From: Maribacter litopenaei
Lineage (GTDB): Bacteria > Bacteroidota > Bacteroidia > Flavobacteriales > Flavobacteriaceae
Direction: 5' to 3'
DNA length: 64,000 nucleotides
Assembly (NCBI RefSeq): GCF_025244665.1
Contig: NZ_CP104205.1
Coordinates: 930,001 to 994,000, forward strand
The position numbers were made by a program, and so were the translations under genes. Numbering within the stretch: position 1 is the first letter of the stretch; each line of letters starts with the position of its first letter. This document shows positions 1 to 64,000 of the stretch, piece by piece. The notes below the pieces were generated by a model. That model searched no databases and was not told the DNA's origin. It was given only the letters and a program-made list of their open reading frames with translations.

Positions 1-298
1 ACAACACCGAATAGAAAATCATTTGAGGGATTTTTGAAAACAGAATTAAACATATATGATCTCGGTGATTTAGAGCTTTTCACCAATATAATTCTATACC
101 CTACAATTTTTTCAGATACCAATGTTAAGTCTCGGTCGCACTAGAGTAGACTTTAGATTCGATGTAAAGTATGATGATCTCTTTATTGAGGATTTTTACA
201 TCAGAGCAGGTTATAATCTCAATTATGATAATAGACCAGCTGAAGCAGGAAAAGCATTAGATTATATCTTTACTACAGGATTTGGCTGGGAATGGTAA
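1..298 (+). CDS. DUF481-type outer-membrane protein, C-terminal part (cut by window edge, frameshifted)
   Basis: This is the tail of a coding region that enters from the left edge. Frame 1 reads a stretch ending in LFTNIILYPTIFSD, and from about base 125 frame 2 continues with RVDFRFDVKYD, FYIRAGYNLNYDN and a final FGWEW before TAA at 296-298. Alternating strands rich in aromatic residues and the terminal W suggest a beta-barrel. The wording resembles the C-terminus of DUF481 (YdiY-like) outer-membrane proteins. The frame changes by one base near 121-130, which is either a sequencing indel or real decay. The gene faces the minus-strand array that follows and is probably not part of it. The N-terminus is not visible. 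Confidence 0.55.
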
Positions 299-339
299 AT
301 TCTACTACAATCAAAAAAACACCAAACTTGGTATTAGGG

Positions 340-1088
340 TTACCTTTTATAAACTTGTTTACCCTCTTTATAAGTTTCTAAAACTATAATGTTTTTTATT
401 TCTTCTTCAGGCACTTTTAAAGGGTTTTTATCAAGAATAACTAAGTCGGCAAGCTTACCTTTTTCAAGAGTTCCTTTGGTGTCTTCTTCAAAATGCTGAT
501 AGGCTGACCAATCTGTAATGCCTTTGAGCGCTTCGTAGGGAGTTGTCTTCTCATCCGCACCAATCACTTGACCTGAACGGGACTTTCGCTCAACTGAAAT
601 CCCGACCATCCTCATTAAATTTGGCAGGGCTACAGGTGCATCTGTATGGATGGTTATCCTCAAACCTTTATCCAAGGCTGTTCTCGGTAGGACTGATAGA
701 GTTTCCAAGGCTATCTCCAATAATCTGTTTGTGCCAGTCTCCCCAGTAATAGGTATGTAGCGGAAATAATGAAGCAATGACATTCAATTCCATAAAAGAA
801 TCAAGTTGATCTTCCCGAACATATTGACCGTGGATAAGAACACTTCTTCGGTCATCATTTCCAAATTCTTCTATGGCAGGCTTCATTGTACGTATCATCT
901 CGGTCCATTGCCGCATCACCATTGCCATGGGTGAAAACTTAACAGTTGTTTTTAAACGCTTTTTTATACAATGACGTCACAACACTATCACTAGGAATTG
1001 CTGGATAACCGCTGTAATCTAGGTCTGCCCCATCTGGTGGAATTAAATACGGCTGAGTTTGCCAAACTGTTCTTCCCTATGGAGATTC
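340..1088 (-). pseudogene. YtcJ-like amidohydrolase, C-terminal half, broken
   Basis: The minus strand encodes the second half of a metal-dependent amidohydrolase. In order it shows a GRTVWQTQPYLIPPDGADLDYSGYPA stretch split by an internal stop, HGNGDAA, DDRRSVLIHGQYVREDQLDSF, an HTYYWGDWHK motif, TIHTDAPVALPN, a GTLEKGKLADLVILDKNPL barrel-to-sandwich segment, and a KEGKQVYKR end. This matches the order in YtcJ-type exoenzymes. At least three frame changes (about 700, 900 and 930) and one stop near 1080 interrupt it, and no N-terminal half is present. The fragment lies beyond the last recognisable cassette site, at the distal end of the array. It is a paralogue of the gene at 3546-5435. It is probably inactive even if some indels are sequencing errors, because half the protein is missing. 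Confidence 0.7.
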
Positions 1089-1157
1089 ATCAAGTGTTAA
1101 AAAGATGCAAAGCACAGCAAGTAATTAATTACGTTTTATTCACATAATAATTCCTAT

Positions 1158-1290
1158 TTAATCATTTTTATAAACGCTTTTGCCTTCTTCTATGCATTCT
1201 GTAATCTTTGTTGAATGTATTTGCATTGGATTTATTTTTAATGAGTTTTCATCAAAAATAAACAAGTGGGCCAAAGCTTACTTTTTCAAA
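1158..1290 (-). pseudogene. Amidohydrolase C-terminal remnant
   Basis: About 42 codons on the minus strand read LAHLFIFDENSLKINPMQI, then KITECIEEGKSVYKND and a stop at 1158-1160. This is the same terminal segment (lysine-aspartate-rich strand, then EGKxVYK) found at the ends of the amidohydrolases at 340-1088 and 3546-5435. Nothing upstream can be joined to it, because the next gene begins its own stop at 1304. It is therefore a third, much reduced copy, either left by deletion or carried in as a cassette end. Confidence 0.6.
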
Positions 1291-1303
1291 CGTTTACTTT
1301 CAT

Positions 1304-1720
1304 TTATTCTCGTAATTTGGCCCATATTTCAACTTTTGCCCTTTTAGTAAATATGATATTCCCAGCTGAGTCATAATCAATTTCTAATTCTTTTAATTTA
1401 GTATCATTTCCAGGTAGCTTAAACGCAAAAGATGACATCCCATTGGTAAAAACACCGGTGCCTTTTGGAGAGAATTCTTTTTCTGTGCCGTCGGACATTT
1501 TGACGCGTAGCTTTTTAAGCTTAACGGTTCCCCGAATACACTTTAACTTTATTGTAGAAATGTTTTGTTTTTTGCCAAGCATATTGACTTTATCTGTTTC
1601 AGCCATGTAAGACACAGTTTTTTCCGATAGTTTTATCCAACCCTTTTCTTCAGACTGCGCGAAGGAACGAAGCCCAAACGCAACAATCAATACCGGAGCT
1701 AATAGAATACTTTTTTTCAT
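1304..1720 (-). CDS. Secreted DUF2541-like protein
   Basis: A 138-residue protein with a clear signal peptide (MKKSILLAPVLIVAFGLRSFAQ). The mature part starts with KGWIKLSEKTVSYMAETD, has a KLKCIRGTVKLKKLRVKMSDG strand pair, and ends in RAKVEIWAKLRE. This pattern (W.xLGEKTV at the start, small strands, AxVEIWG/A at the end) is that of the DUF2541-like small periplasmic or secreted proteins, whose function is unknown. The reading frame is intact. It is the gene nearest to cassette site a8 and is oriented with the array, so it is probably the cargo of the ninth, most distal cassette. That cassette's own far site was not found. Confidence 0.7.
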   Translation of the reverse strand: MKKSILLAPVLIVAFGLRSFAQSEEKGWIKLSEKTVSYMAETDKVNMLGKKQNISTIKLKCIRGTVKLKKLRVKMSDGTEKEFSPKGTGVFTNGMSSFAFKLPGNDTKLKELEIDYDSAGNIIFTKRAKVEIWAKLRE

Positions 1721-1914
1721 TTTATTGATATTTTAATTTTGTTAACCGACAACAGCGGTTCAATTCTTTGAGTGTTTTCAATCCAACTTATTTAAATTAA
1801 TCATAACCTTTTTGGTCAAAAAGAACTGTACAACCATACCAGATTTGATCTTGGTGATAGGATTTATTCTTAATTTCGGTTAAGCCATTTAGCTTCAGGC
1901 GGTTGGTTTAAATT

Positions 1915-2197
1915 GCCCACAACGACCTGCTAAACGCAGTTCAGGTATGATAACGAAGATACAATAAAATGGATAAAAATGCCATGATATTGGACTGTTG
2001 GCATCATGGCATTGTTTGTCAATTAGATGGCGCAGCTATCGTGGATTGCCATTTTATTGAATTGGGAGTTAGAGTGCCTGATCCAAATTGCATTTAGCTC
2101 CGTGTTATGGCACGTTGAGCACTTGAGTGCGTCAGCTGGAGCTGTAGATAATAGAAAGGGTTTTAGCAATTTGGTTTAGCAGGTCGTTATGGTCACA
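1915..2197 (-). repeat. attC-like cassette site a8
   Basis: Perfect 15-bp inverted repeats (AACGACCTGCTAAAC at 1921-1935 and its complement at 2174-2188) bracket a long, about 240-base centre without an ORF. The right boundary GTTATGGTCACA (2186-2197) is the exact complement of the boundary at 2255-2266, which closes cassette c8. The left boundary reads GCCCACAAC (1915-1923). No complementary partner for it was found between 1 and 1900, so the next cassette is open-ended. Confidence 0.7.
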
Positions 2198-2254
2198 CTT
2201 GCTTGTGGGGCGGGAGTGCGCAGCACGTAGCCACGCAAGTCAGCTTCAGCTGAT

Positions 2255-2330
2255 TGTGACCATAACGGTTTGTGCAAATGCAGTAACCGACGTTTGGAGG
2301 ATGTTGGCATTTTGCACATTGTTGGCATCA
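2255..2330 (-). repeat. attC-like cassette site a7
   Basis: A short (76-bp) site. After the left AAC the arm reads TGTGCAAATGC. Before the right GTT the partner arm is GCATTTTGCACA, one base longer, so a single base would be extrahelical. Left boundary TGTGACCATAAC pairs with a8 and right boundary GTTGGCATCA pairs with a6 (3391-3400). The stretch between a8 and a7 (2198-2254) carries no gene. Confidence 0.75.
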
Positions 2331-2342
2331 GTTATCTTCTTT

Positions 2343-3365
2343 TTAATCTCCTTTTAGAAAAGCCAATACTTCTTCATTTTCTTCATTCATCAAAATCAAA
2401 TTCAGTCCTTCTAATTTATAAAAGGCTACTTGATTAATTGCTTTGATAAAAGCCTCAGCAGTATCCATTTTATGGCACATTTTCTTGGTGGAGGCAAGAT
2501 TTCCAAAAACAATTTGGTTTTCGGTCACTTTCTTTATCCCTCCTGAGTATTGATTGCATCCATCATATCCGAACACCTTCAGGTCGGTTAGGTTAATTTC
2601 CATTCTCGGTATCGGTGACATACGGTTAATGGGGTTTCCATTTATTCTTGTAGTTACCCAAATATCATGAAGTCTTTGATTTGGATTATTTGGCTTTTCT
2701 TTTATGAATTCAAGAATTTTCTTTTCCGTTTTATCAAAAAATATAACCGTCTCGCCTTGTATTTGATAAGTCGATATGGAGTTAAGTGTTTTTTGAAACT
2801 CAGGTTCAACATTTTTGTTGATGCACGCTTTTTTAGTACCTGCCACTGTTCCTAAAGATATTTCGGAAGCAGTCAGAGTCTCTATTTGACCTGTAAAATT
2901 ATTGCAACCTCCATTTGCTGCCAATACTTTTTTAGAGAGTTCAATGGTGATAGTTGGTATAGCTACCATTCTGTTAAGTGGTGCATTGTTCAGTTTTACT
3001 AAAGTCCAATCACCGTTCAGTTCTGAGCGAATATCTTTTTGCTTATCCAATACTTTTATAAGTTCGTATTTAATAGAAGAGCCGTCAGCAGGTACTTCGT
3101 TTTTATCTAATCGGGTTTCCTTGACCTCAATCTTTTGAAGATAACCTTCTTCAAATTCAAAGCCTTTTATAGAAGCATAGAAGTTTTCCCAATTAGGGTT
3201 GTTTATATCTTCTCCCCTATAAATGTTTAAACATTGCATTTTCCCTGCTCCCGCAGAACATTCGGTTTTTATACCGCTTACCCGTAAAACTTTATTCATT
3301 TTGTTTGAGCATGATTGAATTAGTACCAGTAAAAATAAAATTAAAAGTAATTTTGTCAGATTCAT
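2343..3365 (-). CDS. Lipoprotein with DUF4377 and two META domains
   Basis: A 340-residue secreted lipoprotein. Its N-terminus MNLTKLLLILFLLVLIQSC is a lipobox signal with the acceptor Cys at about residue 19. Residues of roughly 25-110 resemble DUF4377 (ECSAGAGKMQCLNIY, then a VLDKQKD end). Two META domains follow, at about 115-220 and 230-335, each with the W-x-L/T-x-x-x-N-P/x-x-R start and a GGCNNFTG or DGCNQYSGG signature and a late KKAC/KKMC cysteine. META proteins (HslJ-like) are associated with outer-membrane stress or protease inhibition, but the exact role is unknown. It is an intact, single-gene cassette (c7) in array orientation, with sites a6 and a7 within 30 bases on either side. 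Confidence 0.85.
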   Translation of the reverse strand: MNLTKLLLILFLLVLIQSCSNKMNKVLRVSGIKTECSAGAGKMQCLNIYRGEDINNPNWENFYASIKGFEFEEGYLQKIEVKETRLDKNEVPADGSSIKYELIKVLDKQKDIRSELNGDWTLVKLNNAPLNRMVAIPTITIELSKKVLAANGGCNNFTGQIETLTASEISLGTVAGTKKACINKNVEPEFQKTLNSISTYQIQGETVIFFDKTEKKILEFIKEKPNNPNQRLHDIWVTTRINGNPINRMSPIPRMEINLTDLKVFGYDGCNQYSGGIKKVTENQIVFGNLASTKKMCHKMDTAEAFIKAINQVAFYKLEGLNLILMNEENEEVLAFLKGD

Positions 3366-3390
3366 TATTATTGATTTTACTTTTTTTAAT

Positions 3391-3528
3391 TGATGCCAAC
3401 GGTTTTGTGTATTAGTAGTAGCGGATATTAACCCACTAAACTTTCAGATAGCACTGACCTTTGATGTATACTTTTATGTTTCACATTAGCACTACACCCG
3501 CTATTGCTTATACACAATGTTACCTGCA
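3391..3528 (-). repeat. attC-like cassette site a6
   Basis: Arms TTGTGTATTAGTAGTAGCGG (left) and CCGCTATTGCTTATACACAA (right) pair with few mismatches. Left boundary TGATGCCAAC belongs to cassette c7 and right boundary GTTACCTGCA to cassette c6. The central part is recognisably homologous to that of site a4 (shared TTAACCCAC, CACTGACCTT and CCGCTATTGCTTATACAC blocks). Between core and stem there are three more bases on the left than on the right. Confidence 0.8.
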
Positions 3529-3545
3529 TATGGCTGTATGGTTCT

Positions 3546-5435
3546 TCAGTGGTCATGAACAGTAACAATACGCTTAATATGATTCAAAGCTTCAAAAGCA
3601 AAAGAATCTGAGTCGAAATAACCATTGTATCCTATTGAACCTTTAATGTTTTTGTTTCCCACTGGCTGTTTTTTACCCTCTACCACAGTGCCCCAAACCT
3701 TTATGTCTTTTATCTTTAATGGATCACAGGTTATTGGGTTGTCGGACAGAATTGTAAAGTTGGCCAGTTTTCCTGACTCAATAGAACCAATCTGATCTTC
3801 CAATTTTAGTGAATATGCAGCCTCAATTGTAACTGCTTTTAAGGCTCCTTCACGACTTACTTTTTAGTCCGGTGAAGCAACTCTCCCACTGGTCGTGATT
3901 CGGTTTACCCCACACCACATTAAGTATAATGGATCAGCTGGTGCCATAGGCATATCGCTGTGATATGAAAAGGAAACACCTGCTTTTTCCACATCGCCCA
4001 TGCGTACCATATTGTCTGCTCTCTCGGTCCTAATCCAAACTGGCTGTAGTTGTCCGCCAGTGCGGCGGTATAATAAGGGTTGCCACTAACAATACATCCC
4101 AGTTTGGCCAGCCTGTCCACCTGATCTTTCTGACTAACTGCAAAGTGAACTATCACTGTCCGGTGATCAAATCTTGGATTTCTTCGCAGATTTTCTTCCA
4201 ACGTATTGAGCACCCTGTCTAACCCTGCATCACCATTTACATGAATGTGTAATTGATATCCTGCATCCCGTGAAAATCCGAAAGGCTCTTTCAAATACTT
4301 CCTTATCAGTCATCCATTCACCATGGTGATTATCGAGGTAGGGTTCTCTCACTTGCATAAGCTGAGAATATATTGCGCCATCAGAAAAAAGCTTAATCTG
4401 ATTTTTAGAAAGCGATGTTTTGCCATAGTACCAGTTTTCTAATTTACCAGCTTCTTCCAGTACCTTTGCGTCATCCTTATACTTGTCGCAAAGAGTTTTA
4501 CCGTCTGCAATAAAACTCCACCTGAAAGGCATATCATTACCCGACATCACTGAGTTAACAGCGTCCTGCAGTTGTTTTACAAGTATTCCACCTGGTTCAT
4601 TGCCAAAGGTAATACCTTTCGAATGCATATAATCTCTCATTATTTTCAGACCGGTTTCCAGTTTTTCAGGTGTTGCCAATACGGTTGCAATTTTAGGTGC
4701 CACAGCGAACATACCTTGCTCCCGTAAACGTCCTTCTGCGAAGTTTGATTGTTTTTGAGGCGTTTCTCCCCATGTTTTTATAAAGGCTTGATTGATTCCA
4801 TATTTGTTGAGTGCCTTTGTATTCAATACAATCTCATGGCAACTGCGCAACCAAGCCAGCACCGGCCTGGTTGTACTGATTTTATCCAGATCGGCTTTGG
4901 TAAGTGATCCATAAAAACTTGGATGATACCCCCAGGTAACCAATGGTTCATCGGAATCTTTCATAAGTTTCTCGGCAACGGACAGCCGTGTCATAAAATC
5001 GTTTTTATCTTTGACCCCTGGTTTTATACCGCCGGGTAAGGATCAATCTTCAATTGATAACACCTCAGAGGCCATTGTAAGAGCGGCAAGTACCGGGTGG
5101 TCATGCTGTGCTATAAAACCAGGAACGATTACTTTGTCATTAAAGGTTTTGTCAATCCACGTTGGTTGATCGCCTATTAATTTTTGCAATTCTTCCAATG
5201 TACCAACGGCAAGAATCTTTCCATTGACCACGGCAACTGCTTCCGCTTTTGGTCGTGCAAGATTCATGGTGATTATTTCTTTAGCGGTATATATGGTTAT
5301 TTGTGGTTTAGATTGAATACTGCCACCAATATCTTGTAAAGTCTGTCCAGTTGCAGAAAAGTTTATACTAATAATGCTTGCGACTGCTAGTACAATGACT
5401 TTTATAAATCTGTTATTTTTTCTTTGAGTGACCAT
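3546..5435 (-). pseudogene. YtcJ-like amidohydrolase cassette gene, multiply frameshifted
   Basis: Read through its frame changes this is a complete secreted amidohydrolase of about 600 residues. It has a signal peptide (VIVLAVASIISINFSATGQ), a sandwich strand pair AVAVVNGKILAVG, the metal motif VPGFIAQHDHP (HxH), a central TIM-barrel with KLFSDGAIYSQ and HIHVNGDAGLDR, and a C-terminal GKLANFTILSDNP. Pieces lie at 5043-5435, 4230-4994, 3920-4294 and 3546-3803, with frame changes near 5035, 4270, 3930 and 3850, the last next to a stop at about 3862. It forms cassette c6 alone. The enzyme class (hydrolysis of amide or N-acyl bonds) follows from the family, and the substrate is unknown. It is broken as written. 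Sequencing indels may account for part of this, as elsewhere in the window. Confidence 0.75.
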
Positions 5436-5472
5436 ATTGTTGCTTATTTAAGTTTATTTCTATTTTTGTCAT

Positions 5473-5613
5473 TGCAGGTAACGGTCGACGCTACAGCGTC
5501 GGTGTGGTTAATTATACCAAAAGTAAGCAAAAAAACGATAGCCTGGATAAAATCCGCAGGATTTTATCCAAAAGTTGACTGCCCGAACACTGCGTTGTAG
5601 CGATTGTTACCAC
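5473..5613 (-). repeat. attC-like cassette site a5
   Basis: Left core TGCAGGTAAC (5473-5482) is followed by CGCTACAGCGTCGGTGT. The right arm ACACTGCGTTGTAGCG precedes GTTACCAC (5606-5613). Six bases separate core and stem on the left, three on the right. A second hairpin (GGATAAAATCC / GGATTTTATCC) sits in the centre. The boundaries match cassettes c6 (left) and c5 (right). Confidence 0.8.
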
Positions 5614-5873
5614 GTGCTAACATCATTCCGCAAGTATTTAAAAGTTAATTTGAAGCGAAAATATTGAATTTTATAGACAGCCAAAACGCCCAAAACTTTC
5701 CCTATTGCTACGAACTGTGTTCTTTCTGCCAAGTTTACTACAGAATTTTAATAGAAGGAAATTTTGCTTTAATTTTTTTTTGTTTACAAAAAAGCGATTA
5801 CTTGATTTTACTCAGCCCGAAACCAAATAGGGAAGTAGTTGTTTTTAACTTTTGGAAAGCAAAATTTTAGTAT
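5614..5873 (-). other. Cassette c5, no recognisable gene
   Basis: About 260 AT-rich bases between sites a5 and a4. No minus-strand ORF of useful length is present. A 68-codon plus-strand frame exists, but it opposes the array, lacks a ribosome-binding site and has low-complexity composition. The cassette may carry a regulatory or RNA element, or nothing. Confidence 0.5.
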
Positions 5874-6007
5874 GTGGTAACGGTCTCGTGTATGAGCAGT
5901 AGCGGATTTAACCCACAAAACTGTCAAATTACACTGACCTTAAATTTACACTTTTTAGTTTCAAAATAGCACAGAACCCGCTATTGCTTATACACATTGT
6001 TAGCCAC
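5874..6007 (-). repeat. attC-like cassette site a4
   Basis: Left core GTGGTAAC (5874-5881) with arm GTGTATGAGCAGTAGCGG. Right arm CCGCTATTGCTTATACAC before GTTAGCCAC (5999-6007). Core-to-stem distance is six bases left and three right. The two cores differ from each other, but each matches the far end of its own cassette (c5 and c4). Confidence 0.8.
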
Positions 6008-6109
6008 TGGCTTTTTTCTTTCTGCGTTGGAAAAGCCATACTCTTTTGCAATTTTTGGCTTGTGTGTCGGCTGAAGCGAATTGCAAATGTGTATGGCTTT
6101 AGCGTTGGT

Positions 6110-8336
6110 TTATTCACTCGGAATTCTAAACCGAACTCCTACATACAATTCTCTCCCGCGAGTTGGTCCCCAAACTGAACTTGTGTCAAAAAACTGACCG
6201 AATGGGTCTTGCCAACCTATAATCGGTCGTTCTTGCCTAAAGTCAAAAATGTTTTCGCAACCTGCATACAATTCAAACTTTTTCAGGTTGTATGTAAATT
6301 GAGCATTTACAAGCACATAATTTTCTGAAAAGTCAGGTCGTTGAAATTCCGGTGGATTGCTCTGCGTATTTGGCAATCGTTGTTGACCGTACCAATGGAT
6401 ATTCATATCTACGTGATACTTTTTGGATAATGGTTTGTAGCCTAAAGTCGTTACTACTTTATGTCTTGGATTGAATGGCAATAGCACTTTTTGTCCGTCA
6501 ATTTCCCGATAAACATCTAAAAAGCTGTAGCCTGTTTTAAATTCAAACTGTCGCCAAAAATTTAGATAGACTTCTGCCTGAAATGTATTGCTTACGCTCT
6601 TTCCTGAGAAGTTTTCAATGATTGCCTTTGTTGGGTCTGTATCGTAATCGGGAAATATTTGGTTCTGAAAATCAGTTCGGTAATAGTCCGCACTAAAAAA
6701 ACCTGTAACATTCTCGCCATTGAATTTCTGTGTAAGATTAATACCTGTATTCAATGCTTTTTCAGGTTCAAGTTGTTCTGAAAAAACAATGTCTCGTGAA
6801 CTTACCAATAAACCAATATTTTCACTAAACAAATTGACCGTTCGCCATCCTGTTCCAATGTTTGCACGTACAATGGTGTTTGGTGCAATATCATATTTTA
6901 AAAGTGTTCTTGGCGTTACTATTGTGCCAAATTGATTGTGATTATCAACTCGTATTCCTGCAATCCAAGTCAGTTTATCGTTGAGTAACTTTAAGGTATT
7001 TTCTGCAAATACACCTGCAATGTTTTCGTTTCGCAAATAATTGCCTGCATACGTTCTTTGCAAGTTGTTATTTGTAAAGGAAATATCTTCATCCAAATTC
7101 AAATGACGAAAGCTAAACCCTGTCTTTAGCGAGTTGTTGCCGTAATTGAATTCATATTGAAGGTTTCCATAAAAGTTGGTCTCGGTTGGCATTATACTTT
7201 ACAGTTCCGAAGTAGGATTTTTGGTCTTGATAAAAACTTGAAGCGAATAAAACAAAATTGTGTTGGTCGTTTAAGCGATAGCCTGTTTTCGTCCAAATTT
7301 CGGGCTGATTGATATTTACCGTTTGTCCATAAACTTCTGTACTTCCTTTATCATTGTTTTCGTTAAAACTGGTTTGTCCGCCAATCCGCTGTTCGTTTAC
7401 ATATCGCAATCCTATTCGGCTGTTCCAACCCCAATCTGCGTCATTTCCATATTTTAGTTTATTGGAAACCATATATCGAGTAAGTTTTGGTAAGTCGAGA
7501 AAATTGTCGTTATCCCTGTCAAACTCATTCGCTGGTTGCACCGTATGAAGAGCTGTCAAGTTGCTCCATTTTCCTTTTTTTATTGCATAATTGGCGTTCA
7601 AATGCTTTTCTGAAAAGCTGTTGATATAGGCATTTAGCAAAAGTTTGTCGGTTTTGTCAGGTTCTTTGGTCTCTACATTTATTTGTCCGCTCATACTCTC
7701 AAAACCTTGTAAAACGCTGTTTGCCCCTTTTGAAATGTAAATGTTATCTACTAAAGTTCCTGGAATACTGCTAATCCCATATGTATAGGTCAAGCCCTGT
7801 ATCATTGGAAAACCATCAATCAAAACTTGATTGTACACGCCTGAAAGTCCAAGAATACGAAGCTCTTTTGAATTTGTTATGACGTTTGTGGTTTGTGGTT
7901 GAACAGTTGTTTGTGTTTCAAAGCATCCTGCCAAATCACAACAAGCGGCTTTTCCTAATTCGGTTTGCGTAATCTGTTCTGTCTTTATTGGATTGAGATT
8001 TGAAATAATTACTCCGTCTCGTTGTCCTTTTACAACCACTTCATCAAGCTCTTGAGACTGCTCTAACTTAAACTCTACAAATGTTTGGTTCGTTATTTCT
8101 ATGGTGTCTGCAATATGTCCGACATAACGAGCTATCAGAAGTTTAGGCGAAATATCCTTTGTAGTAAGTTCAAACTCGCCTTTAATGCCTGTTGTTGTGC
8201 CAATGGTTGTGTTAGCCCAAAAGACACTCGCTCCAACAAGAGGTTCGTTTTTTTCGTTGGTTACCTTTCCTAAAATACTTTGTGCAAACAAGGCATACGG
8301 AAACAGCAAACCAACAATGAATATATATTTTTTCAT
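6110..8336 (-). CDS. TonB-dependent receptor of a metal-linked cassette (frameshifted)
   Basis: An outer-membrane receptor of about 740 residues. It has a signal peptide (MKKYIFIVGLLFPYALFAQS), a carboxypeptidase-like regulatory domain (residues about 20-105, GKVTNEKNEPLVGASVFW), then a plug domain (LGLSGVYNQVLIDGFPMIQG, SMSGQINVET) and a long barrel ending in VGVRFRIPSE. The better start is the ATG at 8336, because the signal peptide begins there; a longer frame upstream is unlikely. The frame changes once near 7170-7190. The two genes upstream (HMA protein and Cys-rich protein) are the usual partners of TonB receptors thought to handle copper or similar metals, so metal-chelate uptake or sensing is inferred. 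It is the last gene of the 3.4-kb cassette c4. Confidence 0.85.
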
Positions 8337-8400
8337 TGTTTCTTTTTTAAATGAGTTGAAAAGCAAAGCGTAATTCAATTACGCTTTGCCTTAAATCTGT

Positions 8401-8748
8401 TTACTGCTTTATTTTGTATGGTCTTTCGTCAGGATTTTCGCAACTTCCTGTATTTTGAATTGCTGAATGTATTTCCTTTTCTGTAATCAGAGCTGGATTA
8501 TACACTATTTCAAATGTGGTTGTTGGTCCTGTTTTTCCTGCTTTGCAAGTGCTTACACCTTTTAGTTTCTCGACATTTGCCGAAATCATTTTTAGGTCTG
8601 TCGAGCAAGTAATGCCTTTAACTTTGGTTGTTAAAGTTTTTGTGGTGTCCGCAATTTGCACTTTTTCTTTTGTCGATTGTGCAAAAGTTACTGTTGTTGA
8701 GGCTAACATAAATGTGATAGCCATAACGAAAATATTTGAAAATTTCAT
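8401..8748 (-). CDS. Secreted heavy-metal-associated (HMA) domain protein
   Basis: A 115-residue protein with a signal peptide (MKFSNIFVMAITFMLASTTVTFAQ) and one HMA-like domain: VKGITCSTDLKMI, then a GVSTCKAG strand, GPTTTFEIVYNPALIT and a C-terminal GSCENPDERPYK. The classic metal site CxxC is CSTD here, so only one cysteine of the loop remains, and two further cysteines lie near the end. This form is common in Bacteroidota next to TonB receptors. It probably binds or delivers a metal such as copper in the periplasm, but specificity is not shown. It lies 64 bases upstream of the receptor and probably shares its transcript. Confidence 0.8.
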   Translation of the reverse strand: MKFSNIFVMAITFMLASTTVTFAQSTKEKVQIADTTKTLTTKVKGITCSTDLKMISANVEKLKGVSTCKAGKTGPTTTFEIVYNPALITEKEIHSAIQNTGSCENPDERPYKIKQ

Positions 8749-8820
8749 TTTTCTGAATTTAAATTGTTTAACTAAAAGTTGAACCGAAGTTTCGGTTCTT
8801 TTCTGTGGTCGAAAGTGTTG

Positions 8821-9165
8821 TTAAACAAATTGTGGCGGTTGCCAAAAGTCAGAAATGAATTGAGAAGCTATAAATGATTGGTATCCGAAGAACTCTTCGG
8901 TTGAAAAATCAGTCTGTAACGCTGGAAAAAAAGGTGTACTAACACAAATCAAAAGGCAAGAGCCACAAATTTGAAATGGATTACACATTCCGTTATCTTT
9001 TTGTTCGTTCTGATTTTCTGAATTATGATTGTCAGAAATTGGATTACACTTACTACTGCTACAGCAAGTCTGTTGGGTTTCTGACGAAAACGGAATAGCA
9101 TCAATCGCTGGTTTTACCGAGAGAAAGATTACCGTGAAGGCTAATATGTAAGTTAAAATTTTCAT
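8821..9165 (-). CDS. Small secreted Cys-rich protein (DUF6660-like)
   Basis: A 114-residue protein with a signal peptide (MKILTYILAFTVIFLSVKPAIDA) and clustered cysteines: TCCSSSKC, then an Asn/Glu-rich spacer, then MCNPFQICGSCLLICVSTPFF. The pattern matches the short Cys-rich proteins (DUF6660-like) that precede HMA proteins and TonB receptors in Bacteroidota. Metal binding is an inference from the cysteines and neighbours. It is the first gene of cassette c4. A TAnnTTTG element directly upstream suggests the cassette brings its own promoter. Confidence 0.7.
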   Translation of the reverse strand: MKILTYILAFTVIFLSVKPAIDAIPFSSETQQTCCSSSKCNPISDNHNSENQNEQKDNGMCNPFQICGSCLLICVSTPFFPALQTDFSTEEFFGYQSFIASQFISDFWQPPQFV

Positions 9166-9175
9166 CAGATTGTTG

Positions 9176-9183
9176 CAAAGCTA
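9176..9183 (-). promoter_or_regulatory. Bacteroidota -7 element (TAGCTTTG) of cassette c4
   Basis: On the minus strand the sequence TAGCTTTG fits the TAnnTTTG consensus of the primary sigma factor in Bacteroidota. It ends 11 bases before the ATG at 9165, so the leader would be very short. No clear -33 TTTG was found at the usual distance. Confidence 0.4.
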
Positions 9184-9304
9184 CAAAATTTCAATGAGTT
9201 TCCTTTCGAGCGTTGGCGAAAAACAGCTCTTTTGGTTTTTTCTGCGTTGGCTTTCGTGTCGGCAAAAACCAAATGTGCTGTTTGTGCGGCTGGCTTTTTA
9301 GCTT

Positions 9305-9438
9305 GTGGCTAACGGTTCGTGTATGATTAGTGCGGGTTGAAACCCGTAGGATTTCGGCCAGTACCATCGCTTTTAAATATACGTAGATTTTCCGTTAGGA
9401 AAATCGGCCAGCATTAATTATATATATTGTTAGCGTAA
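9305..9438 (-). repeat. attC-like cassette site a3
   Basis: Left core GTGGCTAAC (9305-9313) with arm GTGTATGATTAGTGC. Right arm GCATTAATTATATATA before GTTAGCGTAA (9429-9438). The centre holds two further hairpins (GCGGGTT / AACCCG and GATTTTCC / GGAAAATC). The boundaries match c4 (left) and c3 (right). Confidence 0.8.
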
Positions 9439-9756
9439 TTGTGGCGTTGCCCTTTTCATGGGCAGAAAGCGGACATTTTCTTTTGTCCCAGTGCCCTTTT
9501 TGCCCTTTTCATCCACCACGGAGTGGGAAGTCTGAGTTCTGCTTGCGTACCCCTTGCGAACAGATTGGAAAGCCTTTTACACGTCCGAGTCGGATCCTTT
9601 CTGCGTACTCCTTGCGTACCGGGGCAAAAAAGGGAAGGCCCCGAACCGATAATTATTTTTTTAAGAACACCGAAACCAAAACAGGGGAGTACGGATCGGA
9701 GAACAAGAGACCCTTAAATTCCAAAAATAACCCCGACCAATAAATTTGAACGGCAT
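9439..9756. repeat. Duplicated cassette body, copy 2 (cassette c3)
   Basis: Nearly the same sequence as 10255-10572. Bases 9615-9665 and 10431-10481 are identical. Differences cluster in the first 70 bases. No minus-strand gene is visible. A plus-strand frame of 100 codons (9441-9743) is partly shared with the other copy, but there it ends early at a stop and its changes fall on all codon positions, so coding is doubtful. Runs of C and G make long imperfect hairpins (CTTGCGTACC and GGGGCAAAAA regions), which could suit a structured RNA. Confidence 0.75.
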
Positions 9757-9895
9757 TTACGCTAACGGTTGGGCTATGATTTCGTTGCGGACATTTCCAA
9801 CGGAAATTGTCCGGGAGAAATCGGGCCCTGTTAATGGTTTATAGTTTTAAATTTAGCGAAAATGCAGCAATGAATTATAGCCGGTGTTAGAGAAC
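9757..9895 (-). repeat. attC-like cassette site a2
   Basis: Left core TTACGCTAAC (9757-9766) with arm GGCTATGATTTCGTTGC. Right arm GCAATGAATTATAGCC before GTTAGAGAAC (9886-9895). Five bases between core and stem on the left, three on the right. The boundaries match c3 (left) and c2 (right). Confidence 0.8.
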
Positions 9896-9906
9896 GGTTT
9901 TATTAT

Positions 9907-10113
9907 TTATTTTTTACTGCCTGAACTTGATAAAAAGGGAGCGAACATTTTTCGATGGCCTCGCTTTACCTCCAAATACAAAATGGGTTTTCTTTTTTTA
10001 TTTTTTCGTCCGAGTGGGAGGTCGGACTGGGTATTAATGGCGACCGAGTAAAAGGTCGGTTCAGGTTTTGTTAACGGTTCGTCCGTGCCATGTTTGGTCG
10101 GGCTTTGCCCCAC
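9907..10113 (-). CDS. Possible small basic protein in cassette c2
   Basis: A 68-codon minus-strand frame that almost fills cassette c2 and points in array direction. Its product is basic and Ser/Pro-rich (PLGRKNKKRKPILYLEVKRG, SSSGSKK at the end), has no recognisable domain, signal or membrane segment, and resembles nothing known to me. Its position, starting 2 bases from site a1 and ending 12 bases from site a2, is what a one-gene cassette would look like. The composition gives little support for coding. Confidence 0.35.
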   Translation of the reverse strand: MGQSPTKHGTDEPLTKPEPTFYSVAINTQSDLPLGRKNKKRKPILYLEVKRGHRKMFAPFLSSSGSKK

Positions 10114-10114
10114 T

Positions 10115-10254
10115 GTTCTCTAACGCCCGAGCTATGATTAGTTGCGGCGTTCACGGCCCAAAATACGATAAATAGACGCTTGGTTTGAAAATCCGTCTAG
10201 GATTTTCATACAGTCCTCAGGCCGAGCAATTAATTATAGGTTTTGTTAGCGTAA
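10115..10254 (-). repeat. attC-like cassette site a1
   Basis: The first full site next to the recombinase. Left core GTTCTCTAAC (10115-10124) with arm CTATGATTAGTTGC. Right arm GCAATTAATTATAG before GTTAGCGTAA (10245-10254). The right boundary is the exact complement of the a0 boundary at 10569-10578, and the left one of a2 at 9886-9895. Confidence 0.8.
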
Positions 10255-10572
10255 CCGTGGCGTTCCCCTTTTCATGGGCAGGTAAGGGACACTGCCATTT
10301 GTTCCCGTACCCTTTTTGCCCTTTTAATCCACCACGGAGTGGGAAGTCTGCGTTCTGCTTGCGTACCCCTTGCGAACAGATTGGAAAGCTTTTTACAAGT
10401 CCGAGTCGGATCCTTTCTGCGCAGCCCTTGCGTACCGGGGCAAAAAAGGGAAGGCCCCGAACCGATAATTATTTTTTTAAGAGCACCGAAACCAAAACAG
10501 GGGAGTACTGACCGGAGAAAAAGAGACCCTTAAATTCCAAAAAGACCCCCGACCAATAATAACGGCATTTAC
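10255..10572. repeat. Duplicated cassette body, copy 1 (cassette c1)
   Basis: Closest cassette to the recombinase and a near-copy of 9439-9756, offset by 816 bases in the shared block. The two copies also share the same boundary word (GTTAGCGTAA), while their attC-like sites (a1 and a3) have diverged much more. No convincing gene on either strand. Confidence 0.75.
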
Positions 10573-10606
10573 GCTAACGGTTGTATATAGTAACAAGTTA
10601 CTATAT
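10573..10606 (-). repeat. attI-like half-site a0 beside the recombinase gene
   Basis: The core GCTAAC (10573-10578) is followed by a perfect palindrome: ATATAGTAAC at 10585-10594 and GTTACTATAT at 10597-10606 with AA between. Unlike a1 to a8 there is no 100-base paired body. It lies 17 bases from the recombinase stop codon. A single core plus a compact recombinase-like palindrome at the array head is what an attI site would look like; this is inferred from position and form. Confidence 0.6.
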
Positions 10607-10622
10607 TTCTATTTTATCCGGA

Positions 10623-11750
10623 CTAATCTAATGGATTTTTAATGTTCTTAAAGGTATTCGTCGCCACATGGGTGTATATTTCGGTAGTCTTGCTGGATCC
10701 ATGGCCTAAAAGTACTTGGATCTGCCTAAGATCTGTACCTGATTCCAAAAGATGGGTCGCAAAACTGTGCCGTAATATATGTGGGGTGACCGTATTTCTT
10801 ATACCAGCCTTTTCCGCTGCCTTTTTGACGATGTTCAATACACTTTCTGCGGTATATTTCGATGCCTTCCTTCCCTCGAACAAATATTCCTGAGGTTTCC
10901 ATTCTTTGTAATAGAGACGAAGATCATCAAGTGTTGATTTTGATAATAAAGTATACCTGTCCTTATTACCTTTGGAACCTTCGACCCTGACCAGCATTCG
11001 CTTGCTATCTATATCGTTTATCTTTAAATTCAAAAGCTCACTTCGTCTAAGGCCTGAACCATACAAAAGTTTTACAATACAACGGTGCTTAAGATTATTG
11101 GTGTTCTCGATAATCGCAATGATTTCCTCCTTGGAAATGACCTTCGGTAGCTTTGATTCTTTTACGGGCCTTTCGATCTCATAAAAGCGGTTGGGCATAC
11201 CTAAAACTACCTCGTAATAGAATTTAATGGAGTTAATCGCCTGGTTCAGATAAGAATTGGATACCTTCTTCCGTATAAGACACTGTAAAAACGCCCTGAT
11301 ATCACTCTCGTCAATCGTATGTAGCTCTTTTTCCTTATAATAGTTGATGAACATTTCAAAGAAGGATACGTAGGTCTTTACCGTACTAAACGAATATCGT
11401 TTTAACTCCAACTTCAATAGATATTCCTCGGGACAATATCTATAATTGGGAATAGGTTTTCTTTTCCTGAACCAGGACACATCAACAATTTCATTTTTGG
11501 TGTTTACCGGTCTATTGGTAAAAAATCGATTGTAGTTTATCCGGACCACACCTTTGAACGTATTGAAGACGATGCCAAGATTGGCCTTGGTATTGGGTAT
11601 GTAGGCCATATTGTATTTTTCGCTCCATTTAGGATTTGGTAGACCCTTGATCAGGTTCTGTATAAGCCTATCCGGGGAAAACTTGATGCCTATCATTTTA
11701 CGATCATCGATCATTAAATGGTAAAGCGTTATTGATTTCATTGCGTTCAT
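10623..11750 (-). CDS. Tyrosine recombinase of the integron-like array
   Basis: A 375-residue site-specific recombinase. Residues about 1-95 form an extra N-terminal domain (GIKFSPDRLIQNLIKGLPNPKWSEKYNMAY...) seen in a group of Bacteroidota recombinases. Residues about 103-190 are the core-binding SAM-like domain, and 200-375 the catalytic domain. The catalytic set is complete: R235 (GSGLRRSE), K263 (KGNKDR), H324 and R327 (PHILRHSF), H350 (LLGH) and nucleophile Y359 (EIYTH). K263 to H324 is only 61 residues, Xer-like, so the long IntI-specific insertion is absent, yet the end (IKNPLD) recalls IntI (VRSPLD). It is intact, co-oriented with the cassettes, and its 3' end faces them. ATG at 11741 is an alternative start. 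Cutting and joining the neighbouring sites is inferred. Confidence 0.85.
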   Translation of the reverse strand: MNAMKSITLYHLMIDDRKMIGIKFSPDRLIQNLIKGLPNPKWSEKYNMAYIPNTKANLGIVFNTFKGVVRINYNRFFTNRPVNTKNEIVDVSWFRKRKPIPNYRYCPEEYLLKLELKRYSFSTVKTYVSFFEMFINYYKEKELHTIDESDIRAFLQCLIRKKVSNSYLNQAINSIKFYYEVVLGMPNRFYEIERPVKESKLPKVISKEEIIAIIENTNNLKHRCIVKLLYGSGLRRSELLNLKINDIDSKRMLVRVEGSKGNKDRYTLLSKSTLDDLRLYYKEWKPQEYLFEGRKASKYTAESVLNIVKKAAEKAGIRNTVTPHILRHSFATHLLESGTDLRQIQVLLGHGSSKTTEIYTHVATNTFKNIKNPLD

Positions 11751-11814
11751 AGAACAAGTTTATCGAAGTTTCATATTTTAATCGGTATATTATGTCTATA
11801 ATATGCGTTTGTAA

Positions 11815-12196
11815 ATGACTAACTCAAAAACTTGTCCTGTTTGTGGAGCTATCGTTCTAGGCTCAGTCCGATAAGAAGTTCTGTTCTAAAAAATGTAAGT
11901 CCATAGACCAATATGAGAATCGTCAGAAAACGGAGGTCTTTTACCTTGAGGTCGATAGGCAATTGAAATTGAACAGACGGATTTTAAAAAAGTACAACAA
12001 ATCGGGGTATACGATTATCAGGAAAAGTGAACTGACAGGGGAGGGCTTTGACCCAAAATATTTTACCCATTATTGGAAGAATAAAAAGGGAGACGTTTAT
12101 TTTTTTGTTTACGAATATGGTTTTCTATTGAAGAACGACAATGGAAAGGAAAAATATGTTCTCGTCATTTGGCAGGACTATATGACCACACATTGA
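11815..12196 (+). CDS. Small zinc-ribbon protein (frameshifted)
   Basis: Starting at ATG 11815 the frame reads MTNSKTCPVCGAIVLG and then stops. One base over it continues SDKKFCSKKCKSIDQYENRQK, a helical stretch, and KYFTHYWKNKKGDVYFFVYEYGFLL to TGA at 12196. Together CPVC and CSKKC make a C-x2-C ... C-x3-C zinc ribbon of about 125 residues, as in small DNA-linked zinc-ribbon proteins beside mobile genes. The frame change is near 11865. It is divergent from the recombinase, with about 65 bases between them, so the two may share a control region. Function unknown. Confidence 0.7.
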
Positions 12197-12260
12197 GGAT
12201 ACTATTTATTATTTATTGCGAATGGGCTCACGAAGTATCTTTCAAAAAAGAAAGATAGCA

Positions 12261-12327
12261 AGCAGGAACCATGCGTTGCAGTGGTTCCTGCTTGCGCCTG
12301 CGGCGGGCCAACGCAGGCTATGCCTGC
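12261..12327. other. Double hairpin upstream of mobilisation genes, oriT candidate
   Basis: A perfect 11-bp stem (AGCAGGAACCA at 12261-12271 with TGGTTCCTGCT at 12282-12292) is followed by a second stem (GCAGGC, TAT, GCCTGC at 12313-12327) in a locally GC-rich block about 230 bases before the mobilisation operon. Such repeats often mark the nick region of mobilisable elements. The first hairpin could also end transcription of the zinc-ribbon gene, although no T-run follows. Confidence 0.4.
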
Positions 12328-12556
12328 TTTAAGAGGTTATTCTGCAATTATAGCGTATTATAATTTTCTTATAACGAATGGTGCAATCAGTTGATTTTCA
12401 ACACCTAATTTTATAGAAAGTCCTGCATCGGAAATCATTTTCTACAAACCCTCAAGATTTCTGATAACCAATTATTTACGGGTCTTGATATGCACCAATT
12501 ACCCTAGTGCACGGGTTTCGCAGTTCCAAAAAAGGACATTTGGGAAAGGAATCGAC

Positions 12557-12895
12557 ATGCGGAAGAAGAGTATTATCATTAATGAAAGGAGTCATAGGGA
12601 ACTCAAAAAGTTGGCCCAGGAGCACAATAGGAATATTGGAAAATTTACTGAGGAAATGATCCTCTATTTCCAAAAAACGGGAACCGACCCCCAAGCCATA
12701 AAAGGGAAGAACGCCAGCGAGATGATCAAGGTCATCGATAGGCGTATCGTTTCTTTCTTTAAGACCCAGGAATCGGAAATCCTATATCCCATTCAGACGC
12801 AATTGAACAAAAACGGGGAACGTACCGACTTTCTCTTCAAAAAGCTTATTGAGGAACTGAACAAGATTTTTGAACGGATAAAATTTGGGGGATGA
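12557..12895 (+). CDS. BfmA/BtgA-like mobilisation accessory protein
   Basis: From ATG 12557 (preceded by AAAGGA at a good distance; a longer frame from 12485 exists but has no such signal) a 112-residue protein is read. It has a basic ribbon-helix-helix-like N-terminus (MRKKSIIINERSHRELKKLAQEHN), NIGKFTEEMILYFQKTGTDP, then two long amphipathic helices (IDRRIVSFFKTQESEILYPIQ, FLFKKLIEELNKIFERIKF). This matches the BfmA/BtgA mobilisation proteins of Bacteroides mobilisable elements, which bind near oriT and assist the relaxase. Its stop overlaps the start of the next gene (ATGA), so the two are translationally coupled. Confidence 0.75.
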   Translation: MRKKSIIINERSHRELKKLAQEHNRNIGKFTEEMILYFQKTGTDPQAIKGKNASEMIKVIDRRIVSFFKTQESEILYPIQTQLNKNGERTDFLFKKLIEELNKIFERIKFGG

Positions 12896-13803
12896 TGCCC
12901 GTAAGTATTGTTCATACCACTTCCCAAGACAATAAGGGCAGTTGCTCCAAATACGGACATTACCTGAATAAGGAAAATAAGGTGCTGAAGAAGGAGGGTC
13001 TAGGACATCGACAACAGTTTTTCTTCGACCAGGAACAAAACACGCTAACAACCATTAGGGCAATCGATTTGGTAGATAGGAATAGCAGAAATAAGGGGCT
13101 GGCAAAAAAGCAGGATCGATATTTTACGGTGACCTTGAATTTTAGCAAAAAGGAACTGGACCACCTGACATCGACCTTGGCCAAAAGACCCATAACGGAC
13201 ATAGGCGAATTGAACGATAGGGAGTTACAGGACTACAATGAGGTTATCCGATTGTTCACCCGACAGGCCATGCGTAATTATGCGGACAATTTTAATAAGG
13301 GAATTACAGAGAAGCAACTGGTTTGGTTTGCCAAGATCGAGCACAGAAGATATTATAAGGGAACCGATAGGGAGGTCATGGTCGGCAAGGCCAAAAGCGG
13401 GGAACGTAAAGAAGGGCTGCAGTCCCATGTACATATTACCGTTTCGAGAATGCACAAAGATTATCGGATAAACCTGAGCCCCTTGGCCAATGCCCGTAGT
13501 AGCACGAATCGGGTCTTGAACGGAAAAAAGGTAAATGGCGGATTTGACCGTTCACAATGGAAACAACGGAACGAGTACACCTTTGACGAGATGTTCAAAT
13601 ATAAGAGAGGCCTGGAGGAGAAATTTGAGACGCTTCGGGTTTTAAAGCATGGTACTCTAGAAGAGAAAGAGGTGTTGAAATTGGCCATACAACAGGAAAA
13701 GAATCAGACCATAGAAAATCCCTCTATTTCCAAAAAAATAAAAAGGCGCAATGGTATTGAAAAAGAGAGGATAAAAAGTAGGAACAACCAAATGACAAGA
13801 TAA
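12892..13803 (+). CDS. DUF5712 (MobB-like) relaxase candidate
   Basis: A 303-residue intact protein. It starts SIVHTTSQDNKGSCSKYGHYLNKENK, has KKQDRYFTVTLNFSKKEL, a WFAKIEHRRYYKGTDREV segment, EGLQSHVHITVSRMHKD with an HVH pair, LSPLANARS and a basic C-terminal tail. These blocks are those of DUF5712 proteins in mobilisable Bacteroidota elements, often labelled MobB and placed between BfmA and a coupling protein. The HVH pair followed by IxVSR is reminiscent of a relaxase metal site, but relaxase activity is inferred, not proven. The next gene is five bases downstream. Confidence 0.75.
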   Translation: MMPVSIVHTTSQDNKGSCSKYGHYLNKENKVLKKEGLGHRQQFFFDQEQNTLTTIRAIDLVDRNSRNKGLAKKQDRYFTVTLNFSKKELDHLTSTLAKRPITDIGELNDRELQDYNEVIRLFTRQAMRNYADNFNKGITEKQLVWFAKIEHRRYYKGTDREVMVGKAKSGERKEGLQSHVHITVSRMHKDYRINLSPLANARSSTNRVLNGKKVNGGFDRSQWKQRNEYTFDEMFKYKRGLEEKFETLRVLKHGTLEEKEVLKLAIQQEKNQTIENPSISKKIKRRNGIEKERIKSRNNQMTR

Positions 13804-13807
13804 GCAC

Positions 13808-15514
13808 ATGGACAAGGCGGTATTTATGGAATTGCTGATGGGAGGGACGCACCCCATCATACATCTGTTAATGCGCTTTGTCGCTTTTGTAGTCTACTTT
13901 CTGTTTTTAAAGCGTGTCAGCAGGATGCACTTTTTTCTCGGCACTCTTTGTTTCTTTTCCCCTAACCATATTTTTTCCATTGGCACTTTTTATCCCATGT
14001 TTCGTCTTGGGTTGAATCGCATATCGGATATACGCTTTGGTACGTTCCCTGTTCAAGAAAAGCCCGGTAGTTATCGATGAGGTTGATGACAGTCCGGAGG
14101 GCTTCCGATTTACGGTTGATGACAAGAACGTTTTGTTGGAGAATCCATATCGGGGTATTTATATCCAAGGAGGAGCGGGGAGTGGAAAGACACTTTCGCT
14201 GATACACCCCATAGTAATACAGGCTGTTACCAAAAACTATTCGGGAATATGTTATGATTTTAAATCCCCTGAATTAACCCGATTGCTATTTGCTAATTTG
14301 AAAAAAGGGGAGGGGATAGTCCACCCGTATTTTATCGATTTCAAGGAAGCCCGGAGAAGCGCCCGGACAAATCCCTTACAACCCGAACTGTTACCTAAAA
14401 TTGCCTACGCCCACGAATATGCCCGCACCTTGATGTACAACCTATCCCCCAAGAACATCAAGAACGAGGACTATTGGATGATGGAGGCCAAAAGTGTACT
14501 GACCGGGCTTATCTCGGTATCTAAAAATGGAGCATCCCCACTATTGTAGCCTTCCCCATGTGATAAGTTTGATATTGCACACCGATATGTCCCAATTGTT
14601 GGAACGGATATCGGCAAATCCGGAAGCTGCAGGTTTTACGGCCAGTTTAAAACAGGCGTTACATAAAGAGGCATCCAACCAAGTGGCAGGAGTGGTAAGT
14701 ACGTTACGCACCAATTTAGCGAAGCTGAATACGCCCGATATTTTCTCGGATACTCTCCGGAAACGACCTCGATTTAAACATCAACGACCCCCTAAACCCA
14801 AAATTCCTTTGTATCGGCAATGAAAGCACCTTGGCTGAAACCTATGCCCCTGTAATTTCCCTGCTTATTTCCGTGGCTCTAAAACAGATGAATCAACCAG
14901 GTAAACATAAATCGGTGGTATTGGTGGACGAACTGCCTACGCTTTATATCAACAAACTGGAACAGACCCCTGCCACGGCCCGAAGCAATAAGGTGGCGAC
15001 GGTTTTGGCCTGTCAGGATTTTAGTCAAATGGTTGACCGATATGGAAGGGACAAGGCTCAGGTCCTATTGTCCAACATGGGAAACCAATTTTTTGGTAGA
15101 ACGGTAAATAAGGATTCCGCACAGATGATAACCCAAATGTTCGGCAAGGCGGACAAAACGTTTAAGACAATCAGTAATGGGGATAATTATTATCAATCCT
15201 CCATTTTTGGAAAGCACACCAATTCTTTGAACAAAAGTACCAACGAAACCGTTCAAGAACGGGACCGGGTAAAAACTACCGATATAATGAATCTTCGACC
15301 AGGGGAATTCTATGGTCTAATAGCGGAAGGCAACGAGAGGGAAATCTTAAAATCTGAATTTGTAATCAATAAGGAATTAGGAGATAGTGGTTTTGAATTT
15401 CCAATTAGGGCAACAGATATGGATATTCAGGACAATTACCAAAAGATTATTTGGCAGGCTAAAAGTATTCTCGAACCTATGGCTAAACAAGATGAAGATT
15501 TGATTCGGTTTTAG
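13808..15514 (+). CDS. TraG/VirD4-type coupling protein, MobC-like (frameshifted)
   Basis: An about 570-residue ATPase in pieces. The N-terminus (from 13808) carries two membrane segments (IIHLLMRFVAFVVYFLFLK and a Phe-rich second one). From 14037 comes NPYRGIYIQGGAGSGKTLSLIHP with the Walker A site, then DYWMMEAKSVLTGLIS. From 14831 on there is SVVLVDELPTLYI (Walker B), NKVATVLACQDFSQM, and GEFYGLIAEG. Frame changes fall near 13940-14040, 14545 and 14770-14825. The type IV coupling protein would link the relaxosome to a transfer channel. No transfer-channel genes are seen here, so the element would be mobilisable rather than self-transmissible. Confidence 0.8.
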
Positions 15515-15542
15515 TTTTTCTCTTCGATGGCATGGGTTTGAA

Positions 15543-17086
15543 TTAGAAAGTTGAACCATAAAACGCTTCAATAGCCGCAATTTCTTCATCGTTCAATTCA
15601 TTAAATTCCTTAGTTCTTTTGTTCTTTGAAAGTTTGCCTTTATTCTGATTTAGGAATTTAATTAGAAGATCGACCTTGGTATCAGGTAGGGCTACAACGG
15701 AATTGATAAAGTTGGTCATTAGGTCGTACTTTTCTAAAAAGTCCAACTCTTCGGGAATAATCTTTTCGATAGTTTCTTCGACACATTCATAAAGAAATTC
15801 AGCTTGACGGGTTGCATCAAAATAGCGGTATAGATCAATCGTTTCATTGGTTATTTCAACGTTATGATCTGGAGTTGGTTTCCATTCGATCAAATCTAGT
15901 ATAGGAGAGGAGTAGGCCTCCAAAACATCTTGATATTCCCCGATACGGTTCAGGATAGCCGAGGATACCGGAAAAATCATGTCCCGTTTCGTGTACCCCA
16001 TTTTGACCAATATATGATGTATCAAATACCTATGGATTCTGCCATTTCCATCGGAAAAAGGATGTATGAACACAAAGCCAAAGGCAATGCTTGCCGCAGC
16101 CAAGACAGGGTCATAGCTGCTATTTTGAAGTCTATTATTGGTGTCGATGAGTCCTTGCATCAGCGAAGTCAAATCACTTGCTTTTGCAGAAATATGATCT
16201 GGCATCGGTAAAAGGCTTTCCCGGTCATGTTCGCCGATAAAGCCTTCCCCTATACGGATTCCCATATGCTTTAATTTCTTCGTGCCGATAACAATATCCT
16301 GTAAGCGCTCCAATTCATCTACGGACAAAGGTTTTTTTCCTGCCTGCCCAATAGCCTTGCCCCAATTTCTTGCTCGCAGGTTCGGGGGATATTCCCCCTC
16401 GATGGCAAAGGATGCCTTGGAGTCCTTCAATAATAGAAAAGCGGCCGTTCTGCGGATCAAGTCTTTGTTTCTTCCTTTCAAGCCCTTTTCCATGAGTTCA
16501 GGAAATTTGGTTGCCGTGAATTTTTCTAATTTTTCGATTCTTCGGATTAATGGACAAAATTCAGGAGTGCCAGGAAGATTGTTTTTTACGCGATGCCGGG
16601 TACTGTTTTCAATGGGGCCCTCATATTGAAGTTTTGGATTGACGATTTCGACATAGGTGCCTACCTTTAAATCGGGAATGTCAAGTTGTTTGCCCAATAA
16701 CCATTCATACAGAAACCAAATGCGTCGTGAGTATTGACTGGTGGGTTCGTTCTTCATCATGGTCTTTACAAGGCCATCACCGGCATAAAGAAAGAATTCC
16801 TTTAAGATTAATAAATCAATGCCCTCGTATTTCAAGGCGAATGTTAAATGAGCGATCTCATCTTTTGAGGGCATATAACGATTTGCGAACACTTGCCATT
16901 GTTCGGTATTGTAGCGTTGTTGCTTATCAGTGACCATTGCCGAACATCGGGGGTTGGTAAACGTCTACCTGTGTGCTCTTCCAAAATTTGAAGTAAGAAG
17001 GCATAGCCTACTAAAACGCCCTCTTCAGGCAGGTCTCTACCATGAAAAGCGATTACTTTGCGTGAAAAGTGATTACTTTTTGACAT
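15543..17086 (-). CDS. Fic family protein (one frameshift)
   Basis: About 514 residues when joined. It has an N-terminal part MSKSNHFSRKVIAFHGRDLPEEGVL, a DUF4172-like helical region, an inhibitory-helix-like motif SFAIEGE, and the Fic core IHPFSDGNGRIHRYLIHHILV with catalytic His and the phosphate-binding loop complete. The family transfers AMP (or another nucleotide part) to protein hydroxyls. The internal S-x-x-x-E-G motif suggests a self-inhibited form. The frame changes near 16930, inside the sequence around SDKQQRYNTEQWQ. It is convergent with the coupling protein gene and has direct repeats across its start (17043-17180) that may be its operator. Fic genes on mobile elements often act as toxins or anti-phage systems; which applies here is unknown. 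Confidence 0.85.
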
Positions 17087-17180
17087 TATTCATGAAATAT
17101 GATTACAAATATAGTATGCAAAATGATTACTTTCCATGAAAAACAATTCCTTTTTATGCTTTATTATGAAAAATGATTAT
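17043..17180 (-). repeat. Direct repeats over the fic start, operator candidate
   Basis: The motif GAAAAnTGATTACttt recurs in one orientation on the plus strand at about 17043, 17061, 17091 (as TGAAATATGATTAC), 17115 (GCAAAATGATTAC) and 17167, with a weaker copy at 17136. The first two copies overlap codons 1-15 of fic, so the N-terminal residues KSNHFS and KVIAFH are themselves written by the repeat. Regular repeats across a start codon suggest binding of a regulator, possibly the Fic protein itself. Confidence 0.55.
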
Positions 17181-17333
17181 TGATACTTAGTGTTTAAATG
17201 TTTTCCATGTTCCTGCGGAAGTTGAAAAACCTTCACCTTCATTCATGCCCGAGCGGACACGCTTTGCTGGTCCGCCATTGGTCGTCTTTTCGGTTCCGGT
17301 CTTTCAACACCCTCGAAACCGCGCATAAACACA

Positions 17334-17484
17334 AACGAACGCAGTGAGCGTTCGTTCGCCTTTATAGTTGCCCTTCATTGGCCTAAATACGTTTGTAACT
17401 GGTAATTCTTTCTTCCCAAGTTGTTCAAAATTTTGCTTTGCAAGCTCCGAATTCTAAATGAAACGCCAAATGCGAACATTTGGC
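17334..17484. other. Non-coding stretch with two perfect hairpins
   Basis: The gap between fic and radC (17087-17532) contains no ORF. It holds AACGAACGC / GCGTTCGTT (17334-17342 and 17348-17356) and GCCAAATG-CGAA-CATTTGGC (17465-17484), the latter with a stable GNRA-like tetraloop position. Neither has a T-run. They may be recombination, replication or RNA elements of the island. Confidence 0.45.
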
Positions 17485-17532
17485 TTATTCATTTAAAATC
17501 CGGTGGACGCTCGCCATCAAAATCTTAAAACA

Positions 17533-17976
17533 ATGGAAAGAGCGAACGAAATTCAAATCAGTTACAAGAACAATGGAAGTGCCAATCAATTAAAAATTAC
17601 CGATGCCAGTAGTGCCAACAACATTATAATGGATTCCTGGGATCGTAATACCATTGAATTATTCGAAACCTTTAAGGTTGTATATCTGAACAACTGCAAT
17701 ACCGTAAAAGGAATCTGTACCATTTCCACGGGAGGTATTTCCGGTACCATCGTTGATATACGCTTGATATTTGCTACGGCCTTAAAGACCTTGTCTACGG
17801 CCATTATCTTGACGCATAACCATCCCAGTGGAGTCGTGGTTCCTAGTCAAGCCGATATTCAATTGACCCAAAAAATAGTGAAGGCTGGGGAGTTATTGGA
17901 TATCAAGGTATTGGATCATATCATCGTTACACCACATGGTTCATTTTATAGCTTTGCAAATGAGGGGAAGCTTTAG
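17533..17976 (+). CDS. radC: RadC-like JAB domain protein
   Basis: From ATG 17533 a 147-residue protein consisting of the JAB/MPN domain alone, without the N-terminal helix-hairpin-helix of chromosomal RadC. The metal motif is complete: an early Glu in NTIELFETFKVVYLNN, then TAIILTHNHPSGVVVPSQADIQLT (H-x-H-P-S-G ... D), followed by LDHIIVTPHGSFYSFANEG. Short RadC-like proteins are frequent on mobilisable elements of Bacteroidota, where their task is unproven. The frame is intact. Choosing the internal ATG avoids an upstream extension that lacks similarity to the family. Confidence 0.85.
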   Translation: MERANEIQISYKNNGSANQLKITDASSANNIIMDSWDRNTIELFETFKVVYLNNCNTVKGICTISTGGISGTIVDIRLIFATALKTLSTAIILTHNHPSGVVVPSQADIQLTQKIVKAGELLDIKVLDHIIVTPHGSFYSFANEGKL

Positions 17977-18101
17977 ATTCAAATCAATTAAGGTTTTTGT
18001 AGTGCCTTTAAGTGACGCGTGTACTAATTTCATTAATACAACACTTGCATTGTCCTCAAAAAAGGATTAAATTGAACCATAGTTATTAATATTGGTTCAT
18101 T

Positions 18102-18353
18102 ATGGCAGTAATAAGAAAATCTATCACTTTTACGGAACAACAAGATGCCTTTGTCAAAAGTTTGATAGAGCAGGGGTTCTACACTAACGACAGTGAATAT
18201 ATTAGGGACATAATTCGAAAGGATCAAGAGCGCAGAAAACGAATCGTCGATCTGAACGAGGCCCTTATCGAAGGTATCGAGAGCGGACCTACCGATGCTA
18301 CTATAGATAGTATTTGGGAAGAAGCTATAAGCGAGCACAATGCCGGAAAATAA
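18102..18353 (+). CDS. parD: ParD-family antitoxin
   Basis: An 83-residue protein starting MAVIRKSITFTEQQDAFVKSLIEQGFYTNDSEYIRDIIRKDQERR, a typical ribbon-helix-helix ParD (CC2985) N-terminus, followed by an acidic tail that would wrap the toxin. It binds its own promoter and neutralises ParE in known systems. A clear start follows a GGTTCATT region. The gene overlaps the toxin by 14 bases, the usual arrangement that couples translation. It lies near the tRNA end of the island, where a toxin-antitoxin pair would stabilise the element. Confidence 0.9.
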   Translation: MAVIRKSITFTEQQDAFVKSLIEQGFYTNDSEYIRDIIRKDQERRKRIVDLNEALIEGIESGPTDATIDSIWEEAISEHNAGK

Positions 18354-18641
18354 TTATGTTATTAGTGCAAAGGCAAGGGACGATTTTAAGTCCATTGCCA
18401 AATACACGGTCGAAAAATTTGGGGAAACGCAATCCTTAAAATATGCAAAGGGCCTTAAAAGTGTTTTGACCGAACTTGGCGACAATCCGAACTTGGTAGG
18501 AGATATGTGGCCATAAAGGATAAAATGTTACTGCGTTACCGTTACAAGGCACATGTAATATTTTATTATCTAATGGAAAATCAAATTTTCATTGTAAGGG
18601 TATTGGGTGGTCGAATGGATTTTCCCAAACACCTTAAGTAA
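18340..18641 (+). CDS. parE: ParE-family toxin (frameshifted)
   Basis: Joined across a frame change near 18500, the product of about 100 residues reads MPENNYVISAKARDDFKSIAKYTVEKFG, LTELGDNPNLG, then AIKDKMLLRYRYKAHVIFYYLMENQIFIVRVLGGRMDFPKHLK. Both the KARxDF-KSIAxYT start and the SHVIFY...RVLGGRMD end are standard ParE/RelE-fold blocks. In known cases ParE poisons DNA gyrase. As written, the frame ends early (NLVGDMWP-stop), which would leave the antitoxin without a toxin. Since many genes here carry one-base breaks, a sequencing indel is equally possible. Confidence 0.85.
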
Positions 18642-18661
18642 AGTTCAAAAAAAACGATACA

Positions 18662-18847
18662 ATGAGCTCGAAATATACTAGATGGATTATTATTGGCTTC
18701 GTCGTTTGGCTCAGTTTATATTCTACATTTAGAATGACTAGCTTGTACGGATATAATGGTTTTTTGATTTCAATTTCAATAATAGTATTGTTATTGTTTC
18801 TTATTTATAGATTTCGAAAAAGTAAGATAAAATCAAAGTTCAAATGA
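18662..18847 (+). CDS. Small membrane protein, two segments
   Basis: A 61-residue frame with two hydrophobic segments (WIIIGFVVWLSLYS and FLISISIIVLLLFLIYRF) and a basic tail KSKIKSKFK. It starts 20 bases after parE and ends before a terminator, so it may belong to the same transcript. No family recognised. The clean membrane pattern supports a real gene, but similarity evidence is lacking. Confidence 0.5.
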   Translation: MSSKYTRWIIIGFVVWLSLYSTFRMTSLYGYNGFLISISIIVLLLFLIYRFRKSKIKSKFK

Positions 18848-18926
18848 AGAATAGATTGTTCTATTAAAAGGACTCAAATGCAAGCACCATACAATAAGTG
18901 CCCCCCATTTTGCCCCCTAAAAATTT

Positions 18927-18963
18927 AAAACCTCTGTAAAATATGGAGTTTACAGAGGTTTTT
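18927..18963 (+). terminator. Terminator at the island end
   Basis: Inverted repeat AAAACCTCTGTAAA and TTTACAGAGGTTTTT with an eight-base loop, ending in T residues, three bases before the tRNA 3' end. It would end the parD-parE transcript, and by symmetry could also act on the tRNA transcript. Confidence 0.75.
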
Positions 18964-18965
18964 AG

Positions 18966-19039
18966 TGACCTCGGCAGGATTCAAACCTGCAACCTTCTGA
19001 GCCGTAATCAGATGCGCTATTCAGTTGCGCCACGAGGCC
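18966..19039 (-). tRNA. tRNA-Arg (anticodon ACG)
   Basis: Read on the minus strand, 74 bases fold into a full cloverleaf: acceptor GGCCTCG with CGAGGTC (one G-U pair), D-arm stems GCGC, anticodon stem TCTGA / TCAGA around loop TTACGGC with anticodon ACG, and T-arm with GGTTTGAATCC. No CCA is encoded. The 3' end faces the mobilisation region. Confidence 0.92.
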
Positions 19040-19100
19040 GGTTTGGAATTTTTACGTATTCCAGGACGTTTTATGCTATTTACAGGTAACCTATATTTCG

Positions 19101-19174
19101 GTGATTCCTGCAACCATCTGAGCCGTTATTAGATGTGCCATTCTCCCGATAGCTATCGGGAGTGCCACGAGGCC
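19101..19174 (-). pseudogene. Degenerate tRNA-Arg copy with palindrome in the D-loop
   Basis: The minus strand begins GGCCTCGTGGCAC and later has GGCACATCTAATAACGGCTCAGATGGTTGCAGGAATCAC, matching the neighbouring tRNA-Arg through acceptor 5' side, anticodon arm (ACG kept) and part of the T-arm. The T-loop has lost bases, and the D-loop is replaced by the perfect 20-bp palindrome CTCCCGATAGCTATCGGGAG. It cannot form a normal T-arm or acceptor stem, so it is a relic. Confidence 0.7.
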
Positions 19175-19237
19175 GTTAATGGGGTGCAAATATATTTCTT
19201 TTTACATTTACCACAAAATTAAGACCCTTTATAATAG

Positions 19238-19750
19238 ATGGATTTTAAAAGCTATATCAGGGATGTGCCTGATTTTCCCAAACCCGGTATTTTGTTCAAG
19301 GATATAACGCCGCTCTTACAAGAACCCAAAGCATTGAAAATGGCAGCAGATGCCTTGGTGGAAGGGCTTACGGATAAAGGCATAGACAAGGTCGTTGGTA
19401 TGGAAAGTAGAGGGTTTCTATTTGGCCCATTGTTGGCAGAACGATTGGGGGCCGGATTTGTTCCTATTAGAAAACCGGGCAAACTGCCCTATAAGACCCT
19501 AAATGAGTCCTATGATTTGGAGTATGGAACCGACACCCTAGAAATACATGTAGATGGAATCGAAGAGGGAGATAAGGTATTAATACATGATGATGTTCTT
19601 GCCACTGGGGGCACAGCCTTTGCGACTACCAAATTGGTGGAAAACTTGGGGGGTATTATCGTTCAATGTAACTTTTTGATAGAACTTTCATTTCTCAATG
19701 GAAGGGAAAGAATACATTCCTTTGAGGTAAAATCACTGATTACCTATTAG
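19238..19750 (+). CDS. apt: Adenine phosphoribosyltransferase
   Basis: A 170-residue intact enzyme that makes AMP from adenine and PRPP (purine salvage, cytoplasm). Typical blocks are IRDVPDFPKPGILFKDITPLL at the N-terminus, GMESRGFLFGPLLAERL, RKPGKLP, YDLEYGTDTLEIH and the PRPP-binding loop KVLIHDDVLATGGTA. Length is normal for the family. It starts at ATG 19238 about 60 bases from the tRNA relic and is the first clear core gene right of the tRNA. Its stop overlaps that of the small gene on the other strand by four bases. Confidence 0.95.
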   Translation: MDFKSYIRDVPDFPKPGILFKDITPLLQEPKALKMAADALVEGLTDKGIDKVVGMESRGFLFGPLLAERLGAGFVPIRKPGKLPYKTLNESYDLEYGTDTLEIHVDGIEEGDKVLIHDDVLATGGTAFATTKLVENLGGIIVQCNFLIELSFLNGRERIHSFEVKSLITY

Positions 19751-19899
19751 GACAAGGCACGCGTGGTCACATAATATCTCCATCCGATAATCGCAAGTTG
19801 AAATTTACTGGCTTTGGACAAATCCAATTGTTTTTTTGAATAGGAGGGAAGTAGGGCCTTGTTCAATTTCGCCAAAAACGTAAAGAAGCTCTTTTTCAT
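19747..19899 (-). CDS. Conserved 50-residue protein, convergent with apt
   Basis: A short minus-strand frame MKKSFFTFLAKLNKALLPSY, then SKKQLDLSKASKFQLAIIGWRYYVTTRALS. I recall near-identical short proteins (basic helix, LPSYxKKxLDLxKAxKxQLAIIGWR) in many Flavobacteriaceae, sometimes mislabelled SsrA-binding protein. The conserved wording and the clean start support a real gene. Function unknown. It overlaps the apt stop codon by four bases tail to tail. Confidence 0.7.
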   Translation of the reverse strand: MKKSFFTFLAKLNKALLPSYSKKQLDLSKASKFQLAIIGWRYYVTTRALS

Positions 19900-20029
19900 C
19901 TGCTTATTTTAATTGTTTTTCATAGGTCAGATGTAATTCCCTATCTTGATAGTTATTGAGACATCTCCTTGTATATCGAGCCTTGATATGGCTCATTTCA
20001 AAACAACGTTTTAACAAACATACATAAAA

Positions 20030-20058
20030 AAAGATTGCGGTTTTAGACCGCAATCTTT
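20030..20058 (-). terminator. Terminator of the SPFH gene
   Basis: Perfect 12-bp stem AAAGATTGCGGT / ACCGCAATCTTT with a five-base loop. On the minus strand it is followed by a run of eight T residues. It lies 16 bases after the stop codon. Confidence 0.9.
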
Positions 20059-20073
20059 GAAAGTTGGTGGTTG

Positions 20074-21408
20074 TTACTCCTTTTTGCCATCCATCATTTT
20101 TTTGGCCGGATCGGCCCCAATGAGCGATTGCAATAAATTACCGTCGCTGGTCTTGCCGGTACTTCCTTCAATGAATATCTCCGGAAGACTTAGGTCTTTT
20201 AGCTCACGGGCCACGTGCACGGAGGTTTTATATTCCCATTCCGCACGTTCCTGTGGGGTGAGACCAGCGGAAACCAATTTGGCGTTTTTATAGGATTCCG
20301 CATCGGCAGCTACCTTCTTGCTCAAAGCCTTGAACTTTTCTACCTCGTATTGCTTCTTCTCCTTCGTTAAGTTGAACTCGGCTACTTTGGCCTCGGTTTC
20401 GGCAGCAATGGTTTTTTGAATCTGCTCTTTTTCTAATCGGGCCCTTTCAACGGCTTTGTCCGCTTCCCCTCCGGCTTTCTCCTTTTGGGCACGATAGAAT
20501 TCACGTTCCGCTTGCTGTTTTTCCAGCTGTGTCTGTGCCACCTCTTCCTTTTGTAACTGTAAACGGTTGTCAAAAGTTTCTTCCCAATCTATTTCCGTCA
20601 CCACGGCTTGGATAACGGTAAGCCCATAGGCCTTTAGGGAATTTCCTTTTTCTCTAACGGGTTCTGCATCCTTGACTTGGATTCGGAAGCGCTTTTGTTT
20701 CGATTCCTTGTTCATTACTGTACGAACGGTGCTGCTATCACCTATGATTTCACGGTTTTGATTCTCGGAATACTCCTCCAGTACATACATTCCGTTTTCC
20801 AGTTGATCCTTAAAATATCGGTCGAAGTCAGACGCCTGCCCGGAAATATAATCTTGGGCATCCATAAGCTTGCAGGTATTCTTTATAGACTGGTCAATAT
20901 TGGGAATGATGCGTGATCGGATCATATTCTGTTCCGTTTTATTACGATCGGCAACGGATAGAAACTGATTGTCATCATCTGTATTGATACCTATCACTAC
21001 AGAAGTTGCTATTCTAGCTTTCACCGCATCACTAAAGGCCCAGTATTTTGCATCATCTACATTGGCATATTCACTCTGCTCCCCAAGTTCTCCATTTGAA
21101 TTTGGAATAACATATTTAATAGGTAGCTCGAACTGAATAGGTATCAAGCGGCCCCACATTTTGGAATGGATACCTTGTCTAAAAACAGCCTTTTGCCCTC
21201 CCCAGGGATACTGTACGGCATAGGCCGTTCCAGGTTCTGCGTAGAAAAAGGCTCCGGTTATAATACTAAGAATTATTCCCAATAGTACTATTTGTAGACT
21301 TCGTTTAGGAGTTGCCCATCCCGTTAACTTGGTATTTCCAAAAATGGGTTTTGCCAAAAGGCCGAGCAACCCTACTACAATAATTAAAATTCCTATAAAT
21401 GTTAACAT
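20074..21408 (-). CDS. SPFH/band-7 membrane protein
   Basis: A 444-residue intact protein. Two N-terminal membrane segments (about 1-20, MLTFIGILIIVVGLLGLLA, and 38-58, SLQIVLLGIILSIITGAFF) are followed by an SPFH domain (about 60-280, with YPWGGQKAVFRQGIHSKMWG and KNTCKLMDAQDYISGQASDF). A long coiled coil rich in Glu, Lys and Ala (about 285-385, QLQKEEVAQTQLEKQQAEREF) follows, then a C-terminal tail ending KKMMDGKKE. The layout is that of prohibitin- or flotillin-like scaffold proteins that form large membrane rings. The cellular role is not determined by the sequence. It stands alone, with its own terminator. Confidence 0.85.
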   Translation of the reverse strand: MLTFIGILIIVVGLLGLLAKPIFGNTKLTGWATPKRSLQIVLLGIILSIITGAFFYAEPGTAYAVQYPWGGQKAVFRQGIHSKMWGRLIPIQFELPIKYVIPNSNGELGEQSEYANVDDAKYWAFSDAVKARIATSVVIGINTDDDNQFLSVADRNKTEQNMIRSRIIPNIDQSIKNTCKLMDAQDYISGQASDFDRYFKDQLENGMYVLEEYSENQNREIIGDSSTVRTVMNKESKQKRFRIQVKDAEPVREKGNSLKAYGLTVIQAVVTEIDWEETFDNRLQLQKEEVAQTQLEKQQAEREFYRAQKEKAGGEADKAVERARLEKEQIQKTIAAETEAKVAEFNLTKEKKQYEVEKFKALSKKVAADAESYKNAKLVSAGLTPQERAEWEYKTSVHVARELKDLSLPEIFIEGSTGKTSDGNLLQSLIGADPAKKMMDGKKE

Positions 21409-21801
21409 GGTTTTTCAAGTTTAGAGGTTATACATTATGATACTTACAATTAGATATAATATGAGTTTAATAACAGTGATCATCTTTATAGTTTTAGGTT
21501 ATACAATTGTTGTTTATAATCGATTATTCGAATAATATATAATGGAGTTTCGCTTCCATCCAAGAAATTTTAGTTAAATCGATATATTTGGATACAAGTA
21601 TGTAAGTAAAAAAATGATATATGTTATAATATTTGTGACTAATCCTACAATAATGTGATAAAATGTAATACGTATATACCTTTTTAGTTATATTATATAA
21701 ATTTTGTAGGGGTAAAATGGGATGTTTCCAAAAGTTGTAGGGGATTTTCATTAAAATTTCTTCGATTTTCTTCGATTTCATTTTTATGGGAAGCAAAAAA
21801 A
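21409..21801. other. AT-rich intergenic stretch
   Basis: About 390 bases of strongly AT-rich sequence upstream of the SPFH gene and downstream of the M56 gene. A 100-codon minus-strand frame is present but is composed of AT-driven residues (Tyr, Ile, Lys, Asn) with no signal or domain, so it is not accepted as a gene. Promoter elements of the SPFH gene should lie near 21410-21480, but none is clear. Confidence 0.5.
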
Positions 21802-21838
21802 AGACCCGGCCAAATGGATATTCCATGTGACCAGGTCT
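21802..21838 (-). terminator. Terminator of the M56 gene
   Basis: Stem AGACCCGG / CCAGGTCT with one mismatch and an inner stem ATGGA / TCCAT. On the minus strand it runs into eight T residues. It lies 36 bases after the stop codon. Confidence 0.8.
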
Positions 21839-21873
21839 GTCTAAATCGACTATCTTGTAAAGGTTGTTACCCT

Positions 21874-23558
21874 CTAGTTGGTGGTTATTTCAATAACACC
21901 GTCGGTGGCTTTTTTACCGTGCTTTTTTATGGCTTCTGAGCCTTTTAAGACATTAATGGATTTTATGTTACTGGGATCTAGTTTTTTTACTTGTTTCTCA
22001 TTACTCAGTTTTCCATTGATCAAAAACAAAGGTTTTTTATCTCCGTCGGTATCTATGAAGAAAAATCCATTAGACTCCTTTTCTATAATTTCGATATCAT
22101 GATCTTCATCGGAATCAGATTTAATAAAGATATGTTTTTTAGAACCTGGTGATACTTTTCTGATGACGATGTTTTCTTTGGTAACATTTTCATCATCGGA
22201 ATCAATCATGATAAAGGAGTTTTCATCGATATCCATATCCATCTCTTTTAAATCCTCAATGGAAACTTCTTCACCGTTAAGGGTCGCATATTTTTTTCCA
22301 TTTATTTTTTTAACTATAATTTCTTTGTGGTCTTCGTTTCCGTCTGACCTGTGCACCCACACCTTGGTATGAGCATCGGTATGCAATACGTTACTCTTTC
22401 CATTACCTATGGTAACAGTATTGTTTTCTGTATCAATTAAAATATAGGTGGGGTCGATCGTGTCATCGTCCGATTGTGAATTATGACTACTGCTGAATTC
22501 CGCACCTTTTTTAGTACCTCCGGAAACGTGAAGGGAAAGTGATGAAATCTCTCCATCCCCGTTCCTCACCGTTGTATAGGAAAAGTCGATATTGTCCTTT
22601 TTGAGATCGTTCTTGATTTTTAGGAGCTCATCGTCCGTCGTAGTTTTGTCAATAACCAATTCTATAACACCTTCTTCTGATAGGTTTACTTGGTCTCTTT
22701 GAAGGACATACTTAGTTTTTACATTGAAACTTAGAAGGAACAAAGCCAAAAAAGGCAAAATAAATAGACCTTTAAGTGCTTTGAATTTGTGTGATGGATG
22801 TTGATTGATCATGACGATTCGTTTTTTGATTAATGAATTAAAAAATGGATTAACGATTGATAAATTCTGTGGATCAACGGCCTGTTTAAGTAAAATATAT
22901 TGATACTCTTTTTTGTCCAATGAGGAAGTATGAATATTGGTGTCAGCGAGAAATTCCAAATTTTCCTTCAATGATTTTCGGTACAACCATGCAACGGGAT
23001 TGAACCACTGTACTATTAGGCACAGTTCCATAAGAATTATATCCAATGAATGTTTTTGCTTGGAATGAATTTTTTCATGTTCAATTATAGCATCAAGTTC
23101 CTTCGGGAATGAAGGCAAGGGTTGTATACGATATAGGTAAAGAAGGAGAAGGGTGTTATTTTTTTGTTGCTCCGTACATAGGAGAAGCCATCTTGATGAT
23201 TGACTGTTCCTCTCTTAATAATATATTTTAATTGAAAGATCTCCTTCGTTAGCCTAAGAACGAATAATAGGGCTCCCAGTGCATAGATTGTAAGTAGTAA
23301 TACGGGCAGGCTACTGGTTGAAGTTATCTCATTAACCAAATTTTGAGGTTCATTTGAAAGTTCTTGTGGAGTAAGGTTTAAGGTAATGGTCCTTGTTATG
23401 GATATTATTGGCAATATCATGGAGGCCAACAAACCAGTTAAGAGAAATAACCTGTTGTAAACAAATAACGTTTCCTTTTTGAGCAGAAAGTAATGGACTA
23501 TGTAAAATAAAGAAAGTAATCCACAAGACTTTAAGATATATATGAGTAGGGCTTCCAT
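21874..23558 (-). CDS. BlaR1/MecR1-like M56 metallopeptidase with plug-like tail (frameshifted)
   Basis: Joined at a frame change near 23100, an about 560-residue membrane sensor. It has four N-terminal membrane segments (LLSLFYIVHYFLLKK, LFLLTGLLASMILPII, LPVLLLTIYALGALLFVL and LFILPFLALFLLSF) and the zinc motif HEKIHSKQ (HExxH) with a downstream NLEFLADTNIH. A long acidic, strand-rich periplasmic part follows. The last 55 residues, PLFLINGKLSNEKQVKKLDPSNIKSINVLKG...ATDGVIEITTN, look like a TonB-plug segment rather than a penicillin-binding domain. With BlaI upstream it forms a BlaI-M56 pair: signal-driven cleavage of the repressor is the family model. The signal here is unknown. Confidence 0.85.
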
Positions 23559-23918
23559 CTATTTCCGTTTTTCTATCAAGTCAATAATTTCTTTAAGTTC
23601 TTCTACTGAAATCTTTTCTTCTTTAGCAAAGAAGGAAACTAAGCTTTTATAGGAGTTGTCAAAAAAATCGACCATGCTACTATTAACGAACTGTTTACGA
23701 TAATTCTCTTTGGAAACTAGTGGAAAGTATCTATGGGTTTTTCCAAAGGCCTCATGGCCCACATATTTTTTGTCTTCAAGGTTTCGTACAATTGTGGAAA
23801 GGGTATTGTAGTGTGGTTTTTCACCTTCAATTTCTTCCATGATTTCCTTAACAAAGCCCTTTTCCAGGCTCCAAAGGATTTTCATGACCTCTTCCTCTTT
23901 ATTGGTTAATTTTTGCAT
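23559..23918 (-). CDS. BlaI/MecI/CopY-family repressor
   Basis: A 119-residue winged-helix repressor: MQKLTNKEEEVMKILWSLEKGFVKEIMEEI, then HYNTLSTIVRNLEDKKYVGHEAFGKTHRYFPLVS, ending in a dimerisation helix. The ATG at 23918 fits the family start (an upstream ATG at 23936 is possible). The stop abuts the start of the M56 gene, which it would be co-transcribed with. Three operator-like dyads lie 25-80 bases upstream, so autoregulation is strongly suggested. Confidence 0.92.
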   Translation of the reverse strand: MQKLTNKEEEVMKILWSLEKGFVKEIMEEIEGEKPHYNTLSTIVRNLEDKKYVGHEAFGKTHRYFPLVSKENYRKQFVNSSMVDFFDNSYKSLVSFFAKEEKISVEELKEIIDLIEKRK

Positions 23919-23942
23919 GGTTTTAATTTTGGTCAAACCTAT

Positions 23943-23998
23943 AACTATTTTTGTAGTTATAAAACTATTTTTACAGTTATTTAACTATTTATATAGTT
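23943..23998. promoter_or_regulatory. Three BlaI-type operators, 20-bp spacing
   Basis: AACTATTTTTGTAGTT (23943-23958), AACTATTTTTACAGTT (23963-23978) and AACTATTTATATAGTT (23983-23998) are near-perfect dyads AACTA-N6-TAGTT starting exactly 20 bases apart, two helical turns. BlaI-family repressors bind such dyads (TACA/TGTA-type). The position directly upstream of blaI on the minus strand supports autoregulation. Confidence 0.85.
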
Positions 23999-24069
23999 TT
24001 TTATTGATTTTAAATGTTGTGCTTAGCTAACTTCAAGCCTTCCTTTATATTTGTTACCAAACCATTGAG

Positions 24070-25007
24070 ATGCAAGATCTCCTTTTCGTCATAACTGGAC
24101 TAGGATTATTGATTTTGGGAGGAAACTGGTTGCTGAAAGCTGCCGTGGATCTTTCTCTTAAACTTAGTATTCCAAAGATTGTCATAGGTATGACGGTGGT
24201 ATCTTTCGCTACCTCCGCACCGGAGCTTATCGTCAGCATTAAGGCGGCGTTGGATGGTTTTCCGATTTGGCCTTGGGTAATGTAGTAGGTTCCAATATAG
24301 CGAATTTGGGTTTGGTGTTGGCCGTAACCATTTTACTTAGTCCCATCGATGTAAATAAAAGTTTCTATGGCACAGATTGGCCCGTAATGATGGTAGCCTC
24401 CCTTCTTTTTTTCTTCTTTATCTATTTTGATGGGGTCATAGATCGGTATGAAGGTTTGGTTATGGTGGTATTTTTACTGCTATTTTTGGTTTATCTTCTT
24501 CGCTTTCAAAAAACGGCCGTGGTAGACGAAATGCCGGAAGATGATGAATACTTGCCTTTGTACAAAACCGCACTGTTTTTGGGACTGGGAGGCTTGTGTC
24601 TTTGGGGAGGTTCAGAACTGCTGATTTCAGGAGCCGTTGGATTGGCAACCGCCTTTGGGGTAAGCGAAAGGGTCGTTGCCATTACCATTGTTTCTGTAGG
24701 CACCAGTATCCCTGAGTTGGCAGCATCCGTCATAGCAGTTTTGAAAAAGGAAAAGGCGATTTCCCTAGGTAATTTGATAGGTTCCAATATTTTTAATTTG
24801 TTGGCAGTACTTGGAATAACTTCTCTGGTCACCCCAATTAAGGTCGTAGACCCAGGGTTATTGAGCAATGATATTTTCCGGATGTTGGGCATCTCCTTTA
24901 TAATATTTCCTTTGGTGTTTTTTCCAAAAGGATTACGGTTAGGTTGGCGAGATGGTATAATTCTTGTAGGAATTTATGTATCTTTTGTTTATCTAACCAT
25001 TACCTGA
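24070..25007 (+). CDS. Calcium/sodium antiporter, CaCA family (frameshifted)
   Basis: About 312 residues when joined near 24270. The two alpha-repeats that form the ion path are both present: VVSFATSAPELIVSIKAAL with LALGNVVGSNIANLGLVLA, and TIVSVGTSIPELAASVIAVL with ISLGNLIGSNIFNLLAVLG. Between them is an acidic loop (VVDEMPEDDEYLP). Around ten membrane segments are visible. This is the YrbG-type inner-membrane exchanger of Ca2+ for Na+ or H+. It begins about 70 bases from the BlaI operators on the other strand, so that region is divergent, and it is followed five bases later by the first of three tandem paralogues. Confidence 0.88.
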
Positions 25008-25011
25008 TACA

Positions 25012-26583
25012 ATGTACACCAATCGATTACCCTTTATTGTATTTCTTCTAGTGGTATCGGTTTGTTGGGCTCAAGAAAATGACTTCATAAGAGGAAAGGT
25101 ATTGGACTCTAATACAGGAGAGCCTGTGGTTTTTGCCACTGTGAGAGTAATGGGTAAGGCAAAGGGTGTTATTACAAATATGGATGGTAGTTTTCGTTTA
25201 CCTAAAGAGTATATGGACGCTACGGATTCAATAGAGATTTCTTCCATGGGTTATGAATCAAAGGAAGTTTCGCGAGCTTTATTTGCAGATAATATCATTT
25301 TAGAATTAAAATTAACCCCTGCTTTGTTAGTTTTGGACGAGGTCATTGTAAAAGAAAGAAAACGTCGTGTCTTAAGAGGTCTTACGGCCAGGGAAATCGT
25401 TCATAAGGCAATAGAAAATCTTCCATTAAACGTTCCCCGGAGCTCATATTCCTATGTGGGATATTATAGGGATTATCAGCTTTATAATTTGGATTATCTA
25501 AACCTTAATGAGGCATTAATACAGATTTTTGACAGGGGTTTTGAACATTCGGATTATGAGACAACCGAACTTGGGTTGTTCAGCTACAAAAGGAATAGTG
25601 ATTTTTTGATAGATACAATCGGATTAAAACCATATGATTATAAAAGTGGCCATAAAACAATTTCTGATGCATTTTTAGATAGTTATGGAGGTAATGAGTT
25701 GGTTATTTTAAAAATTCATGATCCTATTAGAAATCATGATAAAAATACCTTTGATTTTGTAAATGTTTTTCAAAGTGACTTTACCCGAAACCATACATTT
25801 AATAGGGAAGAAGATCAAATATTGGATGGATCCTATTTATATCACATATCCTTTTCCTCTTCAATTAAAGAATGGGATGTTAAGGGGAATTTGTATATCA
25901 CAAAGGATAGTTTTGCAATACATGGATTTGAGTATGCAGTATTTTATAATACTAAAAGAATCAATAATGGTATTGACTTGCTTTTTGAAACGAAATTGGA
26001 GTATAAAAGGAAGGAAGGAAAGATGTATTTAAGTTACCATTCGATGAACAATTCATTTAGATTGGTCAAGCCGCCAAAATTGAAATTGGAACAAACCATA
26101 CTGGATTTTAACAGAAATCAATTAGTCTTAGAATTTACTAATGATTTAGAGGAGGAATCCGCACTGAGACTTGCAAATTATGATATTAGATTTAATGGAC
26201 AAAAGCTAAAATTTAAAGCAATTGTCCATATTGGTAATGAAGTTTCCTTAATTCCCGATGTTCAGAACAAAAGAACCAGAAATTTATTTAGGGAATTAAT
26301 TTATTCGGTTAATAGTGATAAAATTAAGAGCGGTGATTTAATTGTTGACATTAAGAATGTGAAGGATGAAAACGGAAATGTAGTGAACGAACCCGAATAC
26401 GAAAACAGAAAACAGTTTAGGGAATTCTTTGTGCAAGAACTTCAGTTAGGATCAACTACTATTCCAAGGGATGATTTCTTTATGGATAAGGGCAAACCAA
26501 TATTTGTTGATCAACCAATTAAGAGACCCGAAAATTTTAGTGACTATTGGATGAACACACCGCTAAAATCCATTGAAGACTAG
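25012..26583 (+). CDS. Carboxypeptidase-like regulatory domain protein, paralogue 1 of 3
   Basis: A 523-residue intact secreted protein: signal peptide (LPFIVFLLVVSVCWAQE), then a carboxypeptidase-like regulatory beta-sandwich at about 25-110 (GKVLDSNTGEPVVFATVRV, GVITNMDGSFRLP, SSMGYESKE), followed by about 400 residues shared by the next two genes (SYVGYYRDYQLYNLDYLNLNEALI; HDPIRNHDKNTF; REFFVQELQ; DYWMNTPL at the end). No catalytic motif is seen. Such proteins probably act at the outer membrane or surface. The repeated C-terminal blocks define a family whose role is unknown. Confidence 0.8.
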   Translation: MYTNRLPFIVFLLVVSVCWAQENDFIRGKVLDSNTGEPVVFATVRVMGKAKGVITNMDGSFRLPKEYMDATDSIEISSMGYESKEVSRALFADNIILELKLTPALLVLDEVIVKERKRRVLRGLTAREIVHKAIENLPLNVPRSSYSYVGYYRDYQLYNLDYLNLNEALIQIFDRGFEHSDYETTELGLFSYKRNSDFLIDTIGLKPYDYKSGHKTISDAFLDSYGGNELVILKIHDPIRNHDKNTFDFVNVFQSDFTRNHTFNREEDQILDGSYLYHISFSSSIKEWDVKGNLYITKDSFAIHGFEYAVFYNTKRINNGIDLLFETKLEYKRKEGKMYLSYHSMNNSFRLVKPPKLKLEQTILDFNRNQLVLEFTNDLEEESALRLANYDIRFNGQKLKFKAIVHIGNEVSLIPDVQNKRTRNLFRELIYSVNSDKIKSGDLIVDIKNVKDENGNVVNEPEYENRKQFREFFVQELQLGSTTIPRDDFFMDKGKPIFVDQPIKRPENFSDYWMNTPLKSIED

Positions 26584-26586
26584 CGT

Positions 26587-28199
26587 ATGAAGTTAAGGTA
26601 CATCATTTGCATATTCTTTATACTTAATTGTGCATTTGTACATGCCCAACAGAATGAATTTTTTTTCGGTAAGATTGAGGATAAAACAACGGGAGAACCT
26701 GTCGTATTTGCAAATATAAGAATCAAGGACAGGGAGCTGGGCGTAATCACCAATGTAGATGGTAGTTTTAGGATTCCGGCAAGGTACAGGGAGTATGGTG
26801 ATACTATAGTGATTTCCTCCATGGGCTACCGGACCAAGGAAATGCCTGTTACCGATTTTTTGCTTGGCGAACTTAATGTTATCAAATTAGAGCCGTCTAC
26901 CTTTAACCTACAGGAAGCCGTGGTAGAGGCTAGGGATAAAAGAAGAAAAAGGTTAGGTCCCAAGCGTATTGTACAAAAGGCAATTGATGCGATTCCTGAT
27001 AATTATCCTACTACTTCTTTTTCAACCATAGGATATTATAGGGATTATCAGTTTAAAGATGGGGAGTACATTAATCTTAATGAGGGTATCATGGAGGTGT
27101 ATGACAAGGGGTTCGACCAATTGGACGATGAAACCTCTGAAATACAAGTTTTTAATTTTGAACTGAACAAGGATTTTAAACAGGACTCAATGGCACGGAT
27201 AGCCTATGATTATGATAGTTACAAGAAAATTATAAAAAAAGCATATTTGGGGGCTTTAGGGGGCAACGAGTTCCGCATTCTAAGAATTCATGATGCCATA
27301 AGGAATTACAATACTTCATCCTACGACTACATTGGAACCTTAAAAAGAGATGTAATTAAAAATCATAATTTTCTCAGGAGTAAAGATTCATATAGCGATA
27401 ATGAAGCATTGTATGGGATTAAATTTTGGGAAATACGACCAAATTATAGGGCCCATGGAGAAGTATATATATCCAAAACAGATTTCTCCATCCATAGATT
27501 GGAGTATACGATGTATGACGCCAAAAGGACAAATAAGGAAAATAAGAAAAACAGACACGGCCACAAGCAGCAGGTCATTTACGAAATTTCAACAGAATAT
27601 AGGAAGGTAAATGGTAAAATGTATTTAAATTATATCTCTTTCTATAATACTTTTGAAGTAAGAAGACCTCCTAAATTCGAATTGGATTCCACTTTCGTCA
27701 ATATGCCCGGTGGTTACTACGCACTTTACTTTAATAATACGGTCGATTCACTCTCTGCAGAAAACCCTAAGAATTATGAAATGATGTTCCGGAATAAGAA
27801 GTACGGAATTGAAAAGATAGAAGTGTTCGGTGACTCAATTAGATTATATGGGGATGAAGACTTTAAACAGGCGGTCTTTAATGCCAAGGGTGAAACAAGT
27901 GCTTTGATAAATAAGCGAAAAGCAAACGAAGTAGAGGACATGTTTGAAATAGGCATTGAAAATGTAATGGATATCCATGGGAATCGGTAAACAAGCCCGA
28001 TCTGCAGGAATACCAGCAATACAGGGAATTTTTTGCGCAGCGTATAAAACCAAATTCAAGGTCACCATTAAATGGAGAGTATATGGACAAAAGAAAACCA
28101 ATATTTCAAAATCAACCAATGGTAAAGCCAAAGGATTATAGGGAATACTGGATGAATACTCCATTGATGAATAATCTAAATAACATTGAAAGCCCATGA
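26587..28199 (+). CDS. Carboxypeptidase-like regulatory domain protein, paralogue 2 of 3 (frameshifted)
   Basis: Starts three bases after paralogue 1. Signal peptide (YIICIFFILNCAFVHAQQ), regulatory sandwich (GKIEDKTTGEPVVFANIRI, GVITNVDGSFRIP, SSMGYRTKE), then the shared body (TIGYYRDYQFKDGEYINLNEGIM; RIHDAIRNYNTSSYDYIG). The frame changes near 27988. After it the sequence YQQYREFFAQRI...REYWMNTPLMNN runs to TGA 28197-28199, restoring the ending seen in paralogue 1. The stop overlaps the next start (ATGA). The gene would encode about 537 residues. Confidence 0.8.
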
Positions 28200-29803
28200 G
28201 GAGCTTCTTCGTATTTCTGATGCTTTTATTTGTCGGTACTTCTATATACGGCCAAAATGGGGATTATATTTTTGGGCAATTGGTGGACGGTGATAATAAT
28301 GAACCGGTGGCATTTGCCAGTATCAGGATAAAGGATGCTGCTATGGGGGTTATCAGTAATGTAGACGGTACATTCAGAATTCCCATAAGGTATAAGTCGA
28401 TAGGGGATGTTCTAGAAATCTCCTGTATGGGCTATAGTACCAAATTGATAGACATCCAGGAATTGAAGGAAACCGAGGCGAATATCATTCTTATAAAACC
28501 TTCGGCAATGGAACTTAGTGAAGCAACCGTGAGGGCCAAATTGAAAAAGCTAGATGCGAGGGAAATGGTGAGAATAGCCGTAGCGCGTATCCCTCAGAAC
28601 TATTCATTGTCCCCTTATGCCATGGTGGGTTACTATCGGGATTATCAGATAAAAAATGGAAATTATAACAATTTGAACGAGGCGGTTCTAAATGTATACG
28701 ATTCAGGTTTTTCCAACAAGGACAATTTTAGTAATGAATATGAACTGTACTCGTACAGTCCCAATCTTGAATTTCCTGTTGATAGTTTTGCCCTGCAGCC
28801 TTATGACTATAGAGGTTTTAACAAGGTAATTCCGCACGCCAAAATGGAGAACACCGGAGGCAATGAACTCGTTACTTTGATGATACATGATGCTATTAGG
28901 AACAATCAAATAGAGGTATATTCCTTTGTTGATAATATGGCGAAGGATTTTGTAGAAGGTCACCGCTTTAGGCTATTGGGAACTACCAATTTTAAAGATC
29001 GATCGGTCTATCAAATAGACTGCTCTTTTAGGGACAAGGATTATTATGTAGATGGCACCATTTTTTTGGATACCGGTTCCTTCGCTATTTTAAAATTGGA
29101 TTACACGGTGTTCAGGCGTAAAAAACCTGGAGAACTGGATAGTGCTATTAACGCCAGGAGAACGCTTTTCCAATGGTTTTAGAAATATTAGCGCAGAGGA
29201 GCTATACAGAATAGTAACGGAATATTATAAAGGGGAAAACAGCAAAATGTACTTGGGGTATATTTCCTTTTACAACAAGTTAATGGTGCAGCGTCCACGA
29301 AATTCTATTCAAAGTTTGTTGTGGATTTGCGCGATAGGTCTTTCAAAATTCGAATAAATAAGGAACCTGTTGATTTGGATAAGATAAAAAAAATCGATTT
29401 TAAAATTAGTTATAAGGGAAATTTACTGCCTATCGAGGAATTTTATTACTATGAGGATGAAAGAATATTTACGGTGTGCCCGGATTTAGAAAATGAAAAG
29501 ATGGCCAATGCTTACGAATATTTATTTACTGAGCAAGATAGCGCTATGGTTTCAGATCTCAAGTACTCCTATGGTCATATTAGAGATACATTGGGCAATA
29601 AACTCGACGAGCGAAAATGGGAATACATTCACCAGTATAGGGAGTTCTTTGTGCAGGAAGCCACTCTGGGCCATCAGTTGATTTCTGAAAATGAAGAAAT
29701 GGCAAAAAATATGCCTTTGGATAGTCCAAAACAACCCGTCTTAAGAGATTACTTGGAAGGGAACTACTGGATGAACACCCCACTTCCTGATATCCAAAAC
29801 TAA
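28196..29803 (+). CDS. Carboxypeptidase-like regulatory domain protein, paralogue 3 of 3 (frameshifted)
   Basis: Overlaps paralogue 2 by four bases. Signal peptide (SFFVFLMLLFVGTSIYGQN), sandwich (GQLVDGDNNEPVAFASIRI, GVISNVDGTFRIP, SCMGYSTK), body (AMVGYYRDYQIKNGNYNNLNEAVL; MIHDAIRNNQIEVYSF). Frame changes near 29150 and 29325 split it. Joined, the rest follows the family: KMYLGYISFYNKLMVQRP, YREFFVQEATLG and the terminal NYWMNTPLPD. The three genes and the antiporter are packed head to tail and probably form one operon closed by the terminator at 29805. Confidence 0.8.
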
Positions 29804-29804
29804 A

Positions 29805-29830
29805 AAAGCCTCGAAAAATTCAAGGCCTTT
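29805..29830. terminator. Bidirectional terminator between paralogue 3 and glnA-II
   Basis: Imperfect stem AAAGCCTCG / CAAGGCCTTT flanked by A-rich and T-rich sides, between two convergent genes only 53 bases apart. It could serve both strands. Confidence 0.5.
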
Positions 29831-29856
29831 CTTATCAACAATTAATTTTTACTTTT

Positions 29857-30872
29857 TTAAACTTTCGCAGACTTCACGGTCTTAACGATTCTTCCTGCAA
29901 TTTTGTATGGGTCACCGTTTGAAGCCGGACGTCTGTCTTCCAACCATCCTTTCCAACCACTTTCCACGGTTGCAATAGGAATACGGATCGAAGCCCCACG
30001 GTCAGAGATTCCATAACTGAAATCGTTGATGGAAGCAGTTTCATGCTTGCCGGTCAAACGCTGGTCGTTGAACTCGCCATACACCTCAATATGCTCCTTA
30101 ACTACAGGTCTAAAGGCCTCACATATTTTCTCGTACACTTCTTTTGAACCGGCAGTTCTCAATGTAGTATTGGAGAAGTTGGCGTGCATACGAGAACCGT
30201 TCCAGTCCATGTCCTTGCCCAATGGTTTTGGGTGGTATTCAATGTAATATCCGTAGGATTCGGTAAGACGGTCTAATAAATATCGGGCAACCCAAAGCTC
30301 GTCACCTGCTTTTTTGGCTCCCTTGGCAAACAATTGGAATTCCCATTGTCCACACGCAACCTCTTGGTTGATACCTTCAAAGTTAATACCGGCCGCGATA
30401 CAAAGATCGGCATGCTCTTCAACAATATCCCTACCGTGCGTGTTCTTTCCACCTACGGAGCAATAGTATAGACCTTGGGGTGCGGGATAACCACCTATTG
30501 GAAAGCCCAATGGCAGTTGGGTATGGGTGTCCATAATAAAATATTCCTGCTCAAAACCAAACCGAAGTCGTTATCATCATCATCTATTGTGGCCCTACCG
30601 TTTGACTCATGAGGGGTACCGTCAGCATTTAAAACTTCCGTCATTACCAACCAACCATCTTTTCTTGCCGGGTCCGGAAACAAGGCTACGGGTTTTAACA
30701 AACAATCCGAAGATCCTCCTTCTGCCTGTCTCGTGGAACTACCATCAAAGGACCACATTGGACAGTCTTCCAATTTTCCGCCAAATTTGTCGACCACCTT
30801 GGTCTTGCTTCTCATGTTTTGAGTTGGGAAGTATCCATCCAACCAAATGTATTCTAATTTAATCTTGCTCAT
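29857..30872 (-). CDS. Type II glutamine synthetase (frameshifted)
   Basis: About 338 residues when joined near 30530, the size of the eukaryote-like GSII found in Flavobacteriaceae. N-terminal beta-grasp part: KLEYIWLDGYFPTQNMRSKTKV, then CPMWSFDGSSTRQAEGGSSDCLLKPVALFPDP. Catalytic part: CSVGGKNTHGRDIVEEH, GINQEVACGQWEFQ, DMDWNGSRMHANFSN, and DRGASIRIP near the end. It makes glutamine from glutamate, ammonia and ATP. A second, unrelated glutamine synthetase (type III) starts divergently 190 bases away, so ammonia assimilation is duplicated at one control region. Confidence 0.92.
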
Positions 30873-31006
30873 AATTATTGGTAGTTATATTACAATTTAA
30901 AAAGACGACCAAAAATATGTTTTTTTCAGGTATCTAGGTATTTTTTGGGGGTTAAATCTCCAAGATTTCAATAAATAATATGATACCCCTAATTTTTATC
31001 GGGTAT

Positions 31007-31040
31007 TTTGTCAAATAAATATTTTTTGCACTTAAATTTG
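31007..31040 (+). promoter_or_regulatory. Promoter of the type III glutamine synthetase
   Basis: TTTG at 31007-31010 and TAAATTTG at 31033-31040, spacer 22 bases, fit the -33 TTTG / -7 TAnnTTTG pattern of Bacteroidota. The start codon lies 24 bases downstream. Confidence 0.55.
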
Positions 31041-31063
31041 TCGAATTAATAATTTACTATAGC

Positions 31064-33229
31064 ATGTCCATACCCGGATTTGAAGCCATTGTCCGAGCCT
31101 AAAAAGAGAGGCCATTACCGTAGAGGAAAAAGGAAGACGTTCCGATATTTTTGGTTTGAATGTTTTCAATGAGGCCAAAATGCTTCAATATTTGACCAAG
31201 GATGCCTATGAGAGCTTGAAGGATGCCATTGTTACGGGTTCCAAAATTAACCGTAAGATTGCTGACCAGGTTGCAGAGGCCATTAAAGGTTGGGCAATTA
31301 CCATGGGAGCTACCCATTATACCCATTGGTTTCAGCCTTTGACCGGTGCAACGGCTGAAAAACACGATGCATTTTTCGATCTAACGTTGGATGGTAGGGC
31401 CTTGGAGAAGTTCGGTGGCGGACAATTGGTGCAACAGGAGCCCGATGCTTCCAGCTTTCCAAGTGGTGGTATCCGCAATACTTTTGAAGCTAGGGGATAT
31501 ACCGCATGGGACCCTACATCTCCCGCGTTCATATATGGAACAACGCTGTGTATACCCACCATTTTTGTATCGTACACCGGTGAGGCCTTGGATAATAAGG
31601 CACCTTTGTTAAGGGCATTGAGTGCTGTAGATGAAGCGGCGACCAACGTGGCAAAGTATTTTGATAAAAACGTCACAAAAGTGAACGCTACCTTAGGATG
31701 GGAGCAGGAGTACTTTTTAATCGATAAGGCATTGGCACATTCTAGACCCGACATAATCATTACCGGCCGAACCCTAATGGGAGTATCGGCGGCCAAGGGC
31801 CAACAGTTGGACGATCACTATTTTGGGGTGATTCCACGCAGGGTATTGGGTTTTATGAGCGATCCGGAAAAAGAGTGCACCAAATTGGGGATTCCGGTGA
31901 AGACCAGGCACAACGAAGTTGCCCCAAACCAGTTTGAATTGGCCCCTGTTTTTGAGGAGGCCAATTTGGCCGTGAACTATAACTTATTGTTGATGGATGT
32001 TATGGATAAAATTGCGGACAGACATCATTTAAAAGTATTGTTCCATGAAAAGCCCTTTGCCGGAGTCAATGGTTCTCGGAAAGCATAATAATTGGTCCTT
32101 ATCCACGGATACCGGAGTCAATTTGTTGAGTCCCGGTTCTACGCCTATGAAGAACTTACAGTTCCTCACCTTTTTTGTAAACACCATCAAGGCCGTGGAT
32201 ACTTATGAGGAAGTATTGAGGTCTTCGATAGCTTCAGCAAGTAATGATCATCGGTTGGGTGCCAATGAGGCGCCACCCGCCATTTTTTCGATTTTTATAG
32301 GAAAACAGTTGAGCAGCGTTTTGGACGAATTGGAAGGTGTTTCCCAAGGTAAGCTTTCACCTGAGGAAAAAACCGAACTTAAATTGAACGTTGTCGGTAA
32401 AATTCCTGAAATACTGTTGGACAACACCGACCGAAACCGTACATCTCCCTTCGCCTTCACTGGAAACAAGTTCGAAATGAGAGGGGTAGGTTCCAAAACA
32501 AATTGTGCAAAACCAATGACGGTTTTAAATACCATTGTAGCAAAGCAGCTCAAGGACTTTAAAAAGGAGGTTGATGTATTATTGGATAAGAAAGGGCTCA
32601 AAAAAGACGAGGCCATTTTCAATGTACTTAGGGAATATATAAAGACCTGTAAAAGAATACGATTTGATGGTGACGGTTATAGTAAAGAATGGGAAACCGA
32701 AGCGAAAAAGAGAAAACTGAGTAATAATAAAAACACTCCCGAAGCCCTCCGTGTGCTGTCTTCAAAAAATACTATAGACTTATTCAGGTCGATGAAGGTA
32801 ATGAGCGAGGTAGAACTTGGGGCGAGAATGGAGGTGGAGTTGGAAACCTATGTAATGCACCTTCAGATAGAGGGTCACATGTACAAAGACCTGGTATATA
32901 ACTCGGTGATTCCTTCTGCCATAGCATATCAGAATAAATTAATTACCAATGTAACCGGCTTAAAGGAGATTTATGGCGCCGCCCATAAAGGATTTACCGA
33001 AGCGCAGCTTTCTATGATCGAAGAGATAGGGGAGCATATAACCGCTTTGAAAAAGGTTACCGATACCTTAACCGATACACAGAATAAGGCAGACAAAATA
33101 AGGGATACGGCCAAAATGGCGGAAGCTTATTGCAATGATGTAAAACCTTTATTTGATACGATTAGAAATCACGCAGATCAATTGGAAAGGTTGATCGATG
33201 AACCAGTTATGGCCGCTGACAAAATATAG
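31064..33229 (+). CDS. Type III glutamine synthetase (frameshifted)
   Basis: About 720 residues when joined. The start at 31064 gives MSIPGFEA. After a frame change near 31100 it reads [28 protein letters not shown], the standard GSIII N-terminus. A second change near 32075 lies in [15 protein letters not shown], a catalytic loop. Other blocks: [70 protein letters not shown]. The enzyme assimilates ammonia as a dodecamer in the cytoplasm. Both indels interrupt essential parts, yet every motif around them is conserved, which argues for sequencing error rather than decay. Confidence 0.93.
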
Positions 33230-33296
33230 TGAGCTCTTGTTTATCAAATAATTTCAAAGTTGTTGTTTTAAATGGGGATATGAAATTTTATAGAGA

Positions 33297-33326
33297 TTGA
33301 TTTTAAAATCAATTACCCTATTTTTG
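33297..33326 (+). promoter_or_regulatory. purM promoter with overlapping perfect palindrome
   Basis: TATTTTTG (33319-33326) fits the -7 element and lies 17 bases before the ATG. The 16-bp perfect palindrome TTGATTTTAAAATCAA (33297-33312) covers the -33 region and would suit a dimeric regulator. Confidence 0.5.
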
Positions 33327-33343
33327 CCACAAATTTATCCAAG

Positions 33344-34523
33344 ATGTCCTCATCCCATAGTGAAAGATATAATCAGCGAGGTGTTTCCGCCTCTAAGGAA
33401 GACGTTCATAACGCTATCAAAAATATTGATAAAGGACTATTTCCCAAGGCCTTCTGTAAAATCGTTCCGGATTACTTGACCGGTGATGACGATTATTGTT
33501 TGGTCATGCACGCGGATGGAGCGGGTACCAAATCCTCATTGGCCTACATGTATTGGAGAGAGACTGGAAATCTTTCGGTTTGGAAAGGTATTGCTCAGGA
33601 TGCGCTCATAATGAATATCGATGATTTGATTTGCGTAGGAGCAACGGATAATATCATGCTTTCCTCTACCATTGGGCGGAATAAAAACAAGATACCGGGA
33701 GAGGTTATTTCCGCTATCATCAATGGATCGGAGGAGTTGATCAAGGAACTACAAACTTTTGGGATTACCATTAGGTCTACTGGTGGGGAAACGGCAGATG
33801 TTGGGGATTTGGTGAGGACGATTATCGTGGATTCCACCGTAACTGCTAGGTTAAAAAGGAGTGATGTCATTAACAATGCCAATATTAGGGAGGGAGATGT
33901 AATCGTTGGGTTGGCCTCTTTTGGCCAAGCCAGTTATGAAAAGGAATATAACGGTGGAATGGGCAGTAATGGACTCACTTCTGCCGAGACATGATGTTTT
34001 TGCAAAATACCTTTCCGAAAAATACCCTGAAAGCTACGATAATGAGGTTCCCGAAGAATTGGTGTATTCCGGAAATAAAAAACTAACGGATGCCGTGGAA
34101 GGTACACCATTGGATGCTGGTAAATTGGTGTTGTCACCAACAAGGATATATGCTCCCATCGTAAAGAATATACTTTCCAGGTATAGCAAAAAGGAAATAC
34201 ATGGTATGGTCCATTGTAGCGGGGGTGCGCAGACTAAAATTCTTCACTTTATCGACAACCTCCATATTGTAAAAGATAACCTCTTTGATATTCCTCCGTT
34301 ATTTAAGCTAATACAGGAACAATCAGGTACGGGCTGGAAAGAAATGTATCAGGTTTTTAATTGTGGCCACAGATTGGAAATTTATACCGATAAAGAGACC
34401 GCAAATGATATAATTTCCATCTCGAAGAGTTTTAACGTGGAGGCCCAGATCATTGGTAGGGTAGAGGCTTCCCCAACCAAAAAATTGACCATAAAAAGTC
34501 AATTTGGAATCTTCGAGTATTAA
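33344..34523 (+). CDS. purM: Phosphoribosylformylglycinamidine cyclo-ligase (frameshifted)
   Basis: About 393 residues when joined near 33985, the size of Bacteroidota-type AIR synthase. N-terminal blocks YNQRGVSASKEDVHNAIKN, HADGAGTKSSLAYMYW and NIDDLICVGATDNIMLSSTIGRNK carry the ATP-binding region. Then IRSTGGETADVGDLVRTI. The second part has YAPIVKNILSRY, IHGMVHCSGGAQTKILHF and FNCGHRLEIY. It closes the imidazole ring in purine synthesis. The neighbours prfA and pyrF further on are a common grouping in this phylum. The break lies between two well-conserved blocks, as expected of an indel error. Confidence 0.92.
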
Positions 34524-34545
34524 GGCATACGAATAGCTGGATACG

Positions 34546-34553
34546 TACGTTTG
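34546..34553 (+). promoter_or_regulatory. Bacteroidota -7 element (TACGTTTG) before the Rieske gene
   Basis: TACGTTTG matches TAnnTTTG and lies 19 bases before the ATG at 34573. No clear -33 element. Confidence 0.35.
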
Positions 34554-34572
34554 TATTATAAACATCTCGGCT

Positions 34573-35016
34573 ATGGAAAGAAAACAATTTTTAAAGAGTT
34601 TAGGTGCGGGAGCTGCATTTGCCATTACTTTTCCGTGCTTGGGAAGTTGTTCCAAAGACAACGGCGAAAATGGCAATATTGTTGAAGAGCCTACGAATGT
34701 GGACTTTACTATTGATTTAAACTCAGCTGAAGCAGCTAACCTTGCAACCAACGGGGGTTTTATTCGAATAAATTTGGTGGTCGTAGTTAGAAACCTGGAA
34801 GGTGAATTGATTGCCGCAAGTCAGGTCTGTAGTCATCAAGGCTATGATGAGGTACGGTTTGCAAGTCAGAACGGAGGTATATTTTACTGTGATGTACATG
34901 GCTCGCAATTTGCCCAGGATGGTAGCAATCTAAATCCAGGTAATGGAAGGGCTACAAAACCTTTAAAAGTATATCAAACTGAACTTAATGGAGATATTTT
35001 AAGGGTTTTTGAATAA
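34573..35016 (+). CDS. Rieske [2Fe-2S] lipoprotein
   Basis: A 147-residue protein. The N-terminus ERKQFLKSLGAGAAFAITFPCLGSC combines a Tat-like RKQFLK stretch with a lipobox ending in Cys, so it would be exported and anchored. The Rieske fold follows, with both cluster motifs: ASQVCSHQGYDEV (C-x-H) and GGIFYCDVHGSQFAQDG (C-x-x-H), then GRATKPLKVYQ. It binds a [2Fe-2S] cluster through two Cys and two His. The partner is unknown. It stands upstream of an ApbE-like flavin transferase, which may point to an exported redox chain. Confidence 0.88.
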   Translation: MERKQFLKSLGAGAAFAITFPCLGSCSKDNGENGNIVEEPTNVDFTIDLNSAEAANLATNGGFIRINLVVVVRNLEGELIAASQVCSHQGYDEVRFASQNGGIFYCDVHGSQFAQDGSNLNPGNGRATKPLKVYQTELNGDILRVFE

Positions 35017-35185
35017 CCCAAATGTAGTCCCAATTCTTTACTTATTTGAATTTATCTCCTTCCAAAACAGTCCAAGTAGTGGATAGTCACTACAGTTGGT
35101 TTTGTTCTAAAACCAATCATACGCTGTTATCCCTAAAATTTTGGGGTTTTCCTAGAATGTTAGACCCATTTAAAGTAACACTGCT

Positions 35186-36184
35186 TTGAGGTTTTGGGTT
35201 ATCATACTGTCCATTTTATGCACTAGCACTTTGTTGGCACAAGAGAAGAATTATGTCACGGTAAAACAGACTGCCATCTTAATGGGCGGACCTTTTGAGA
35301 TTACGGTCGTCTCAACCAATGAGGACTTGGGCTATATAAATATTCAAGAGGCCATTGGTGAAATTGCAAGAATTGAAAAACTGATCTCTTCATGGGACAA
35401 AAATTCCGAAACTTATTTAATCAATGAAAATGCCGGCATTAAACCGGTCAAAGTAAGTTTGGAGCTTTATAAGTTGATAGAACGTTGCAAACAAATTTCG
35501 GAAATCACCAATGGTGCCTTCGATATTTCGTATGCCGCTTTGGATAACCTATGGGATTTCAAAGGCACTATGTCCTCCATACCAACAAAACAAAAAATTA
35601 AGGAAGCGGTTGCCAGGGTCAATTACAATGCAATCCAGTTAGATGAATCTGAACTAACTGTTTTTCTTCCAAGACAGGGTATGAAAATTTCTTTCGGGGC
35701 CATAGGTAAAGGATATGCCTTGGATAAGGCCAAAGAATTATTGGTTTCCAAACAGGTGGTGGCCGGTATGATCAATGCATCCGGTGATCTTACCACATGG
35801 GGTACCAAGGCGACCGGTGAAAAGTGGTTATTGGGCATTGCCAATCCAAATAATAGGACAAAAGTATTTTACTGGCTGCCAATTGTTGAATCATCAGTGG
35901 CTACTTCCGGAAACAAGGAAAGGTTTATCGAAATCAATAATGAAAAATACACTGATATTTTAGACCCTAGAAGTGGTTATCCCATTCGTAGGAATGTTCA
36001 GAGCGTGTCGGTTTTTTCTAAAAATGCGGAATTATGTGATGCCTTGGCTACGGCAATAATGGTTATGGGAACTAATTCGGGTTTGGCATTGGTGAATCAA
36101 TTGGGGGATACAGAGGTAATTATTGTCGATTCGGAAAACAAAATTCATAAAAGCTCCGGTATGATACTGGACAAAATACCCTGA
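35186..36184 (+). CDS. apbE: ApbE-like FAD:protein FMN transferase
   Basis: A 332-residue intact protein starting at TTG 35186. An in-frame stop lies 15 bases upstream and no ATG precedes the signal peptide (RFWVIILSILCTSTLLAQE), so TTG is the only sensible start. Family blocks: MGGPFEITVVS, EIARIEKLISSWDKNSE, NGAFDISYAALDNLWDF, ISFGAIGKGYALDKA, MINASGDLTTWG, VATSGNKERF, YTDILDPRSGYPIRR. ApbE proteins attach FMN to Thr of exported or membrane flavoproteins such as those of Nqr or Rnf. The substrate protein is not in this window. Confidence 0.9.
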   Translation: MRFWVIILSILCTSTLLAQEKNYVTVKQTAILMGGPFEITVVSTNEDLGYINIQEAIGEIARIEKLISSWDKNSETYLINENAGIKPVKVSLELYKLIERCKQISEITNGAFDISYAALDNLWDFKGTMSSIPTKQKIKEAVARVNYNAIQLDESELTVFLPRQGMKISFGAIGKGYALDKAKELLVSKQVVAGMINASGDLTTWGTKATGEKWLLGIANPNNRTKVFYWLPIVESSVATSGNKERFIEINNEKYTDILDPRSGYPIRRNVQSVSVFSKNAELCDALATAIMVMGTNSGLALVNQLGDTEVIIVDSENKIHKSSGMILDKIP

Positions 36185-36331
36185 TTTCAAAATTTTTGGA
36201 AAAATACTTCCCCTAAAACCAAGTTTTTTTAGACTTAATTATTGATGATTTTTTGCACCTGGATAGGTATTGAATTACCTTAAAACAGTACCTAAAATTA
36301 TTGTAATTTCGCAGGATAAGTGTAGAGGATA

Positions 36332-37408
36332 ATGATTGATAAATTAAATATAGTAAAACAACGTTTTGATGAGGTATCGGATATGATCATTCAACCTGAT
36401 ATCATTTCGGATCAGGAGCGTTACGTAAAGCTTACCAAGGAATATAAGGACCTTAAGGAATTAATGGTCAAAAGAGAACAGTATTTGGAGTATAGCAATA
36501 ACATTTCTGAGGCTGAGGAAATCATAGCCGATGGCTCCGACGAGGAGATGTTGGAGATGGCCAAGGTGCAATTGGAAGAGGCGAAGGCAAGTCTTCCTGC
36601 CTTAGAAGATGAAATAAAGTTAATGTTGATACCTAAGGATCACGAGGACGCCAAGGATGTCGTAATGGAGATTAGAGCAGGTACCGGTGGTGATGAAGCA
36701 AGTATTTTTGCGGGTGACCTTTTTAGAATGTATACCAAATATTGTGAAAATAGGGGATGGAAGACGAACGTTATCGATTTGAGCGAGGGAACCAGCGGTG
36801 GATACAAAGAGATTCAATTTGAGGTCACCGGGGAGGATGTTTATGGAACTTTGAAATTTGAAGCCGGTGTCCATAGGGTGCAAAGAGTACCGCAAACGGA
36901 AACACAGGGAAGAGTGCATACCAGTGCCGCCACTGTCATGGTTCTACCTGAAGCGGAGGATTTTGATGTGGAAATAGACCCAAAGGATGTCCGTATAGAT
37001 TATTTTTGTTCTTCAGGATCAGGAGGACAGTCTGTAAATACTACTTATTCCGCAGTGCGTTTGACACACATTCCAACCGGATTGGTAGCTCAATGTCAGG
37101 ACCAAAAATCCCAACATAAAAACAAGGACAAGGCTTTTAGGGTTCTACGTTCTAGATTGTACGATCTGGAACTGGCGAAAAAACAAGAAGAGGATGCCGC
37201 CAAAAGAAATTCTCAGGTAAGTAGCGGGGACCGTTCGGCAAAGATTAGAACTTACAATTATCCACAGGGTAGGGTTACCGATCATAGAATTGGGCTTACC
37301 CTTTATGATTTATCCAATATTATAGATGGGGACATTCAACGGATAATAGATGAACTGAGCCTAGTAGAAAATACAGAGAAACTTAAGGAAGCATCTGAAA
37401 TATTTTAG
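36332..37408 (+). CDS. prfA: Peptide chain release factor 1
   Basis: A 358-residue intact protein of normal length. N-terminal helical domain ([19 protein letters not shown]), then [24 protein letters not shown], and the hydrolysis loop [24 protein letters not shown] with the GGQ motif that reaches the peptidyl-transferase centre. The C-terminal [18 protein letters not shown] is typical. It ends translation at UAA and UAG. Essential and unbroken, it shows that the genome is functional despite the frameshifts nearby. Confidence 0.97.
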
Positions 37409-37453
37409 TAATGAGGGTATAATAGCCGTACCTCCTGTAAGCATTTTAATTTT

Positions 37454-38281
37454 ATGACCACCGAAGATTTGGTACAACAAATCCGTAAAAAAAAGACTTT
37501 TCTGTGTATTGGACTTGATACGGATTTGGAGAAAATTCCTCCACATTTATTAGAAGAAGAAGACCCTATTTTTGAGTTCAATAAAGCCATTATAGATGCC
37601 ACCCACCACTTGTGTGTGGCATACAAGCCGAATATCGCATTTTATGAAGCCTATGGAATAAATGGTTGGAAATCATTGGAGCGAACCATTGAATATTTGA
37701 ATAAAAACTATCCTGAGCAATTCACGATTGCCGATGCAAAAAGAGGTGATATAGGGAATACTTCCGCCAGGTATGCCAAGGCTTTTTTTGAAGATTTAAA
37801 TTTTGATTCCATTACTATTGCTCCCTATATGGGCAAGGATTCTGTGGAACCTTTCTTAAGCTTTAAGAATAAGCATACTATTTTACTGGCACTTACTTCC
37901 AACATTGGTGCTTTTGATTTTCAAACAAAAAAGATAGATGGGAAGGAACTATATAAGGAAGTACTTGCTATCTCTAAATCGTACCATGGTTCTCAGAACT
38001 TAATGTATGTGGTAGGCGCAACTAAGGCGGAATATTTGACGGAAATTCGGAAAATAATACCGGAAAGTTTTTTACTTGTGCCTGGTGTTGGCGCACAGGG
38101 AGGTAGCCTTCAAGAGGTTTGTAAATATGGCATTACATCAGATGTAGGCCTATTGGTTAACTCTTCCCGAGGGATTATATATGCATCAACAGCAATGGAT
38201 TTTGCCAACGCTGCCAAGGAAAAGGCCAATGACCTACAAGGTCAAATGCAGAAAGAATTAGAATCTAGGAATTTGCTCTAG
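37454..38281 (+). CDS. pyrF: Orotidine 5'-phosphate decarboxylase
   Basis: A 275-residue intact enzyme of the longer Bacteroidota type, making UMP from OMP. Blocks: TFLCIGLDTDLEKIP, VAYKPNIAFYEAYG, the catalytic FTIADAKRGDIGNTSARYAKAFF (Asp-Lys-x-x-Asp), ITIAPYMGKDSVEPF, and LVPGVGAQGG with the phosphate loop near NSSRGIIYAS. It follows prfA at 45 bases and may be in its transcript. The stop overlaps the end of a small convergent gene by four bases. Confidence 0.96.
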   Translation: MTTEDLVQQIRKKKTFLCIGLDTDLEKIPPHLLEEEDPIFEFNKAIIDATHHLCVAYKPNIAFYEAYGINGWKSLERTIEYLNKNYPEQFTIADAKRGDIGNTSARYAKAFFEDLNFDSITIAPYMGKDSVEPFLSFKNKHTILLALTSNIGAFDFQTKKIDGKELYKEVLAISKSYHGSQNLMYVVGATKAEYLTEIRKIIPESFLLVPGVGAQGGSLQEVCKYGITSDVGLLVNSSRGIIYASTAMDFANAAKEKANDLQGQMQKELESRNLL

Positions 38282-38472
38282 ACAAGGTTCTCCAAAGATT
38301 TTTGGATTTTTAATGCCCTTTGCTCAAAAAACTCGCTCAACTTTGTATTGGAATATCTCATCTTTGAGGCCTTGTCCACAAAGTTTTGATATTGATATTC
38401 CAGCAAAGTAATAACGTTTGGTTTTGCTGCGATTGGGGTAACAGTTCCGACTTTACAATATTGCTTTTCCAT
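38278..38472 (-). CDS. Small protein, convergent with pyrF
   Basis: A 64-residue frame MEKQYCKVGTVTPIAAKPNVITLLEYQYQNFVDKASKMRYSNTKLSEFFEQRALKIQKSLENLV. Predominantly helical with alternating charges and no signal or membrane segment. The even composition and a start at a fresh ATG after a non-coding gap support a gene. Tail-to-tail overlap of four bases with pyrF. Family not recognised. Confidence 0.5.
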   Translation of the reverse strand: MEKQYCKVGTVTPIAAKPNVITLLEYQYQNFVDKASKMRYSNTKLSEFFEQRALKIQKSLENLV

Positions 38473-38664
38473 AGTTGAAGTTTTGTTCTTTCAAATATAC
38501 GCTGCCAATCCCTTTTTGGATGTCACCTATCTATGCTAAACAACTAATTATTAGGTAATTTGTCTTTTTTTTAACATTGTGCTTGTTAAAAAAGGAAAAA
38601 AAGGACGAAAGTGGGTATAATTTATAGCTATAAGAGGTTTCAATTATAAAAGAATATCTACATT

Positions 38665-39567
38665 GTGTGGCTTTTCCTAAATCAAGGAAAAAAAGAGAAC
38701 ACTTTGTTAAGTCATACGATATACTTAAATCATAGCTCATTACCTTGGGTTACCTTCATTGATGGTGCGGGAGGTATATTCTCTTTGTGGGAAAAGCAAT
38801 TACCGGAATTTAAACTTCATTACAACATATTGGTCATAGGTTTGAAGGATTTGGAAAGTCCTCTAAACTCAATAGAGGATTTACGGGTTGAGGCCATTTC
38901 CACTGGTATACTTCATGTTTTAGATTATAGGAATATAGATAGGTCCCATTTTATAGGATTGTCCCTAGGTACGGTTTTTATCAAAAATTTTGCCCTTAAA
39001 TATCCAAATCGTATCGAGTCGATGATACTAGCTGGTGCTATTGCAAAAATAAATTACCGTCTTCGTTTCCTGTTTCAGATGCAAAAATGGGTCAAAACCT
39101 TGTTTTCGTTTTCTACTCAATTCAATTTTTTCACATACTTACTTTTACCGAATCGTAACCACAAGGAATCACGAGAATTTTTAAAGGAACAATCAATAAA
39201 CTGGAACAATGAGGAATTTTTAAAATGGGTCCAGTTTACCAAAAAATTAAATCCTGTTTTGAAGTATCTTTATTCGGAGCAAACAAATGTACCCTCACTA
39301 TATGTTATGGGTGAGGAGGATAGATTATTTCTTCCGGCTGTAAAGAAAATGGCGCCTCATAATTCGGGATCACTTCTTTTCATTATTCAGGATTGTGGCC
39401 ATCTTGTCAATATAGAGCAAGCAGTACTTTTCAATAAAATGGTTATAGGATATTTGGTAGGCTTTGAGGGGGTACCGCTAAATAATAGAATTGGAATAGA
39501 ATCAAGTAGTAAATGCAGCCCTGAGGAGGTATTGATAGCTAATTCAAATAACCACTCTAAAAAATAA
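38665..39567 (+). CDS. Alpha/beta-hydrolase
   Basis: About 300 residues with a hydrolase fold: TFIDGAGGIFSLWEKQLPEF (oxyanion region), the nucleophile elbow SHFIGLSLGTVFIKNFALKYP (G-L-S-L-G), PSLYVMGEEDRLFLP with the acid, and IIQDCGHLVNIEQ with the catalytic His. The start is uncertain: GTG 38665 is used, but the conserved part begins about 20 codons later. The last 30 codons (GIESSSKCSPEEVLIANSNN) run into a repeat that occurs again at 46160, so the C-terminus may have been extended by that repeat. Substrate unknown. Confidence 0.75.
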   Translation: MWLFLNQGKKENTLLSHTIYLNHSSLPWVTFIDGAGGIFSLWEKQLPEFKLHYNILVIGLKDLESPLNSIEDLRVEAISTGILHVLDYRNIDRSHFIGLSLGTVFIKNFALKYPNRIESMILAGAIAKINYRLRFLFQMQKWVKTLFSFSTQFNFFTYLLLPNRNHKESREFLKEQSINWNNEEFLKWVQFTKKLNPVLKYLYSEQTNVPSLYVMGEEDRLFLPAVKKMAPHNSGSLLFIIQDCGHLVNIEQAVLFNKMVIGYLVGFEGVPLNNRIGIESSSKCSPEEVLIANSNNHSKK

Positions 39568-39715
39568 GACAGAAGTTCTTTTTTAAGGTTGTCTCAGAGC
39601 TGCTTTATAATTACTATTGATTTTGATTGTTACTTCAAAAAAACTATGTTTTAATTGTTCAACGGGTAATCCCTATAAACATTTCCTTATCCGATGAATT
39701 TTTACCGATGTTTTA
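39505..39715 (+). repeat. Repeat flanking the SusCD locus, left copy
   Basis: Shares ordered blocks with 46160-46345: TGCAGCCCT, GATAGCTAATTCAAA (GATGACTAATTCAAA in the other), AGAGCTGCTTTATA, ATTACT or TATAGATT plus ACTTCAAAA, and CTATAAACATTTCC...CCGAT (CTTATAAACGTTTACG...CCGAT). Both copies point the same way and bracket 39950-45757. The rest of the gap up to 39949 shows no gene. Confidence 0.6.
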
Positions 39716-39949
39716 CTAATTTTTTTAAAAATAATTTCATTTTGGTGGTGATTCATAAAAAAGTTAGCAAAAAATTTTAAAAATTCACAATTGTTTTCTC
39801 AATATTTATACGTTGAGTAACCTCCTTTTAGATGTCTAGCATATAGCTTTTATAACATTATTATTCCAAGGTTGTTAAAAATAAGAGCCGCCCTATTATT
39901 GATTGATGAATAGAGGCGACTCTCTTAATCCAACCATTTTAAAGATTGG

Positions 39950-40751
39950 TTAGTTAATACAAGGGGACGGGTTTGGTCCAAATGGACCTCTCACATCGCC
40001 ATCTCGGGGTTGTTATAGTATACACATGTTCTTCCTCGAATGCGCCACTGGTGTATGAAATTACCAGACTTGAAGTACCAACAGGCACCTCAACATCGAA
40101 GGATGCTTCCGAACCAGCACCAAAGGTATAATTGGTAGACTCCCCGTCAATTTCAAAGGTCACAAATGCACCGTCCCATCCATCACCATAGAGATCTTGC
40201 ATATCTATTGTCCATACCCCAGGTACTGTTGCGTCATTAATTGGAGAACATTTAATAAGGACTATAAAATTGTAGGCCTGTCTTTGTTCTTGTTGACCCG
40301 TGATGCTGCCCGTAAAATTCTCAAAAGCAAATACAGATCCATCCAGTCCGGTTGATTTCCCCAAAAACCGAATAAAATCACCTCCCGAGATATCATCAGT
40401 AGTTATTCCAAGAGCATCGGCTATATCCGTATACGGAATGGATATTTCAGTTGGGAAACTTGTCACGGTCGTCAACGGAACTGTATCACTTGCCACACCT
40501 CCTGATTCCCTACTTACGCTTAATTCCCAGGAACTTACATTATTATCTAATGCGTCCACTGTTCCGTTAAAGGAACTACTACCAATATCGCCAGCCGCTA
40601 CAATAGTCTGCTCTACCACTATTCTAACATAGGGTGCCTTACTATTTTCGGGTTCAAGCAGATTCAACGGGTTTTTATCTTCCTCTTCACAGCCTACAAA
40701 AAGTAGGGATATACAAAGTAGACGAATTATTGAGTTTATTTTTCTTTTCAT
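39950..40751 (-). CDS. SusE-position surface lipoprotein (frameshifted near its end)
   Basis: About 267 residues: lipoprotein signal (SIIRLLCISLLFVGC), then two beta-rich parts, VRIVVEQTIVAAGDIGSSSFNGTVDALDNNVSSWELSV and VPGVWTIDMQDLYGDGWDGAFVTFEIDGEST. The DLYGDGWDG block resembles a short calcium-binding motif found in secreted proteins. As written the end is RWRCERSIWTK. One base over gives DGDVRGPFGPNPSPCIN and a stop at 39950, which fits better. As third gene after susC and susD it takes the place of SusE-like lipoproteins that hold glycans or peptides on the surface. The ligand is unknown. Confidence 0.65.
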
Positions 40752-40770
40752 TGTTTTGTTTTTAAGATTG

Positions 40771-42493
40771 TTAATCTACGAAGCCTGCAGGGTTGGTATC
40801 CCAAAAAACTGGGGTGTCCGGAGCTGCTTTTTGGGTTATGTTGGTATTATTGTCTGATGCGGTTTGGGAATACCAGTTAGACCTAAGAAATGTACCGGTA
40901 TCTTCCAAAAAGAATCCAGGTGTAAGGTTGTCCGGTTGTCCAGTTCTTCGGTATGTATTGTAGGCCTCTATTCCATTGCCCCAAAGTGCTATGAAGTATT
41001 GTTCCACAATAATTCTTAGTTTATCTGTTTCTGAACCTGCATCGTATGCATTTAAAATATTGGATATATGGCTGTCTATTGCACTAGAAGTGGGCACATA
41101 TCCACTACCTTCCGCCGAGACTGGCCCCAAAAGCCATCACTTTACCTATAGATGCCCTTATACCATTTTCAAGATAAGTTCTAGCATCTCCTGTGCATTC
41201 CTAATGTAAGTGAAGCTTCCGCTAACATAAAATAGGTATAGGAAGACATCAAAAACGGGGAGATACCCGCTCCTGCCAGTCCTTCGTTGACCGCTGCAGA
41301 ACCGGAAACATTTCTAAAGGAATTGTCATCAAATGGCCCACCTACCGGATATACTCCGAAGACCGTCCTAAATTGCTCGTCCGGCGGAATACCGTCATTA
41401 TCCAAGTGGTTTCTTCCCCAAAGCCCATCTATTCCATTTATATTAGGAACTAGACAATAGGGTAGGTCGCCGCCCCACCATGAGGGTCCGGAAATTTCGG
41501 TCACACATTCCTTGGTAACAACATCGGCATCCGAAAAATCACCTACTTGACGATAAAAATAATATCTAATTCTTGGATCCGCCTCATTGTATTGATTCGC
41601 TAAAAGATTCATAAAGTAGTTACACATATAGAAGTCAGAACTAGGTCCCTGTCCATCAAAATTTGCTGCAAAGTATGGGTGTCTGCTATCTGGTGCAGCA
41701 TTACTGGTCGCCCACTGAAACTGAAAATCATCTTCTGAGTCCAAGATGAGTTGTCCATCTGCAATAATTGAATTAATTGCACTAGTGGATGCTGATGCAC
41801 CAAATCCACCATCGCTGGCCAACCTTGTCTGTAGATACAACTTAAGCCTCATGGTATTTGCCGCTTTTATCCATTTGCTTTCATCTCCTCCATAGTAAAG
41901 GTCATTAGTGGGTAGGGCAATTTCTTCCTTGTTTAAATTGGTGATAGCATCCAACAATAATTGATCAGCCGCCGCATAAATGGATGCCCCGGAGTCAACT
42001 ATGGGATTTAGAATTCCTTCTCCACCACTTACGGCTTCTGAATAGGGAACATCACCGAAGAAATCTACCATTGACATCATCATATAAGCTTCCAAAATTT
42101 GTCCAATGGCTATATGGGTAAACTGTCCGGCTTCTTCCGCTAAAGGGTTCATCGTTCGTATGTCTATCAATGCACGGGCATAGACATTATCCCAAACCCT
42201 GTCAAAATCATCGGGATCGTTCAGTTCTCTATAGGTGGGTCCCCCACCATTGAGCATACGTACAGGCTGCATTCCAAATTGACTTAAACCGTTTTCATTT
42301 CGATCTTCTTCCCCGGAATGAATTTCCGCGACCTGTTGTTGAATTTGATTTAGAAAGAAATCTACACTTGCCTGTTCAGGATTAAGGGCATTTGGACTAG
42401 GAATCACTGAAAGTTCCGTGGTATCACAACCCGAAGTAATATCATTGCTATATTGGACAATAGTAGGCCAATTTTTTTGAATGTTTTTTTCAT
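40771..42493 (-). CDS. SusD/RagB-family lipoprotein (frameshifted)
   Basis: About 570 residues in pieces. The start at 42493 (MKKTFKKIGLLLSNIAMILL) leads, after a frame change near 42420, into a SGCDTTELSVIPSPNALNPEQAS lipobox. Then the SusD-like helical repeats: QFTHIAIGQILEAYMMMSMVDFFGDVPYSEAV, WIKAANTMRLKLYLQTR, DPRIRYYFYRQ, and after a second change near 41150-41190 the ending RIIVEQYFIALWGNGIEAYNTYRRTGQP. SusD proteins cap the SusC channel and bind the nutrient. The specificity cannot be told; no glycoside hydrolase, sulfatase or protease lies next to the pair. Confidence 0.88.
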
Positions 42494-42519
42494 AATACTG
42501 TTTTTGTTTTTCATAGTTA

Positions 42520-45500
42520 TTAGAAGGATGCCCTTACGGTAAAACCATACCTTCTTGTGGATGGACCTGTAATAAAATCAATACCCTGCCCATTGCCTAC
42601 ACCGGTACTTGATGCATTTGTGTCGTAATTCAAAGTGCTTTCAAAGTTCACAGCCTTGAACCATAGATTTGTTCCGGAGAGTGTGAACGATAAATTGCCA
42701 AATAGAGTTTTTTCCAACAATTTTTTTGGTATGGAATATCCTAGGGAAGCTTCTTGTAGTCTAATGGTTGTACCATCGAATACACTTAATTCATTGATAT
42801 CACCACCAAAATAGGTGTTAAAGCCAAACTCTGTGGAACTGATCGCTACATCATTTGGGGAGCCATCAGCCTGCACTCCGGGCAATACATAGTTTGATTC
42901 CCTATCAATTGGATTATCGGCATCCACAGTTCCTCTTCCAAGTAGAGCGGCTGAGGTGACAGAATAAATATCACCCCCGTGTCGATATTGCAAGTTTGCA
43001 GAGAGTGTGATTCCTTTGTATGTAAAGGTGGGAATCAACGCAGTGATTCAACTGGGTTTGGGTCACCTATTTCGGATATATTATTATCGACCAAATAAAG
43101 TCCATTTCCTCCTACAATTCTGTCACCATTATCATCTTTTAGAAAAGTAGTTCCCAAGAATACACCGAAAGGCCTACCTTCTACAGCATAGTTGGCAGCT
43201 TCCCCGAAATAGCCTGTGTCAAAAGTATGTTGTTGGTACCCTCGGCTAAATCAGTGACGATACTTTCGTTAGCGGTAAAATTACCGGCAATATTAAAGCC
43301 AAATCTGTCTCCACCACTTTTTAATATGTCAATATCATAATCTACCTCTACCCCTTTAGATTTCATCTCACCGATGTTTACAAAAGTGCTTAGGAAACCT
43401 GTGGAACTATCCAAGGTCCTGTTGGTAATTAAATCCGTTGTAGTTTTATTGTACAAACTAACATTTAGGTTAAGCCTATTAAAAAACCGTGTATCTATAC
43501 CTATTTCCAGTTCCTCTACTTTTTCCGGTCTTAGATTACGATTCCCCAAAGTGTTCGAAACTGTGTTTCCTGAAATAACATTGCCGTTGATATCCAAAAG
43601 ATTTCTTGCCCCCAAGGTAAGTACGTCCCTGGTGTTGAACGGTGTTGGAAAACCAGCAGAGGAGCCATAGCCAAAACGTAACTTCATGTAATTGAGACCA
43701 TTTCCTTGAATGTTGTCAAAAGCAGTGGTAGGTACAAAGGAAATACTGGCCCCAGGATAGAATAAGGAATTGTTTTCCCTTTCAAGAGTGGAGGACCAAT
43801 CATTTCTTCCAACGACATTTAGATATAGGTAATCTTTGTAAGAGAAAGTGGCATCCAAATAAAGGCCTACTAAGTTTTCCTCAAAATCCTGATTCATATT
43901 CTGACTGGAAAATGAATTTATGGATGAAGGTGTGGTAAAATTATAGTGCTCCGAACACCGAATACCAGTTGACCTGTACTCTCCAAACCATCTTGTGAAA
44001 ATGTATCCCTTCTGCTATTAGCTCCCAGGGTAGCCTGTAAGTTTAAATTTTCGGTAATATCTTTATTTGCACTAAGTACCAAATCATGGTTCCAAATGGA
44101 GTTTCTTACTACTGATGTTCTTAAAATACCTAGGGCAGGGCCATCCACACCACCTTTGTTTTGTCCGTAGGAATTCATTTCCGTATAGGTGTCAAGGCCC
44201 ATTCTATAGGAGAGGTTTAGCCAGTCGTTAAAAGCATAGCTCAATGACATATTACCTAAAAATCTATCTGTGTTTTGAGAGGTTTTGGAATTGGCTATCG
44301 TCCAATACGGATTTTGGATATCATTACCGCGACCTGTAGTAGAGACTTCTACCATCCGCAGATTGAAAAGGTAGGTTGGTAAGGTCAACACTTCTAGGCG
44401 TATATAGGACATCACCAAATATTGCGGAGCCCTGAAAGGCAGCCCCACTTCCTGTACTCACTGCATTTGGGGGGGACTTGTAACCAGTTCTAATGAAATT
44501 AAAAACCCCGGATGCCGTTAAGTTATTGCTTAGCCTTGCATTACCTCCAATACTAAAGTTATTTCTGAGCAGATTATTTCCAGGAGTAACACCCGCATCT
44601 TCAGTTCTGCCATAATTTGCATTGAAGTTAATCCTTTCCGAACCACCTCTGACGTTGACCGAAGTACTGTATACGTATCCCGTTCTAAAAAATTCCTCTA
44701 CGCCATTATAAGGTTTGTATTCATAAGGTTGACTTAATAAATCTTCATATCCTGCGATCAGGGATGGATCTGCTATATAATTGAAGGGATGCTGTAACAA
44801 AGCACTGCCGTTGCTTGCATCTCCAATATATTGACCTGCATTCGCAATACCATCGTCATCCGTTCTATCAAATCTAGATCCCCAGTTGCTAAAGAAAAAT
44901 CCAAAACCTTGATGAAATCCACCTCCATAATTATCCTGGTATTCCGGTAGAATGGCTTTTGAGGCAAATACTGATTGACTGATGGTTACTTCGTTTTTTC
45001 CTTTCGTTTCTCCGGAGCTGGCATTCTTAGTAGTAATCAAGATTACCCCATTTCTACCCCTGTTTCCATAAAGTACGGTGGCACTCAGGCCTTTTAAGAC
45101 ACTAACATTTTCAATGGTGTTGGGATCTATATCCAAAAACCTACTGGATTCGGTGTTACCATCCAAATAATCGCTTTGTGTGTTGGTGCCAGAATCAAAT
45201 GGAATCCCGTCCACAATGAACAAGGGTTGATTTGATTGGGTTGCAGAGGAATAACCCCTAATAATAATATTTGTTCCGGAACCAGAAAGGCCATTGTTCG
45301 AAGTTATATTGACCCCCGCAACTTTGCCACTAAGCACGCGACCGATATCGGCTTCAGGTCTAGATTCCACTTTATCCGATTCTACGGTAGTAACGGCATA
45401 TCCTAGTGATCGTTTTTCCCGTACAATACCCTGAGCGGTTACGACTACTTCCTGTAGGGCCTGGGCATCTTCGACCATTGTGACATTGATAACATTTTCA

Positions 45501-45757
45501 GCACCAACGGTTCGTTCCTCTGTACTTTGGCCAATATAGGAGAACACCAATACATCTCCCGGTGAGACTTCAATGGCATAGTTTCCGTCAAAATCGGTTT
45601 GGATTCCTGAAGTTGTACCCTTTATCAAAATATTGACACCGGGCAAAGGAACACCTCCTTCGTCCACTACATTACCAGTCACGGTTTTTTGTTGTGAATA
45701 TGCCCATGTTATTCCGGTTAGAAAAAGCATAAACAACCAAATACATTTTTTTTTCAT
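42520..45757 (-). CDS. SusC/RagA-family TonB-dependent transporter (frameshifted)
   Basis: About 1075 residues when joined. Signal peptide (CIWLFMLFLTGITWAYSQQ), regulatory sandwich (GNVVDEGGVPLPGVNILIKGTTSG, TDFDGNYAI), the TonB-box region and plug (LSGKVAGVNITSNNGLSGSG, IIIRGYSSATQSNQPLFIVDGIPFD, ENVSVLKGLSATVLYG, NGVILITTKN), then a 22-strand type barrel with typical RPEKVEELEIGID and WSSTLERENNSLFYPGAS blocks, ending RRYGFTVRASF. Frame changes near 44400, 43905 and 43030-43180. With susD it forms a gated outer-membrane uptake system. The membrane AraC regulator beyond is the likely control, inferred from position. Confidence 0.9.
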
Positions 45758-46159
45758 ACGTAAAGATTTAAATGAGTTAGCTATGAATCACTTTAAACAT
45801 GCAATGGTCTTAATGGCCTGAACCCTTAGCGGGCATGTCGCATTTTAGAAAAGCCGATAGCGCTTTTTTGGATTGAACCTTTTAGGAACCATTGTTGTAT
45901 TAGTCATTCAGGCCAAAGTAACAGGGTATGCCACCTAATATGGGAAATGCTTATAAACGTTTACCGTTCCGATAAATCTTTACGTCTTTTTTACATTTTG
46001 TAACAATTGGTCTTGGTTGCGTTATATTTTTAAAAATTGAAAATAAGGGGAAAGGATCTACCTATTTCTCGATTTTTAAGTGAAAATTATTGAGAATTGA
46101 AAATTCCTGCAGTTTTAAGAGGAGATTAAAAGGGAAATGTGTAAAAATAAAAATTGAAG
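45758..46159. promoter_or_regulatory. Upstream region of susC
   Basis: No gene. It contains TATAAACGTTTACCG at 45952-45966, centred on the palindrome AAACGTTT, and shortly after AAATCTTTACG. A similar TATAAACGTTTACG lies at 46313, in the repeat. Such AAACGTTT dyads recall LacI-type operators, but no LacI-type gene is nearby. Promoter not located with certainty. Confidence 0.4.
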
Positions 46160-46345
46160 TAAAGTGCAGCCCTAAAGGGTTTGATGACTAATTCAAACAA
46201 AACTCCTGAGGTTTTAAATACTATTTCCTTGGGAAGATGTACTTCAGAGCTGCTTTATACAATTATAGATTCACTTCAAAATAAAGGGCTATAAAGTGAA
46301 CAAAGGGAAACACTTATAAACGTTTACGTAGCCGATTGAAGGTTA
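46160..46345 (+). repeat. Repeat flanking the SusCD locus, right copy
   Basis: Direct-orientation relative of 39505-39715, with shared TGCAGCCCT, CTAATTCAAA, AGAGCTGCTTTATA and TATAAACnTTTnC...CCGAT blocks. A shortened part (GCTTATAAACGTTTACCG...CCGATAAA) also occurs at 45950. The similarity is patchy, as in old duplicated flanks. Confidence 0.6.
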
Positions 46346-46353
46346 CTAATCCT

Positions 46354-47877
46354 TTACGAACGAATTACTTGGGAACAAACGGTTCGTTGATATTCGCTAG
46401 GTGTAACTTGTGTGTCTTTTTTGAACGCCTTGTTAAAGGTTACCTTGTTATTAAAACCAACTTCGTAGGCAACATCGATGATGTTGAGGTTTTTTTGAAA
46501 GTCTGTATGGAATATTTTCTTTGCTTCGTTTATTCGATACTTGTTTACCAATTCGTTGAAGTTCATATCAAAATGCTCATTAATAACTTGAGAGGCATTG
46601 TGCCTTGAGGTATTGAGTCTTTCTGATATTTTTTCTAGGTTTAAGTCGTTTTCCTTGTGTATTTTCTCCACCTCAAAAAGTTGGATAAGTTGTTCTTTTA
46701 GCTCGTTTGAGAGGCTATTGGTCAATCCCGATTTTTCATATTTGAAGAATATTTTATTAAAGGATGAAGTTCCATTAAAAACACTGGGTTGTACGTTCGC
46801 ACAATATCCAATATACATTACCATGGCGGCCATACAAATAATCTGAATGTGTATTAGGAAATCGGCCATTTGGTAGTTGGTGATTAAAAGCCCGTAGGCG
46901 GCATAGCAGAATACATAGGAAATGTGAATGAAATAGATGTTTCTTTGCCAAATTCTATTTTCTCTGTTGATTCCCTCCTGATTTTTAGATGACATGTAGA
47001 GTCTTCTTATATAAAATCCGTAAACCATTAAGGATATTAGCTTAAGAATCACAATTATCATGAGTTCGCTAGAGACTCCAAGATTTAAATTTCCACCAGC
47101 ATTGGACTGCATCAAATCAAATTTTTCATCCGCCGGCAACATGTATATAGGAGTGGCATAAATTAGAAATGAAATAGTAGGCAAAAGATGCAGCAGGTCC
47201 TTAATCCTAAACTGATATTTTTGAGTGGTTCTTTTAAAATAAAAGTAGAGCAGTGGCCCATATAGGAAACTAAACCCCGTTGACATTAAATATGTATGGG
47301 GAAATTTGTAGTGATAATTGGTGATATTAAAACAAATGTGTAGTATAAAGAACGAGTGGATAAAAATGAAACTGCTAATAAGAACCTTGGCAACCTTATC
47401 TATTTTTTTGTTAAATTGAATAACAACGGCTGTATAAAAACCAATTAGGCAAACATATAGATACAGAAAAGACCGGACCGTAAATTTTGGGGTATATTTT
47501 TCTGATACTTCAACAAATTTTTCTGTTTCCCTAATCCCATCAAACCATGAATCTGCCAAGACGTCCGTATTAAAGTCAGCATGAAGATATTCTTCTATAT
47601 AGGATATACTGTGATCTACATCTTTTAACGCAGAATAACTTTGGGCCACTTTCTTTAGAACGGGAGCATGTTCCATTTCCTCCATTTCTAGGACTTCCTT
47701 GTAGGATTCAATGGCCTCCGGAAATTTTTTCTCGGAAAATAGGATGTTTGCCTTGTCCAATATTGGTTGGGACACTTTTTTTCCATTGACCTTTAAAGGG
47801 TCGATAGTTATACTATTTTTGGAAAATCCATAAGCGCCCAAAAGTAAGAATGTGATTAAGATTCTTATTTGAAGCAT
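46354..47877 (-). CDS. Membrane-bound AraC-family regulator with TPR-like N-terminus
   Basis: A 507-residue intact protein. Signal peptide, then a short TPR-like stretch (LDKANILFSEKKFPEAIESYKEVLEMEEME, residues about 40-110), a set of about seven membrane segments (SFLYLYVCLIGFYTAVVIQF, VLISSFIFIHSFFILHICF, TYLMSTGFSFLYGPLLYFYF and others, about 130-385), and a cytoplasmic AraC HTH pair at the end (NLEKISERLNTSRHNASQVINEHF; NIIDVAYEVGFNNKVTFNKAFKKDTQVTPSEYQR). This design suggests sensing at the membrane coupled to DNA binding. It is next to, and co-oriented with, the SusCD locus, so it is the best candidate for its regulator. Confidence 0.88.
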   Translation of the reverse strand: MLQIRILITFLLLGAYGFSKNSITIDPLKVNGKKVSQPILDKANILFSEKKFPEAIESYKEVLEMEEMEHAPVLKKVAQSYSALKDVDHSISYIEEYLHADFNTDVLADSWFDGIRETEKFVEVSEKYTPKFTVRSFLYLYVCLIGFYTAVVIQFNKKIDKVAKVLISSFIFIHSFFILHICFNITNYHYKFPHTYLMSTGFSFLYGPLLYFYFKRTTQKYQFRIKDLLHLLPTISFLIYATPIYMLPADEKFDLMQSNAGGNLNLGVSSELMIIVILKLISLMVYGFYIRRLYMSSKNQEGINRENRIWQRNIYFIHISYVFCYAAYGLLITNYQMADFLIHIQIICMAAMVMYIGYCANVQPSVFNGTSSFNKIFFKYEKSGLTNSLSNELKEQLIQLFEVEKIHKENDLNLEKISERLNTSRHNASQVINEHFDMNFNELVNKYRINEAKKIFHTDFQKNLNIIDVAYEVGFNNKVTFNKAFKKDTQVTPSEYQRTVCSQVIRS

Positions 47878-48040
47878 GATTATTATTTAGATTGATGAAT
47901 TAGCAAAGTCTTAAATTAATCATAATACAGGACACATTTCTTAAAAACCTCTTAAAATGGTAAGCCCCGATAATAATTTACCTCTTTAAACTGAAAAATT
48001 GGGAAGCTCCTTTGGCTTGAAGGAATATTTGCAAAACAAA

Positions 48041-48066
48041 AAAACCGGTGGGGACACCGGTTTTTT
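48041..48066 (-). terminator. Terminator after the DUF4197 gene
   Basis: Perfect stem AAAACCGGTG / CACCGGTTTT with loop of four and T-runs on both sides. It lies between the DUF4197 stop and the AraC-type gene, both minus strand. Confidence 0.85.
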
Positions 48067-48204
48067 AACTAACTAACTCAAAAAATACTAACTCAAAAAT
48101 TTGAAAAAATAAGAATTATCTTGAAAGGTGACTTTACCTTTAATAGACTGACATATAAAAAATTAACGTCAAAAATAGGGATATATTGTTGTGAGCGAAG
48201 AAAA

Positions 48205-48909
48205 TTAATCCTGCAAGGCAAAAACCTTACGAAGCAGATCTGTTGTTCTTGCAGCCACATTATTTCTGATCTCTTTTTCCTCAAGTGAAATCATTGTATA
48301 TACCCCATCTAAGGCTTCTTGGGTAACATAATCGGTCAAATCAGGATTTACATCATTGGTCAAAGGAATGGCATTATACCTATTTATTAAATTACTCCAA
48401 ATTTGGTCTGCACCCACTTTTTCAAAAGAGGATTTGATTACTGGATTAAATTTGTCGTATAAAGCAGTGCTTGTTCGCTGCTTCAAAAATGCAGTAGCTG
48501 CATTATCACCACCAAGTAGTATGGATTTAGCATCATTAAAGGACATACTTCTTACCGCATCCACGAATATGGGAGTAGCCTCAGAAACGGCATCTTCAGC
48601 GGCTCTATTCAACACCTTTAGCCCCTCATCGGCCAAATTTCCCAACCCAATATCTCGAAGGGTTTTATCCACCTTTTTAAGTTCTTCCGGTAATAGAATT
48701 TTGACCAGTTCATTTTTAAAGAAGCCATCCGTCCTGGTTAGTTTGCTAACCTGTTCCGAAATGCCCTTTTCAAGAGCGGCCTTTAGACCATTTGCAATTT
48801 CGGCGTTTCCTAAAGTAGTTCCTGAAGGCAATTGATTAACAACTTGCTGTAATTCATTACAGGATACTAGCATAAATAAAAGGACGATAGTTCCAAACTT
48901 TTTGCTCAT
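48205..48909 (-). CDS. DUF4197 lipoprotein
   Basis: A 234-residue intact protein: lipoprotein signal (FGTIVLLFMLVSC), then the DUF4197 pattern GNAEIANGLKAALEKGISEQVSKLTRTDGFFKNELVKILLPEELKKV, GLGNLADEGLKVLNRAAEDAVSEATPIFVDAVRSMSF, DAKSILLGGDNAATAFLKQRTSTALYDKFNPVIKSS, ending in a helix with VAARTTDLLRKVFALQD. All-helical, periplasmic, of unknown function. Conserved throughout Bacteroidota and some Proteobacteria. Confidence 0.9.
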   Translation of the reverse strand: MSKKFGTIVLLFMLVSCNELQQVVNQLPSGTTLGNAEIANGLKAALEKGISEQVSKLTRTDGFFKNELVKILLPEELKKVDKTLRDIGLGNLADEGLKVLNRAAEDAVSEATPIFVDAVRSMSFNDAKSILLGGDNAATAFLKQRTSTALYDKFNPVIKSSFEKVGADQIWSNLINRYNAIPLTNDVNPDLTDYVTQEALDGVYTMISLEEKEIRNNVAARTTDLLRKVFALQD

Positions 48910-48940
48910 AAATTATAATTGTAAAGTGATATTAAATGGT

Positions 48941-49788
48941 TTACGAGAAAATCACAGTTTTATTGTTGTAAACCATTGTTTTTCTATGTACGTGTAGTTT
49001 AACGGCTCTAGAAAGGACAATTTTTTCCAAATCACGGCCCTTACTTATAAAGTCAGAAATAGAGTGTATATGGGAAACAGTTGTTACATCTTGTTCAATG
49101 ATAGGGCCAGCATCCAACTCCTCTGTAACATAATGGCTGGTCGCCCCAATAATTTTAACTCCTCTTTCAAAAGCTGCATGATAAGGTTTGGCTCCGGCAA
49201 AAGCGGGCAAAAAGGAGTGGTGGATATTTATAATTTTGTCAGGATAAAGATTAATTAAGTTACTACTGACAATTTGCATATAACGTGCCAATACAATAAA
49301 GTCAACCTTGTAGTCTTCAAGCAGGGCTATTTGTTGCTTTTCACAGGCCTCTCGGTTTTCTCTGCTGAAGGGTACGTGGTGGTAAGGTATATCAAATTGA
49401 TCCGCAACATATTTTAAGTTGGGATGATTACTAAGTATAAAAGGTATTTCAACAGGGAGTTCCCGCGAGTTAAACCTACTCAATAAGTCATAAAGGCAAT
49501 GGTTGTACTTGGATACAAAAAGAGCCATTTTAGGTTTTTTGCTATCGGTATGTAGACTCCATTGCATTTGATAGGTAAGAGCCAATTGTAGTTCGAAGTT
49601 TTTCTCGGAGAAGATCCAAATCAACAGCTTCAAAATCGCTCTCCAAGCGCATAAAAAAAACATTAGCAGATTTATCTACATGTTGATCCGAGATAAACAA
49701 TGTTGCCTTTATGATTATGTATAAACCCGGTAACCGAACTAATAATGCCTTTTTGATCGGGACAATTGATTAAAATAATGATTTTCAA
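48941..49788 (-). CDS. purU: Formyltetrahydrofolate deformylase (frameshifted, TTG start)
   Basis: About 282 residues when joined near 49665. The N-terminal ACT-type part starts at TTG 49788 (LKIIILINCPDQKGIISSVTGFIHNHKGNIVYL), with an in-frame stop upstream and no ATG. Then DKSANVFFMRLESDFE, and the transformylase part MALFVSKYNHCLYDLLSR, NHPNLKYVADQFDIPYHHVP, VLARYMQIVSS, IINIHHSFLPAFAGAKPYHAAFERGVKIIGATSHYVTEELDAGPIIEQD with the catalytic N/H/D set. It releases formate from formyl-THF, balancing one-carbon units. The frame change lies between the two domains. Confidence 0.9.
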
Positions 49789-49893
49789 AGCGAGTAGTTT
49801 AAAAATCAAAAATAAGTCATTCTACGTAGGACAAGGAAGTTAATTGAAGTTTCGTTTACTCCTTTTAAATGCTAATTATGTGATATTTGTGCG

Positions 49894-50283
49894 TTATCTA
49901 ATGGAGACCTTCCATTTTCTATAATATTTTCTAAAGCTTTTTAGCTCGGAACGGAGTAGGTTGATATATTCCGTTTCTTTAACCCCATCCTTTTCTAAAC
50001 CAAGGCAATAGGAGTGAATATTCCTAATCATAATATTAATGAAGGAGACGTTTTGTAATCGTTCGGAAGTGGAGCGAGACGATTCTACCAATGCTATTTT
50101 TTGGGGAATTAAAATCGCGTCAGTTAAGATAGAATTGGCAATGATATCCCTAAGACTATTACTTTCATATAGTCTCAAAAGATCCTTGTTAAAGGAAACA
50201 TAGGAGGCTATTTCCCTGCTCATTCGGCAAAGTTCCAAAGCCTTTTTATATACTGGGATATTTCTAAGATTTTTATGGGACAT
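49894..50283 (-). CDS. Small helical protein, possible four-helix bundle
   Basis: A 129-residue intact frame: NIPVYKKALELCRMSREIASYVSF, LYESNSLRDIIANSILTDAILIPQKIALVESSRSTSERLQNVSF, NIMIRNIHSYCLGLEK, and a basic end KSFRKYYRKWKVS. The heptad-like order of four helices is reminiscent of four-helix-bundle (S23-like) proteins, but similarity is too weak for a firm call. Divergent from the Lrp regulator next door. Function unknown. Confidence 0.6.
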   Translation of the reverse strand: MSHKNLRNIPVYKKALELCRMSREIASYVSFNKDLLRLYESNSLRDIIANSILTDAILIPQKIALVESSRSTSERLQNVSFINIMIRNIHSYCLGLEKDGVKETEYINLLRSELKSFRKYYRKWKVSIR

Positions 50284-50404
50284 CTTAAGTTTTTAGAACT
50301 TGATATACTATAAAATTACAACAGACCAATGGTTTTTATCTTTTGTTTGTTAAGCTATTTATTAAATTTACTTTATTTTGCAAAATATAATTGGTCAAAA
50401 AATT

Positions 50405-50873
50405 ATGAATATAAAAATTGATGAGCTTAACTGGAAAATTTTGGAAAAGCTTCAGGACAATGCAAGAGAATCCTTTGCGCATATTGGTAGGTCTATTGGC
50501 TTAACGGCACCCGCGGTTGGGGAAAGGGTCAAGAAGATGGAGGATCTGGGTGTAATAACTGGGTATCACGCAAAAGTCTCCCATTCCCATACTGGGCATC
50601 AGTTGAAGGCCATTATTACCCTAAGGGCGTTTATGGGAAAATTGAAGCCATTTTTGGCCATAGTGAATTCTTTTGAAGAAGTAGTTAATTGTTATAGAAT
50701 TACCGGTAATGAAAATATAGTTATGGAAGTTGTATTAAAGGACCAATTTCATCTCGGAAAGATTTATTGACAAATTAATCCAATATGGAGAAACTAGGAC
50801 TAATATTGTTCTTTCGCAAGTGATTTCGAATGCACCAATGAATCCGGTTAGAAAAATTGAGAAACCACATTGA
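50405..50873 (+). CDS. Lrp/AsnC-family regulator (frameshifted)
   Basis: About 156 residues when joined near 50755. From ATG 50405: MNIKIDELNWKILEKLQDNARESFAHIGRSIGLTAPAVGERVKKMEDLGVITGYHAKV, the standard Lrp winged helix, then the RAM ligand domain LKAIITLRAFMGKL, VVNCYRITGNENIVMEVVLKD. After the frame change LEKFIDKLIQYGETRTNIVLSQVISNAPMNP. It would bind amino acids and control metabolism genes. The target is unknown. Confidence 0.88.
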
Positions 50874-50957
50874 ATTTAATAAAAGTGACCATATGAATCG
50901 GACTGAATATTTAATTATAGCTTAATTTTTGGCTAGATTTTTGTAGTAGTTTTAAAT

Positions 50958-52379
50958 ATGAAAAAATTATTACCCTTGATTTTTTTGGTTTTACCATTGA
51001 CAGTTTTTTCGCAACAACTAAAAATTGCCAAAGGAACCATCAACGATAGTTTGGCCATAGCAATAGAAGGAGAAAATAATGAGTCGTTCTCCCTATATGT
51101 ACCTACAAATTTTACCATGTCTAAGGCCTGGCCGGTTCTTTTTCTTTTTGATATGAATGGGAAAAGCAAGTCCGTGATTTCCATGTTTGCCACCGCAGCG
51201 GAACAGGAAGGTTATATTTTGGCCAGTTCTAATAACATAAAGGATACTCTGAGTCTGTCCCAAAATGTATTGATAGCCAATAGAATGTTTAATGCTGTTT
51301 ATGAAATGATTCCCATACATAAAGAACGGACTTACGTTGGGGGAATAGGGGATGGAGGACGTTTTGCAACGCTATTGCCAACATTTATTAAAGATATTAG
51401 GGGTGTACTTTCATGTGGTGCGGCAATTGCGAATACGGAGGTCCTTACGCGAAAAAGTCCATTTTATTTTATTGGAATCGCTGGAAGATCGGATTATAAT
51501 TATAGGGAGTTGTTAGAGAGCAAAATGATTTTGGACAATCTTAATTTTCCAAATTTATTGATATTGTTTGAAGGAGAACATCAATGGGCTCCGATGGAAG
51601 AGATAGCTTGGGCTTTAAGGTCGTTTACCCTATCTGAAATGGCCAAGGGAAATGTTCCAAAAAATGACAGCCTTATCACTGATTATTATGAGAGTTCCTT
51701 AATAAAGGCCAATAAATTACTATACAATGATAAGCCACTACTTGCTGAAAATGTCTTGGATAATTCAATAGAGGTGTACAACCCTTTAGGGGATTTAGAC
51801 TCTTTAAAAATATCCAAAAAAGTTCTTAGAAGGAGCAAAACATATAGATCCAAGAAGCGCTTACAAGACAATTTCTTTTTAAAAGAATCCCTGACCAAGG
51901 AAGATTATGGGTATTACCTAGAAGAGGATATCTTTACCTATAACTACAATAATTTGGGATGGTGGAATTTTCAAATGTCCGAATTGGATAAGATGGACAA
52001 GAGCGGTAACGAATTTGAATTGAGGATGTCAAGTAGGCTTAGAGGGTTTTTAAATGCATTGATTTCTGATAATATTAATATTATTTCCACCAATCGGGAG
52101 GTTGATTTAGAGGCGTTGAATTTTTTGTATCAGCTTAAAACCATTACAGACCCTGATAGTCCTGAAAATTATCTAAGGGTAATTTCCTATAGCTCCCAAG
52201 TGGAGGATTATGGAACAGCTATATTTTATCCGGAAGAATTATTAAAGACTGGTTATGACAATAAGGAAGAGCTATATGGTCTTGAGCATACCGCACTATT
52301 TAGAATTACGCCGGAGTTTAATGCGATGATAGCAAAATATCTAAAGGATGCGCGCTATGATATCATCGAGGAACAATAA
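50958..52379 (+). CDS. Secreted alpha/beta-hydrolase-like protein lacking the nucleophile
   Basis: A 473-residue intact protein with a signal peptide (LLPLIFLVLPLTVFSQQ). Residues about 20-240 follow the esterase/LpqC pattern: SFSLYVPTNFTMSKAWPVLFLFDMNGKS, then YVGGIGDGGRFATLLPTF where related enzymes have G-x-S-x-G, so the catalytic Ser is replaced by Gly-Asp. A late LLILFEGEHQWAPMEE matches the acid/His region (EHQW). The C-terminal 230 residues are helical and repeat-like. It is probably a binding or structural relative rather than an active esterase. Function unknown. Confidence 0.65.
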   Translation: MKKLLPLIFLVLPLTVFSQQLKIAKGTINDSLAIAIEGENNESFSLYVPTNFTMSKAWPVLFLFDMNGKSKSVISMFATAAEQEGYILASSNNIKDTLSLSQNVLIANRMFNAVYEMIPIHKERTYVGGIGDGGRFATLLPTFIKDIRGVLSCGAAIANTEVLTRKSPFYFIGIAGRSDYNYRELLESKMILDNLNFPNLLILFEGEHQWAPMEEIAWALRSFTLSEMAKGNVPKNDSLITDYYESSLIKANKLLYNDKPLLAENVLDNSIEVYNPLGDLDSLKISKKVLRRSKTYRSKKRLQDNFFLKESLTKEDYGYYLEEDIFTYNYNNLGWWNFQMSELDKMDKSGNEFELRMSSRLRGFLNALISDNINIISTNREVDLEALNFLYQLKTITDPDSPENYLRVISYSSQVEDYGTAIFYPEELLKTGYDNKEELYGLEHTALFRITPEFNAMIAKYLKDARYDIIEEQ

Positions 52380-52462
52380 TATTGGGATTTCCAATGTCTC
52401 TCAATTGATCAAATCTGTTTTCGTATAAAATCATATGGTACTTTAGTAAAAAATATAGAACA

Positions 52463-53116
52463 ATGTATCGATTAATGATTTTTACACTTATTTCAATTTG
52501 TTTTTTAACTAGGTGTAAGGAAGAAAAGAAATATCACGACGCAAAACCCAATTTGGTAGCCCAGGCTCCTACCGATAAGATTGCCGATATACTAGCACAT
52601 CAACAAAAACTTAATGATGAGTTTAAGGATCCGGAGGAATCCCCATTACCAGATAGATTTAGAAAAGATTTTAACGGGCTTGATTTTTTCGCTCCGGATA
52701 CAAATTATGTTGTTGAAGCTGAGTTCATAAGAACCCCGGATGCCATCCCATTTTTAATGCCTACAACAACGGATAGGCAATCGGAAGAAGTGGTGTATGC
52801 CAAGGTAAGATTTGAAATTAATGGAAAGCCATTCAATTTAGAAGTTTACCAAAATTCTGAACTTATGAAGAAGGAAGGGTATGAAGATTATCTTTTTCTC
52901 CCTTTTACTGATTTAACAAATGGGGAAGAAACTTATGGTGGAGGACGCTACATGGATTTAAGGATCCCCAATGGAAGCACCATAATCCTAGATTTCAATA
53001 AGTCTTATAATCCTTATTGTGCCTACAATAAAAAATACTCCTGCCCATTAGTGCCATCCGTAAACCATTTGGATACTAAAGTTTTGGCTGGAGTCAAAAA
53101 ATTTGATAAAAAATAA
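52463..53116 (+). CDS. DUF1684 lipoprotein
   Basis: A 217-residue intact lipoprotein: signal RLMIFTLISICFLTRC, then a DUF1684 domain with SPLPDRFRKDFNGLDFFAPDTNYVVEAEFIRT, FLMPTTTDRQSEEVVYAKVRFEINGKPFNLEVYQ, LFLPFTDLTNGEETYGGGRYMDLRIPNGSTIILDFNKSYNPYCAYN. The last block (GGxRY-D...DFNxxxNPxCAYx) is the family hallmark. Function unknown. A terminator follows at once. Confidence 0.9.
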   Translation: MYRLMIFTLISICFLTRCKEEKKYHDAKPNLVAQAPTDKIADILAHQQKLNDEFKDPEESPLPDRFRKDFNGLDFFAPDTNYVVEAEFIRTPDAIPFLMPTTTDRQSEEVVYAKVRFEINGKPFNLEVYQNSELMKKEGYEDYLFLPFTDLTNGEETYGGGRYMDLRIPNGSTIILDFNKSYNPYCAYNKKYSCPLVPSVNHLDTKVLAGVKKFDKK

Positions 53117-53142
53117 AAACCCGGTGATTCCACCGGGTTTTT
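53115..53142. terminator. Bidirectional terminator between DUF1684 gene and porin
   Basis: Stem AAAAACCCGGTG / CACCGGGTTTTT with a four-base loop between two convergent genes. Confidence 0.88.
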
Positions 53143-53184
53143 CAACTTAAACAAAAAATCGATTAGTCCTTGATTTGATTCTGT

Positions 53185-54231
53185 TTAGAATGAGTAGATG
53201 GCGGCCAAGGCAAAAGAAGAAAGGCTGTTCGTGAACTCTCCATTGCTATTAAAAAATGGCTCATTATCCTTACCAAAGCTATCCAAACGAATTTCTGGTT
53301 TTATGATCAAATTTTCTTTTGTAAAGCTTCCTGTCAAGGTAAGGGCAGTCACAGGAACATCATCAAAGCCTTCTTCGGTGTACGCAAAATATTCACCTCT
53401 GAGGCCAATGGCAAAACTTTCTGATGTAGTTATCTGCGGATATATGGCTGCTCCATAGAATCCGCTATTCGTCTGTGAATTATCATTATATGCAGCATTG
53501 ATACCAAAGAAAAAGCTATCGGAAAGGTCAAAACCTCCGGTATAGTCGATTTCGAAACCAAGTCCTCCTGCAACTTCACTACCACCATCGTAATAAACGT
53601 TCAAATATTGACCATAAACACCTAATTGTCCTCCAACAGCATAAACGCCTGAACCGCTAATATCATTGGTGTCCCAAGGGTTTGTGATGGCAAGCATTAA
53701 ACTTACATCATCAGAAAAGGCGAAATCAGCTTTGGCACCAAGATGTGAAAAAGGATCGTTTGAGAACAAGTAGGATACACTGTAGTTGAAGTTTGCGGCT
53801 GGAGCAATAACTTCATACCCTACCCAAGTGTTAAAACGACCTATGGTTAAGGTAGTTTTTTCGGAAACATTCCAATAGGCATAGGCCTGGTTTATAATTC
53901 CATTTAAAACATCATTATTAAAGGTGGCCTCTGTACCTCTAGGTCCAAATACCAAGTCCACAACAACTCCTGTTTTTCCCATGTCGTAAGTCCCTATTAA
54001 ATTGGCCATACCTAGAGCAAATCCAGTTTGATTGGCAAAAGAAGTTGGGGTAGCTGTTGTAGCGTCACCACCATCCATGAAGGTAGTCCTGTAATAGGCA
54101 TCAATAGAACCGCTTAAAGAAAATTTTGAAGCACTTTCCTCTTCCTGTGCCATTATCGAAACCGCTGAAAAAAGGGCCAATGTTGACAAAAAGATATTTT
54201 TTACGAATTTTGTATTTATAATCTGTTTCAT
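53185..54231 (-). CDS. Outer-membrane porin, BBP2-like
   Basis: A 348-residue intact protein: signal peptide (NIFLSTLALFSAVSIMAQEEE), then about 14-16 alternating amphipathic strands with GSIDAYYRTTF at the start, NQTGFALGMANLIGTYD, AYAYWNVSEKTTLTIGRFNTWVGYEV, YLFSNDPFSHLGAKADFAF and the ending FALAAIYSF with terminal Phe. This matches the BBP2 (DUF1597-like) porins often placed next to ammonium transporters in Bacteroidota. It would let ammonium or other small solutes cross the outer membrane; the coupling to amt is inferred from position. Confidence 0.85.
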   Translation of the reverse strand: MKQIINTKFVKNIFLSTLALFSAVSIMAQEEESASKFSLSGSIDAYYRTTFMDGGDATTATPTSFANQTGFALGMANLIGTYDMGKTGVVVDLVFGPRGTEATFNNDVLNGIINQAYAYWNVSEKTTLTIGRFNTWVGYEVIAPAANFNYSVSYLFSNDPFSHLGAKADFAFSDDVSLMLAITNPWDTNDISGSGVYAVGGQLGVYGQYLNVYYDGGSEVAGGLGFEIDYTGGFDLSDSFFFGINAAYNDNSQTNSGFYGAAIYPQITTSESFAIGLRGEYFAYTEEGFDDVPVTALTLTGSFTKENLIIKPEIRLDSFGKDNEPFFNSNGEFTNSLSSFALAAIYSF

Positions 54232-54301
54232 ATGTTTAAATTTTGAATCCTTCGGATTATTTTTAAGTGATTAATTGTAAATAAAAATGAAAAGGTTATG
54301 T

Positions 54302-54329
54302 AACGGAGCGTTTGGCAGAACGCTCCGTT
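54302..54329. other. Perfect hairpin between amt and the porin gene
   Basis: AACGGAGCGTT (54302-54312) and AACGCTCCGTT (54319-54329) form a perfect 11-bp stem with six-base loop. The T-run follows only on the plus strand, while both neighbouring genes are on the minus strand. It may be an attenuator or RNA-stability element in the amt-porin transcript. Confidence 0.55.
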
Positions 54330-54344
54330 TTTTGTTCAATATTA

Positions 54345-55583
54345 TTAATGTTGGTTCATTCTGAAGTCAGCATAAGCATCCATTCCGTGCTCATGGATAT
54401 CCAGGCCTTCCAATTCCTCATCTCTCGGAAACTCTTAGACCCAAAGTGGCCTTAAGTATACCAAGTATAATACCTGCACTCACGACGCAGAAGGCTCCAA
54501 TAATCAACACTCCATATAATTGGGTCAACAATTGATCTATACCTGCTTTGCTTCCAAAAATACCTACGGCCAAAGTTCCCCAAATACCACAAATCAAGTG
54601 AACTGCTATAGCACCAACGGGATCATCCAATTTTAATTTATCGATTAGTGCAACACCAAATACAATTAGTATTCCTGCCAAGAACCCTATCACGACGGCT
54701 TCATTAGGGGACATTAAATCTGCACCTGCAGTAATACCTACTAATCCACCAAGGATACCATTTAGGAACATGGTAAGATCAAGATTCTTATAAAGAATGG
54801 TGGAAGTTATCATAGCACCAAAACCACCCGCAGCAGCGGCTAAACTTGTAGTTACCAATACTAAAGAGGTCAATTCGGATCTGCTGAAAGTACTGAACCG
54901 CCGTTAAATCCAAACCATCCCAACCATAGAACTAAAACTCCCGCGGTCGCTAAAGGAATATTGTGACCTGGGATAGCGTTTGGTTTGCCGTCTTTACCAA
55001 ATTTTCCAATTCTTGCTCCCAAAAGAGTAACAGCTACCAATGCTGCCCATCCACCTACGGAGTGAACTAAGGTTGAACCTGCAAAATCATAGAATCCCCA
55101 TGAATCCAAGAAACCTCCACCCCATTTCCAAGCACCTACGATTGGGTAAACCAATCCTACATAGATAATTGTGAAAATCATAAAGGAACCAATCTTGATA
55201 CGCTCGGCAACTGCTCCGGATACAATAGTGGCTGCCGTTGCAGCAAACATTCCTTGAAAAAGGAAATCTGTCCACCAAGTGTAGCCTCCATCAGCGTAAT
55301 CAGGTGTCATACCACCTTCCGGTGCGCCGATTCCAAAACCTGCAAATTTCAAAATTCCTGCGTCCCCATCCTCAAAACCGGGATACATAAGATTGAATCC
55401 GAAGGCATAATACAATAAAAGTCCTCCGGTAATGATAAATATATTTTTAAATAAAATGTTAATCGTGTTTTTTTGTCCGGTTAAACCTATTTCCAAAAAG
55501 GCAAAACCGGTATGCATGAAGAATACCAAAGCGGTAGCCAACATCATCCATACGTTATTCGCTGTAAATAATCCTGCGTCCAT
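54345..55583 (-). CDS. amt: Ammonium transporter (frameshifted)
   Basis: About 412 residues when joined. Starts NNVWMMLATALVFFMHTGFAFLEIGLTGQKN, then WGFYDFAGSTLVHSVGGWAALVAVTLLGARIGKFG, NIPLATAGVLVLWLGWFGFNGGS, and after a frame change near 54870 SLVLVTTSLAAAAGGFGAMI, GILGGLVGITAGADLM, AVHLICGIWGTLAVGIF. A second change near 54420 leads into the C-terminal EELEGLDIHEHGMDAYADFRMNQH, a family ending important for cooperation between subunits. Eleven membrane segments, inner membrane. The PII gene lies 28 bases upstream, the porin downstream, forming a nitrogen uptake operon. Confidence 0.93.
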
Positions 55584-55611
55584 TTTTTAAAAGTTTTAGT
55601 TAGTTGATTTT

Positions 55612-55950
55612 TTAGTTGATACCTGCGTGACCGCTTTCTTTTGTTCTAATTCGGTATGCCTCTATGACATCAGAAACAAATATTTTACCATCACCTACAT
55701 TCCCGGAATAAGCGGTTTCCAAAATTGCGTTAACGGTTTTCTCTGCAAACTCGTCGGATACAACTATGGTTAGATATCTTCTTTGGATATCTGTGGTACT
55801 ATAGGAAATACCACGGTATACATGACCTTGTTTTTCATTTCCAACTCCCGTTACATCCCAGTAACTAAAGAAATTGACCTCTATTTGATGCAATGCTTCT
55901 TTGACTTCATCAAACTTGGATTTTCTGATAATTGCCTCGATTTTTTTCAT
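55612..55950 (-). CDS. glnK: PII nitrogen regulator (GlnK-like)
   Basis: A 112-residue intact protein of standard size: MKKIEAIIRKSKFDEVKEALHQIEV, the T-loop region YWDVTGVGNEKQGHVYRGISYS with the Tyr of the uridylylation site position, RRYLTIVVSDEFAEKTVNAILETAYSGNVGDGKIFVSDVIEAYRIRT. PII proteins bind ATP/ADP and 2-oxoglutarate and block Amt when nitrogen is ample. First gene of the glnK-amt-porin set. A short CCCCTT / AAGGGG hairpin lies upstream at about 55998-56018. Confidence 0.95.
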   Translation of the reverse strand: MKKIEAIIRKSKFDEVKEALHQIEVNFFSYWDVTGVGNEKQGHVYRGISYSTTDIQRRYLTIVVSDEFAEKTVNAILETAYSGNVGDGKIFVSDVIEAYRIRTKESGHAGIN

Positions 55951-56243
55951 TGTACTAATTGTTTTAGATGGGCCAAATGTATGTTAAAATAATTAACACC
56001 CCTTCTTTTAAGGGGGGTATTGCCTTCATTTTTATGTTTATAATAAATAACCCCCCTAAAAATTAATGGTATTGATATTTGAACTGTATTATTTTATGAA
56101 TTTGAATAACCAAACCTATGCAAATGAGGCATGTTTTGTAGATAATGCAGTAAAAAGCCTCTTTTTGGTGGAAATTGTTTAAAAAACAATTAAAAAGATG
56201 AAAAATGTTTGATAAATGATATATGAAGGGGCAGCTGTTAAAA

Positions 56244-56615
56244 TTATAACAACTTGCAAATATATAGTCCTAAAGCTATCGCGAGGATACCGATTATTAT
56301 ACTTAGACCTAGATAAACGGACATATATAAGATGGAATGTTCCTTAAATAGGATATGGCTTTCCAATGCAAATGTGGAGAAGGTTGTAAAGCCACCACAA
56401 AAACCAGTTGCTAGAAATAAAATAAGGTTCTCGCTTAGGTAATTGTTCTTAATGGAAATTCCTATTAAGATACCTATTATGAAGCAGCCTAAAATATTGA
56501 CTAAAAAAGTACCAAGGTAAAAATTGGGGTAATACGTATTTAAGGATTTGGAAATAATGTACCGTAGAAAGCTTCCTATACCACCACCAAGAAATATAAG
56601 CAAAAACTGTTTCAT
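56244..56615 (-). CDS. crcB: Fluoride channel CrcB
   Basis: A 123-residue intact membrane protein with four segments: FLLIFLGGGIGSFLRYIISK, FYLGTFLVNILGCFIIGILIG, LILFLATGFCGGFTTFSTFALE (the family signature around GFCGGFTTFSTF) and ILYMSVYLGLSIIIGILAIALGLYI. It forms a dual-topology dimer that exports fluoride. A TACCTTTG element ends only six bases before the ATG, so the mRNA might be leaderless. No fluoride riboswitch is recognisable in the short upstream gap. Confidence 0.92.
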   Translation of the reverse strand: MKQFLLIFLGGGIGSFLRYIISKSLNTYYPNFYLGTFLVNILGCFIIGILIGISIKNNYLSENLILFLATGFCGGFTTFSTFALESHILFKEHSILYMSVYLGLSIIIGILAIALGLYICKLL

Positions 56616-56633
56616 ACCTTACAAAGGTATAAA

Positions 56634-56813
56634 CTAAACAGCTTTTTTGTAGTTGGAAGTAATTAGATTAATCGGATAAATTACAGATTGATTTTCTTCT
56701 GAAATCATCTTTGTAGGTCTTTTCGACTTTTTACTAGCATTTTGTAAGCTTGCAATGACCATCGCCACATTAAGTCCGATTAATACCAACAAGATTGTAA
56801 AAAATGTCATCAT
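56634..56813 (-). CDS. Small membrane protein, 59 residues
   Basis: Reads MMTFFTILLVLIGLNVAMVI followed by ASLQNASKKSKRPTKMISEE and a C-terminal VIYPINLITSNYKKAV. One membrane segment, then a basic linker and a conserved-looking IYPxxLxTSxYKKAV ending that I recognise from short proteins of Flavobacteriaceae. It lies 18 bases upstream of crcB on the same strand. The clear N-terminal membrane helix supports a real gene. Function unknown. Confidence 0.65.
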   Translation of the reverse strand: MMTFFTILLVLIGLNVAMVIASLQNASKKSKRPTKMISEENQSVIYPINLITSNYKKAV

Positions 56814-56930
56814 AGTTATTGCCCCTTTGTAGATGAATAACGCAAAATTACGTTATTTGGTATATTATACGTGAAAATCAGGGGTTTTGTTGTCAAAAGG
56901 CCAATTTTTGTGGCGTACGTAAATTTTACG

Positions 56931-57120
56931 TTAATTATTGAGTAAATACTTAATACAAAAAAGGATAATTATGAATATTATAAAGAATATTCCCACCCAC
57001 TTGACGCCTTTGTAATTTTTACTGGTGCAATTTTAAGTCCTTCTTGTACATTAACGTTATAATAACTATGAAAGTGATGGCAAATAGAACCGCAAAAACA
57101 ATTTGTCCTGTGGTGAACAT
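56931..57120 (-). CDS. Small membrane protein, about 62 residues (frameshifted)
   Basis: Starting at 57120: MFTTGQIVFAVLFAITFIVI then ITLMYKKDLKLHQ and an apparent stop. One base over it continues KNYKGVKWVGIFFIIFIIIL and FCIKYLLNN with a stop at 56931. Two membrane segments around a basic loop. Short proteins of this form (MFTTGQ..., YKKDxKLHxKxYKG) recur in Flavobacteriaceae. It is divergent from the MazG-like gene, across a long inverted repeat. Confidence 0.65.
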
Positions 57121-57165
57121 AATTTTTATTTTTACACAAAACTAAACGAAAACACAGGAAGTTTA

Positions 57166-57212
57166 ATGTAATGTTTTATTCAAACTCATTGTGTTTGAAT
57201 AAAACATTACAT
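57166..57212. promoter_or_regulatory. Perfect 20-bp inverted repeat between divergent genes
   Basis: ATGTAATGTTTTATTCAAAC at 57166-57185 and its exact complement at 57193-57212, spacer TCATTGT. No T-run, so it is not a standard terminator. It lies 28 bases before the MazG-like start and 45 bases before the small membrane gene on the other strand. A shared operator or a stable mRNA hairpin is possible. Confidence 0.6.
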
Positions 57213-57240
57213 CTAACATTTAAAAAGTAATTATTATCGG

Positions 57241-57627
57241 ATGAAAAGTAAGATTAACGCCGTACAACTATTTCATGAATCATTTGGTTTAGGCGTATCA
57301 CATGAGATGAAGGCCAATTTGGGAAAATCCAAAAACCAGTTACGATTCAATTTGATGGACGAGGAAAATAAGGAATATTTAGAGGCCGCATCAAATGATG
57401 ACCTTGTTGAGGTTGCGGATGCCTTAGGTGATATGCTTTATATACTTTGTGGAACTATTTTAGAACATGGTATGCAACATAAAATAGAGGAAGTCTTTAA
57501 TGAAATTCAACGTAGCAATATGAGTAAATTGGGTGAGGATGGTAAGCCGATTTATAGGGAAGACGGAAAGGTTTTAAAAGGGCCCAACTATTTTAAGCCC
57601 GATATCTCCTCTATTTTGGATAAATAA
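57241..57627 (+). CDS. MazG-like nucleoside triphosphate pyrophosphohydrolase
   Basis: A 128-residue intact protein of the all-alpha NTP-PPase group: FHESFGLGVSHEMKANLGKSKNQLRFNLMDEENKEYLEAASNDDLVEVADALGDMLYILCGTILEHGM with the metal motif E-x-x-E (DEENKEYLEA) and E/D pair (VEVADALGDMLY), then YREDGKVLKGPNYFKPDI. Such proteins hydrolyse NTPs or related nucleotides to the monophosphate and pyrophosphate. The substrate is not known here. Ends in a strong terminator. Confidence 0.85.
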   Translation: MKSKINAVQLFHESFGLGVSHEMKANLGKSKNQLRFNLMDEENKEYLEAASNDDLVEVADALGDMLYILCGTILEHGMQHKIEEVFNEIQRSNMSKLGEDGKPIYREDGKVLKGPNYFKPDISSILDK

Positions 57628-57653
57628 AAAAAGGGCTCTGAAGCCCTTTTTTT
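57627..57653. terminator. Bidirectional terminator between MazG-like gene and ilvE
   Basis: AAAAAAGGGCT / AGCCCTTTTTTT with a short loop between two convergent genes. It overlaps the predicted true end of ilvE. Confidence 0.88.
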
Positions 57654-58729
57654 ATACATTCACTTTATATCGCCAGCCGTATTTATCTTCAGATTTGTTA
57701 TACTGAATATCAGTAATTAATTTTTTCAACTTTGCTGCGTAACTGTTTTCTAATTACGGAAGATCATAATCCGAACCTTTATAGCCAAAAGCTGCAATAG
57801 GTGAAATAACCGCTGCGGTACCAGCACCGAACATTTCTTTTAAGCTACCATCCTTGGCTGCATTTACTACTTCGGTTACGGTAATTTTTCGTACTTCTGT
57901 GGGAATATTATTGTCCTTGGCAATTTCCAAGATGCTTTTTCTCGGTAATACCATCCAATATTCTATCACTGGTTGGTCCCGTAATTAAGGTATCATTGAT
58001 TCGGATGAAGATGTTCATCGCACCCGCCTCCTCAATATATTCATGTTCTGTATCATCTGTCCGAGATAACTTGATTGTACCCTTTCTCAATAGCCAATTG
58101 AGTAGGGTAAAACTGACCCGCATAGTTACCTCCGGCTTTAGCGAAGCCAACCCCACCATTTGCGGAACGGGAATACGTTTGTTCAATTAAGACCTTTACT
58201 TTGCCGGAAAAATAGGATCCGGAAGGGGCGCAGGCAATAATAAACTTATACTCATCCGCAGGAGAGGCATGGAATCCATTTCCTGAAGCGAAAATAAAAG
58301 GTCTTATATATAAGGATGAACCTTCATTTGTGGGAATAAAATCACTATCCAATTCTAGTAAAGTGGTAAGACCTTCCATAAAATAGTCCTCCGGTAATTC
58401 GGAATGGCAAGTCGTTTTGCAGATATGTTTAACCTTTTTTGATTGTCCAAAGGTCTAAATAGGAAAATATCGCCATTGATGTCTTTATATGCTTTCATTC
58501 CTTCAAAGATGGCTTGTCCATAATGGAAAACCTTCGCTGAAGGGTCGAGCATTATTGGTTGATAAGGCATTATCTTCGGGGTCTGCCACTCACCATTCTT
58601 ATAATCGCATACCAACATATGGTCTGTATATACGGAACCGAATTTTAAATTGTCGAAATCGACCTGATCTATTTTAGAAGTCTTTGCCTTCTCGATATTT
58701 ATATTCACATTTTTAGTTTCTATGCTCAT
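57652..58729 (-). CDS. ilvE: Branched-chain amino acid aminotransferase (three frameshifts and a late stop)
   Basis: About 358 residues when joined. N-terminus INIEKAKTSKIDQVDFDNLKFGSVYTDHMLVCDYKNGEWQTPKIMPYQPIMLDPSAKVFHYGQAIFEGMKAY; then FIPTNEGSSLYIRPFIFASG, SADEYKFIIACAPSG-like part, FAKAGGNYAGQFYPTQLAIEKGYNQV with the PLP lysine region, and TGTAAVISPIAAFGYKGSDYDLP. Frame changes near 58370, 58070 and 57965. A TAA at 57754-57756 ends the protein at DYDLP, but the same frame continues LENSYAAKLKKLITDIQYNKSEDKYGWRYKVNV to 57652, the usual end. It exchanges the amino group of Leu, Ile and Val. Confidence 0.9.
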
Positions 58730-58837
58730 TCCAAAAAAATCTTTAATAGATTAAAATTAATCAAATATATGTACAGCCCCTTCTTTTTTAGACTAAAAAT
58801 CAGCAGTTTTGTAATGGGAATCTAATTTTTAAAAATT

Positions 58838-59321
58838 ATGAAAGGTTTTAACATTTTACTTGTCTTATTGTTGATAGGTTTCAAATCTTTAAGCCAGGAA
58901 AAGACATCTGTATCGAACGAATTAAACACATTTGGTGAATGGGTAGATGAATCAAATTTAGAAAGTTCCCAAGACATGATGGCTTTGTATAATGGTTTAA
59001 CCTCACGGCGAAACATTAAGGGCTAAGTTCACTGGTAAAGTCAAGGAGGTTTGTCAAGCGAAAGGATGTTGGATGAAGGTAGAACTGACTGATGGAAATG
59101 AGGCTATGGTCAGATTTAAGGACTATGCTTTTTTTATGCCCAAAGATATTGCCGGTAAATATGTAACGGTGGATGGTATTGCATTTGCCGAGGAAATGAG
59201 CATAGAAGATCAAAAACATTATGCCAAGGACGGTGGTGCAACAAAAGAGCAATTGGAAAAGATTACTATGCCCAAAAAGACGTATGGTTTCGAGGCTAGT
59301 GGGGTACTGATTAAGAATTAG
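58838..59321 (+). CDS. DUF4920 secreted protein (frameshifted)
   Basis: About 160 residues when joined near 59025: signal peptide (GFNILLVLLLIGFKSLSQE), then FTGKVKEVCQAKGCWMKVELTDGNEAMVRFKDYAFFMPKDIAGKYVTVDGIAFAEEMSIEDQKHYAKDGGATKEQLEKI, ending YGFEASGVLIKN. The block C-QxKGCWM followed by MVRFKDYxFFMPKD is the hallmark of DUF4920, an OB-like secreted family that may bind metal through its Cys pair and Met. Function unknown. It is one base from the next start. Confidence 0.85.
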
Positions 59322-59322
59322 T

Positions 59323-60014
59323 TTGGAAAGAGAGATCATTACTACTGCTGATGGGTCTAAGACCATTCAAATAAAGGAATGGAACGAGCAATATCATTCG
59401 AAACATGGGGCCATACAGGAGGCCTATCATGTATTTATTAAAAACGGACTGGATTTATTTGAGCACCAAGATCTTGCAATATTGGAAATAGGGTTTGGAA
59501 CCGGTCTAAATGCATTTATCACACTATTAGAAGGTTCAAAAAAATGTCTCAGCATACATTATGTGGCGGTTGAGGCATATCCAGTTAGTGTCGCTGAGAT
59601 CAGTCAATTGAACTATGTGGAGGAACTCGATGCGCTGGAAAAACAGCGTGATTTTGAGAAATTGCACAGTAGTCCATGGCATGAAGCTTCATCTATTACA
59701 AAGGATTTTACGTTACAAAAGGAACAAAAGGATTTTAACGATATTCAGAGTTCTTCCCAGTTTGACCTAATTTATTTTGATGCTTTTGGTGCCCGAGTGC
59801 AACCAGAACTTTGGACTGTTCAAATTTTTGAGAAGATGTTCCGGGCATTAAAAAATAATGGAGTTCGCGTCACCTATGCCGCGAAAGGTAGCGTTAGAAG
59901 GGCCATGCAGGAAGTTGGTTTTGAAGTAGAGCGACTTCCCGGTCCTCCCGAAAGAGGGAAATGTTGAGAGCCGTGAAAATCCAATTGAAAATACGCACCG
60001 TTAATTTGTCTTAA
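59323..60014 (+). CDS. mnmD: MnmD-like tRNA methyltransferase (TTG start, frameshifted end)
   Basis: About 230 residues. TTG at 59323, right after the DUF4920 stop, begins MEREIITTADGSKTIQIKEWNEQYHSKHGAIQEAYHVFI. Then LAILEIGFGTGLNAFITLL (SAM-binding), YVAVEAYPVSVAEI, FDLIYFDAFGARVQPELWTVQIFEKMFRALKNNGVRVTYAAKGSVRRAMQEVGFEVERLPGPP. The frame changes near 59950, giving KREMLRAVKIQLKIRTVNLS to 60014, the family ending. It is the methyltransferase-only form (no MnmC oxidase part), finishing the mnm5 group on wobble uridine. Confidence 0.9.
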
Positions 60015-60085
60015 AAACCGGCTTTCAATGTTAAATCCAAATTAAACCTACATTTGGCCTTATAAGAAAACAATATCTTTGGTCT

Positions 60086-61047
60086 ATGAAGATATTAATA
60101 ACAGGTGCGACCGGGTTGGTGGGGACAGAATTGGTATCTCAATGTCTTACCAAAGGTCACGAGGTAAATTACTTGACTACAAGTAAGGACAAATTGGAGT
60201 CAAAGACAAACTATAAAGGTTTTTATTGGAATCCAAAAAAGGGCGAAATCGACATTCGATGCTTTGAGGGCGTTTCTACAATTGTCAATTTAGCTGGTGC
60301 CAGTATTTCCAAAAGATGGACTACCAGCTACAAAGATCAAATCTTGCAAAGTAGGATTGATTCCCTAGATACACTGTATAGGTCGCTTAATCAATTGCCT
60401 AGTCACTCGGTAACTTCTATTATATCGGCATCCGCTATCGGTATTTACCCCGATTCATTATCCAATTATTATGAGGAAAGTGAGGAACAAATAGATAATA
60501 GTTTTTTAGGAAAAGTGGTTTTAGCTTGGGAAGAAAAGGCTGATGAATTCAAAAAACTTGGTTTGTTGGTTTCTAAAATTAGGACCGGGTTGGTATTGTC
60601 CAATAGAGGAGGTGCTTTACCTCGAATGGCACAACCTGTTAAGTACTATGCTGGGGCCGCATTTGGTTCCGGACAGCAATGGCAATCATGGATTCATCTT
60701 TCCGATTTGGCTAGAATGTTCCAATTCATTCGGAAAATGAATTAGAGGGTGTTTTTAATGGGGTTTCTCCTAATCCCGTTACAAATAATAGATTAGTGAA
60801 AGAGATTGCCGAGGTTTTAAAGCGCCCATTATTTTTACCTAATATACCTGAAATTGTCATGAAGGCCCTACTAGGGGAGATGAGTTATTTGCTATTTGCC
60901 AGTCAAAGGGTGAGCAGTAAGAAAATAGAGGGTGAAGGGTTTATTTTTGAATATCAGAATATTTGTTCGGCATTGGAGGCTATTTATCAAGTACAAGAAT
61001 CTAATACAAAGATATCCAACGATATATCAAAGGAATATGTGTCATAA
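60086..61047 (+). CDS. TIGR01777-family epimerase-like protein (frameshifted)
   Basis: About 320 residues when joined near 60745. Extended short-chain dehydrogenase fold: KILITGATGLVGTELVSQCLTKGHEVNYLTTS (nucleotide loop GATGLVG), YWNPKKGEID, TIVNLAGASISKRWTTSYKDQILQSRI, SASAIGIYP, KIRTGLVLSNRGGALPRMAQPVKYYAGAAFGSGQQWQSWIHLSDLARMF; then FNGVSPNPVTNNRLVKEIAEVLKRPLFLPNIPEIVMKALLGEM. This is the YfcH-like group of unknown substrate. The terminator at 61080 follows. Confidence 0.9.
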
Positions 61048-61079
61048 ATCTGCAACCAAAATCCAGTAACAATACTAAG

Positions 61080-61102
61080 ATCCGCTTTTGGCGGATTTTT
61101 TT
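61080..61102 (+). terminator. Terminator after the TIGR01777 gene
   Basis: ATCCGC / GCGGAT stem with a five-base loop followed by seven T residues. Confidence 0.85.
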
Positions 61103-61119
61103 ATAAAGTTTGGTGACAT

Positions 61120-61152
61120 TTTGACATTTTTAAAGATTTGGCAGTACTTTTG
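61120..61152 (+). promoter_or_regulatory. Promoter of grpE-dnaJ
   Basis: TTTG (61120-61123) and TACTTTTG (61145-61152) with a 21-base spacer, a full match to the Bacteroidota vegetative promoter, 35 bases before the grpE ATG. No CIRCE-type inverted repeat is visible. Confidence 0.7.
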
Positions 61153-61187
61153 CCGACTCAAATCGGAAGATTAAATAAGCATTGAAC

Positions 61188-61760
61188 ATGAGCAATAAAG
61201 ATAAAAGGGAGAATATAGAGGAAGAGCTTTCCCAAGACCAAGTTTTGGAACAAGAAGGTTTTAATGAGGATCGTGATTCAGAGGATACTTTGGGGGAAAA
61301 GGATGAGATGACCGAAGAAGAACGTTTGAAGGAAGAATTGGGCAAGGAGAAAGATAAGTTTCTAAGACTTTTTGCGGAATTTGAAAACTATAAGAAAAGA
61401 ACTTCCAAGGAGCGTATGAATCTCTTCAAAACGGCCGGACAGGAAGTTATAGTTTCCCTTTTACCCGTTTTGGATGATTTTGATAGGGCGCTGAAAGAGC
61501 TTTCCAAATCAGAGGATACAGAAATGTTCAAAGGTGTTGAATTGATAAAGGTAAAGTTTCGGGAAACATTGAAGTCTAAGGGTTTACAGGAGGTTGAAGT
61601 TTCGGTTGGTGATGCATTTGATGCAGAAATCCACGAGGCCATTACACAAATACCTGCACCTGATGATAGCATGAAGGGGAAAATAATAGATGTGATCGAA
61701 AAGGGCTTCAAGCTTGGCGATAGAATTATTAGACATCCCAAAGTTGTCGTAGGAAACTAA
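61188..61760 (+). CDS. grpE: Nucleotide exchange factor GrpE
   Basis: A 190-residue intact protein. ATG 61188 is chosen over a TTG two codons upstream. An acidic N-terminal coil (KRENIEEELSQDQVLEQEGFNED) leads into the long dimerising helix KEELGKEKDKFLRLFAEFENYKKRTSKERMNLFKTAGQEVIVSLLPVLDDFDRAL and the beta head ALKSKGLQEVEVSVGDAFDAEIHEAITQIPAPDD with GFKLGDRIIRHPKVVVGN at the end. It swaps nucleotide on DnaK. dnaJ follows nine bases later; dnaK is not adjacent. Confidence 0.96.
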   Translation: MSNKDKRENIEEELSQDQVLEQEGFNEDRDSEDTLGEKDEMTEEERLKEELGKEKDKFLRLFAEFENYKKRTSKERMNLFKTAGQEVIVSLLPVLDDFDRALKELSKSEDTEMFKGVELIKVKFRETLKSKGLQEVEVSVGDAFDAEIHEAITQIPAPDDSMKGKIIDVIEKGFKLGDRIIRHPKVVVGN

Positions 61761-61769
61761 AAGAATAGT

Positions 61770-62888
61770 ATGAAGGAAGATTTTTATGAAATACTTGGTG
61801 TAAGCAAAAGTGCCTCCGCTGCCGATATAAAAAAGGCATATAGGAAAAAAGCACTTCAATATCATCCGGATAAGAATCCTGGTGACGCCAAGGCGGAGGA
61901 GATGTTTAAAAAGTCGGCCGAGGCTTATGAAGTACTGAGCGACCCAAATAAAAAGGCGAAATATGACCAATTTGGTCATGCGGCCTTCGAAGGAGGTGGT
62001 TTTGGAGGAGGCGGAATGAACATGGATGACATTTTCAGCCAATTCGGTGATATTTTCGGTAGCGCTTTTGGTGGCGGCGGATTTAGTGGTTTTGGCGGTT
62101 TCGGTGGCGGTGGTCAACGAAGGGTCAAAGGAAGTAATCTGCGTATACGTGTAAAACTTACTTTGGAGGAAATTGCCAATGGCGTGGAGAAGAAGGTCAA
62201 GGTTAGAAGAAAAATACAGGCAGAAGGTGTTACTTACAAAACATGTTCAACGTGTAATGGCAGGGGCCAAGTAACAAAAATTCAAAATACTATTTTAGGA
62301 AGAATGCAAACAGCTGCCACCTGTAATACATGTGGTGGGAGTGGACAAGTGTTGGATGGCAAACCCGGTGATGCGGATGCTCAAGGCTTGAAAATTTCGG
62401 AGGAGACTGTATCCATCAATATTCCTGCTGGAGTTGAGGAAGGAATGCAGTTAAAAGTTCCTGGTAAGGGTAATGATGCTCCCGGAAATGGTATTCCTGG
62501 TGATTTACTGGTTGCCATTGAAACACAGGAACATGAGACCTTAAAGCGTGAAGGTGATAATTTGCACTACGATCTTTACATAAGTATTTCTGATGCCATT
62601 CTAGGTACATCCAAGGAAATTGATGCTGTTGGTGGTAAGGTTAGAATTAAATTGGAACCTGGAATTCAATCTGGAAAAATCCTAAGATTAAGAGGCAAGG
62701 GAATCTCAAGTCTCAATGGATACGGTAGTGGAGACTTGTTGGTTCACGTAAATGTATGGACACCCAAAGAGTTGAGCAAGGAACAAAAGGAATTCTTTGA
62801 ACGAATGCAGGGCAATGAAAATTTTGAGCCAAAACCTGAAAAATCGGATAAGTCATTTTTCGAAAAAGTCAAGGATATGTTCTCTTAA
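61770..62888 (+). CDS. dnaJ: Chaperone DnaJ with two zinc motifs
   Basis: A 372-residue intact protein: J-domain (residues 1-70, [36 protein letters not shown] with HPD), a Gly/Phe-rich part ([22 protein letters not shown]), then only CSTCNGRG and CNTCGGSG of the usual four CxxCxGxG motifs, so at most one zinc is bound. The two substrate-binding sandwiches ([49 protein letters not shown]) and a C-terminal region ending [12 protein letters not shown] follow. The reduced zinc part is usual in Flavobacteriaceae. Works with DnaK and GrpE. Confidence 0.95.
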
Positions 62889-62980
62889 ACGTCAAAATAT
62901 TTGGTGTTTAAATAAAAAACGTATATTTGAAACAATATTGGGTAACCAATATTAATTTTCTTTTTCATAGCAATTTTTTT

Positions 62981-63012
62981 CCCATCCTTGATTCTTTTGA
63001 GGGTGGGTTTTG
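62981..63012 (+). terminator. Terminator after dnaJ
   Basis: CCCATCCT / AGGGTGGG stem (one G-T pair), 11-base loop, followed by TTTTG and T-rich sequence, about 95 bases after the dnaJ stop. Confidence 0.65.
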
Positions 63013-63105
63013 TTTTTAGGTCATTTTAATTGGGTGATTTGGTAAAATTCCTATGGAAGAAAAGGCTTATGGAAACAATTCAATATCTTTGAACAAATTG
63101 CTTGC

Positions 63106-64000
63106 ATGAATCATGTTTTGGTCGCAAATAAGGTCTCCAAAAGGTACGGTGACCACGCTGCTTTGCAAAATGTTTCCATAGAAATTCCCAAAAATAGTAT
63201 TTACGGTTTGCTAGGCCCAAACGGGGCAGGTAAAACAACATTGATACGGATTATCAACCAGATTACATATCCCGACCAAGGAGAGGTGCTATTCGAAGGC
63301 GAACCCTTAAGGAGCGAACATATTGCACAAATTGGCTATCTGCCTGAGGAAAGAGGTCTTTACAAAAGTATGAAAGTTGGTGAGCAGGCTTTGTATCTCG
63401 GCCCAACTGAAAGGGTTGTCCAAAAGCGACGCCAAGCAAAAATTAAAGTATTGGTTTGATAGATTGGAGATAGGGGATTGGTGGGATAAAAAAATCCAAG
63501 AACTTTCTAAAGGAATGGCACAAAAGATACAGTTTATTGTGACCGTACTGCACGAGCCCAAACTCCTAATTTTTGATGAACCTTTCAGCGGTTTCGACCC
63601 AATAAACGCCAACATAATCAAGGACGAAATCCTTAATCTTAAGGAGAATGGAACCTCCATCATTTTTTCCACCCATAGAATGGAATCTGTAGAGGAATTG
63701 TGCGAGTACATTGCGTTAATTCATCGCTCGGAAAAAATACTGGATGGAAAGCTATCGGATATAAAGCAGGCCTATAAAAAGAATATTTTTAAAGTAGCTA
63801 TTGATACCACGACACCTTCCGGATTACTGGAACAATTAAAAAATAGTTTTACAATATTAGATTCAGCCACCATGAAAGGTCAATTGGATTTTTCCGTACA
63901 ACTCCAAAATGGCACATCTAACAAGTTGTTACAATTTTTAGGGACTCAGGGTATCATTAAAAGTTTTACGGAAACAATTCCTTCCACCAATGAAATTTTC
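63106..64000 (+). CDS. ABC transporter ATP-binding protein, NatA-like (frameshifted, cut by window edge)
   Basis: At least 298 residues. Starts VLVANKVSKRYGDHAALQNVSIEIPKNSIYGLLGPNGAGKTTLIRIINQITYPDQG with Walker A, QIGYLPEERGLYKSMKVGEQ (Q-loop). After a frame change near 63410: GLSKSDAKQKLKYWFDRLEIGDWWDKKIQELSKGMAQKIQFI (signature LSKGM), KLLIFDEPFSGFDPINA (Walker B), IIFSTHRMESVEELC (H-loop). A C-terminal DUF4162-like region follows, as in NatA/YhaQ-type exporters, and the gene leaves the window before its stop. Probably drives export of Na+ or a drug-like substrate with a permease beyond the window. Confidence 0.88.

What the first reader, a model, noticed from the sequence alone, without database searches (positions are those of the whole stretch)
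1915..11750. Integron-like cassette array with a non-IntI tyrosine recombinase in a Flavobacteriaceae genome
A tyrosine recombinase gene is followed, in its own direction, by an attI-like half-site and eight attC-like palindromic sites that delimit eight cassettes of 343 to 3432 bases. Recognisable cargo genes share one orientation. The recombinase lacks the long insertion between the second and third catalytic motifs that marks IntI, and has its own N-terminal domain, so standard integron searches could miss it. Classical integrons are described mainly with IntI; an array built by a Xer-like enzyme would be a separate system.
Basis: partly seen in the sequence, partly recalled or inferred. 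Interest (0 to 1): 0.95.

Follow-up and report, generated by a model that had tools for sequence, protein, structure and literature searches.

The report
Bacteroidota integrons without IntI integrase
This marine flavobacterium carries a long row of gene cassettes, separated by hairpin-forming DNA sites, beside a recombinase that belongs to a different clade from the classical integron integrase and lacks that enzyme's supposedly essential helix, so bacteria of this phylum likely capture and shuffle genes by a second, unrecognised kind of integron.

Summary
A 375-residue tyrosine recombinase (10623-11750, -) is followed by attI (dyad 10585-10606, core GTT 10578-10576) and eight cassettes of 343-3432 bp with complementary ends (5-9 nt beyond the cores). 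The genome continues the array to 24 linked sites over about 33 kb. Relatives head such arrays in 50 of 53 testable loci; shuffles and two other Xer-type loci gave none. Of 277 linked cassettes, 222 have their main ORF on the integrase strand, 3 on the other. Identical cassettes recur between unrelated neighbours. These integrases branch outside IntI and Xer and lack the IntI insertion. Their sites lack the left-arm bulges of canonical attC and carry two fixed positions that mispair on the coding strand but form G.T on the other; the bottom strand usually folds better. Inferred mechanism: bottom-strand hairpin cassettes recombine into attI without I2 or classical extrahelical bases. Recombination was not observed. 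Eight literature searches found no description of this system.

The parts
10623..11750 (-). Cassette integrase, 375 aa tyrosine recombinase; motif residues R235, K263, H324, R327, H350 and Tyr359 invariant in the 44 aligned sequences (catalytic assignment by motif, recalled)
11511..11750 (-). N-terminal domain (residues 1-80), predicted strand-strand-helix-strand-strand-helix-strand fold; weak structural likeness to XPB N-terminal and SMARCAL1 HARP domains
10585..10606 (-). attI dyad ATATAGTAACTTGTTACTATAT
10576..10578 (-). attI crossover core GTT (within CCGTTAGCG), 6 nt 3' of the dyad
10122..10248 (-). attC-like site S8
9764..9889 (-). attC-like site S7
9311..9432 (-). attC-like site S6 (bottom strand folds into the full hairpin, top strand does not)
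5879..6002 (-). attC-like site S5 (uninterrupted stem on the bottom strand; broken by mismatches on the top strand)
5480..5609 (-). attC-like site S4
3398..3522 (-). attC-like site S3
2264..2324 (-). attC-like site S2 (short, 61 nt)
1921..2189 (-). attC-like site S1; left core at 2188-2186 by the boundary rule (9 nt), the hairpin score alone prefers 2107
10124..10577 (-). cassette 1, 454 bp, no clear gene; contains a 300-nt stretch 91% like one in cassette 3
9766..10123 (-). cassette 2, 358 bp
9313..9765 (-). cassette 3, 453 bp; 93-94% like three cassettes of Maribacter flavus
5881..9312 (-). cassette 4, 3432 bp: TonB-dependent receptor (broken frame), a 115-aa protein weakly metal-binding-like (below cut-offs), a 114-aa protein without match
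5482..5880 (-). cassette 5, 399 bp
3400..5481 (-). cassette 6, 2082 bp: amidohydrolase (frame broken into pieces)
2266..3399 (-). cassette 7, 1134 bp: protein with META and DUF4377 domains
1923..2265 (-). cassette 8, 343 bp, mostly site S1

Best explanation
This is an integron-type cassette platform whose tyrosine recombinase belongs to a clade separate from IntI and Xer and lacks the IntI I2 insertion, and which likely captures circular gene cassettes by recombining a folded bottom-strand hairpin (attC-like site) with a double-stranded attI placed directly behind its own gene. Shown: the integrase clade, the missing insertion, the attI dyad and core, the arrays, the boundary rule, one-way cargo, repeated intact cassettes and the strand asymmetry of the sites. 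Inferred: that only the bottom strand is recombined; that crossover is at the GTT core; that two fixed G.T positions in the bottom-strand stem take the strand-marking role that extrahelical bases play for IntI; that the many cassettes with short leaders are read from a promoter near attI; that the enzyme moves cassettes today. Untested guess: the N-terminal domain, where present, helps to recognise the hairpin.
Against: No recombination was observed; all evidence is from sequence. Three of 53 loci showed no linked pair (L061, L085, L102; relaxing the rule to 5 nt gave only a weak pair in L061), and L074, L081, L098, L057, L007, L103 and L063 only one. The canonical control sites also lean to bottom-strand wobbles, though less (53 against 27; 23 sites against 3; at least one A/G in 32 of 44), so wobble bias as such is not unique. 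For S5 the whole-strand energies are nearly equal (-18.4 top, -18.2 bottom); for S3 neither strand folds clearly better than its shuffles. The N-terminal domain is absent in four array-bearing relatives (L063, L064, L104, L105). attI dyads beat 95 of 100 shuffles in 17 of 20 B and 12 of 23 A loci but only 2 of 13 C loci. Sites were picked by a hairpin score, so the mere presence of stems is not independent evidence; boundary rule, ORF direction and strand asymmetry are. One Xer sequence (L124) also showed a long motif spacing (110), so spacing alone does not define IntI.
Confidence: 0.85

Rival explanations
1. It is an ordinary integron whose IntI has merely lost or shortened its insertion, working on ordinary attC sites.
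For: Same architecture and boundary rule; canonical IntI exists elsewhere in the phylum (46 of 148 genomes); a classification paper noted that the insertion is not fully conserved in its integron-like subgroup (PMC8138268, passages).
Against: A-D integrases branch outside IntI (IntI against the rest, support 100; A-D together, 95). All 35 A-D sequences measured lack the insertion (spacing 58-63). Their sites differ: few left-arm bulges, two fixed wobble positions.
Confidence: 0.1
2. The sites are double-stranded inverted-repeat sites recombined by a classical two-strand, Xer/dif-like reaction; hairpins are incidental.
Against: Double-stranded use would not favour G.T pairs on one strand only (542 against 90) nor fixed mispairs at +10 and +15. 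The sites are mostly 120-200 nt long with a variable middle.
Confidence: 0.1
3. The sites are a repeat family spread by something else (for example a MITE), and the integrase is a bystander.
For: Similar site arms recur within a genome (7 matches of one 17-nt arm near its three arrays).
Against: Arrays lie beside the integrase, with exact end complementarity, in 50 of 53 loci; none around two other Xer-type genes; whole cassettes are the moving unit.
Confidence: 0.03

Closest known systems
Integron with IntI integrase (mobile and chromosomal; V. cholerae IntI structure 2a3v)
   Same: Integrase + attI + array of cassettes, one-way ORFs, short leaders, GTT core with complementary cassette ends, hairpin sites mostly of 120-200 nt, signs of a preferred bottom strand.
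   Different: Integrase clade separate from IntI; no I2 insertion; few left-arm bulges of the extrahelical type; two fixed G.T positions; array 3' of and co-directional with the integrase in the A-C loci with linked sites; palindromic attI; optional N-terminal domain.
Archaeal/bacterial XerA, XerC, XerD and pdif modules
   Different: Separate group from the xer genes of the same genome; long hairpin sites and cassette arrays, absent around the two other Xer-type loci of this genome.
IntCTnDOT-type integrases of Bacteroidota ICEs
   Same: Same phylum, extra N-terminal domain before the core-binding domain (from passages of PMC8138268).
   Different: Here the enzyme sits at the head of a cassette array; whether its N-terminal domain is related to arm-binding domains was not settled.

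Membership tests
Integron (IntI-based definition) | Integrase with the IntI-specific additional domain / I2 helix | tested here: not met
   KDR-to-HxxRH spacing 58 here, 58-63 in all 35 A-D sequences measured, 100 in the seven IntI whose motif was matched; TIGR02249 below cut-off, split match; IntI4 alignment broken there
Integron (IntI-based definition) | Integrase falls in the IntI clade | tested here: not met
   12 IntI of the phylum against the rest, support 100; IntI of other phyla not included
Integron (IntI-based definition) | attI next to the integrase | tested here: met
Integron (IntI-based definition) | Array of cassettes with GTT/AAC cores and complementary ends, ORFs in one direction | tested here: met
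Integron (IntI-based definition) | attC hairpin with extrahelical bases as landmarks | tested here: not met
   Hairpin present; left-arm bulges typical of canonical sites (84 in 44) are rare here (75 in 184, with 98 in the right arm)
Integron (IntI-based definition) | Recombination of the single bottom strand | not testable with these tools
   Sequence asymmetry points to it
Integron (IntI-based definition) | Promoter Pc driving cassettes | not tested
   Only short leaders measured
XerC/XerD-dif or pdif module | Housekeeping Xer enzyme acting on short dif sites | tested here: not met
   Different group from the xer genes; sites mostly 120-130 or 184-196 nt
XPB N-terminal / HARP domain family | Shared fold of the N-terminal domain | tested here: inconclusive

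The most novel reading that the evidence does not exclude
Integrons exist twice: the phylum Bacteroidota runs a second lineage of cassette-capturing hairpin recombinases that never had the I2 helix, marking the strand by two G.T wobbles rather than by extrahelical bases. I2 would then not be the innovation that made integrons possible, and surveys that select integrases by IntI features have missed a phylum-wide gene-capture system that may also have released tet(X).
Probability: 0.6. Interest if true: 0.96.

Novelty: new variant of a known kind. Interest (0 to 1): 0.92.

Why it matters
The I2 insertion is described as necessary for cassette capture and as the step by which integrases turned to single-stranded hairpins (PMC7790495, passages). 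Archaeal integrons were described as having it as a defining feature (PMC9668308, passages). IntegronFinder 2.0 names one complete integron in Bacteroidetes proper, in Salinibacter ruber (PMC9024848, passages); a review does list Bacteroidota among integron-bearing phyla (PMC8618304, passages). Yet homologues of this integrase occur in 205 of 397 genomes of the window's family and 89 of 395 genomes of its phylum sampled at E <= 1e-60, and 50 of the 53 testable loci read head cassette arrays. This makes the question of what I2 and extrahelical bases are for directly testable by comparing two natural solutions, adds a large, largely unrecognised pool of mobile genes, and offers a concrete idea for the unexplained 'xerD' beside tet(X).

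Tried and rejected
A first hairpin scorer without wobble missed S2, S4, S6, S7 and S8 and was replaced. The link counts printed were off by one and are not used. RNA covariance modelling was not attempted because the loop is too variable; a custom anchored-arm score was used, and the published attC covariance models were not run. The Maribacter flavus locus shares about 430 nt upstream, the attI with the first 400 nt behind it and one cassette type with the window, and nothing else within 10 kb at E <= 1e-5, so it gave no strain-level gain/loss test. A Pfam tally of 76 cassette ORFs (of 204 found) gave mostly single hits; the commonest family was Gp49 (DUF891), 3 of 76. Foldseek with the N-terminal domain gave no match at E <= 0.001; the XPB/HARP likeness is only suggestive. 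The idea that this domain replaces I2 was weakened by relatives without it. Literature: eight searches on integrons listed no paper whose title or abstract start describes this system; one more dealt with xerD and tigecycline, one with the HARP/XPB domain and found nothing useful. No preprints are in that library. Only passages of papers were read, no whole text.
Full report
What is there. The integrase gene (10623-11750, -) encodes 375 residues with a tyrosine-recombinase core from residue 108 on. NCBIfam places it in a mixed model, NF040815, named 'site-specific tyrosine recombinase/integron integrase' (241 bits, cut-off 220); the integron-integrase model TIGR02249 stays below cut-off and matches in two separate stretches. 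Directly behind the stop codon lies a 22-nt dyad (10585-10606), then six bases and a GTT core. From that core eight cassettes follow, bounded by GTT on one side and AAC on the other; in every cassette the two ends are complementary for 5-9 nt beyond the cores, as expected if the unit was once a circle closed at the GTT.

Beyond the window. On contiguous genome sequence, 24 linked sites stretch to position 907,689, about 33 kb from the integrase, and a pair of sites of the window (S7, S6) recurs at 920,031 and 919,574. S1 is not among the 24, because the hairpin score picks its other left core. Two of the 24 are near-identical low-scoring stretches (9.5) and may be false, and a third scores 10.3. 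The same genome holds two more relatives, 59% and 46% identical. The first has sites on its 3' side (four good ones printed, one linked pair), the second an array of linked sites on its 5' side, reading away from the gene.

Relatives. Homologues at E <= 1e-60 occur in 205 of 397 genomes of the window's family (Flavobacteriaceae, judged by the named relatives) and 89 of 395 genomes of its phylum. Of 53 loci with at least 4 kb on the array side, 50 have at least one pair of hairpin sites obeying a 6-nt boundary rule: class A (identity 69% or more) 14 of 15, B (54-65%) 17 of 18, C (39-45%) 11 of 11, D (45-56%) 8 of 9, L063 and L064 on the 5' side. The three misses are L061, L085 and L102; seven loci have only one pair. 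L069 was dropped as a copy of L044, L068 holds only the last 21 residues of its integrase, and loci whose contig ends near the integrase were not counted. Shuffled sequence gave a mean of 0.00 linked pairs in every locus, and the other flanks, where long enough to score, gave none apart from L063 and L064. Two loci around other Xer-type genes gave none. With the looser score of 9-10, chance links do occur.

Cassettes move as units. The 277 linked cassettes, called at score 9 and including three counted twice through L069, have a median length of 792 bp. In 222 the longest ORF of 80 aa or more is on the integrase strand, in 3 on the other, 52 have none. The start codon of ORFs of 100 aa or more lies a median of 33 nt from the cassette edge. 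In L072 five pairs of alike cassettes (four at 100%) lie at separate places of one array; L078 and L042 have pairs at 98-99%; cassettes 89-90% alike are shared between L047 and L086 and between L097 and L105. The flanks of these pairs are 0.22-0.47 identical. In the L073 pair (100%) the downstream flank is also identical, so it may be a larger duplication.

The sites. Their lengths cluster at 120-130 and 184-196 nt. After the core and a short unpaired stretch comes a stem in which two positions, 10 and 15 nt from the left core in most sites (249 and 312 of 372), carry A on the left and C on the right. On the coding strand these are mismatches; on the bottom strand they become G.T pairs. In 188 linked sites of fresh A/B loci there are 542 bottom-favouring differences against 90 top-favouring ones. 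DNA folding gives the bottom strand the lower energy in 161 of 184, 76 of 81 and 35 of 39 sites of A/B, C and D, against 18 of 44 canonical sites of the same phylum. Those canonical sites, a set that may hold a few false ones, show the left-arm bulges known as extrahelical bases (84 in 44 sites); the new ones show few (75 left, 98 right in 184). The canonical set also has a weaker lean to bottom-strand wobbles (53 against 27; 23 sites against 3) but at least two A/G positions in only 3 of 44. For S5 the fold shows an unbroken stem on the bottom strand and one broken by mismatches on the top strand, although the total energies are alike; S3 does not fold clearly better than its shuffles on either strand.

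attI. Over 20 attI sequences of class A and B loci, the ten-pair dyad keeps 89.5% of cells paired while the sequence changes: 50 cells with both sides changed against 14.9 in shuffles (0 of 500), and slid versions reach at most 47.5%. The rows were taken from those with a six-base distance to GTT, one per dyad; repeats of a dyad, a near-copy (L043), two rows whose dyad is shifted (L058, L079) and all rows with distance five or seven were left out. The test found clear dyads in 17 of 20 B, 12 of 23 A and 2 of 13 C loci.

What it means. By layout and by the boundary rule this works like an integron. By the published definition it is not one: the IntI domain and the extrahelical landmarks were tested and not met. 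The most economical reading is a sister or parallel lineage of integrons whose recombinase recognises the folded bottom strand in another way. The statement in print that I2 acquisition opened single-strand recombination would then need revision, or at least a second route. That surveys could miss it follows from their method: one selected sequences by the additional domain (PMC2426708, passages), another uses an IntI-specific profile (PMC9024848, passages).

Noticed in passing
L146:2967-3822 (Acinetobacter baylyi plasmid NZ_CP104735.1): The recombinase gene ('xerD' in the papers) beside tet(X3) is an N-terminally truncated relative of this integrase (56% over residues 146-375), and between it and tet(X3) lies an attI-like dyad (3777-3796) followed by a GTT core, as if tet(X3) were the first cassette of such an integron. 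No attC was found after tet(X3) in this one record. Papers note the xerD-tet(X) adjacency as unexplained (PMC7473080, PMC7530245, passages).
   Followed up: partly
L147 (Chryseobacterium sp. SNU WT5 plasmid, NZ_CP041688.1): A near full-length relative (41%) on a plasmid heads an array with six linked sites (one of them low-scoring), one site sequence repeated three times, with an IS110 and a group II intron gene inside.
   Followed up: partly
window 12485-15514: Behind the 5' end of the integrase lie a DUF5712 protein (a mobilisation-type protein as I recall) and a TraG/TraD-like coupling protein broken into several frames, so the integron may sit beside a conjugative or mobilisable element.
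   Followed up: no
window 3546-8378: The amidohydrolase and TonB-receptor genes in cassettes 6 and 4 are split into several frames; with genome completeness of 81.7% in one contig this may be sequencing error rather than decay.
   Followed up: no
L064:3634-9742: In a class D array the same 126-nt site recurs four times with the same right end, alternating with other sites, suggesting one tiny cassette inserted again and again.
   Followed up: no
sites of 184-196 nt in many loci: The long site class differs from the short one by about 65 nt and several of the examples printed share loop sequence across loci, so the loop may have a function of its own.
   Followed up: no
L127-L136: Canonical IntI above the TIGR02249 cut-off occurs in 46 of 148 genomes of the phylum as this database draws it, 45 of them outside the window's class; some genomes (for example G457, G512) carry both kinds of integrase.
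   Followed up: partly
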